From the NCBI GenBank assembly GCA_025360715.1, contig JANYBS010000141.1, forward strand, positions 1 to 34,665: a stretch of 34,665 nt of DNA, read 5' to 3'. Positions within the stretch are counted from its first letter, which is position 1; the number at the start of each line of letters is the position of its first letter. The notes beneath the pieces are model-generated. The model had not been told where the DNA came from and made no database searches. It saw nothing but the letters and a program-made list of their open reading frames with translations. Of the stretch, positions 1 to 34,665 are shown piece after piece. This DNA is from Candidatus Eiseniibacteriota bacterium (GTDB taxonomy: Bacteria > Eisenbacteria > RBG-16-71-46). Both the position numbers and the translations under genes were made by a program.

Positions 1-569
1 GGGCCGTGGACCAGGTCGCCTTCGACGGCGGTGACGGGCATGCCGATACCGATGGCAGCGTCCGTCGACTGGATAGGTAACACGAATAGCCCGGCATTGT
101 AGAACTTCAGGCTGCCGGGCACGATCCGCACGTTGGTGATCTGCGCCGTGCTCGCTGCCTTGAAGTGCAGCTTGTAGATGGCGCCCGGGCCGGAGACCGA
201 TACGCCATTGCAGAGCAGCACTTCGGTGATCGTGTCCGCACCCGCGCCTACGAGAAAGCGGTGGAAGTTCGTCCCACACGCATTCGCCATGAGCGCGCCG
301 ATCTGCAGCGTGGTCGGTGCCTTGGGGATCAGCGTGAGCGCGGCGGGGTCATAGCTCACCTGGGCGTCGAACCCGTTGAAACCGGAGCCCGCCTGCGTCA
401 CCTGCAACACCAGATCGAACTCCGCGCCCAGCGCCACACTCTGCGAGGCCGGCGTGATCGCTACCGTCACCCCTTGCGCAGCAGCGCGACCCGCACTCAG
501 CGACAGGCTGAGCAGGACCTAGCAAAGGATGCGAGTCACCATGCGTGAAGCGTTCGCTCGAGGGGACAT
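1..569 (-). pseudogene. Exported cohesin-domain-like protein with an amber codon in its signal peptide (3' end outside window)
   Basis: The frame opens at ATG 569, ten bases after a GGAGG Shine-Dalgarno (580-584). It reads 16 codons (MSPRANASRMVTRILC) and meets TAG at 519-521. The same frame then stays open to base 1 and begins VLLSLSLSAGRAAAQG, which completes a typical signal peptide with an AAA-Q type cleavage site. The exported part carries a cohesin-like beta-sandwich signature: an ITPASQSVALGAEF strand, then a strand ending in YDPAALTL about 30 residues later. Such modules occur in secreted or surface proteins of this kind of organism. The TAG sits between the positively charged n-region and the hydrophobic core, so as written no exported protein is made. 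A single-base change (TGG to TAG) or a base-calling error would explain it. The gene continues beyond the left edge, so its full length and C-terminus are unknown. Confidence 0.7.
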
Positions 570-586
570 CTCTTCACAACCTCCAA

Positions 587-614
587 GGATGGGCGGCCGC
601 TTGGCCGCCCATCC
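587..614 (-). terminator. 12-bp hairpin between the FlgD-like tail and the cohesin-like gene
   Basis: GGATGGGCGGCC and its exact reverse complement are separated by a four-base loop. The hairpin starts 13 bases after the stop of the upstream fragment (627) and ends two bases before the GGAGG of the cohesin-like gene. It has no clear U-tract, so termination is inferred from stem strength. It could equally be a leader hairpin that influences translation of the downstream gene. Confidence 0.55.
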
Positions 615-626
615 CCTGTGGACCGT

Positions 627-1022
627 CTACTTCAGGTACGTCAGCTTGCGGACGAAGTGGGCGTTCGAGGTAGCCATGCGCGCGTAGAAGATACCAGACG
701 CCATGGACTCCCCGTGCTCACCCCGGCCATCCCACGTGAAGTTGTAGGTGCCCGGTTCGTAGTTGCCCTTCGCCAGCGAGCGGACCAGACAGCCGTCGAC
801 CGAATAGATGTCGAGCTGCACCGCACCCGTCTTGGCCATGCGGATCGCGAGCGACACCGAGTTGTGGAACGGATTCGGCATCGCCGACTCCAGCTCCGTC
901 ACCGTCGGCAGCGGCGGCGCCATCGCCGTACGCGTCGCGTTGAGCGTCACCGCCTGATTCTTCGTGTCACGGGCATCGACCGTCTCGATCCGGATCTTCG
1001 GGTCGCCGTTCGCGATGGCGTA
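627..1022 (-). pseudogene. Orphan C-terminal FlgD-Ig-like (sorting-type) domain, N-terminus missing
   Basis: The frame encodes 131 residues after an in-frame TAG at 1023-1025. It ends in a typical FlgD-Ig-like module: a MPNPFHNSVSLAIRM strand, then YSVDGCLVRSL, then NFTWDGRGEHG, GIFYARM and the terminal RKLTYLK. In known families such modules end long secreted proteins and never stand alone. Here there is no ATG start in frame (a GTG lies at 950), no ribosome site and no signal peptide. The YceH-family gene starts on the other strand at 1130, leaving no room for the missing N-terminus. The first residues (YAIANGDPKIRIETVDARD) look like the end of a preceding beta-sandwich domain. Eleven codons above the TAG read GTLFAFALVYL, which could be a further relic of it. 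The best explanation is a truncated gene remnant. Confidence 0.7.
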
Positions 1023-1085
1023 CTACAGGTAAACAAGCGCGAACGCGAACAAAGTCCCTCGCGAGCCGGATGAACGCCCAAGCAC

Positions 1086-1091
1086 TACAAT
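1086..1091 (+). promoter_or_regulatory. Candidate -10 element for the YceH-family gene
   Basis: TACAAT matches five of six sigma-70 -10 positions and lies 38 bases before the GTG start at 1130. No good -35 hexamer is visible at the expected distance (around 1063-1068 the sequence is GAGCCG), so this is only a candidate. Confidence 0.3.
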
Positions 1092-1129
1092 GCGCCGACC
1101 TGTCACCCCACCACATTTGAGAGATCTCC

Positions 1130-1831
1130 GTGACCACACCTCCGCCTTCAGCGCCCGCGTGGAAGCCTTTGGAAGCTACGCAGCGCCGCGTACTCGGCGT
1201 GCTCGTCGAGAAAGCCAAGACCACGCCCGGCGCATATCCGCTCACCGTCAACGCGATCGTCACGGGCTGCAACCAGAAGAACAATCGTGAGCCGCTGACC
1301 GCGTACGACGACACCGACGTGGAGCAAGCGCTTGATTCGCTGTGCACGCTCAAGGTGGCCAGCGAGATCGACTGGATGGGCCGTGTACCCAAGTACAAGC
1401 ATCACGCGCATGAGTGGCTGGGCGTGAGCCGTGTCGAGTTGGCGGTGCTGGCAGAGCTTCTGTTGCGTGGCGCGCAGACCCTGGGCGACCTGCGCGCGCG
1501 CGCGGCGCGCATGGAGGAGATCGCCGATCAAGGCGCACTCAAGCCGATCGTCGATGGCCTGGTCGCACGCGGCCTCATGCTCGAACTCACGCCGCCTGGA
1601 CGCGGGCAGATCGTGAGCCACAATCTGTATCTGCCGCCCGAACGCGAAGCCCTTGAGAAACACCATTCCGGTGGCATACCCGCGGAGACTGTCGCTGCGC
1701 GAGGCGTGCTCGAGGTCCGCGCCGGCGCACCCACCGGCGATGCCGCGCTCGAGGAGATGCGCGCGCAGATCGCCGCGCTGGAAGAGCGCGTGCGGGCACT
1801 CGAAGCCCGGCTCGAGGCCGCCGGCGGCTGA
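1130..1831 (+). CDS. YceH/UPF0502 (DUF480) family protein
   Basis: The protein has 233 residues, close to the roughly 215 of E. coli YceH. The family consists of two winged-helix-like DUF480 repeats of unknown function. The diagnostic opening is present (EATQRRVLGVLVEKAKTT, then YPLTVNAIVTGCNQKNNREP at about residues 36-55). It is followed by DVEQALDSL, VPKYKHH and the second repeat starting near VELAVLAELLLRGAQT. The last 25 residues form a short coiled coil (AQIAALEERVRALEARLEA), a usual YceH ending. The start is GTG 1130, since the conserved domain begins about ten residues later. The gene is monocistronic and convergent with the cysteine-synthase gene 29 bases downstream. No ligand or DNA target can be read from the sequence. 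Confidence 0.9.
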   Translation: MTTPPPSAPAWKPLEATQRRVLGVLVEKAKTTPGAYPLTVNAIVTGCNQKNNREPLTAYDDTDVEQALDSLCTLKVASEIDWMGRVPKYKHHAHEWLGVSRVELAVLAELLLRGAQTLGDLRARAARMEEIADQGALKPIVDGLVARGLMLELTPPGRGQIVSHNLYLPPEREALEKHHSGGIPAETVAARGVLEVRAGAPTGDAALEEMRAQIAALEERVRALEARLEAAGG

Positions 1832-1860
1832 TCAGCGCGCCGGGCAGGGTCCGCGCTGCA

Positions 1861-2820
1861 TCATTCGCCGAGCATGCTCTGGCTGCGTTCGCGACACGCC
1901 CCGCGCCGCGCGCAGGTGACATCGCTCGAGTGCGTGGACTCGAGGCCGACCGAGCCATAGCGGTCCGAGCAATCAGGGAACACGGTGGCGGTGATGTATC
2001 CGCGATCGCGCAGCCGCGCTGCGGCGATCAGGTTCGCGCCGGCGCTCACACCCACGCAGTGCCCCCACTCGCGGCGGATGCGCACGGCCTCAGCGGTCGC
2101 CGCTTCGGTGCTCACCTGCTCGACTCCGCTGACATGCGCCGAGTCGATGAGCGCCGGGATGAAGCCGTCGCCGATGCCCATGATGCCGTGGTCACCGGCA
2201 CCGCCTCCGCTCATCACCGCGGACTCGGTCGGCTCCACCGCGATCACACTCAGATCATGGAAAGCCACGCGCAGTGCGCGCCCCACTCCCATGAGCGTGC
2301 CGCCTGTGCCCACCCCGGCGACGAATGCATCGAGCCGCGGTGCACCAAGCTCCCGCAACTGGGCGATCAACTCGGGGCCCGTCGTGATCTCGTGACAACG
2401 GGTGTTATCCGGATTGCCGAACTGATCGGGCACGAAGTATCCCGGCTTTTTCAAGTACTCGTCGCGCTGCTCGCACGCGCCCGCGAAGCTGCCCGCGCGC
2501 GAGGTGAGCCGGACTTCGGCGCCCATACGCTCCATCATCGCGCGGCGCTCGGCGCTCATGTGCTCCGGCATGAAGATCATCACTCGGTGGCCGAGCTCGC
2601 GTCCCACCATGGCGAGGGCGATGCCCGTATTACCCGAGGTGGCTTCCACGATCACGTCGCCGGGCTTGAGATCGCCCCGGCGCTGCGCCTCAAGCAGCAT
2701 GAACTTCGCGATGCGGTCCTTGATGCTGCCACCCGCATTGGCGCACTCAAGCTTCACGAAGATGCCCTCGATCTGCACGAGCGGCGTCTGGCCGATGCCG
2801 TCGAGCAGCGCGATCTTCAT
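1861..2820 (-). CDS. PLP-dependent cysteine synthase / cystathionine beta-synthase family protein
   Basis: This 319-residue fold-type II PLP enzyme would make cysteine from O-acetylserine and sulfide, or a related beta-replacement product. Visible motifs are the Schiff-base lysine K34 in NAGGSIKDR, the substrate loop TSGNTG (61-66), QFGNP followed by HEITTGPEL, the phosphate loop GVGTGGT (about 169-175) and the C-terminal FPDCSDRYGSVG. The NAGGS-K-DR form resembles cystathionine beta-synthase, while the HEITTGPE stretch resembles CysK/CysM, so the exact reaction is left open. No CBS regulatory domain is present. The ATG overlaps the stop of amt (ATGA, 2817-2820), so the two are co-translated. 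The tail after residue 295 is polar, has two cysteines (CARRGAC) and is not part of the usual core. Confidence 0.88.
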   Translation of the reverse strand: MKIALLDGIGQTPLVQIEGIFVKLECANAGGSIKDRIAKFMLLEAQRRGDLKPGDVIVEATSGNTGIALAMVGRELGHRVMIFMPEHMSAERRAMMERMGAEVRLTSRAGSFAGACEQRDEYLKKPGYFVPDQFGNPDNTRCHEITTGPELIAQLRELGAPRLDAFVAGVGTGGTLMGVGRALRVAFHDLSVIAVEPTESAVMSGGGAGDHGIMGIGDGFIPALIDSAHVSGVEQVSTEAATAEAVRIRREWGHCVGVSAGANLIAAARLRDRGYITATVFPDCSDRYGSVGLESTHSSDVTCARRGACRERSQSMLGE

Positions 2821-4037
2821 AGGCCCTCGACGTAGGCGGTCTCGCCGTGCAGCACTTCATCGAGTCCGACTTCCTGCTCCTTCGCGCCGACCTTGACCGG
2901 GGTGACGCGATCGATCGCCCAGAGCATGCCGAACGTGAACGCGAACGCCCATACCGACGAGATGAGCACCGCGGCGCACTGCTTGAGAAAGAACGCCGTG
3001 CCTCCGGCCAGCAGGCCGTCGGCGCCGGCCGGGTTGTACGATTTGGTCGCGAAGATGCCCAGCAGGATGATGCCGATGAACCCGCCCACGCCGTGCACGC
3101 CCCAGACGTCGAGCGCGTCATCCCAGCGCAGCTTGTTCTTGAGCGCCACGGCGTAGAAGCACACGACGCCCGCGATGATGCCGATCAAGACCGCGCCGGC
3201 AGGTGAGACATAGCCGGCAGCCGGGGTGATCGTGGCCAGCCCGGCCACCGAGCCCGTGAGCAAGCCGAGGAACTTGGGCTTCGTGCTGGTCAGCCACTCG
3301 ATCGCGAACCACGTCATGCCGGCGAACGATGCCGCGAGGTCGGTGTTCAGGAATGCATTCGCGGTCACGGAGTCCACGCGGAACTCGCTGCCGGCATTGA
3401 AGCCGTACCAGCCGAACCACAGCAGGCCGGTGCCAAGCGCCACGAGCGGGATGCTGTGCGGGCCCTTGTCGGCCACGCTGCGGCGGCCCACATAGAGCAC
3501 CGACGCCAGCGCGGCGATGCCGGCGATGTTGTGGACCACGATGCCGCCCGCGAAGTCGAGCACCCCCCACTTGGCCAGGAGCCCGCCGCCCCAGATCATA
3601 TGCACGAATGGGAAATACACGAACAGCAGCCACAAAGTGAGGAAGATGAAGTAGGCCTTGAACGTGACGCGGTTCGCGAACGCCCCGGTGATCAGCGCAG
3701 GCGTGATGATCGCGAACATCATCTGGTAGGCCACATGCACGATGAGCGGGATGCCTTCCGTGGGCGAAGGCGCCATCAGGCTCACGCCATGCAGGAACGC
3801 CATGTCCAGATTGCCGATCACGCCGCCGACGTCGCCGGAGAAACACAGCGAATAGCCGCACACATACCAGATCACCGTCGTCCAGCAGAGCGACACGAAG
3901 CTCTGGATCATGATCGCGAGCACGTTCTTGCGGCCGACAAGGCCGCCATAGAAGAACGCAAGGCCGGGCGTCATGAGCATGACGAGGCTGCTGCAGAGCA
4001 GCATGAAGGCCGTGTGGCCCGTATCGACATGCAGCAC
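2817..4037 (-). CDS. amt: Ammonium transporter Amt
   Basis: The 406-residue multi-spanning inner-membrane protein conducts ammonium/ammonia. Diagnostic Amt/Rh features are MTPGLAFFYGGLVGRKN (about residues 22-38), DFAGGIVVH with the first pore histidine near H169, FNAGSE, and DVWGVHGVGGF with the second pore histidine near H315. About eleven membrane segments can be traced, as expected. There is no cleavable signal peptide. The start is GTG 4037, six bases after AAGGAG. The gene is followed by the cysteine-synthase gene with a 4-bp overlap. Amt genes usually pair with glnK/glnB; no PII gene is in view. Pairing with a sulfur-assimilation enzyme suggests joint control of N and S uptake, which is an inference. 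Confidence 0.95.
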   Translation of the reverse strand: MLHVDTGHTAFMLLCSSLVMLMTPGLAFFYGGLVGRKNVLAIMIQSFVSLCWTTVIWYVCGYSLCFSGDVGGVIGNLDMAFLHGVSLMAPSPTEGIPLIVHVAYQMMFAIITPALITGAFANRVTFKAYFIFLTLWLLFVYFPFVHMIWGGGLLAKWGVLDFAGGIVVHNIAGIAALASVLYVGRRSVADKGPHSIPLVALGTGLLWFGWYGFNAGSEFRVDSVTANAFLNTDLAASFAGMTWFAIEWLTSTKPKFLGLLTGSVAGLATITPAAGYVSPAGAVLIGIIAGVVCFYAVALKNKLRWDDALDVWGVHGVGGFIGIILLGIFATKSYNPAGADGLLAGGTAFFLKQCAAVLISSVWAFAFTFGMLWAIDRVTPVKVGAKEQEVGLDEVLHGETAYVEGL

Positions 4038-4143
4038 GAGGGACTCCTTCCGTGCGTACGGATTCGGTTACGCAATTCGCAAACGCGATCGCGTCCACTC
4101 GTCCCCAACGTGATACCGAGCAGGCGGCCTCTCGGGCATGGGT

Positions 4144-4171
4144 AGCATACTCTTCACATTGCCGCTGACAA
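4144..4171 (-). promoter_or_regulatory. Candidate sigma-70 promoter of the amt operon
   Basis: On the minus strand TTGTCA (4171-4166) and TATGCT (4149-4144) are separated by 16 bases. Transcription would start about 100 bases before the amt GTG. No sigma-54 -24/-12 element was seen in this gap. Confidence 0.4.
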
Positions 4172-4188
4172 ACCGGCCTGAACGAGAA

Positions 4189-4209
4189 CGGCCACCCGAG
4201 GGGTGGCCG
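4189..4209 (-). terminator. Hairpin terminator after the M36 peptidase gene
   Basis: A perfect 9-bp stem (CGGCCACCC / GGGTGGCCG) with a three-base loop lies 26 bases after the peptidase TAG. It separates the peptidase from the amt promoter. No long U-tract follows. Confidence 0.65.
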
Positions 4210-4234
4210 GCTCACGACTCTCGTGCGGATCAGG

Positions 4235-7200
4235 CTACCGCAGCAGCACGAACCGCCGCGTCATCACCTTCTCGCCCGCCCGCATGCGGGCCAGATAGAC
4301 GCCGGCGCGCGCCGCGCCGCCGTTCGCCGCCGGATCCCAGTGCATCACGTGCTCACCGGCGGTGAGTTCACCCTGAGCCACAGTGGCGACGCGGCGGCCG
4401 AGGATATCGAACACCCCCACATCGACCGTCGCAGCGGCGGGAAGTGCCAAGCGGAACGACGCCCTGCCGGCTGCGGGATTGCGGCCTTCGATCGCGAATG
4501 CCAGAGACTGGGGTGCCCCACCTTCCACGGCGAGCAGACTGCACGAGCCACTTTGCCCCACTGGACCGATGAACGGCAGGTAAGTGCCGCTGAGCGCGAT
4601 GTCGTCGATCGTCCAGCCCGGTCCACTGCCGCCCTGGTCGGTCGACATACGGAAGCGCAGCAGCACCGTCTGGCCCTGATAGGTCGTGCCCAGGACCACG
4701 TTCTGGGTGCTCAGCGCCGGATAGCCCGCGCTGACGCCGACGAATCCCGGGCGCCCGCCCAGCACGTTCCCGGAGCTGGAGAAGATCGTCCCGGTATATC
4801 CGGGATTGGCGTTCGCACCGATGTCGATCCACGACGCCCCATTGTCGTTGCTCAGTTCGATCACGCCGGCGTCGTAGTTCCCCGACGGATCCTTCTCGAA
4901 CGAGAACGATGTGCTGAACGAGAAGAAGAACGTGTTGGCCAGTAGCACATGGATCGGCGGCGAGACCAGGTAGTGATCCGACAAGCCACCGCCGTCGGCG
5001 ATGAAGAACGCATGGCTGCCTGCCGCGCGCTCGATCCGCGTGAACGGCGAACCCGTCGAGCCGGCAGCGGAAGAGATGGTCCAGGGCGACGTGCGCGACT
5101 CCACCGTCTCGGTGGCTGACGGCACATCATTCGCGTTGAGGTAGTCATTCAGCGTCGCCACGCGCGGACCTGCCACCACGAAGGCCGGATCGTTCACGCT
5201 CGCCTGCAGCCCACTGAGCTGCAGGCCGCTCAGGCTGCCGAGCTTCACGCGCACCGTCGCGGTTGCGGTGCCGTTGACCGGCAGCGCCGCGAATGTCAGC
5301 GCGTTCCCCGAGGGGAAGCTGATCGCCGGGTTGGTCGAGCTCACGCTACCCGTGAGCGAACCCAGCGCCACCGATCCGGTGTTCTTCACCTGCACCGTGA
5401 GCGTGCCGACTTCACCGTCGTCCAGATAGCCATCGTGATCGCACGAGGACACGTCATCGACCAGCGCCAGGCTGGAGATCGCCGCGTCGCCACCCACGAG
5501 GAAACTCTCGACCACCGGCGTGTTCGTGGCCGAGCCGCGGTCCGGGCTCACCGCGCCCACACCACAACCGCGCTTCGCGAACGCCGCCCAGAACAGGTTG
5601 CAGTCCGCGGCATCGTTGGCCAGCGCCACCGCAAGCACGGCGTCGCGCGCTTCAGTGAACGTGGGGCTGCTCGGCGTGAGCTTGTACGCCGCTACAAGGT
5701 AGCTGCGCATCCGGTCGCGCGCCTGCGCGAACGTGAGCCGGCCCGTGTCGCGAAGCAGAGCCGAGTAGCACTCCCACAGCATGCTGCACCACACTTCACC
5801 CGTGTTGTGCACTTCCGAGTTCGCTGCGGTGTTCGTCTGCGCCGCTGGGCCCACAGGCAAGGCGTTGCCGTCCTGGATGTGCTTGAACGTGAGCGGGTTC
5901 TTGGTGAGGTCGCTCGAATACGGATAGCGGCGCACGCCGAAATAGTAAGCATTGGTCGGCTGGATATTGCCGCTGACCGCGTACGAGCCCACCGAGTAGG
6001 TGCCCGTGAAGTTCGGAGTCGCCGCCACGAGCGCGTCCTCGGGCTGAACGGTCATGAGCAGCGCATGGAAGTCCGCCCAGCCTTCGCCCATGCCGCCGCC
6101 CTGCTGGTTGCCCAGGCCCGAACCGTTGCCGATCAGGCGGTTGCTGATGCTGTGCCCCCACTCGTGCGCGACGATCTGGTTATCGATGCCGCCATCACGG
6201 CTGAGTTGAGCGACGCGCGTCAGCGTCACGTTCACGCCACCCGCCAACTGCCCCTTGATCAGGTTGCCCACGGCGAGCGTGACCGAGAGCACCGGGATCG
6301 ACAACGAGCCGGTCCCGGTCATGCCTGGCGGCGTGGATGACGCGGCGTTGTCCACGATGATCACGCCGATCGCACCCGCGGCCTGGGCCGCCTGCGCTTT
6401 CAAGATATAGGTGCACGTGCCGCGGTCGATCAGCGCGATCTTACCGGCGATGCTTGCCCCGTTCGTGAGTGCCGAGCATGCGTCACTGGTCGGCGCCACA
6501 CCGTCGATCGCCAGCACGACGTCGCCCGTGCGCGTGAAGCTCGTGGGCCCGAACTCCGCGACACCGCCCGCATAGCTGCCCGCGATCCCCAGCGGCAAGT
6601 TCACCGTGACCACCGAGGCGCCGACCGGATTGAAAACGTACATCTGCATGCGCCCCGGCGCGCCGTCGGCCGGAGTGCTCATGTTCGCGTTGTTCGTGCC
6701 GCTGAAGTCCTGCGCCTCGGCGCGAAGTGCGTCTCCGCCCAGACCGCCGCGGCCGAAATTGTTCGTCTGCATGTTTCCGGACGCTTCGTTGTACCCGGCG
6801 TCGTAGTACCAATCGTGGAAGAAGTTGTTGTCGAAGAACATCTGGGTGATCGCCGCCATCTGCTGAGTCGTACTTGCATTCGGCGCAAGATTCGTGTCGT
6901 AGACTCGATCGAACGCGTTGGCCGAGTTCGTCGTGGCGCGCAGGTCGCCCCCCGAAAAGCCGTCCGGAGCGACCAGGTCCGCGTAAGCATCGACATTGTT
7001 ACCCATCGTCTGCAGGGCGCCCGGCGGAAGCCACGGATCGTTGGTGGAGATCGGGCCATTCTGAAGGGAGACCAGGTTCGGAGCGATGAGCGCCGGATTG
7101 AACAGGTTCGGCGCGCCCGCCGGGTGCGGCGACGGCGTATTGCCCTGCGGGCCATCGAACGGCTGCTTCAGCCCGCTCGTCCCTGCCCATGCGCGGTAGC

Positions 7201-8068
7201 TGAACACGTCGTTCGCCATCTGGTCATGACGCATGAGGATGCGGCCATCGCTCGCCGAGATCACGTACGCATACGCCGCACCCTCGGTCATGACCTCGAG
7301 GTAGTAGGCGGGCTCGAGCGATTCGCCCGATCGAAAGTACACCGGCTTCGCGCGCAGCGGATGCTGGACCGAGAGTTCCGGCCCGAGCTGGCTCGCCTCG
7401 GCCGGCGCCGCGAAGGACTCATAGCCGCCCTCGAGCGCTCCCAACGACTGCGCGGGCGCCGGCTCCGAAGCAAGAAGCCCGAAGTCCTGCAGCATGACGC
7501 TCACCGCGCGGCCCGCCGTGAGCGCGAACACGGTCGACGCGATGCTCGCGCGCGAAGGCAGGCTGCCCGAGACCGAGATGGGTTGCAGCGCGCGGTCCAG
7601 CAGCACGTGCACCTCATCGCGAAAGACATCGATGCCGTTCACGCTCTGCGTGTAGGTGACGATGATGCCACCACTCCCGATGTCGTGCACATGACGCAGC
7701 ACCGCCGCGCTCACATCTGCGGGCTGCAGACGATAGAGCGGCGCCAGCTGCCCCAGCACCGCTCGCGCGGCCTGGTCAGCCGTCCGCGTCGTGCTCGCCT
7801 TCGCCGCTGCAACTGGCGTGACCGCATCCGCGCCACGGTTGAGCCACACGAACGACGGCACCTCGAAACGCTCGTCGATCTGCGAGCGGTTGACGAGCGC
7901 TTCGACCGGGGCCGACTTCGCCGCCTGTGCTTGCCGCGCGACCGTTGCCGCCGAAGGCCGCGTTTGCAACGCAACATCGAGTTCCGGGCGAATGCCGGCG
8001 CTTGCAGCTTGCGCAAGAGCGGTCACGAGCAGGATCGAGAACATGGAACGCAGGAGCGTGGGGCGCAT
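4235..8068 (-). CDS. Secreted M36 (fungalysin-type) metallopeptidase with PA domain and FlgD-like C-terminal module
   Basis: The protein has 1277 residues from ATG 8068, which follows GAGG by six bases and opens a clear signal peptide (MRPTLLRSMFSILLVTALAQ, cleaved near ASA-G). The order of parts is: an FTP propeptide (about 25-220), the M36 catalytic region, an inserted PA domain (about 515-625), zinc site HEWGH (635-639) with the third ligand E662 in GMGEGWADF, a CARDB-like Ig domain after SSCDHDGYLDDGE, a jellyroll domain like that following MAM/immune-inhibitor-A proteases (ending GPGWTIDDIALSG), and a FlgD-Ig-like tail ending GVYLARM and RRFVLLR. Fungalysins autoprocess and degrade extracellular protein. 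The tail suggests cell-surface sorting or a dedicated export route. A start at 8149 is possible but would run through the promoter. The gene is flanked by its own promoter and terminator. Confidence 0.93.
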   Translation of the reverse strand: MRPTLLRSMFSILLVTALAQAASAGIRPELDVALQTRPSAATVARQAQAAKSAPVEALVNRSQIDERFEVPSFVWLNRGADAVTPVAAAKASTTRTADQAARAVLGQLAPLYRLQPADVSAAVLRHVHDIGSGGIIVTYTQSVNGIDVFRDEVHVLLDRALQPISVSGSLPSRASIASTVFALTAGRAVSVMLQDFGLLASEPAPAQSLGALEGGYESFAAPAEASQLGPELSVQHPLRAKPVYFRSGESLEPAYYLEVMTEGAAYAYVISASDGRILMRHDQMANDVFSYRAWAGTSGLKQPFDGPQGNTPSPHPAGAPNLFNPALIAPNLVSLQNGPISTNDPWLPPGALQTMGNNVDAYADLVAPDGFSGGDLRATTNSANAFDRVYDTNLAPNASTTQQMAAITQMFFDNNFFHDWYYDAGYNEASGNMQTNNFGRGGLGGDALRAEAQDFSGTNNANMSTPADGAPGRMQMYVFNPVGASVVTVNLPLGIAGSYAGGVAEFGPTSFTRTGDVVLAIDGVAPTSDACSALTNGASIAGKIALIDRGTCTYILKAQAAQAAGAIGVIIVDNAASSTPPGMTGTGSLSIPVLSVTLAVGNLIKGQLAGGVNVTLTRVAQLSRDGGIDNQIVAHEWGHSISNRLIGNGSGLGNQQGGGMGEGWADFHALLMTVQPEDALVAATPNFTGTYSVGSYAVSGNIQPTNAYYFGVRRYPYSSDLTKNPLTFKHIQDGNALPVGPAAQTNTAANSEVHNTGEVWCSMLWECYSALLRDTGRLTFAQARDRMRSYLVAAYKLTPSSPTFTEARDAVLAVALANDAADCNLFWAAFAKRGCGVGAVSPDRGSATNTPVVESFLVGGDAAISSLALVDDVSSCDHDGYLDDGEVGTLTVQVKNTGSVALGSLTGSVSSTNPAISFPSGNALTFAALPVNGTATATVRVKLGSLSGLQLSGLQASVNDPAFVVAGPRVATLNDYLNANDVPSATETVESRTSPWTISSAAGSTGSPFTRIERAAGSHAFFIADGGGLSDHYLVSPPIHVLLANTFFFSFSTSFSFEKDPSGNYDAGVIELSNDNGASWIDIGANANPGYTGTIFSSSGNVLGGRPGFVGVSAGYPALSTQNVVLGTTYQGQTVLLRFRMSTDQGGSGPGWTIDDIALSGTYLPFIGPVGQSGSCSLLAVEGGAPQSLAFAIEGRNPAAGRASFRLALPAAATVDVGVFDILGRRVATVAQGELTAGEHVMHWDPAANGGAARAGVYLARMRAGEKVMTRRFVLLR

Positions 8069-8119
8069 GCGGGACCTCGGGTGGACTACGGGCGGATGGA
8101 CAGGAGTTCTCCAGAGTGA

Positions 8120-8149
8120 ATCGTATCGAAACGCGCGCGCGCGGGGCAA
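8120..8149 (-). promoter_or_regulatory. Candidate promoter of the M36 peptidase gene
   Basis: TTGCCC (8149-8144) and TACGAT (8125-8120) are separated by 18 bases, giving a leader of about 45 bases before ATG 8068. Each hexamer matches four of six consensus positions. The spacer contains six CG dinucleotides in a row (8132-8143). Confidence 0.4.
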
Positions 8150-8165
8150 GGGTTCAATCGCGTCG

Positions 8166-8214
8166 TAAGGAGGCTGTGAGCGTGCAATTGGCCCTTGCGC
8201 ACCGCTTCGGATAG
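8166..8214 (+). promoter_or_regulatory. Leader frame upstream of tex: perfect Shine-Dalgarno, GTG start, 10 codons, TAG
   Basis: TAAGGAGG (8166-8173) is a full anti-16S match, followed after eight bases by GTG 8182. The frame reads VQLALAHRFG and stops at TAG 8212-8214, nine bases before the tex ATG and in the same frame as tex. The tex ATG itself has no comparable ribosome site. It may act as a leader peptide with translational coupling or re-initiation. It could also be an older N-terminal extension closed by a mutation. The conserved Tex N-terminus begins at the ATG, so the extension is not needed for the family fold. Confidence 0.5.
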
Positions 8215-8223
8215 AAATGCGCC

Positions 8224-10410
8224 ATGACTTCCATCCCTTCCCGCATCGCCAGCGAACTCGCCGTCCAGCCGACCCAGGTCGAAGCCGCGATCCGCCTTCT
8301 GGATGAAGGCTCGACCGTCCCGTTCATCTCGCGTTACCGCAAAGAGGTCACGGGCGGCCTCGACGATACGCAGTTGCGCAACCTCGAGGCGCGCCTGGGT
8401 TACCTGCGCGAGCTTGAAGAGCGCCGCACCGCGATCCTGGCCAGCATCACCGAGCAGGACAAGTTGACCCCGGCGCTCGAAGAAGCGATCCGCGGCGCCG
8501 ACACCAAGACGACCCTCGAAGACCTCTATCTTCCCTACAAGCCCAAGCGCCGCACGCGGGCCATGATCGCGCGCGAAGCCGGGCTCGAGCCGCTCGCGCT
8601 GCAATTGCGCCAGGACCCCACCCTCACTCCCGAAGCAGCGGCCGCCGCGTTCATCAGGCCCGACGCGGGCGTCGCCGATGCGAAGGCCGCGCTCGAGGGC
8701 GCCAGGCAGATCCTGATCGAGACGTTCGCCGAGGACGCGGCCCTGTTGGGCGTCCTGCGCGAACGCACCCAGCGCCAGGCCGCGCTGCGCTCGAGCGTGA
8801 TCAAGGACCTCAAGCCCGAGCAGGAAGCCGAGGCGGCCAAGTTCGCGGACTACTTCGCGTACGTCGAGCCGATCTCGCGCATCCCCTCGCATCGCGCACT
8901 CGCGCTTCTGCGCGGCCGCGCGGCCGGGTTCCTGAACGTGGCGCTCGATCCCGAGCCGATGCGCGCCGAAGGCGCGCCCTCGGAGTGCGAAGCCATCATC
9001 GCCAAACATCACGGCATCGAGCATCGCAACCGTCCCGCCGACAAGTGGCTGGCGGACACGGTGCGCCTGACCTGGCGCGCACGCATGCTGCTGCATCTGG
9101 AGGTGGAACTCGTTGGCACGCTGCGCGCAGCGGCCGAACAGGAAGCCATCAAGGTGTTCGGCCTCAACCTTCGCGACCTGCTGCTCGCCGCGCCCGCCGG
9201 CGCGCGCGCGACCATGGGCTTGGACCCGGGCCTGCGCACGGGCGTGAAGGTCGCGGTCGTCGATGCCACCGGCATGGTGCTCGAGACCGCCACCATCTAC
9301 CCGCACGCACCACGCCGAGACTGGGACGGCTCGCTCGCCACGCTCGCCAAGCTGGCGCGCAAGCATGGAGTGTCACTCATCAGCATCGGCAACGGCACCG
9401 CCTCGCGCGAGACCGACCAACTGGCCGGCGACATGTTACGCGCACAGAGCGAACTGAAGCTCACCAAGGTCATGGTCTCGGAGGCAGGCGCGTCGGTGTA
9501 CTCGGCCAGCGAACTCGCGGCGAACGAGTTCCCCGACCTGGACGTGAGTCTGCGCGGCGCGGTGAGCATCGCGCGGCGGCTGCAGGACCCACTCGCGGAA
9601 CTGGTCAAGATCGATCCCAAGTCGATCGGCGTCGGGCAGTACCAGCACGATGTGAACCAGTCGAACCTGGCCAAGGCGCTCGATGCCACGGTCGAAGACT
9701 GCGTGAACGCCGTCGGCGTTGAGCTCAACACCGCGTCGGTGCCGCTGCTCGCGCACGTCTCGGGCCTCAATACCACGCTCGCGCAAAAGATTGTCGCGCA
9801 TCGCGACGCCAATGGCCCGTTCCCCGACCGCCGCAGTCTGCTCAAGGTGCCGCGTCTGGGCGAGAAGGCGTTCGAGCAGTCCGCTGGCTTCCTGCGCATC
9901 CGCGGCGGCACGAATCCGTTGGATGCTTCGGCAGTTCACCCCGAGGCCTACCCGGTCGTGGAGCGCCTGCTCGAGCGCACGGGGCGGCGCATCGACCAGG
10001 TGATCGGCGACGGTGAGTTCCTGCGCAAGGTGAACGCCAAGGAGTTGGCCGACGAGCGCTTCGGTCTGCCGACCGTCAAGGACATCCTCTCCGAACTCGA
10101 GAAGCCCGGCCGCGATCCGCGCCCGGAGTTCAAGGCCGCCGCGTTCCGCGACGACGTGCGTGAACTCACCGACCTGCAGCCGGGCATGGTGCTCGAAGGT
10201 GTGGTCACCAACGTGACGAACTTCGGCGCGTTCGTGGACATCGGCGTGCACCAGGACGGCCTCGTGCACATCTCGCGCCTGGCGAACCGGTTCGTGAAGG
10301 ACCCGCGCGAGGTGGTCAAGGCCGGCGACCTCGTGAGCGCGAAGGTCCTGGGTGTGGATCTGCAGCGCAAGCGCGTGGCGCTGTCGCTACGCTTGGACGA
10401 CACGGTCTAA
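8224..10410 (+). CDS. tex: Tex family RNA-binding transcription accessory protein
   Basis: The protein has 728 residues, near the usual 720-780 for Tex, a cytoplasmic nucleic-acid-binding protein linked to transcription and RNA metabolism. The Tex N-terminal helical domain opens with [20 protein letters not shown] and contains [15 protein letters not shown] (about residues 99-113). A YqgF/RNase-H-like domain begins at [17 protein letters not shown] (about 327). Helix-hairpin-helix repeats contain [11 protein letters not shown] and [20 protein letters not shown]. The C-terminal S1 domain runs from [20 protein letters not shown] to RVALSLR. All expected Tex domains are present. The ATG at 8224 is taken because the family N-terminus starts there. 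The TAA overlaps the TAG of the convergent membrane-protein gene. Confidence 0.96.
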
Positions 10411-11612
10411 AGAGGCACATCTGGTGGCAATGGCGCTTGCGTCGTGCGCGGGCGTGCGAATGCCATTCCGAATGCGGCCACCACCGCGGCCACGCGTGTG
10501 ACATGCGCGGCGATGATGCTCGCATGCCACACGGCCGCGTGCCGCGATCGCATCGAGAACGCCACGGGAAAGTACAGATACACCGCGAACGAATGCACCA
10601 GGAACAGGACCTGCTCGCGACGGCTGTTCGAAAAGGCCACGAACGGCAGCGCCCACAGCACATATTGGGGCGACTGGAAATCCAGGAAGAGGATCGAGGC
10701 GAGCAGCGCCGCACCGCCGGCTTCGGCGAACGCCTCGAACGTCGCCGGCCAACTGAGCGCGGGCACGATGCCGGCCAGCAGCACGAGGTACTTGGGAACC
10801 GCCGGCATCGCCTTAAGGAACTTGCGCGTGTCTGCGCCCGTGAGCAGGTGCAGCGCGTCCCACGCGCTCTCGCCGTTCAGATGATGCAGCGCCAGCAACC
10901 GGTACGGCGCCTCCATGACCTCGCGCCCGGCGAGGACGAAGACGATGGCATGTGCCAGCGCGAAGGGCGCGAGCACCAAGCCGCACTCGAGCGCGGCGCG
11001 ATACCAACTCCTGCGCGCCAGCACGTAGACGCCGTAGCACGGCAGCAGCACGACGGCATAGGCTTTGAGCGCGATCGCCAGGCCCAGCCACAAGCTGGCG
11101 GCGAAGATGTGGTCGCGGCGCAGTGCGAGCAGCGCGAAGAGCGTAGCCAGCATGGGCAATGCATCGAAGCGCATGAGCGTGAAGTGCAACGCGGCAGGCG
11201 TGAGCCACAGCAGCCACGCCAGTCCGTGCCCATAACGCCGCAGCAACGCGAAGACACCCAGATACGCCCACCACATGAGGCTCACCCACAGCCAGACGAA
11301 TGATTCGAACGGATCGGCGAGCGGGTGCCACGCGTGGCTCAAAGCGCCGACGGCGTCGAACACCAGGTTCGCAGCGAACGGGTATTCGTTGCGCAGCCCG
11401 GCGAAGACCCCATGTCCGTTCGACGCTCCCTGCGCTGCCGCGAAGTAGCAATGCAGGTCATAGCGCTCGATGAACACCCAGCGCCCCAGCACGCTCAAGT
11501 GTCCCCAAGTAGCCCAGTGCGTCAGGAACATCCACGGCACAAGCACCGCGAGCGTCAGTCCTGCCACGCGGGAAGCCAGCGCACGAGACGGGGCGTACTT
11601 CGAGGATGGCAT
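10407..11612 (-). CDS. GT-C-like (GT87/DUF2029-type) multi-pass membrane glycosyltransferase candidate
   Basis: The protein has 401 residues and about ten hydrophobic segments. ATG 11612 follows AAGGA by eight bases, and the first membrane helix ([15 protein letters not shown]) starts about 20 residues later. After it, a periplasmic loop carries [12 protein letters not shown] with the acidic residue expected of GT-C enzymes. Later parts ([68 protein letters not shown]) resemble polyprenol-phosphate-sugar-dependent mannosyltransferases of the GT87/PIG-M group. The function would be adding a sugar from a lipid carrier to an envelope glycan. It is divergent from the three-gene glycan operon, and its stop codon overlaps that of tex. 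The family call is moderate; the membrane topology is certain. Confidence 0.72.
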
Positions 11613-11887
11613 GGGCGCGGTCCTTCGAGGGTGCCAGGGCAGTCCGTCCCAGCAAGACAGGCGGATCCTCGCGAGCATGACAGCCACGGCACCCGCGCCG
11701 CAATGGCCGCGTTTGGCGGCTGCGGCTCGAGGGCTTGGCGGCTCTCGTGGCGCTGCGATCGCTCGGGCATGGCCACAGCATGGCCATGGCACTGGCGTGC
11801 GCAGCCCGCACACCGCTAACATGCGGCGCTGTAACGCGCCTTCACTCGAAGGCGCTCCCTCCCGGAAACCAAGGATGGTGACCGCGC
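11613..11887 (+). promoter_or_regulatory. Divergent intergenic region with an 8-bp inverted repeat
   Basis: This 275-base gap between divergent genes has no convincing coding frame. It contains GCGCCTTC-ACTC-GAAGGCGC (11836-11855), a perfect 8-bp inverted repeat 32 bases before the ATG at 11888. A nine-base direct repeat GCATGGCCA occurs at 11767 and 11778. The inverted repeat could be an operator or a leader hairpin of the glycan operon. No strong promoter hexamer pair was recognised. Confidence 0.4.
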
Positions 11888-13408
11888 ATGATGGCCCCGA
11901 CGTCCCCGGTCGCGCCCCGCGCCGCTCAACGAGCGCCCGGATCGCGCCTTGCACTGCTCGCGCTGCTGTCGGTGGTGCTCGGCTTGTGGCAACTGGGATT
12001 CGCGAGCGCGTCGCACGAATCGCGCCGCCCCTGGGCGATGAACGCGAGCATGGGCATGTCGGCAGATGCGCCGCGATTCTTCTACTTCTTCGATCATCTG
12101 GGGCTCTTCCCCGTGGCCGCGCAAGAGGTGCCACAGCTGGGGCCCACCAAGGCCGACGCGCTCGCGTTCGTCGCGCAGCACGGCGACCGCCTCGCCACCG
12201 ACCTCGATACGCCCACGAGCACTGCGCGCTTCGGCGACTACGGGAAGATGTTCCTCTTCTTCCCCGACGCGTGGCTGCGCGGCGATCCCGGACACGCCAC
12301 CGCGATCCCGTTCAATCGCATCCTGTTTGTGATCGCATTGCTCGCGGTGCTCGCGGCCTTCGCATTCGAGGGGCACCTCCTGCTGGGTGTATCGATCGTG
12401 GTGCTGGTGGGATCGGACCCCTTCCAGATCCTCGAGGTCAACGCCCGCGGCAACGTGTTCTCGGTCCCCATCTCGCTCGCGCTGCTCGCACTGGCTGCGC
12501 ACATGCGCTATCTCACCGGCCGTCATGGCGCCGACGTGCTCGCGTTCCTCACCGCGGCCGCGAGCGGCGTCGTACTCGCATCGTTCCGCGAGGTGCGCAC
12601 CGAGTCCGCGCTCATGGTGCCAGCCGTGCTCGCCACCTATGCCCTCATGCGCGCGCCACTCGCGCGCCGAGCCGCCATGGTGCTGCTGTTCCTGGTGACG
12701 TTCGCGGGCACAGGCCGCGCTTGGTCCTGCTATTGGAGCACGCAGTTCACGCGCGCCGAAGCGTTCGTGACGCACGCGGGCGGCAACGTCTTTCACGCCA
12801 CGCACGGCTCGCACCATGCGTTCTGGCATGCGATCGCCTGCGGTCTCGGTGACTACGGCGGCGACCGCGGCTACAGCTGGGATGACCGCGCGAGCTTTCG
12901 CTGGGCCACCACCTACGACGCCGCCAGCAATCCCAAGCCGCTGCCCTATCACTACACGCGCGGCTATTTCCTGGATGAGACTTACGACGGCGTGCATCCC
13001 ATCGCGCCCACCGACTTGCCCGCCTACAACGACCTGGTGAGCACGCGCGTGCTTCGCGACATCCGCCAACATCCGGCGTGGTACGCCGGCGTGCTGGGCC
13101 AGCGCGTGCTCGCGATCCTGCGCGACGCCACGCCCGCCGCGCTCTCGCTGGGACCATTCACGCTGGCGGTCCCCGGCGCTGGATGGCTGCTGCTTCCCGT
13201 GCTCGCATACGCACTTCTGCGCCGGCGTTATTTCCACGCGGCGCTCATCGCGTTCACACTGCCGCTCAGCGTCGTGGCGCTGCTGGTTTACTCCGGCCGC
13301 GGCGCGACGTTCTATGGTATCGCCCATCTGATCGCGCTCGCGGTGGCGATCGAACTCTTCGTGCGTGCGCGCACCACCTCTTCCGGGAGACCCGCCGATG
13401 TCCGCTGA
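11888..13408 (+). CDS. Large multi-pass membrane protein of the glycan operon, unknown family
   Basis: The protein has 506 residues. The first membrane segment is LALLALLSVVLGLWQL (about 19-34). It is followed by a soluble stretch of roughly 100 residues with MNASMGMSADAPRFFYFFDH, then five or more helices (for example ILFVIALLAVLAAFAF). A second soluble stretch of about 150 residues is rich in Trp, His and Tyr (HATHGSHHAFWHAIACGLGD, YHYTRGYFLDETYDG), and three C-terminal helices end the protein. This helix-loop-helix plan is that of GT-C glycosyltransferases or envelope polymer ligases, but no signature motif was recognised, so no activity is assigned. The start is ATG 11888 (an alternative is 11891). 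An AAGGA lies 12 bases upstream, rather far. It overlaps the GT2 gene by 11 bases, which indicates co-translation and a shared pathway. Confidence 0.75.
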   Translation: MMAPTSPVAPRAAQRAPGSRLALLALLSVVLGLWQLGFASASHESRRPWAMNASMGMSADAPRFFYFFDHLGLFPVAAQEVPQLGPTKADALAFVAQHGDRLATDLDTPTSTARFGDYGKMFLFFPDAWLRGDPGHATAIPFNRILFVIALLAVLAAFAFEGHLLLGVSIVVLVGSDPFQILEVNARGNVFSVPISLALLALAAHMRYLTGRHGADVLAFLTAAASGVVLASFREVRTESALMVPAVLATYALMRAPLARRAAMVLLFLVTFAGTGRAWSCYWSTQFTRAEAFVTHAGGNVFHATHGSHHAFWHAIACGLGDYGGDRGYSWDDRASFRWATTYDAASNPKPLPYHYTRGYFLDETYDGVHPIAPTDLPAYNDLVSTRVLRDIRQHPAWYAGVLGQRVLAILRDATPAALSLGPFTLAVPGAGWLLLPVLAYALLRRRYFHAALIAFTLPLSVVALLVYSGRGATFYGIAHLIALAVAIELFVRARTTSSGRPADVR

Positions 13409-14369
13409 CGCACCCTCCACGCGTGGCATGCTGTGCGTCGTGAGCCCCTGCTACAACGAAGCGGCGGGCATTCGCGCGTTCCACGCCGAGCTCAAGCGTG
13501 TGCTCTCCGCGCTGCCCGGCCTGGACCATCGCATCGTGCTGGTCGATGACGGCAGCTCCGATGGCACGCTTGCCGTGCTCGACCAACTCGCGCGCGAGGA
13601 TGCGTGCGTGCGGGTCTACGCGCTCTCGCGCAATTTCGGCCATCAGGTCGCGCTCACCGCGGGCATCGATGAAGCGCGCGGCGATGCCATCGTGCTCATG
13701 GACAGCGACCTTCAGCACCCGCCCGCGCTCATCCCGGAGCTGGTTGCAAAATGGCGCGCCGGCGCAGATGTGGTCTCGGCGGTGCGAAGGCGCACGGCTG
13801 ACGCCGGCCCGCTCAAGCGCGCCACCGCGGCGCTCTTCTACGCGTTCCTCAACTCGATCTCGGAGACGCACATCGTGCCCGGCGCGGCCGATTTCGTACT
13901 GCTCTCCGCGCCGGCACACGCCGCGCTGCAGCGCATGCCCGAGCGTCACCGGTTCCTGCGTGGCATGGTGTCGTGGATCGGCTTCCGCCGCGAGTTCGTG
14001 GCCTACGAAGCCGCCGCGCGTGGCGCCGGCGAGTCGAGCTATACGTTCACGCGCATGCTGCGCTTGGGCGCCGACGCACTCTTCTCGTTCTCGACCGCGC
14101 CCGTGCGCCTGGCCACTCGCTTGGGGCTGGCCGTGGCGGCGTGCGGCATGTTTTACCTGGTCTACATCCTGTATTCGCTCGTCGCGCACCCCGACAGCAT
14201 CGTGCCCGGGTGGAGTTCGCTCATCGTCGTGGTGCTCATCTTGAGCGGTGTGCAGATCCTGTTCACCGGCCTGATCGGCGAATACATCGCGCGCATCTTC
14301 GAAGAATCCAAGCACCGCCCGCTCTACTTCTTCAAGCAGCGCCCCGAAGACCGCACGCCGCGCGCATGA
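13398..14369 (+). CDS. GtrB/DPMS-type polyprenyl-phosphate glycosyltransferase (GT2)
   Basis: The protein has 323 residues with a cytosolic GT-A domain and two C-terminal membrane helices. It would load a nucleotide-activated sugar onto undecaprenyl phosphate at the inner membrane. The GT2 markers are VSPCYNEAAGIRAF (15-28), the nucleotide site VLVDDGSSDGT (47-57), the metal-binding DSD of LMDSDLQHPP (102-104) and LSRNFGHQVALTAGI. ATG 13398 follows GGGAGA by seven bases and lies inside the end of the upstream gene. The stop overlaps the methyltransferase start (ATGA). It would supply the lipid-linked sugar donor for the GT-C-like proteins encoded nearby. The substrate sugar cannot be told from the sequence. 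Confidence 0.9.
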   Translation: MSADAPSTRGMLCVVSPCYNEAAGIRAFHAELKRVLSALPGLDHRIVLVDDGSSDGTLAVLDQLAREDACVRVYALSRNFGHQVALTAGIDEARGDAIVLMDSDLQHPPALIPELVAKWRAGADVVSAVRRRTADAGPLKRATAALFYAFLNSISETHIVPGAADFVLLSAPAHAALQRMPERHRFLRGMVSWIGFRREFVAYEAAARGAGESSYTFTRMLRLGADALFSFSTAPVRLATRLGLAVAACGMFYLVYILYSLVAHPDSIVPGWSSLIVVVLILSGVQILFTGLIGEYIARIFEESKHRPLYFFKQRPEDRTPRA

Positions 14370-15223
14370 CGCCACTCGCGTGCATCGCGTGCGGCGCGAA
14401 CGGGTGGACGCCGCTCTATCGCGCGCTCGTGCGCTGCGGCGAATGCGGCTTCATCCGCGCCGCCGAGATCCCCACGCCCGAAGCGCTCGCACAGCTCTAC
14501 AGCGCGGCGTATTTCAAGGGCGAGGAGTACGCCGACTATCTGGGCGACGCGCCGGCGCACCTCGAGAACTTCCGCCGCCGGCTCGCGCGAATCACCGCCA
14601 TCGCGGGGCCGCTCAAGAGCCTCTATGAGATCGGCTGCGCCTACGGGCTGTGGCTGCAGGTGGCGCGGGAGGCTGGCATCCGCGTAGCCGGCATCGATAT
14701 CACGCCCGACGGCGTGCGGCACTCGCGCGAGATGCTGGGCTTGGACGCCGCTCAGGGCGAGTTCGCCCAGGCCACGCTCGCCCCGGGCGCGTGGCAGGCC
14801 TTCTGCATGTGGGACACCATCGAACACCTGCCGCACCCCGAAGCCCACCTCGCCAAGGTCGCGGCCGCGCTGCCCGCGGGCGGCTGGTTCTTCGCCACGA
14901 CCGGCGACATCGGCTCGGCACGCGCCCAGCGCGAGGGTGAGCGCTGGCGCATGATCCATCCGCCCACGCACCTGCAATATTTCTCGCGCGCGAGCATCAC
15001 GCGTGTGCTCGCGAGTCACGGATTGATCGTGCACCGGATCGAATCGACCGCCATGTGCCGCAGTGCATACGGGGTGATCGAGGGCCTGCAGATCCTCGGC
15101 AACGGGCCCGCGCGCGCCGCGGCACGACTTGCCCGAGTGCTGCTCCCAGCCGCGCTCACGCGCCGCTTGCGCTTCACCATGGACTTGGGCGACATCATGC
15201 TCGTCTGCGCGCAAAAGGCCTGA
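14366..15223 (+). CDS. Class I SAM-dependent methyltransferase with N-terminal zinc ribbon
   Basis: The protein has 285 residues. Two CxxC pairs (C6/C9 and C24/C27) form a zinc ribbon, as in methyltransferases that modify sugars or polyketide-like substrates. The Rossmann domain starts at LYEIGCAYGLWLQVA (motif I, near residue 88). It has AGIDITPDGV as motif II and MWDTIEHLPHP as the motif IV/post-I region. Its ATG overlaps the GT2 stop by four bases, so it belongs to the glycan operon and probably methylates a sugar of the product. The exact acceptor is unknown. No membrane segment or signal peptide is present, so it acts in the cytosol, before export. Confidence 0.85.
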   Translation: MTPLACIACGANGWTPLYRALVRCGECGFIRAAEIPTPEALAQLYSAAYFKGEEYADYLGDAPAHLENFRRRLARITAIAGPLKSLYEIGCAYGLWLQVAREAGIRVAGIDITPDGVRHSREMLGLDAAQGEFAQATLAPGAWQAFCMWDTIEHLPHPEAHLAKVAAALPAGGWFFATTGDIGSARAQREGERWRMIHPPTHLQYFSRASITRVLASHGLIVHRIESTAMCRSAYGVIEGLQILGNGPARAAARLARVLLPAALTRRLRFTMDLGDIMLVCAQKA

Positions 15224-15244
15224 AGAGTGTCGTTTGCGCACCGC

Positions 15245-15273
15245 TCGACAGTCGCGCCGCGCTTGGGCAATAT
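15245..15273 (+). promoter_or_regulatory. Candidate promoter giving a leaderless kinase mRNA
   Basis: TCGACA (15245-15250, five of six -35 positions) and CAATAT (15268-15273) are spaced 17 bases apart. The predicted transcript start falls at about 15280, the A of the kinase ATG. No Shine-Dalgarno is visible in the 56-base gap. The -10 match is weak (three of six), so this is a tentative call. Confidence 0.3.
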
Positions 15274-15279
15274 ATCCGC

Positions 15280-17775
15280 ATGACACTCTCCATTGGCACT
15301 CGCATCGACCGCTACGAAGTGAACGGTTTCATCGGCGCCGGCGCCATGGGCGAAGTCTATCGCGCCCACGACAGCCGCTTGGGCCGCGACGTCGCCATCA
15401 AGGTCCTGCCCGCGGCCTTCAGCTCCGATGCCGAACGCCTACGCCGCTTCGATCAGGAAGCCCGCGCGGTCGGCGCGCTGAATCACCCCAATGTCGTTGC
15501 GGTCTTCGACGTCGGCGCCCACGAGAACGCGCCCTTCGTGGTGAGCGAACTCCTGCGCGGCAACACTCTGCGCGCCCGCCTGGCCGACGGCCCGGTGCCC
15601 TTGCGCAAGGCGATCGAATACGCCGTGCAGATCGCGCGCGGCCTCGCCGCCGCGCACGCGCGCAGCATCGTGCACCGCGACCTCAAGCCTGAGAACCTGT
15701 TCCTCACGCAGGACGGCCAGCTCAAGATCCTCGACTTCGGCTTGGCCAAGCTCGTGCGCCGCGACAAAGACAGCGAAGGCGCCGTGGCCGATTCGCTCGT
15801 GGCCACCGCCATGACCGAGATGGGCCGCGTCATGGGCACGGTCGGCTACATGGCTCCCGAGCAGGTGCGCGGCGAGAGCGCCGACCACCGCGCCGATATC
15901 TTCGCGCTCGGCTGTGTGATCTACGAGATGATCACGGGCAAGCAGCCGTTCCATCGCGACAGCGCCGTCGAGAGCATGGCCGCGATCGTGCGCGACGATC
16001 TGCCGGCCTTCCCCGCCGAGACCACCTCGCGCATGCCGGCGCTCGTCACGCTGGTGCAGCGCTGCGTCGAGAAGCAGCCGGGCGAGCGTTTCGAATCCGC
16101 GCGCGACCTGGCGTACATGCTCGAAGCACTCGAGGAGTCCGGCGGCCCTGGCGCTGAAGACGCCGCCAGCGCCGGCGCTTCGGCGTCCGACGTCTCCTAC
16201 CAGCGCGTGACGTTCCGCCGCGGCGCCATCTGGGCCGCGCGCTTCACACCCGACGGCCATTCGGTCGTCTACAGCGCCAGTTGGGAAGGCAAGCCGCTCG
16301 AGATGTTCTGGGCGCACATCGGCAATCCCGAGGCGCGCTCGCTGGGATTCGCCCATGCCGACATGCTGAGTATCTCGCCCAGCAACGAGATCGCCATGCT
16401 GCTGCGCTCGCAGTTCGTGACCAGCTTCGACCGCCGGGGCACCCTGGCGCGCGTGCCGCCCATGGGCGGCGCCGCGCGCGAGCTGCTCCACGACGTGCAC
16501 TGCGCCGACTGGACGCCCGACGGCACGCAGCTCGCCATCGTTCGTGACAAGGACGCGATGACGCGGCTCGAGTACCCGATCGGCAATGTGCTCTATAAGA
16601 GCGCCGGCTGGATCAGCCAGATGCGCTTCTCGCGCGACGGCAGCCTGATCGCGTTCGTGGATCATCCCAGCCCCACCTCGGATTCGGGGCGTATCGCGAT
16701 CGTCGATCGTAAGGGTGAGCGCCGCGAGCTCACCGACATGTGGGGCACGGTACGCGGGCTCGCATGGTCGGCCGAGGGCGCCGAAGTGTGGTTCACCGCC
16801 GACCGCGGTGGCGCCGCGCGCGGGCTCTACGCCGTCACGCTCGACGGGCACGTGCGCCGCGTGCTGCAGCTGGCCAGCAACCTCACGCTTCAGGACGTCA
16901 CGCGCGACGGCAAGGTCCTGGTGGGCCATGGCCAGGAGCGCGCGGGCATCAACGGCCTGCTCGCCGGCGAGCCGCGCGAGCGCGACCTCTCGTGGCTCGA
17001 CTGGTCGCTGCTGCAGGACTTCTCCCCCGATGGCCGCACGATGCTGATCGACGAGACCGCCGAGGGTGGCGGCATCAAGGGTTCGGTCTATCTGCGCCCC
17101 ATGGATGGTTCGCCCGCGATCCGTCTGGGCGATGGCGCCGGACGCTCGTTCTCGCCCGATGGCGAGTGGGTGATCAGTGCGCCGGACGCGCTCGATGGGC
17201 TCTCCGACATGTACCTGCTCCCGACCGGCGTCGGCGAGCCGCGCAAGCTCGAGTCCCACGGCCTTTCCATGCACCATGCCCGTTGGACTCCCGACGGTAA
17301 GCAGCTCGTCGTCACGGGGCACGAGCCAGGCAAGGGCGTGCGACTCTACCTGTTACCGCTCGATGGCGGCGTCCCGCAGCCGTTCAGTCCCGAGGGCGTC
17401 GACTTCCAGGAGTATCGCGTGATCCGCGAAGGCAAAGCGGCCATCGCACTCACCGTGGACCGCGAATATCGCATCTACCCCGTTGCCGGTGGCGACTCGG
17501 AGGCCGTTGCTCAGTTGGAGCCGAACGACCGGCTGGTGCGCTGGTTCGATCGCGAGAATGCCGCGATCGTGTACCGCCTTGGCGAGATGCCGGGCGCGCT
17601 CTATCGCATCGACATCACCACCGGTGAGCGCACGCTCTTCCGCGTCCTCACACCGCCGGATCCCACCGGGATCTATCGCATCGGTCGGCTGCAGACCTCA
17701 CCCGACGGCAGCGCGCATTGCTATACCTACTACATGCACCTGGTCGACCTGCACGTGATCGAAGGGCTCAAGTAG
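15280..17775 (+). CDS. Ser/Thr protein kinase fused to TolB-like beta-propeller repeats
   Basis: The protein has 831 residues. Residues 1-285 are a complete Hanks-type kinase: glycine loop GAGAMGEVY (19-27), K41 in VAIKVL, catalytic HRDLKPEN, DFG in KILDFGLAKL, and YMAPEQ of the APE motif. The rest is a series of TolB/PD40-like blades marked by repeated FTPDG, FSRDG, FSPDG and WTPDGKQL turns, suggesting a six- to eight-bladed propeller. No membrane helix separates the two parts, so the protein is probably cytosolic. Such kinase-propeller proteins are common in Acidobacteria, Gemmatimonadota and related groups and are thought to sense ligands or proteins through the propeller. ATG 15280 is chosen because the kinase domain begins within 20 residues. 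It is convergent with the response regulator gene, 19 bases apart. Confidence 0.93.
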   Translation: MTLSIGTRIDRYEVNGFIGAGAMGEVYRAHDSRLGRDVAIKVLPAAFSSDAERLRRFDQEARAVGALNHPNVVAVFDVGAHENAPFVVSELLRGNTLRARLADGPVPLRKAIEYAVQIARGLAAAHARSIVHRDLKPENLFLTQDGQLKILDFGLAKLVRRDKDSEGAVADSLVATAMTEMGRVMGTVGYMAPEQVRGESADHRADIFALGCVIYEMITGKQPFHRDSAVESMAAIVRDDLPAFPAETTSRMPALVTLVQRCVEKQPGERFESARDLAYMLEALEESGGPGAEDAASAGASASDVSYQRVTFRRGAIWAARFTPDGHSVVYSASWEGKPLEMFWAHIGNPEARSLGFAHADMLSISPSNEIAMLLRSQFVTSFDRRGTLARVPPMGGAARELLHDVHCADWTPDGTQLAIVRDKDAMTRLEYPIGNVLYKSAGWISQMRFSRDGSLIAFVDHPSPTSDSGRIAIVDRKGERRELTDMWGTVRGLAWSAEGAEVWFTADRGGAARGLYAVTLDGHVRRVLQLASNLTLQDVTRDGKVLVGHGQERAGINGLLAGEPRERDLSWLDWSLLQDFSPDGRTMLIDETAEGGGIKGSVYLRPMDGSPAIRLGDGAGRSFSPDGEWVISAPDALDGLSDMYLLPTGVGEPRKLESHGLSMHHARWTPDGKQLVVTGHEPGKGVRLYLLPLDGGVPQPFSPEGVDFQEYRVIREGKAAIALTVDREYRIYPVAGGDSEAVAQLEPNDRLVRWFDRENAAIVYRLGEMPGALYRIDITTGERTLFRVLTPPDPTGIYRIGRLQTSPDGSAHCYTYYMHLVDLHVIEGLK

Positions 17776-17794
17776 CATCCAGAGGCCAGTCGAC

Positions 17795-18163
17795 TCAGGC
17801 CGCGAGTTCCTCGTTGATGGCGCTCACGACGTCTTTGAACCGGAATGGCTTCCAGAACGTGCGGCGTGCGCCAAAGTGCCGCGCCATCTTGAGCACATCG
17901 AGCGGCCCGCCGTACGTGCCGCCCGAGATGGCGATCACCGGCAACTGCGGGGCGTACGCCTGGATTTCGGGGATCAGCTCCAAGCCATCCTTGCCGGGCA
18001 TGAGGATGTCGGTCACCACCAACTCGGGTGAGCGCTCTTTGACGATGCGCATGCCTGTCTCGCCATCGGCGGCCTCGAGAACCACGTGCCCGGCGGACTC
18101 CAGCGCTTCGCGGAACAGGAATCGGATCTGCGGTTCGTCGTCGATCACGAGGATCATGCTCAT
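17795..18163 (-). CDS. Single-domain response regulator (CheY-like receiver)
   Basis: The protein has 122 residues and consists of a receiver domain only. The acidic pair D8/D9 sits in VIDDEP, the phosphoacceptor D52 in VVTDILMPGKDG, S80 in AISGG, and K105 in FWKPF. ATG 18163 follows GAGAGG by eight bases; longer frames upstream have no domain. No output domain and no cognate histidine kinase are in the window, so it probably acts by protein-protein contact. It stands downstream of the CHRD gene but behind a strong terminator, so it should have its own promoter in 18164-18319, where none was recognised with confidence. Confidence 0.92.
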   Translation of the reverse strand: MSMILVIDDEPQIRFLFREALESAGHVVLEAADGETGMRIVKERSPELVVTDILMPGKDGLELIPEIQAYAPQLPVIAISGGTYGGPLDVLKMARHFGARRTFWKPFRFKDVVSAINEELAA

Positions 18164-18319
18164 GGCAACGGCCTCTCGCGGAACGGATGGAGACGTCTCT
18201 GGGGATGCCAGAAGTATCGGACGATGCGCTCGCTGCCTGAGAGCCCGTGAAGATGCCTGCGTCTGCACGTCTTGCCGGTCCTCGGCTCTGGCTTACCCAG
18301 CGCCAGCCCCACGAAACGA

Positions 18320-18353
18320 CGTCGGCCTCCCTGCGTGAGCAGGAAAGCCGACG
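18320..18353 (-). terminator. 15-bp hairpin terminator after the CHRD gene
   Basis: On the minus-strand RNA the arms form 13 Watson-Crick and two G-U pairs with a UCAC loop, followed by UCGUUUCG. On the plus strand the two wobbles become mismatches, so the element serves minus-strand transcription. It begins 24 bases after the CHRD stop. Confidence 0.75.
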
Positions 18354-18377
18354 ATGAATCAGGCACGCCTGGAGCGA

Positions 18378-18890
18378 CTAGCGGTAAAGTCCCTTGATAC
18401 GGCCCCACGTCGTCGGCTTGGTCGGCACGACGTTCGCGACGCCCAGCTGGCCGCGGATCTCACCACCCGGGAACGTGTTCGAGTGGATGTTCACGTAGAA
18501 GAGCCCAGCGTTCAGGTTCGCGACGTCGGTCGCCGTGACACCCGTCACGATGAAGTTCGTGATCGTGCCATCGTGGTTGCTGTTCGTGAAGACCCAGCCA
18601 GCCGGAATGCCGACGAAGCCCCACTTCACACCGGCGTTCGTGCCCGGAGCCGCGAGGCCGTGAATATGCGACGCCGAGTACGTACCGCCCAGGTTCGCGA
18701 AGTTGACCGAGACGCTCAACTGCGTCTGCGCGGCGTTCAGGACCACGGTCGCCGTACCGGTCGCGGTGGAGCTGTTGGTCGGGACTTCCTGCGCCGAGTT
18801 GATCGTGGCGGTGTAGGTGGTCTGGGCCAGAGCCGAGCCGGCCATGACGGTGGAGAGCGCGGCACCGAGGATGAGGGTGGCAAGACGCAA
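18378..18890 (-). CDS. Exported CHRD-domain protein, TTG start
   Basis: The protein has 170 residues. The start is TTG 18890, six bases after GGAGG; the only nearby ATG is out of frame. The signal peptide is MRLATLILGAALSTVMAG with cleavage at SALA-Q. The mature part is one CHRD domain, first described in chordin and found in many bacterial exported proteins of unknown role. Its markers are ATINSAQEVPTNSS, ASHIHGLAAPGTN with the conserved histidines, GLFYVNIHSNTFPGGEIRGQ and the closing beta strand. CHRD proteins may bind a ligand or metal through the histidines, but no activity is established. The gene stands alone, with a 242-base gap upstream in which no clear promoter was recognised and a strong hairpin behind. 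Confidence 0.9.
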   Translation of the reverse strand: MRLATLILGAALSTVMAGSALAQTTYTATINSAQEVPTNSSTATGTATVVLNAAQTQLSVSVNFANLGGTYSASHIHGLAAPGTNAGVKWGFVGIPAGWVFTNSNHDGTITNFIVTGVTATDVANLNAGLFYVNIHSNTFPGGEIRGQLGVANVVPTKPTTWGRIKGLYR

Positions 18891-19132
18891 GGGAAGCCTC
18901 CATGTAGGGGATGGAACCGCAAGGGGGACGAACTGCCGACATCAGCATCGTGTGTCGCCCAGTGCCCCGGCAATGCGCGAGTGGCAATGAAACGCATCGC
19001 CGCGCACGCGTGTTTTCCGGGCGCAAACGCGGCCGGGAGTCCGCAGGACACCGTTGGTCACAGCCAGCGCCTTGCCTCGTAACGGCGCGCACACGCCAGG
19101 CTCGTGAGTTCCCAGCGAGCACTGGCCCGGGC

Positions 19133-22100
19133 TCAAGAAGCCGCCAAGGCCTCGCGGGCTCGCGCGATCGCTTCCTGGAGCGGCCAACAGGCTCCGGCCG
19201 CCTCCTGGACCGCCAGCATCTCGGCCCCCAAAGCCTTCTCGAGCTGCGCTCGCAACGCCTCGAAATCGCGTGATTCGAACGCCATGAACTTGACCCCGTA
19301 GGCTTCACGCAGCGCGCGTACGGCGCCCGTCAGCTGCGCCGCCTCCGGTGCGTGGCCCTTCGCGAGCGCCCATCTGGCAACCGCCTCGAGCGCGCTCACG
19401 CCCTCGCGCGGCACCTTGAAGACCGACAGCTCCTCGATCGCGCGCTGGATCAACGGCAACGCGGCGTCCGTCTCCCCTAAGGTCAAATGGAGCGTCGCCA
19501 TCACCGCCAGTACCAGGATCACCGTCACGCGATCTCCCATCGCATCGAGCAACGCGCCCGCGGCCTGCGCCTGCTCGAGCGCCTCACGGTGGCGCCCGAG
19601 CACTTGCAACGCCGTGCCCGCGTTGTGAAGCGCCATCGCCACGCCGCGCGGTTGGTCGAGCTCGCGATATCGCGCGGCGCTTTCCTGGGAGTACGCGGAC
19701 GCCGCCTCGGGATCGTCCTGCGAGAGCGCCACGACACCCAGCCCCGCGAGCACGCGCGCCACTCCCACGCGATCGCCAAGCGAGCGGCTGATGCCTAGCG
19801 CCTCCTCGAGCGCCTCGCGCGCGCTGGCATCATCGCCCAGCGTGAGCAAGAACCCCGCGCGCCGCGTGAGCGCCCGAACGCGCATCGCCGTGGGGCGGCG
19901 CTTTACATCAAGTGCCAGCGCGTCATCCAGCGCGCGCAGCCCCGTGCCGAAGCGGCCCGCGAGCGACCAGAAGCGTTGCGCCGCCGAAGCCAGACGCATC
20001 GCCTGCTCGGCATGTTCCGTGGATCGGCGGCACCACTCGAATGCCGCGAGCACATTGCCCTCTTCCTTCTCGGCCTCGCTGAAGCATTTCTTCACGTCGG
20101 CGCCGGCAAGGGCGCGTTCCGTCGCCTCCGTGAACCGCGTGAACACATCCAGATGACGATCGCGCACGCGGTCGAACGCCTCATGTTCTGCCGCGCGATC
20201 GAGTGCGAACCGCCAGACGCTCTCCAGGTACCGGTAGCGCACCACTTGTTCGCCTTCGCGCTGCACGACCACGAGCGCGCGTTCCACCAAGCGCGTGAGC
20301 AGGTCCAACATCTCGAACTCATCGCCCGACTCCGGACAGATCTCGACCGCGCGCTCCAGCGTCCATCCACCCGTGAACACGGCCAGGCGCCAGAAAAGAT
20401 CTTGCTCGGGCTCCATGAGGTGCTCGACGCTCCACGCGATCGTGTCGTGGATCGTCTGCTGGCGCGTGGAGCCGCCGGCGCTGCGCGTGAGCAGCTTGAA
20501 GCGGTCATCCAAGCGCGCGCGGACCTGCTCCACGCTCAGCATCTTCACGCGCGCGGCAGCCAGCTCCAGAGCCAAGGGCAGGCCATCAAGCCGCGTGCAC
20601 ACCTCGACGACAGCGCCCACGTTCTCGCGCGTGAGCGCAAAGGCGGGATTCGCGATTCCCGCGCGCTCGACGAACAAGCGCACGGCTTCACTCGTGAGAG
20701 CCACCGCCGGGTCGTTCGTGGCGGCGGGCACGTGCAACGGCGGCACCGTGCGCACCACCTCGCCGTCGATCCCGAATGGTTCCCGGCTGGTGAGCAGCAC
20801 GGTGACTTCGCGCGAAGATCGCGTGAGGTGATTCACCAGCTCCGCGCACGCTTCGGGCTGCGTCTCGCAGTTATCCAGCAGCACCAGTGCCCGCTTCCCG
20901 GCGAGCGCTTGGCCGATTCCGTCCAGCAGCGGCCGTCCCGGCTCCTGGCGCACACCGAGCACCGCCGCGAGCGCTTCGGGGACACGCTCGGGCTCCAACA
21001 ACGGCGCTATGTCGACGAACCACGTGCCGTCCACGAACGTGTCCAAGCGCATCTGCGCAAGTTGCACGGCGAGGCGGGTCTTGCCGGAGCCGCCCAGACC
21101 CGCAAGCGTCAGGATCCGCGCGCGATCGAGTGCCTCACCGCATTCCTTCAGCAGCGCTTCGCGCCCCACGAAACTCGTTGGTTGTGCGGGCAGGTTGTTC
21201 GGCGCCGTGTACGATTCGCCCTCACGCAGCGCGGAGGCGCGGCGGATCCCCAGCGCCTCCTCGAGTTCGAACCGCACGAGCCGCAGTTCGGCCGGACGAT
21301 CGGCCGCATGCTTGCGAAGACACGCGAGCAAAGCGGCCCGCACGCGCTCGGGTGTTCGCGGAGGCAACCGGGACATGTCGGGCTCGTCGTTCAGCGTGGC
21401 GCGCATGATGTCCAAGGGCGTCGCGCCGCGGAACGCGCGCCGGCCCGCCAGGCACTCATAGAGCACGCACGCGAACGCGAAGATGTCGGCGCGCGCGTCG
21501 ACGGCTTCGCTCAGCACCTGCTCGGGGCTCATGTAGCCCGGAGTGCCGACCGTCCAGCCCGTGAGCGACACGGTGCCATCTTCTGCCAGCATGGGCACGG
21601 CGATCGTGGGAGCGTCTTCGTCGGCCGACAGATCCGGCGTGAGCCGGAACGTGCTCAGCACCTGCACGCTTTCTGCGGGTTGCTCCGGTTGCGGCGGCGC
21701 ATCGTCCTTGATACCCACCAGGCGCCTCGCCAGACCGAAGTCGAGCACCTTCACCAGCCCGCGTGCGCCGATCATCACGTTTCCGGGCTTCACGTCGCGA
21801 TGGATGATGCCGCGCTCATGCGCCAGCTCCAGCGCGTGCGAGATCTGGATGCAGACCTGCAGGGCCTCGGGCACGGGCAATGCTCCGCGCCGAAGGCGCT
21901 GGCTCAGCGTCTCGCCATCGACCCGCTCGAGCACGAGGACCATCAGTCCGTCCGGCATCTCTTCGAAGCCGTGAACCGTGGCGATATTCGGATGATTGAG
22001 CGCGGCGAGCGCGAGCGCCTCGCGGCGGAATCGCGCGATGGCCTCGGGGTCGCGGGTCATGCGCTCCGGCAGCAGCTTGAGCGCCACCTCGCGGTCCAGC

Positions 22101-22198
22101 CGGGTGTCGCGCGCAAGGTAGACCTCGCCCATCGCACCCGCACCAAGGGGAGCGATGATCTCGTGCGGACCAAGGCGAGTACCAGGCGCGAGAGCCAT
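19133..22198 (-). CDS. Ser/Thr kinase - STAND (NB-ARC-like) ATPase - TPR signalling protein
   Basis: The protein has 1021 residues. A Hanks kinase fills about 1-310 (GAGAMGEVYLAR, K41 in VALKLL, HRDVKPGN, DFG in VLDFGLARR, YMSPEQ). Its activation region carries an insert of roughly 40 residues rich in Pro and Asp. An AfsR-type STAND ATPase follows, opening with TSFVGREALL, with Walker A GLGGSGKT (about 366-373), Walker B VLLDNCE near 437, LLTSREPFG and LPLALELAAARVKML. Then come a winged-helix stretch and a TPR-like helical C-terminus from about 680. Such fusions couple sensing through TPRs to ATP-driven switching of a kinase. The start is ATG 22198; an in-frame TTG lies at 22207, and neither has a clear ribosome site. 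It follows the channel gene by 88 bases on the same strand, so it may be co-transcribed with it. Confidence 0.93.
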   Translation of the reverse strand: MALAPGTRLGPHEIIAPLGAGAMGEVYLARDTRLDREVALKLLPERMTRDPEAIARFRREALALAALNHPNIATVHGFEEMPDGLMVLVLERVDGETLSQRLRRGALPVPEALQVCIQISHALELAHERGIIHRDVKPGNVMIGARGLVKVLDFGLARRLVGIKDDAPPQPEQPAESVQVLSTFRLTPDLSADEDAPTIAVPMLAEDGTVSLTGWTVGTPGYMSPEQVLSEAVDARADIFAFACVLYECLAGRRAFRGATPLDIMRATLNDEPDMSRLPPRTPERVRAALLACLRKHAADRPAELRLVRFELEEALGIRRASALREGESYTAPNNLPAQPTSFVGREALLKECGEALDRARILTLAGLGGSGKTRLAVQLAQMRLDTFVDGTWFVDIAPLLEPERVPEALAAVLGVRQEPGRPLLDGIGQALAGKRALVLLDNCETQPEACAELVNHLTRSSREVTVLLTSREPFGIDGEVVRTVPPLHVPAATNDPAVALTSEAVRLFVERAGIANPAFALTRENVGAVVEVCTRLDGLPLALELAAARVKMLSVEQVRARLDDRFKLLTRSAGGSTRQQTIHDTIAWSVEHLMEPEQDLFWRLAVFTGGWTLERAVEICPESGDEFEMLDLLTRLVERALVVVQREGEQVVRYRYLESVWRFALDRAAEHEAFDRVRDRHLDVFTRFTEATERALAGADVKKCFSEAEKEEGNVLAAFEWCRRSTEHAEQAMRLASAAQRFWSLAGRFGTGLRALDDALALDVKRRPTAMRVRALTRRAGFLLTLGDDASAREALEEALGISRSLGDRVGVARVLAGLGVVALSQDDPEAASAYSQESAARYRELDQPRGVAMALHNAGTALQVLGRHREALEQAQAAGALLDAMGDRVTVILVLAVMATLHLTLGETDAALPLIQRAIEELSVFKVPREGVSALEAVARWALAKGHAPEAAQLTGAVRALREAYGVKFMAFESRDFEALRAQLEKALGAEMLAVQEAAGACWPLQEAIARAREALAAS

Positions 22199-22256
22199 AG
22201 TGCGCAATGTACATCAGCGACAGCCGGGAGTCCGCGTCACGGCACTCTCCCTCGAT

Positions 22257-22278
22257 GGGCCCGCTGGCTCGCGGCCCC
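22257..22278 (-). other. Imperfect hairpin between the channel and kinase genes
   Basis: An 8-bp stem with one G-G mismatch (GGGGCCGC / GCGGGCCC on the minus strand) and a six-base loop stands in the 88-base gap. It has no U-tract. It may weakly attenuate transcription between channel and kinase, or mean nothing. Confidence 0.25.
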
Positions 22279-22286
22279 ACGACGAG

Positions 22287-23411
22287 TCAGAAGTGCTCGA
22301 TGTCGCTCCCGAGCGCTGCGCATTTCGAGCCCAGGATGCGGTCCCAGGCTCCGCCCATCCAATTATCGCGGGCGCCCTTGGCAGGCACCCAGTCGGGCAG
22401 CGTGTACAAGAGCCGCGCCGCGAGAGCCTGAGCGTAGGGCTCATAGAGCAAACGGTACCGTGCCAGACGTGCCCCGAACTCCGCGTCTTCGGGCCCGATC
22501 CGGCCGCTTGCCGCGAGCACGTCGCGCAGAACCGCGAAGCTCTCCGGCGGCAGACGGTCGTGGGCCACCGGCGTGTAGGAAGTCACGAAGATCTGCGAGA
22601 TATCGACCAGCGCGTGGCGCGCCATCGCGAACGAACGCCGGGCGCGCACGTCCTGCTTGCCCTCGGGGCTCGCCAGTATCAGCGCCGAGGAATCGAGGAT
22701 CACGGTGAGCATCGAGAGCCACGACTGATTGGTATGCTGCGAGCGGTAATACGCCAGCTGTGGGTAAGAGATGTGCGTCTCGAGCAGCTGCGCGGACCAG
22801 CGCTCCCAGTCGCGAAAGATCTCGTCGCGATGCGAGCGATCCAGCTCACGCGGCACTCGCCGGGCGAATTCCGCCGCCGTGGGCGGCGAGCCCGCGCGCG
22901 AATCCATGAGCGAGATCTCCAGCTCGCGCTGGGCGAAACCGGCGTACTGAGTCGGCAGGTAGCCGATCACCGTGCCCAGGAAACCAAAGCCCATACCCGC
23001 CTCAAGCACAGCGAAGAGCCGGCCCATGTGGCTGAGCGGCGTCGCGTCACCGTAGCCGAGCGTGAAGAACGTCTGCCCGCTCATATACAGCAGGTGGAAC
23101 ACGCTCGCTTGGGCGCGTTCCGCCGCCGACGCCACGGCATACTGCAGCATCGCGAAGGCGGCGATGAGCCCGGCGGCCCAGCACGTGAGCAGTACGATCA
23201 GCGACAGTGGGCCGAAGAACCCCAGCAGTGACTCGCGCGGCGAGGTCCTCCGCACACGCGATGCGAGCGCTCGCCAGAGCGCCCAGCCGATCAGGTAGAA
23301 ATAGCGCGTCAGGCGCACGCGCCGGCCGATACGGCGAGGCACCAGCACCGTCTCGAAGGCATCCCACAATATGACGGCGACCATCAAGGCGCCCATGAAG
23401 CCGAAGATCAT
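22287..23411 (-). CDS. Two-pore-helix potassium channel with large cytosolic C-terminal domain
   Basis: The protein has 374 residues. Membrane segments lie at about 3-24 (MGALMVAVILWDAFETVLV), 66-90 (GPLSLIVLLTCWAAGLIAAF) and 130-153. The pore helix and the K+ selectivity filter TLGYGD are at 117-122. The first helix precedes the canonical outer-pore-inner unit. The last 200 residues are cytosolic and contain the repeated helical stretches RVPRELDRSH, QLLETHISYPQLAYYRSQHT and ARLARYRLLYEPY. They do not look like RCK/TrkA-N (no GxGxxG) or a cyclic-nucleotide domain. ATG 23411 follows GGAG by eight bases, and the phosphatase stop is 13 bases upstream, so the pair is co-transcribed. Known relatives are two-helix ion channels of the Ion_trans_2 family. 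The gating ligand is unknown. Confidence 0.88.
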   Translation of the reverse strand: MIFGFMGALMVAVILWDAFETVLVPRRIGRRVRLTRYFYLIGWALWRALASRVRRTSPRESLLGFFGPLSLIVLLTCWAAGLIAAFAMLQYAVASAAERAQASVFHLLYMSGQTFFTLGYGDATPLSHMGRLFAVLEAGMGFGFLGTVIGYLPTQYAGFAQRELEISLMDSRAGSPPTAAEFARRVPRELDRSHRDEIFRDWERWSAQLLETHISYPQLAYYRSQHTNQSWLSMLTVILDSSALILASPEGKQDVRARRSFAMARHALVDISQIFVTSYTPVAHDRLPPESFAVLRDVLAASGRIGPEDAEFGARLARYRLLYEPYAQALAARLLYTLPDWVPAKGARDNWMGGAWDRILGSKCAALGSDIEHF

Positions 23412-23424
23412 GTCAGATTCTCCG

Positions 23425-23850
23425 TCAACGCTCGTCGAGCCGCTCGAGGTATTCGCTGTAAAGCTGGTTGAAGAGCGCGCCCGGCCTGCGCTCGCGCAGG
23501 CGCTCCACGGCATCCACGCCCTTCCAGCCCAGGCGGTGCATCACCGCGCCCGCGACGAGCGGCGAGCGATTGAGCCCCATGCTGCAGTGCACGAGTACGC
23601 GATGGCCGTTCGTATAGAGCTCGGCAAGGAACGCCGCGAGTGACGTGACCATCGCGGGATCGGGTACCGCCTCGTCCTCGAACGGGAAATACAGGTACAT
23701 GCGCGTACCGTCGCCGCTGGGGATGCCTTCGTCGATCTTGCCTTCCAGGTCAACGACCACGGTGATCCCGTGAGCGTCGATCGCGGACCAATCATCGATG
23801 CGCGGCGAGACGAACAGCCGGCCGTGATCATCGATCGGGGTGATATCCAT
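23425..23850 (-). CDS. Dual-specificity / tyrosine phosphatase family protein
   Basis: The protein has 141 residues, one small cysteine-dependent phosphatase domain. The P-loop is HCSMGLNRS (88-96) with nucleophile C89 and R95. The upstream YFPFEDEAVPDP supplies the likely general-acid aspartate. ATG 23850 lies six bases after a GAGG and one base after the stop of a small upstream frame. An in-frame ATG at 23862 has no ribosome site. It could act on phosphorylated protein, for instance targets of the kinase encoded downstream, or on RNA 5' ends or phospholipids as some relatives do. There is no signal peptide, so it acts in the cytosol. It is the first clear gene of the phosphatase-channel-kinase row. 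Confidence 0.9.
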   Translation of the reverse strand: MDITPIDDHGRLFVSPRIDDWSAIDAHGITVVVDLEGKIDEGIPSGDGTRMYLYFPFEDEAVPDPAMVTSLAAFLAELYTNGHRVLVHCSMGLNRSPLVAGAVMHRLGWKGVDAVERLRERRPGALFNQLYSEYLERLDER

Positions 23851-23851
23851 C

Positions 23852-23965
23852 TCAGGCCTCATCCAGGAATGGCGTCACGACTTCGCGCGTGCGGGCACTC
23901 GGCGAAACGGGTACGACCTCGCACTCCACCCCGGAGCCGCGCCATGTCAGGATCCACTCCTGCAT
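23852..23965 (-). CDS. Small putative coding frame upstream of the phosphatase
   Basis: ATG 23965 opens a 37-residue frame (starts MQEWILTWRGSG, ends VTPFLDEA) whose TGA lies one base before the phosphatase ATG (TGAGATG). Third codon positions are mostly G or C, as in neighbouring genes, and the peptide has an ordered look. No Shine-Dalgarno is visible, and the frame is open some 20 codons further up to a TAG. It could be a small translationally coupled protein, or the 3' relic of a longer gene. No family is recognised. Confidence 0.35.
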   Translation of the reverse strand: MQEWILTWRGSGVECEVVPVSPSARTREVVTPFLDEA

Positions 23966-24263
23966 CAGCGCCGCCGAAGCCCCTGTGGGGTGCGCGGAGC
24001 GTCGGGGGGCGCACTATAGAGCAGCGGTGGCCACGGTGCCGCATTCGATCCCGCGTGAGGTACCGGTGATTCCGCGCAAGCCACGCACATACAATCGGTT
24101 AACGCGGCAATACCCACCTTGCGATAGCACCATCTCATGCGCCCGCAAGCAGTTGGAGCAGTTTCCGGCTCAAGCTCGCCCATGCGGTCGCCGATGACAC
24201 CTGCAGCGCACGTGTCGCTGCTTCGAGCCATCCTGCCCTCTGGGCGCCGGAGACACCCCCATT
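23966..24263. other. Divergent intergenic region before the pilin operon
   Basis: About 300 bases between the phosphatase row (-) and the pilin operon (+). Both promoters should lie here, but no convincing hexamer pair or sigma-54 site was found by eye. No coding frame, repeat or RNA motif is apparent. Confidence 0.4.
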
Positions 24264-24692
24264 ATGTACGCGAACCATCGCGAATCGGGATTCTCGCTGA
24301 TCGAACTCGCCATCGTCGTGACGGTGATCGGTCTGATGCTCGCCATGGGCATCCCCGCATACAAGACGCTGTCGCAGAGCCAGTCGCTACGTGGTGCGTC
24401 CCAGAATGTGGCAGGCCAGATCACGCTTGCGCGGGCGCGAGCGATGGCCACAGGCGTCACTCAGACCGTGAACTTCGATGCGTCCACGACGCCGGCGCGC
24501 ATCGTCGTGCTGGGCGGCACCGCGGCACGCACCTGGAAAGTGCCCAAGGGCATCTCGTTCGCGAACGCGAGCTCGTTCAACATGACCAGCGACGGCCGTG
24601 CGTCCACATCGCAGTACATCGTGCTCCAGAACCTGCAGGCCGTCCGCGACACCGTGAGTGTCCAGACGTCCGGCCTGGTGCTGGTGCGCTAG
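24264..24692 (+). CDS. GspH/FimT-type minor pseudopilin
   Basis: The protein has 142 residues. It is a type III prepilin: short leader MYANHRESG, cleavage G9/F10 by PilD-type peptidase, Glu at mature position 5 (FSLIELAIVVTVIGLM) and a 20-residue hydrophobic helix. The remaining 100 residues have the GspH/FimT pattern (NVAGQITLARARAMATG, then alternating beta strands). It is probably part of the initiating or priming complex of a type IV pilus or type II secretion pseudopilus. ATG 24264 is chosen because the leader begins there; GGAG lies 11 bases upstream. It is the first gene of a tight pilin operon. Confidence 0.88.
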   Translation: MYANHRESGFSLIELAIVVTVIGLMLAMGIPAYKTLSQSQSLRGASQNVAGQITLARARAMATGVTQTVNFDASTTPARIVVLGGTAARTWKVPKGISFANASSFNMTSDGRASTSQYIVLQNLQAVRDTVSVQTSGLVLVR

Positions 24693-24701
24693 GAGCCGCC
24701 C

Positions 24702-25118
24702 ATGCGCCAGACCTCAGCTCTGCTCCGTGACTCGCGCGGATTCACGCTCGTAGAGATGCTCATCGCCATCATCGTACTGGCGGTCGGCATCCTCGCGGTG
24801 GGTCGCATGTTCCCCGCCGGAACTCGAGCGCAGGTTCAGGATCGGCTGCTCACCGGCGCGAACAGCTACGCCCAGGAGAAGCTCGAGGACCTCTCGACCA
24901 AATCGTGGGCCGACACCGCGCTCTCGGTCGGCACGCATCCTTCGGCCACGGGCAAGGAGATCCTGGGCAGCACGAACCAGTGGCAGCGCTCCTACGTCGT
25001 CGCTCTTATGGCGGCGCCGATGGACAACTTGAAGAAGGTCGACGTCACCGTCACCTACTCCGGCGCGGGCCTGCAGTCGCAGCGCTCGATCGTCGCCACC
25101 ACCTACCTGAGGAAATGA
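24702..25118 (+). CDS. PilV-type minor pilin
   Basis: The protein has 138 residues. The leader MRQTSALLRDSRG is followed by FTLVEMLIAIIVLAVGILAV, with cleavage G13/F14 and Glu at mature position 5. This N-terminus with GILAVGRM and the following DRLLTGANSYAQEKLEDLST stretch is typical of PilV-type minor pilins. ATG 24702 follows GGAG by six bases, nine bases after the GspH-like gene. The last codons overlap the potential ATGA start of the next gene. It probably sits in the minor-pilin tip complex with the PilW- and PilX-like proteins. Confidence 0.87.
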   Translation: MRQTSALLRDSRGFTLVEMLIAIIVLAVGILAVGRMFPAGTRAQVQDRLLTGANSYAQEKLEDLSTKSWADTALSVGTHPSATGKEILGSTNQWQRSYVVALMAAPMDNLKKVDVTVTYSGAGLQSQRSIVATTYLRK

Positions 25119-25120
25119 CC

Positions 25121-28087
25121 ATGGCCCCGCATACGCACGGTGGGCGCCACGCGCGCTCGGCAGGCTTCACGATGGTCGAGTTGATGATCACGCTTGTGGT
25201 CTTCGCGCTCATCTTCGTCGCGGTCACCGCTGTCTTCCTGAGCGCCAGTCACAGCAAGGACCGCACGTCCGCGAACCTCGAGGCCACGCAGACCGCTCGT
25301 GCGACCCTCGACATGGTCTCGCGCGACCTGCGCAGCGCCGGCTATCAGGCCGATCAGGACTACGCCACGCCGCAACCGGCGATCGCGTACATCGACTCCA
25401 TGGAACTGATCGTCGCTGAGAACCAGATGCCGTACCCGGACGGCGCTACGGGGCCGGTCGCTCCGCTCGCGTATGCCCCGACCCACTCGCCGAATCCGGC
25501 CCCGCTCGTGGGCAATCAGTGGACGCCGCCGATCCGCTACCGCACCGGCGCCGAGCTCATCCGCTATACGCTCGATACCAACAATGATGGCGTGGTCGAC
25601 GCGAATGATCGCGCGACGGTGGCCGGCCTCGATGCCGCTGCGACGCCGAATCCCAACGACTACGTGCTCGTGCGCCAGGTGTACGGCGATTCCACAGGCA
25701 ACGTCGCCAACAGCAATGGCGGCGTGCAGGAGCGCGTGGCGCTGGTGCGCAAGCCGGGCGGCGGCGTGCCGCCGATCTACACCGTCTACATGAAGGGTTC
25801 GTCGACCGCCTACGACTGGTCGAACGGCCCCGTGCCAGCAGCGCAGCTCAACAACATCGAGCGTGTCGTCGTGCAGATCACGGCCGCCAGCGCGCGTCCG
25901 GACACCAAGGGCACATTCGCCCAGACCACGCTGCGGACGACCGTGAGCTCCATGCGCAACAACCCCAACATCGGCGCCACCGAGTACACGGTGAGCGGCT
26001 ATGTATACAACGACCTCAACCAGGACCGGACTTTCAACGGCTCGGACGTGGGTATCAGCAGCGCCACCGTGCAGCTGGGCCCGTCGTTCATCGCGTACAC
26101 GAACTCGGCGGGATACTTCTCGTTCCGCGTGCCGGCCGGCACCTACACGCTCAAGCACACACCGGCGGCCGGCTTCGGATCGTACCTGAGCCCGGATACG
26201 TTCTCGGTCGTCGTCACGAGCGCGAACCTCACTTATTCGTTCGCGGACACCGCCAAGTCCGGCGGCTTCGTGACGGTCAATGTGTGGAATGACCTCAACG
26301 GCAATGGCTCGGTCGATGTCGGCGAAGCCACGCTATCGGATATCGCCGTGAACATCGGCGGCACGGCGGCGTATACCGACGGCTACGGCAACGCGAGGAT
26401 CTTCGCGGCCGTGGGCGCATGGACCGCGATGGCAACCGTTCCGGACTCTATGATCGCCACGACGGCGAATCCGATCTCGGGCTTGATCGCGAATGGCGGC
26501 ACCGCCAGCGGTGCCATCGGCATGCAGGCCTCGCCCAACGGAACGGTGTCGGGCACGGTCTACCAGGACAACAACAAGAACGGCACGCAGGATTCCGGTG
26601 AATCCGGTATCGCCAACGTCTGGGTCGGCGTGACGACCGACGGCGGCGTGACCGTACAGGGCTACGCGTATACCGATGCGACCGGCAACTTCAAGGTCTC
26701 CTGCCCGGCGAACGACCCGCCCAAGACGCAGGCTTACACCGTCTACTGCGTGCCGCCCGCCAACACCTTCCCCACCACGACCACCGCGACCGGCGGAGTC
26801 TGGGTGAAACGGAACAACACCTCGTCGGGCTATTCGTTCGGCATGGCGACCTATCAGGTGATCACCCTCAACGCCAGCCGCGTGCTCAGTCTTGCCGCCT
26901 CCGACTTGATCGAGAATGACGCCGGCAAGAAGGGCAGCCCGCACGAGGACCAGGACCTGATCCTGGGCGCCGATGCCGGCGGCACCGACAACATCTCGGT
27001 CTGGTTCAACCAATACAACGCCAGCCCCCTCTTCAACGCCGCCCCGGACTACACGCGCAATGCGCCGCAGTCCGTGATGGCGATGGCAGTCGACACGCTC
27101 GATACCAGTGCGCCCATCGCGCGACCGGATCTGGTCACCGGCACCAAGTACACCCTGAACGGCAACTTCTTCGTGTGGCTGGACCAGAACACCAGCGGTA
27201 ACGAGGGTTTCTTCCCGCTCACGTACAGCACCGGCCTCAACTACAAGACAGCCGACAACGGCGACGTGCAGGCGGTCAAGACGCTCGACGTGATCGGCGG
27301 CAACATGCCCGACATCATCGTGGGTACCAAGGGCGCGACCGCGCTCACGGGATCGATCGAGATCTGGCAGAACAGCAACTCGGCCTCGCCCACGTTCACG
27401 CGCGCCGAGACTTACACCACCTTCGGCGCCACCTCGACGACGATCGGCGAAGTCACCGGCATGCAGCTCGCGGATCTCGACTCGGACGGCCTCAAGGACC
27501 TTATCGTGAGCACGCGCACCGGCGACTACTCGGGGCAAGTGATCTTCTTCAAGAACATGGGCAAGGCTGCGGTGGGCCAGCGCTTCTCGTACAGGTTCGC
27601 GCTGTCGTTCACGACCAACACGCCCACGTGTCTTGCCACCACGGACGTGGACCAGGACGGCGCCTCCGACGTGATCATCGGTACGAGGAACAGCACGTCG
27701 GGCGGCAAGATCATGTACCTGCGCAACTACGGCGCGTGGACGTGGTCGCTCGTGAAGGTGGTCACGCCCCCGGGCCTGGTCATGTCCATCGCCACCGCCG
27801 ACATGGGCGGCACGACTGGCGTGAATGACCTCATCGTGGGCTGGCGCGCCACGACGTCGGGCTACGGCGGCGGCGTGCTCATCTACTACCTGGACGTGCA
27901 CGGCATTCCCGACAATGGCGTCGATCCCTCCGGCGGTTCGATCGTCAACATGGTACCGGCCATCGCCAACGCGAACTTCAACTACGGCTCTTATCCGACC
28001 GGAGCTGCGACCCCGTATCTCACCGATCTCGCGGTCGGCGTGAAGGCGAGTGCAACGACCGGCTCGCTCGTCATCTTCATCCGGTAG
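25121..28087 (+). CDS. PilW-type minor pilin fused to SdrD-B-like modules and a seven-repeat FG-GAP propeller
   Basis: The protein has 988 residues, against about 200-350 for ordinary PilW. The prepilin leader ends SAG/FTMVELMITLVVFALIF (cleavage G15/F16, Glu at mature position 5). Residues 30-285 are PilW-like (ATLDMVSRDLRSAGYQAD). Three SdrD-B/Cna-B-like modules follow from about 288, 383 and 473, each with the calcium-loop pattern (VYNDLNQDRTFNGSD, VWNDLNGNGSVDVGE, VYQDNNKNGTQDSGE). From about 585 to the end are seven FG-GAP/VCBS-like repeats with DLDSDGLKDLIVST and DVDQDGASDVIIGT loops. No gap or stop breaks the frame. ATG 25121 follows GAGG by eight bases; ATG 25115, overlapping the PilV stop, is the alternative. 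The module order suggests a calcium-dependent tip adhesin in the place usually held by PilY1. Confidence 0.9.
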   Translation: MAPHTHGGRHARSAGFTMVELMITLVVFALIFVAVTAVFLSASHSKDRTSANLEATQTARATLDMVSRDLRSAGYQADQDYATPQPAIAYIDSMELIVAENQMPYPDGATGPVAPLAYAPTHSPNPAPLVGNQWTPPIRYRTGAELIRYTLDTNNDGVVDANDRATVAGLDAAATPNPNDYVLVRQVYGDSTGNVANSNGGVQERVALVRKPGGGVPPIYTVYMKGSSTAYDWSNGPVPAAQLNNIERVVVQITAASARPDTKGTFAQTTLRTTVSSMRNNPNIGATEYTVSGYVYNDLNQDRTFNGSDVGISSATVQLGPSFIAYTNSAGYFSFRVPAGTYTLKHTPAAGFGSYLSPDTFSVVVTSANLTYSFADTAKSGGFVTVNVWNDLNGNGSVDVGEATLSDIAVNIGGTAAYTDGYGNARIFAAVGAWTAMATVPDSMIATTANPISGLIANGGTASGAIGMQASPNGTVSGTVYQDNNKNGTQDSGESGIANVWVGVTTDGGVTVQGYAYTDATGNFKVSCPANDPPKTQAYTVYCVPPANTFPTTTTATGGVWVKRNNTSSGYSFGMATYQVITLNASRVLSLAASDLIENDAGKKGSPHEDQDLILGADAGGTDNISVWFNQYNASPLFNAAPDYTRNAPQSVMAMAVDTLDTSAPIARPDLVTGTKYTLNGNFFVWLDQNTSGNEGFFPLTYSTGLNYKTADNGDVQAVKTLDVIGGNMPDIIVGTKGATALTGSIEIWQNSNSASPTFTRAETYTTFGATSTTIGEVTGMQLADLDSDGLKDLIVSTRTGDYSGQVIFFKNMGKAAVGQRFSYRFALSFTTNTPTCLATTDVDQDGASDVIIGTRNSTSGGKIMYLRNYGAWTWSLVKVVTPPGLVMSIATADMGGTTGVNDLIVGWRATTSGYGGGVLIYYLDVHGIPDNGVDPSGGSIVNMVPAIANANFNYGSYPTGAATPYLTDLAVGVKASATTGSLVIFIR

Positions 28088-28103
28088 CGAAAGGGCAGGG
28101 ACG

Positions 28104-29327
28104 ATGCGCATCCACTTTCGGACCATCCAGAATGAGCGCGGCATGGCGCTGGTGATCGCCATGCTGGTCCTGCTCGTGATCACGCTGCTCGGGATCGTGC
28201 TCATGGCCAGCGTCGCGGTGAACCGCCGCGTCGCGGGCTCCGACGTGATGGTGCGCAAGGCGCTCGATTCGGCCGAAGCGGGAATCGCCGAGGCCACGTC
28301 ACGCCTGCGCAATGGCGATGCGCCCATGCCCACGAGCAATCCTCGGGCAGTCTCACAGATCTATCTGGCGGCCTCCGGCAGCATTCCGGCCGTGGGCGTT
28401 GACACCACGGCCATGGCGACCAGCCAGCCCAACGGCAGCTGGCTTACGTACTCGGATGCCACCAAGAACTCGAACGTGCTCACGATCCGCTTCAAGACCG
28501 ACGCGGCGCGCACGGTGATCTATCGCTACGACCCCACGAAGACCCCTTCGATCCAGACCAGCACGGGCTCGTATATCTACGAGATCACTTCGACCGGCCG
28601 GGCCGGCACCGCCAAGCGCACGGTGGTTGCCGATGTGATCGCGACGCCGGTGCAGGTGCTCGCGAAGGCGGCGATGACTGCGGGCTTCGACGTGAGCTTT
28701 GTCGGCAACGCGGTGGTCTGCGGCTACAATCACTCGCTCAGTACGCCAGTCGGCACAGGCGCCAGCGGCCGTGGATCCGCGCCCGACTGCGTGCCCTACG
28801 AGACCGTGGGCGGCGATCTTCCCGCGGCGTGGTCCACCGGCACGATCTCGGGAGGCGGAGCGTCTGGAACGACCGGCTCCCCCACGGCCAACATGCCCAA
28901 CCAGAGCGGATTCTACACCGGTCCCTGGCAGATGCTCGGCATGACGCAGTCGCAGTTCCAGTCCTACGTGGGCGCGCCGGTCGCGTCGATCTCGAACCTG
29001 AACGGCATCAACTACGTGGACAACGATGCGATCATGGGCAACCAGTCCAGCAGCGTCTCGCTCCACAGCGTGACCGGCGAGGGCCTGCTTTACGTGGACG
29101 GCGACGCCACGATGAACGCCGGCTTCACCTACACCGGCCTTGTGTACATCGAGGGCGACCTCAAGCTCAATGGTCAGGCGTGGATCCTGGGCGGCATGGT
29201 CGTGCGCGGTAAGACCACCATCAAGATGAACGGCGGCGCCACGATCCTGTACAGCAGCGACGCCATCTCGCAGAAGTTGGCGCAATATGGCGGGTCGTAC
29301 ACGACGCTCGCGTGGCGCGAGAACTGA
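28104..29327 (+). CDS. PilX-like pilus assembly protein with beta-helical C-terminal domain
   Basis: The protein has 407 residues. The N-terminus MRIHFRTIQNERG/MALVIAML has the PilX_N pattern, with prepilin cleavage at G13 and no Glu at mature position 5, as in GspK-type tip subunits. Residues 210-325 are low-complexity, rich in Gly, Ser and Thr, and hold two cysteines (VVCGYNH and APDCVPYE) that could form a disulfide. Residues 325-390 form a regular series of short strands (GLLYVDGDATM, GLVYIEGDLKL, GGMVVRGKTTI, GGATILYSS) like the bactofilin-type beta helix found in related PilX C-termini. ATG 28104 lies eight bases after an AAGGG. It is the last gene of the operon, followed by a strong terminator. 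Confidence 0.85.
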   Translation: MRIHFRTIQNERGMALVIAMLVLLVITLLGIVLMASVAVNRRVAGSDVMVRKALDSAEAGIAEATSRLRNGDAPMPTSNPRAVSQIYLAASGSIPAVGVDTTAMATSQPNGSWLTYSDATKNSNVLTIRFKTDAARTVIYRYDPTKTPSIQTSTGSYIYEITSTGRAGTAKRTVVADVIATPVQVLAKAAMTAGFDVSFVGNAVVCGYNHSLSTPVGTGASGRGSAPDCVPYETVGGDLPAAWSTGTISGGGASGTTGSPTANMPNQSGFYTGPWQMLGMTQSQFQSYVGAPVASISNLNGINYVDNDAIMGNQSSSVSLHSVTGEGLLYVDGDATMNAGFTYTGLVYIEGDLKLNGQAWILGGMVVRGKTTIKMNGGATILYSSDAISQKLAQYGGSYTTLAWREN

Positions 29328-29348
29328 CGTCTCACGCCGGAGACATCC

Positions 29349-29393
29349 AAATGCCTCGGCCCGTGCCTGTTCCCGGCGCGGGCCGAGGCATTT
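29349..29393 (+). terminator. Strong hairpin terminator of the pilin operon
   Basis: AAATGCCTCGGCCCG and its exact reverse complement flank an inner stem, giving about 19 pairs with one G-U and a seven-base loop. A run of three T ends the 3' arm, and the stem begins 22 bases after the PilX-like stop. It is symmetric with A/T ends and could act in both directions. Confidence 0.85.
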
Positions 29394-29524
29394 CCAGGAT
29401 TCCTCTCCGCTCGCCTGTCGCCTCCACAGACCGGCCCATATCGCTGCGAGATAACGTTTTCGGTCGATTCGCAAAAAACTATCCCTACCGGCTGCGCGGG
29501 CGAATCGCCAGCAGGACGCGAGTG

Positions 29525-29545
29525 CATTTCACCTTGGGTGAAATG
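29525..29545. promoter_or_regulatory. Perfect 9-bp inverted repeat in the leader of the lamin-tail gene
   Basis: CATTTCACC-TTG-GGTGAAATG is a perfect palindrome around a three-base centre, 108 bases before the TTG start. The low GC content of the arms stands out from the background. It may be a dimeric-regulator operator or an RNA hairpin in the leader. An A-rich stretch (TTCGCAAAAAACTATCC) lies 40 bases upstream and may be part of a promoter. Confidence 0.45.
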
Positions 29546-29606
29546 AACCGTGAAGCTGGAACTGGCGCCGACGATACCCCGCCAAGAACCGCGATCGCTC
29601 CTCCTC

Positions 29607-29657
29607 ATGCACGACACCTGCAACTTGACGATCCTTCGCGCAGGAGACGTCCGTTGA
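29607..29657 (+). promoter_or_regulatory. 16-codon leader frame ending at the TTG start of the lamin-tail gene
   Basis: ATG 29607 reads MHDTCNLTILRAGDVR and stops at TGA 29655-29657, which overlaps the TTG start (TTGA). It has no Shine-Dalgarno. The CCTGC at 29617-29621 can pair with GCAGG at 29640-29644, overlapping the AGGAG ribosome site, and CTCCTCCTC at 29598 could also mask it. Coupling or masking is possible but unproven. Confidence 0.25.
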
Positions 29658-31306
29658 ACACCTCCGGCAATGCGGTGCAACGAGTCTGTGTATGCGCCTG
29701 CATCCTCATCGCGTCGACAGCGAATAGCGCCAGTTCCCACACCATCTCGATCGATGCGGACGGCCGGGACTGGCGTGGGGTGACGTCCGCCAGTGACAAC
29801 CAGGGCCGCATCGCCCGTGACCACAGCCGCGGGGGCGAGTACGTGTGGCGGGATTCGCCCGGCGATCAACGCCCCTCTTGGCCCGCACGCCCGCACGACC
29901 TGCGCGAACTGCGCCTGACCGGCGATGCCGACCGTCTGTATATCGAAGCCGTCTTCGCCGGCCCGGTCTCCGTTGCGGGCGACAGCACGCTCCAGCTGCA
30001 ACTCGCCATCGACACCGACCGCTTCACCGGATCGGGCGGGTCGGCCTTCGTGGCTGGCGCCGCGACCCAGGTCGCCGCCAACGCGGATTACGAATACCTC
30101 CTGCAGACGCGCTTCGGTTCGGGCCAACCGCCCGTGCTGCGCGATGCGAACGGCGTGCCGACCTCCACTGTGGTGCAGGCGGCGCTCTCTTCCGCCGGAG
30201 TGCTCGAGTGCGCGATCCCGTGGACCGCGTTCGGCTCGGCGAATCCGCTCTTCGATCCCCTGCGGTTCACTGCCGCCGTGTTCCTGAGCGATGCGGCGGA
30301 TCGGGCACTGGCCGCGGCCGATACCATCGCCAGCCGCGCGGCCGACGTCGTGACCCAGAACGGCGCGCCCGGGGCCACTGGCACCACCGCAGGCGAAGTC
30401 GCCGATGGCATCGTGAACTATTCCTTCGATATCTATTTCGATGTGCACGGTGATGCGGTCGCCCCGGTGGAGATCAGCGAGATCTATTTCGGCGGCGGCG
30501 TGAAGCAGCAGTGGATCGAGGTCGTGAATGCCTCCCAGGACGTGGTGCCGCTTGGCACCTGGTCCATCGGCGATGCCGAGACGCCCAACGACGGCGAAGC
30601 CATGGCCCATTTCCCCAACGTGTTCCTCTCGCCCGGCGTGAACTTCGTCGTCGCGCGCAACGGTCTCACGTTCTTCCAGGACCACGCGTTCCGCGCGAAC
30701 GCGGAGTGCGAGAACGTTGACGGCGCCACGCCCGACATGTTGCCGTTCGCGCAATGGGCCGCGACCACACAGTTCAACATCCCCAACGCAGGCGACCAGG
30801 TGCTGCTCCTGGACCGCGCGAACACCATCGTCGATGTGGTCACGTTCAAGAACAGCTCATACCCGGGCGTCACGCCGCACCCCGGCACACCCGCGTTTCA
30901 CTCGCTCGAGCGCACGAATGTGGATGTCGACACCGACGACTGTGCGCTCGACTTCATGGACGAGGCCGCGCCCAACCCGGGCACGACGTCGATTCCCACA
31001 AGTCGCGTGGGGGACGCAACGCAGACCCGCTTGCGATGGTCGCTGCCGGCGCCGAACCCGGCGCGGGGTCGCGTGAGCCTGACGCTGCACACGAGCCAGC
31101 CCGGCCCCGTCCGCATCGAAGTGCTCGATGTGAGCGGCCGCCGGGTGTGCGGATTGCTCGAGAACGCTGCGGCTGCCGCAGGCGATCTGGGCGTGGAATG
31201 GAACGGCCGCGACGCACGTGGAGCGAACGTCACGGCCGGGATCTACCTGGTACGCGCCACCACGAATGAGGGCATTCGGCAGATCCGCGTGGTGTGGCTG
31301 CGCTAG
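29654..31306 (+). CDS. Exported protein with lamin-tail domain and FlgD-like C-terminal module, TTG start
   Basis: The protein has 550 residues from TTG 29654, seven bases after AGGAG. No ATG fits the signal peptide (NTSGNAVQRVCVCACILIAS, cleavage near ANSASS). The first 240 residues contain ISIDADGRDWRG, LTGDADRLYIEAVF and LQLAIDTDRF, like CBM9/DOMON-type sugar-binding beta sandwiches. From about 271 to 410 follows a lamin-tail domain (ISEIYFGG, QQWIEVVNASQDVVPLGTW, SPGVNFVVARNG, GDQVLLLDRANTIVDVVTF). The final 90 residues are a FlgD-Ig-like module (PNPARGRVSLTLH, VLDVSGRRV, VEWNGRDARG, GIYLVRATT, RVVWLR). It probably acts on the cell surface or outside. It stands behind the pilin-operon terminator, so it is expressed separately. 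Confidence 0.87.
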   Translation: MNTSGNAVQRVCVCACILIASTANSASSHTISIDADGRDWRGVTSASDNQGRIARDHSRGGEYVWRDSPGDQRPSWPARPHDLRELRLTGDADRLYIEAVFAGPVSVAGDSTLQLQLAIDTDRFTGSGGSAFVAGAATQVAANADYEYLLQTRFGSGQPPVLRDANGVPTSTVVQAALSSAGVLECAIPWTAFGSANPLFDPLRFTAAVFLSDAADRALAAADTIASRAADVVTQNGAPGATGTTAGEVADGIVNYSFDIYFDVHGDAVAPVEISEIYFGGGVKQQWIEVVNASQDVVPLGTWSIGDAETPNDGEAMAHFPNVFLSPGVNFVVARNGLTFFQDHAFRANAECENVDGATPDMLPFAQWAATTQFNIPNAGDQVLLLDRANTIVDVVTFKNSSYPGVTPHPGTPAFHSLERTNVDVDTDDCALDFMDEAAPNPGTTSIPTSRVGDATQTRLRWSLPAPNPARGRVSLTLHTSQPGPVRIEVLDVSGRRVCGLLENAAAAAGDLGVEWNGRDARGANVTAGIYLVRATTNEGIRQIRVVWLR

Positions 31307-31322
31307 CGGGTCCGCAGGCTCG

Positions 31323-32687
31323 TCAGTCCTTGGCGTCCAGATCCTGCAACACGCCCAGCACGCTGCGCCACGCATCTTCCACGGCCACGAACGCCAACTC
31401 CTCCTCACCTGGAAGCTCGCCCAACCACACGGGCCGGCGGTGCGTGTCGGTGTAGAACTCGCTGCGGTAGCGCCGGTCGTAGCGCACTCGCGAGCGGGCT
31501 TCGCGCGCTTTCTGCATGAAGGCCGGCAAGGTCCACGTGCCCATGCGCTCGCTCCAGCGCGAGTCGGCCTGCTTGCCGCGGTCGGGATCGGCGCGGCGCG
31601 CATCGCCCGGCAGCAGCACGTAGTCGTCGGGTCCGGATTCCGGGCGGAAGTCCGTCCACGCGGTGCGCGCTGCCGTCTTGCCCGGCAGCTCACGATGCGC
31701 GACCACAGCGCCGGTGCGCACGTCGAGAACGTCGAAGTCGTACTGCACGGTGACCTCACGGTCGCTCAGGGTCACGCGCAGGGACTGCTCCTCCCAGCGC
31801 ACCACCGAGTTGCCTTGCGCGTCCTTGCTCTCGCGCTTGCGATAGATGGGAGCCACCAGTTCGCTCTGGTTGCTCGACGACCGCAGGCCGGCCAGATGTC
31901 CGCAGACCACGCGCTGCGCGCCCAGCCTGTGGCCGATCGCGAGCGCCTGCTCGCGCGTAAGCTCGTGCGTGTCCGCCATGCTCACGCGCGCCTCCACCGA
32001 ATCGAGCGGGATCACCTCGGTGAACTGGAAGTGGTCCGAGCTCCCGCCGCCCATGTGCTGATACATGCGCTCGCACAGGTCCTGCGAAAGTCCCGGCACG
32101 CGCACACCGTCTGCGAACGGCAGCACGGCGATGCGCGTGAGCGCAGCTGCGTAGGCGGCATCCTGCTGCTTGGCGACATCACGGAAGTCGTCTTCATAGC
32201 GCCGCGAGCTGGTGAAGTCCCGCCATGCTTCCTTTGGACGCTTCGCGGCCATCGCCAGCCGGCCGCGCGCGTACCACTGGCGCGCCGCCACGCGCAGGAA
32301 GCGCTCCTCGGACGCGTCGTACGCCGCATCGGGCGGCACAGTCGAGCCATGGCCAGCGACCTCGCCGCGGAACGTGCGGAACGTGAGCGCCAGGTCCGCG
32401 GCGCGGATCGTGTCGGCAGACGCAGTGGCGAGCACGCGCTCGCGGTAGTCCTGCGCCAGCCTTGCGCTCGAGGCATCGTAGGCCTCGCGTGCCGCCGCGT
32501 TCTGCCGATCCTTCTCGATGGCCTTGAGCGCTCGCGAATAGGCCAGGCGAAGTTCGCCCTTGGCCAGCGCCTGATCACTCTCCTTGGCCAGCTTCGTGGG
32601 GCCCGCGCAGGAGACCAGCGTGAGTGCGGCGAGACAGAGGAACGCGAGCAAAGCGCGAATCACGAGCGGCATTCTCGGCAGCGGCAT
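31323..32687 (-). CDS. Outer-membrane-type lipoprotein with TPR-like and CsgG/LpoB-like regions
   Basis: The protein has 454 residues. ATG 32687 follows GGAG by five bases and opens a lipoprotein signal (LAALTLVSC, lipidated C27). The next 100 residues are helical and TPR-like (ESDQALAKGELRLAYSRALK). A middle domain begins IAVLPFADGVRVPGLSQDLC and continues to ALAIGHRLGAQRVVCGHL. This pattern (defined strand, LPF, Leu-Ser, helix, later GAQ-V-G) is that of the CsgG/LpoB/GNA1162-like periplasmic lipoprotein fold. The C-terminal 200 residues are not recognised. No function is assigned; roles in envelope assembly are possible. A long open frame continues upstream in antisense to the phosphofructokinase gene, but it is not coding. 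It is convergent with the lamin-tail gene, 16 bases apart. Confidence 0.8.
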   Translation of the reverse strand: MPLPRMPLVIRALLAFLCLAALTLVSCAGPTKLAKESDQALAKGELRLAYSRALKAIEKDRQNAAAREAYDASSARLAQDYRERVLATASADTIRAADLALTFRTFRGEVAGHGSTVPPDAAYDASEERFLRVAARQWYARGRLAMAAKRPKEAWRDFTSSRRYEDDFRDVAKQQDAAYAAALTRIAVLPFADGVRVPGLSQDLCERMYQHMGGGSSDHFQFTEVIPLDSVEARVSMADTHELTREQALAIGHRLGAQRVVCGHLAGLRSSSNQSELVAPIYRKRESKDAQGNSVVRWEEQSLRVTLSDREVTVQYDFDVLDVRTGAVVAHRELPGKTAARTAWTDFRPESGPDDYVLLPGDARRADPDRGKQADSRWSERMGTWTLPAFMQKAREARSRVRYDRRYRSEFYTDTHRRPVWLGELPGEEELAFVAVEDAWRSVLGVLQDLDAKD

Positions 32688-32841
32688 CGTCACTCCGGGG
32701 TCGCAGACTCGGCCGCGCGCCTCCATGGCAGCGGCGGGTCCGCATCGTGCTGAGCCTGCCTCAGCGCGCTCAAGGTGTCGAGCGCCGCCCGCACCGCAAC
32801 GCAAACGGCAACCCGGCGCGCGCGCCGCTCGCGCGCTTGGC

Positions 32842-32870
32842 TTGACCGATTTGTTCGAACGCCGAACAAT
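32842..32870 (+). promoter_or_regulatory. Promoter of the phosphofructokinase gene with an overlapping inverted repeat
   Basis: TTGACC (32842-32847) and AACAAT (32865-32870) are 17 bases apart, each matching four or more consensus positions. Between and over the -10 lies TTGTTCG-AACGC-CGAACAA (32851-32869), a 7-bp inverted repeat with centre AACGC. A regulator bound there would block the -10. The start codon lies 43 bases after the -10. Confidence 0.5.
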
Positions 32871-32912
32871 GCCCGCGACCGGAGAGATCCGACATCCAGT
32901 GAAGGGACTTCC

Positions 32913-34214
32913 ATGACACACAAGAAGAAGCTCGCGATCCTCGTCGGTGGTGGCCCCGCGCCCGGCATCAATGCCGTGATCGGCGCAGCCACGATCCGCG
33001 CCGCGGTCGAGGGTATCGAAGTCGTCGGCATCAAGGATGGTTTCGAGTGGCTCATGAAGGGCGAAGTGGATCATGTGGAACCGCTCACGATCGAGCGCGT
33101 GAGCCGCATCCACTTCCGCGGCGGCTCGCACATCGGTATCGCGCGCGCGAATCCCACGACGAAGAAGGAATACCTCGAGAACACGATCATCTCGCTGCTG
33201 CGCATGGACGTGACCGATCTGATCACCATCGGTGGTGACGATACGGCGTTCAGCGCGCTCAGCCTGGATCAGCACTCCGAGGGCCGCATCCACGTCGTGC
33301 ACGTGCCCAAGTCGATCGACAACGACCTCGACCTGCCGGCTCACGTGGACACGTTCGGCTTCCAGACCGCGCGTCACGTGGGCGTGGAGATCGTGAAGAA
33401 CCTGCTCGTCGACGCCAAGACCACCTCGCGCTGGTACTTCGTGATCGCGATGGGCCGCAAGGCCGGCCATCTCGCGCTCGGCATGGGCAAGGCCGCCGGC
33501 GCCACGGTCACCCTGATCACCGAAGAGTTCAGCAAGCGCCCGCTCAAGCTCAAGACGCTCGTCGACACGCTCGTGGGCAGCATCATCAAGCGCCTCAACG
33601 ACGGCCGGCGTGATGGCGTGGCGGTGATCGCAGAAGGCGTCGTGCTCGATCTGGACCCCGCGGACCTTGCGGGCCTGGCCGAGACCGAGCGGGACGACCA
33701 CGGCCACCTGCGCATCGCCGAAGTGAACATCGGCGAGATCCTCAAGCACGCGGTCGAGAAGCGCCTGAAAGAACTGGGCATCAAGAGCACGATCGTCGCC
33801 AAGAACATCGGCTACGAACTGCGCTGCGCCGATCCCATCGCCTACGATATGGAGTACTCGCGCGACTTGGGCTACTGCGCTGCCAAGTTCCTGCTGCAAG
33901 GCGGCCACGGCGCGCTGGTGACCATGCAGAGCGGTCACTTCGTGCCCATCCCCTTCGCCCAGCTCGTGGACCCCGACACCGGCCGCACCCGCGTGCGTCT
34001 GGTGGATACGGCGAGTGCGCGCTACGCGATCGCGCGGCGTTACATGATCCGCCTGCGCCGCGACGACTTCGAGGACGCGCACGAGACCGCCAAGTTCGCG
34101 GCCACTGTGAATCTCTCGTTACAGGAGTTCCGCGAGCAGTTCCAGTACCTGGTCGAGGACGAACCGCCGGCATTCCATCTCGATGACCCGGCGCTTGACC
34201 TGGCAAAGGGCTAG
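32913..34214 (+). CDS. pfp: 6-phosphofructokinase, pyrophosphate-dependent type
   Basis: The protein has 433 residues. It phosphorylates fructose 6-phosphate in glycolysis, using PPi if the signature is read correctly: GGDD at 107-110 (ATP enzymes have GGDG) and K133 in VPKSIDND (132-138), the pair of residues that favours pyrophosphate. The catalytic Asp is in SIDND and the sugar-phosphate site is MGRKAGHLAL (from 180). Length and order fit the long PFK class. ATG 32913 follows AAGGGA by five bases. A PPi enzyme works reversibly and saves ATP, and would therefore serve both glycolysis and gluconeogenesis. The gene is preceded by its own promoter and closed by a terminator; it has no glycolytic neighbours in the window. 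The cofactor call is an inference from two residues. Confidence 0.9.
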   Translation: MTHKKKLAILVGGGPAPGINAVIGAATIRAAVEGIEVVGIKDGFEWLMKGEVDHVEPLTIERVSRIHFRGGSHIGIARANPTTKKEYLENTIISLLRMDVTDLITIGGDDTAFSALSLDQHSEGRIHVVHVPKSIDNDLDLPAHVDTFGFQTARHVGVEIVKNLLVDAKTTSRWYFVIAMGRKAGHLALGMGKAAGATVTLITEEFSKRPLKLKTLVDTLVGSIIKRLNDGRRDGVAVIAEGVVLDLDPADLAGLAETERDDHGHLRIAEVNIGEILKHAVEKRLKELGIKSTIVAKNIGYELRCADPIAYDMEYSRDLGYCAAKFLLQGGHGALVTMQSGHFVPIPFAQLVDPDTGRTRVRLVDTASARYAIARRYMIRLRRDDFEDAHETAKFAATVNLSLQEFREQFQYLVEDEPPAFHLDDPALDLAKG

Positions 34215-34235
34215 CCCATCCCCACCGTGGCACCA

Positions 34236-34270
34236 CGAAGGCGAGGCGCGTGACCGGCGCCTCGCCTTCG
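34236..34270. terminator. Bidirectional hairpin between pfp and the MFS gene
   Basis: A perfect 14-bp stem (CGAAGGCGAGGCGC and its reverse complement) with a seven-base loop lies 21 bases after the phosphofructokinase stop and four bases after the MFS stop on the other strand. It can serve both convergent genes. Confidence 0.8.
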
Positions 34271-34274
34271 CGCA

Positions 34275-34665
34275 TCAGGCCGTTGGCGGCGTCGCGGGAT
34301 CGCGCCGGTAATGACGCAACTCGGGCGTGCGCCACGCCACATACGCGTTGGCGATGATGCAGCCTAGGCCGCCGGTGACCACGCTCACGGGCGCGCTCCA
34401 CATGTTGGCGACGAGTCCGGCCTCGAGCTCGCCGAGCTGCGGGCCGCCCATGAAGAAGATCATGTTCACGCTCGTCATGCGACCGCGCATGGCATCGGGT
34501 GTGTGCAGCTGACGAACGATGTTGCGGATCACCATGCTCACGGTATCCGCGGCCCCAGTCACTGCCAGACAGGCGAATGTGACCGCGAAGTTGCGCGAGA
34601 AGCCAAAGGCCACCGTGGCAAGTCCGTACACCACGACCGCCCAGAGCAGCACGGGGCCGCGCTTA
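34275..34665 (-). CDS. MFS transporter, C-terminal part (5' end outside window)
   Basis: The visible 129 codons encode the last membrane segments of a major-facilitator protein: VVVYGLATVAFGFSRNFAVT, then the loop VSMVIRNIVRQLHTPDAMRG with the conserved TPDAMRGRM of the MFS_3/EntS-like group, then FFMGGPQLGELEAG and a final helix (VSVVTGGLGCIIANAYVAW). The polar tail is RTPELRHYRR. The frame is open to the window edge, so the start and the substrate site are not visible. It probably exports small molecules, as enterobactin-exporter-like members do, but the substrate is unknown. It is convergent with pfp and shares the hairpin terminator. Confidence 0.85.
   Translation of the reverse strand, partial: KRGPVLLWAVVVYGLATVAFGFSRNFAVTFACLAVTGAADTVSMVIRNIVRQLHTPDAMRGRMTSVNMIFFMGGPQLGELEAGLVANMWSAPVSVVTGGLGCIIANAYVAWRTPELRHYRRDPATPPTA

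Follow-up and report, generated by a model that had tools for sequence, protein, structure and literature searches.

A modular minor pilin with a predicted stalked FG-GAP/integrin-like head in Candidatus Eiseniibacteriota

In most bacteria, binding by the pilus depends on a separate protein at the tip, and accounts of tip binding in diderm bacteria centre mostly on PilY1. In the model of the M. xanthus pilus, PilX tops the pilins, PilW lies below it and PilY1 beyond (PMC7541494). In a minor-pilin tip complex, the capping subunit is recognised by the absence of Glu5 (PMC10191384). Modular pilins, which carry grafted effector domains, comprise more than 1,200 proteins in 264 architectures (Raynaud et al. 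2021, PMC8179133), and the characterised examples PilB and PilC of S. sanguinis adhere through the domains grafted onto them (PMC8179133, PMC10191384).

Here we describe a modular pilin gene in a window of 34,665 nucleotides, the whole stretch of DNA that was analysed, from a Candidatus Eiseniibacteriota assembly of 4.29 Mb (253 contigs, 96% complete). The original prediction had read the gene as a pilin joined to SdrD-B-like modules and an FG-GAP propeller, and had taken this architecture to be undescribed. Modular pilins as such are a described class (PMC8179133), and the claim stands for the combination only: in the searchable literature, Dataset S1 of PMC8179133 aside, we found no paper joining a prepilin or minor pilin with FG-GAP repeats. 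As far as this literature goes, an FG-GAP head on an SdrD-B stalk carried by a pilin appears to be undescribed.

The minor-pilin cassette

The modular pilin is encoded by the third gene of a cassette with the conserved order FimT–PilV–modular pilin–PilX; below we call it the fusion gene. The cassette consists of the following genes.

24264..24692, + strand: FimT/GspH-like minor prepilin, 142 aa, first gene of the cassette (N_methyl over cut-off)
24702..25118, + strand: PilV-like minor prepilin, 138 aa (N_methyl over cut-off)
25121..28087, + strand: modular minor pilin in the PilW position, 988 aa (single frame, full-length orthologs)
28104..29327, + strand: PilX-like minor pilin, 407 aa (PilX_N over cut-off)

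The more specific matches of the two small prepilins, TIGR01708 for the FimT/GspH-like protein (E 9e-10) and TIGR02523 PilV for the PilV-like one (E 1e-9), lay below cut-off. When the relatives were compared, almost all of them had a FimT ortholog upstream of the fusion, a PilV ortholog adjoined every fusion gene compared, and a PilX ortholog lay directly downstream of every fusion whose contig reaches that far. The PilX-like pilin is without Glu5 (G|MALVI) and, by analogy with described tip complexes, is expected to be the tip-capping subunit. In addition, the genome encodes PilM and a single prepilin peptidase, and T2SSE was matched over cut-off ten times.

The same genome holds a second FimT–PilV–PilW–PilX cassette on contig C235 (L054:7395-10866), with an ordinary 289-aa PilW, a 550-aa PilX with DUF4900 and no PilY1 after it. 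Two fusion cassettes were seen in tandem in two relatives (L033, G002:C56; L040, G017:C548); the cassette therefore undergoes duplication and divergence inside single genomes. Directly after PilX in the window, positions 29624-31306 (+ strand) encode a secreted-type protein with a lamin tail domain and an FlgD Ig-like C-terminus; among the loci compared, clear orthologs of it follow the cassette solely in G005 and G002.

The cassette could also be read as part of a T2SS-like pseudopilus, in which the propeller would recognise or hold secreted substrates. Its gene order is that of GspH/I/J/K, weak matches to the GspH, GspI, GspJ and GspK models were obtained, and a secreted-type LTD/FlgD_ig protein is encoded directly downstream. 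None of these Gsp models reached its cut-off, however, whereas PilX_N did; PilM is present, and sister cassettes in congeners include PilY1, a component specific to type IV pili. We therefore consider a pseudopilus improbable.

Domain plan of the modular pilin

The fusion gene starts with the ATG at 25121, 2 bases past the PilV stop, and its own stop ends at 28087. The protein begins with a prepilin N-terminus and a pilin module; three SdrD-B-like modules follow, and seven FG-GAP repeats complete it. Pfam found N_methyl at residues 12-35, SdrD_B in three stretches and FG-GAP_3 in two stretches, each over cut-off. It had been predicted that three stalk modules link the propeller to a minor pilin, and this plan was borne out by the Pfam domains and by the presence of SdrD_B and FG-GAP_3 in 15/15 aligned orthologs. 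The N-terminal part has the following features.

25121..25225, + strand: prepilin leader, residues 1-35 (N_methyl and TIGR02532 over cut-off)
25163..25975, + strand: pilin module, residues 15-285 (identity; homology to related modular pilins)
25574..25609, + strand: EF-hand/dockerin-like loop D152-D163 in the pilin module (conservation; Dockerin_1 match in L066)

The protein has the sequence features of a type IV (minor) pilin, namely a class III leader with cleavage at G15|F16 and a hydrophobic alpha1N with Glu5 (E20); G15, F16 and E20 are invariant in 15 orthologs. The following module is the best conserved segment after the leader (mean identity of 59% over residues 46-284), and it is homologous to those of related modular pilins (HHalign E 5e-24 and 6e-17). 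The term 'PilW region' used in the original prediction is apt for the position and size of the gene, but neither the Pfam nor the NCBIfam scan matched a PilW family model in the modular pilin. Its NCBIfam prepilin matches, to other minor prepilins, were restricted to the N-terminal ~70 residues, and TIGR02599 (Verru_Chthon cassette protein C) gave 30.3 bits against a cut-off of 256.5. The loop of the pilin module follows the consensus TLDxNNDGxVDxxD (residues 150-163) and is retained in 15/15 orthologs with minor substitutions; in one ortholog (L066) a Dockerin_1 match with an E-value of 0.0016 falls on it.

The stalk is made up of three modules.

25976..26254, + strand: SdrD-B-like module 1, residues 286-378 (Pfam SdrD_B stretches; loop comparison)
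26255..26530, + strand: SdrD-B-like module 2, residues 379-470 (Pfam SdrD_B; profile match to solved SdrD structures)
26531..26836, + strand: SdrD-B-like module 3, residues 471-572 (best Pfam SdrD_B stretch, 478-556)

It combines SdrD_B domains with Ca-type loops, as SdrD B repeats do, and its profile matched solved SdrD structures (SdrD chain 10ps_A, E 7e-13). Ca-type loops were seen in module 2 (DLNGNGSVDVGE at 391) and module 3 (DNNKNGTQDSGE at 483); the loop of module 1 (at 298) is degenerate in this copy and DxNxNxxxDxGE-like in the orthologs.

The C-terminal 416 residues form the head.

26837..28084, + strand: seven-repeat FG-GAP/integrin-like beta-propeller, residues 573-988 (FG-GAP_3, repeats, AF2, Foldseek)
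27473..27499, + strand: integrin-type Ca2+ motif DLDSDGLKD, residues 785-793, in repeat 4 (motif conservation)
27644..27670, + strand: integrin-type Ca2+ motif DVDQDGASD, residues 842-850, in repeat 5 (motif conservation)

Seven FG-GAP repeats had been predicted, and this number was confirmed. The repeats, each of ~60 aa, are anchored at D612, D670, D731, D793, D850, D903 and D969 with a spacing of 53-66 residues, and comparison of the ortholog profile with itself by HHalign gave repeats offset by ~62 residues (E 8e-22). When residues 573-988 were modelled alone with AF2, the predicted structure was nearly all beta, with strands in repeated sets (pLDDT 63.5, pTM 0.75). The fold modelled for the C-terminal repeats is thus propeller-like, at a moderate level of confidence. 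The model of the whole protein, built from two sequences, had a pLDDT of about 28 and gave no usable relative placement of the modules.

A Foldseek search against the PDB placed integrin alpha-V first (E 2.7e-8), and integrin alpha-5, other integrins, BBSome propellers and CRTAC1 were among the best matches. The TM-scores to integrins were 0.4-0.6 and the rmsd was high, so the comparison speaks more for this kind of fold than for an exact match. Sequence-profile searches led to the same top families, with E-values of 4e-6 for integrin alpha-V and 6e-6 for CRTAC1. The profile search also returned weak matches to YesX (E 0.034) and aldos-2-ulose dehydratase (E 0.78), and on these the head might be read as a pilus-borne enzyme with an FG-GAP-like propeller, such as a polysaccharide lyase or a dehydratase. 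The integrin alpha and CRTAC1 propellers are far better matches both by sequence and by fold, however, and no catalytic residues were identified, so that an enzyme is a very improbable reading.

In repeat 4, D785, D789 and D793 are invariant in 15 orthologs, as are D846 and D850 in repeat 5. Since Ca-type loops occur in the pilin module, the stalk and the propeller, the protein may bind Ca2+, and on its conserved motifs the propeller itself probably does so.

Orthologs, head exchange and PilY1

The modular pilin is present in 15/20 genomes of its GTDB family, some with 2-3 copies, at identities of mostly 40-65%, and a profile search across the phylum added G040 and G044 from another family of the same class. 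Each of the 15 aligned members matched N_methyl, SdrD_B and FG-GAP_3. No relatives were found when viral contigs were searched with the ortholog profile. A search of genome contigs by exact short peptides returned one relative, an Eisenbacteria MAG; distant copies beyond the phylum could escape this kind of search.

Most copies run uninterrupted from the pilin to the last repeat; those of G018, G019, G015 and G017 are split, have a single stop or are cut off by a contig edge. Frame changes break the fusion genes of L044 (G019), L043 (G018) and L045 (G015), the G018 break lying near an ambiguous base (N) and the G015 break just before the C-terminus, from where the frame runs into PilX. These interruptions are probably assembly errors.

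For a close ortholog pair, dN/dS was 0.13 in the pilin, 0.15 in the stalk and 0.12 in the propeller, and all three segments are under purifying selection. Codon-position GC is alike in the three segments. A chimeric, frameshifted or misassembled gene, in which a pilin has been fused with a secreted propeller protein that has nothing to do with it, could be suspected from the MAG-type assembly in 253 contigs and from the G018 and G019 orthologs, which are split into two frames. But the same join lies in an open frame in independent genomes, dN/dS stays at 0.12-0.15 throughout, and the G018 split is close to an N in the assembly; orthologs and dN/dS together led us to reject this reading, which we regard as hardly conceivable. 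Accordingly, 25121-28087 is one real open frame with correct coordinates, as had been proposed, and there is neither a frameshift nor an assembly join between residues 286 and 585.

In families f8 and f11 we found a shorter pilin of ~735 aa with the same propeller and no SdrD-B modules. Compared by HHalign, both parts of the short form are homologous to the modular pilin, the pilin module with E 5e-24 and the propeller with E 5e-44. All eight short-form propeller pilins examined (L055-L062) end in a conserved tail, (V/I)Y(L/M)NPYxxxxxP, past the last blade, which the long form lacks. G036 (L064:2324-4567) has yet another, third type of stalk: there, a prepilin-like start, Big_1/Invasin_D3 domains and FG-GAP repeats lie in one frame. 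In families f3, f4 and f6 (L067-L073), the prepilin cassette position is taken by pilins of ~940 aa that contain FN3 repeats and, at the C-terminus, a domain of the 3-keto-disaccharide-hydrolase/LamG-type lectin fold. The pilin module of L068, the one FN3-lectin pilin compared, is homologous to that of the modular pilin (E 6e-17). Stalk and head are thus swapped at the same pilin position in relatives, and the stalk is dispensable, because related pilins carry the propeller without a stalk or with another one.

In trees of the pilin module and of the propeller alike, the split between long and short forms had full support. Inside the long form, the pilin tree groups the G040 and G044 copies with an f1 copy, which hints that the long form has moved horizontally as a unit. 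These two copies (L065, L066; family f11) group with f1 in both trees, and relatives in their genera carry the short form, which makes horizontal transfer probable.

The original prediction had stated that the operon contains no pilY1. This was right, and none was found elsewhere in the 96%-complete assembly either, with the Pfam model or with a full-length congener protein as query. Both searches were positive in the congeners G002, G003 and G004, and also in G007 and G014, so they work in this lineage. The congener cassettes have the order FimT–PilV–short PilW–PilX–PilY1, with a vWA-PilY1 in G003. A pilY1 in the same gene neighbourhood therefore does exist in the lineage, in a parallel cassette whose genes stand in the same order, but there is none in this genome.

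PilY1 was found in 5/20 genomes of the family, and two of these five (G002 and G014) also carry the fusion, with the two cassette types on different contigs. Exclusion between fusion and PilY1 is suggestive only: Fisher's test gave p = 0.07 within the family and p = 0.39 across the phylum, neither of them significant. Strict exclusion is not supported. Since both kinds occur together in two relatives, there is no strict replacement of PilY1, and the fusion need not be a PilY1 substitute. The possibility that the head is itself a fused PilY1 was ruled out: the modular pilin had no match to PF05567 (the PilC/PilY1 propeller), and congener PilY1 showed no similarity to the propeller profile (E 0.27). 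Lacking detectable sequence similarity to the PilY1 propeller, the head is an analogue of PilY1 and not a fused PilY1.

An analogue of PilY1 might act mainly as a cap, with stalk and propeller starting assembly and stopping retraction at the secretin and with no specific ligand. In M. xanthus, PilY1 and the minor pilins do both of these jobs (PMC7541494), and most fusion genomes are without PilY1, so that its assembly job may need another doer. Against a cap, two genomes have both fusion and PilY1, the second cassette of this same genome has neither propeller nor PilY1, which means that a bulky cap is not needed by every cassette, and the exchange of heads for lectin-fold domains suggests a binding task. 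We consider a cap role unlikely.

Proposed role and comparison with known systems

It seems likely that the protein is a modular type IV pilus minor pilin that displays a stalked FG-GAP/integrin-like head at the tip for binding. Against a binding head, FG-GAP propellers are common in other large proteins of these genomes, and such propellers are not always adhesins. In favour of display at the tip, a cassette with a Glu5-lacking PilX resembles the tip complexes described (PMC10191384, PMC7541494). We rank tip display for binding as most likely, followed by the priming or cork role, with the pseudopilus role less likely.

For the modular pilin we infer tip incorporation, Ca2+ binding and adhesion, as follows. 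Prepilin peptidase would cut the class III leader, and the pilin module would join the FimT/PilV/PilX minor-pilin complex, which would start the filament and stay at its tip. The three SdrD-B-like modules and the seven-bladed propeller would be carried outside as a binding head. By analogy with M. xanthus, a place directly beneath the tip would be expected for the modular pilin, and the stalk would lift the propeller past PilX. Ca2+ at the loops of the pilin module, stalk and propeller may stiffen or switch the head.

More tentatively, one minor-pilin position may hold an exchangeable tip cartridge across the class and take over the job of PilY1 in many genomes, a wider reading that we hold to be possible and somewhat less probable than its opposite. 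The heads of such a cartridge would be a stalked propeller, an unstalked one, a propeller on Invasin-type domains or an FN3-lectin. If this reading is true, the type IVa pili of diderm bacteria could be primed, and could adhere, independently of PilY1. It seems that, across a class of uncultured bacteria, binding heads are grafted onto a minor pilin, either in place of PilY1 or alongside it, and the occurrence of both designs in the same genus and gene order offers a natural comparison between tip parts for assembly and for binding. An FG-GAP/integrin-like propeller with a swappable stalk also extends the known pilin modules.

Of the described systems, PilB (vWA) and PilC (lectin) of S. sanguinis are alike in carrying a binding domain foreign to type IV pili on a minor pilin, with predicted display at the tip (PMC8179133, PMC9934059). 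Here, in contrast, the head, a seven-bladed FG-GAP propeller standing on a three-module SdrD-B stalk, has about twice the size and comes from a diderm-type candidate phylum. The four-gene Verru_Chthon cassette (TIGR02596, TIGR02599, TIGR02600) is likewise a minor prepilin cassette, with weak matches to its proteins A, C and D, although all of these fall far short of cut-off and do not extend past the prepilin N-terminus.

The stalk resembles the B repeats of S. aureus SdrD in its SdrD_B matches over cut-off, its DxNxNGxxDxGE Ca loops and its place between anchor and head; it differs in being borne by a pilin, not by a wall-anchored protein, and its first loop is degenerate in this copy. The head shares seven FG-GAP repeats and DxDxDGxxD loops with the integrin alpha propeller, its best profile and fold match in the PDB, although identity in the structure alignments is about 12% and two canonical Ca loops are present here. 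Finally, PilC/PilY1 (PF05567) is similarly a large propeller protein with Ca2+-type loops that is encoded with minor pilins, in congeners in the same cassette layout. PilY1 is a separate, non-pilin protein with a propeller of another family, whereas here the propeller is covalently part of the pilin.
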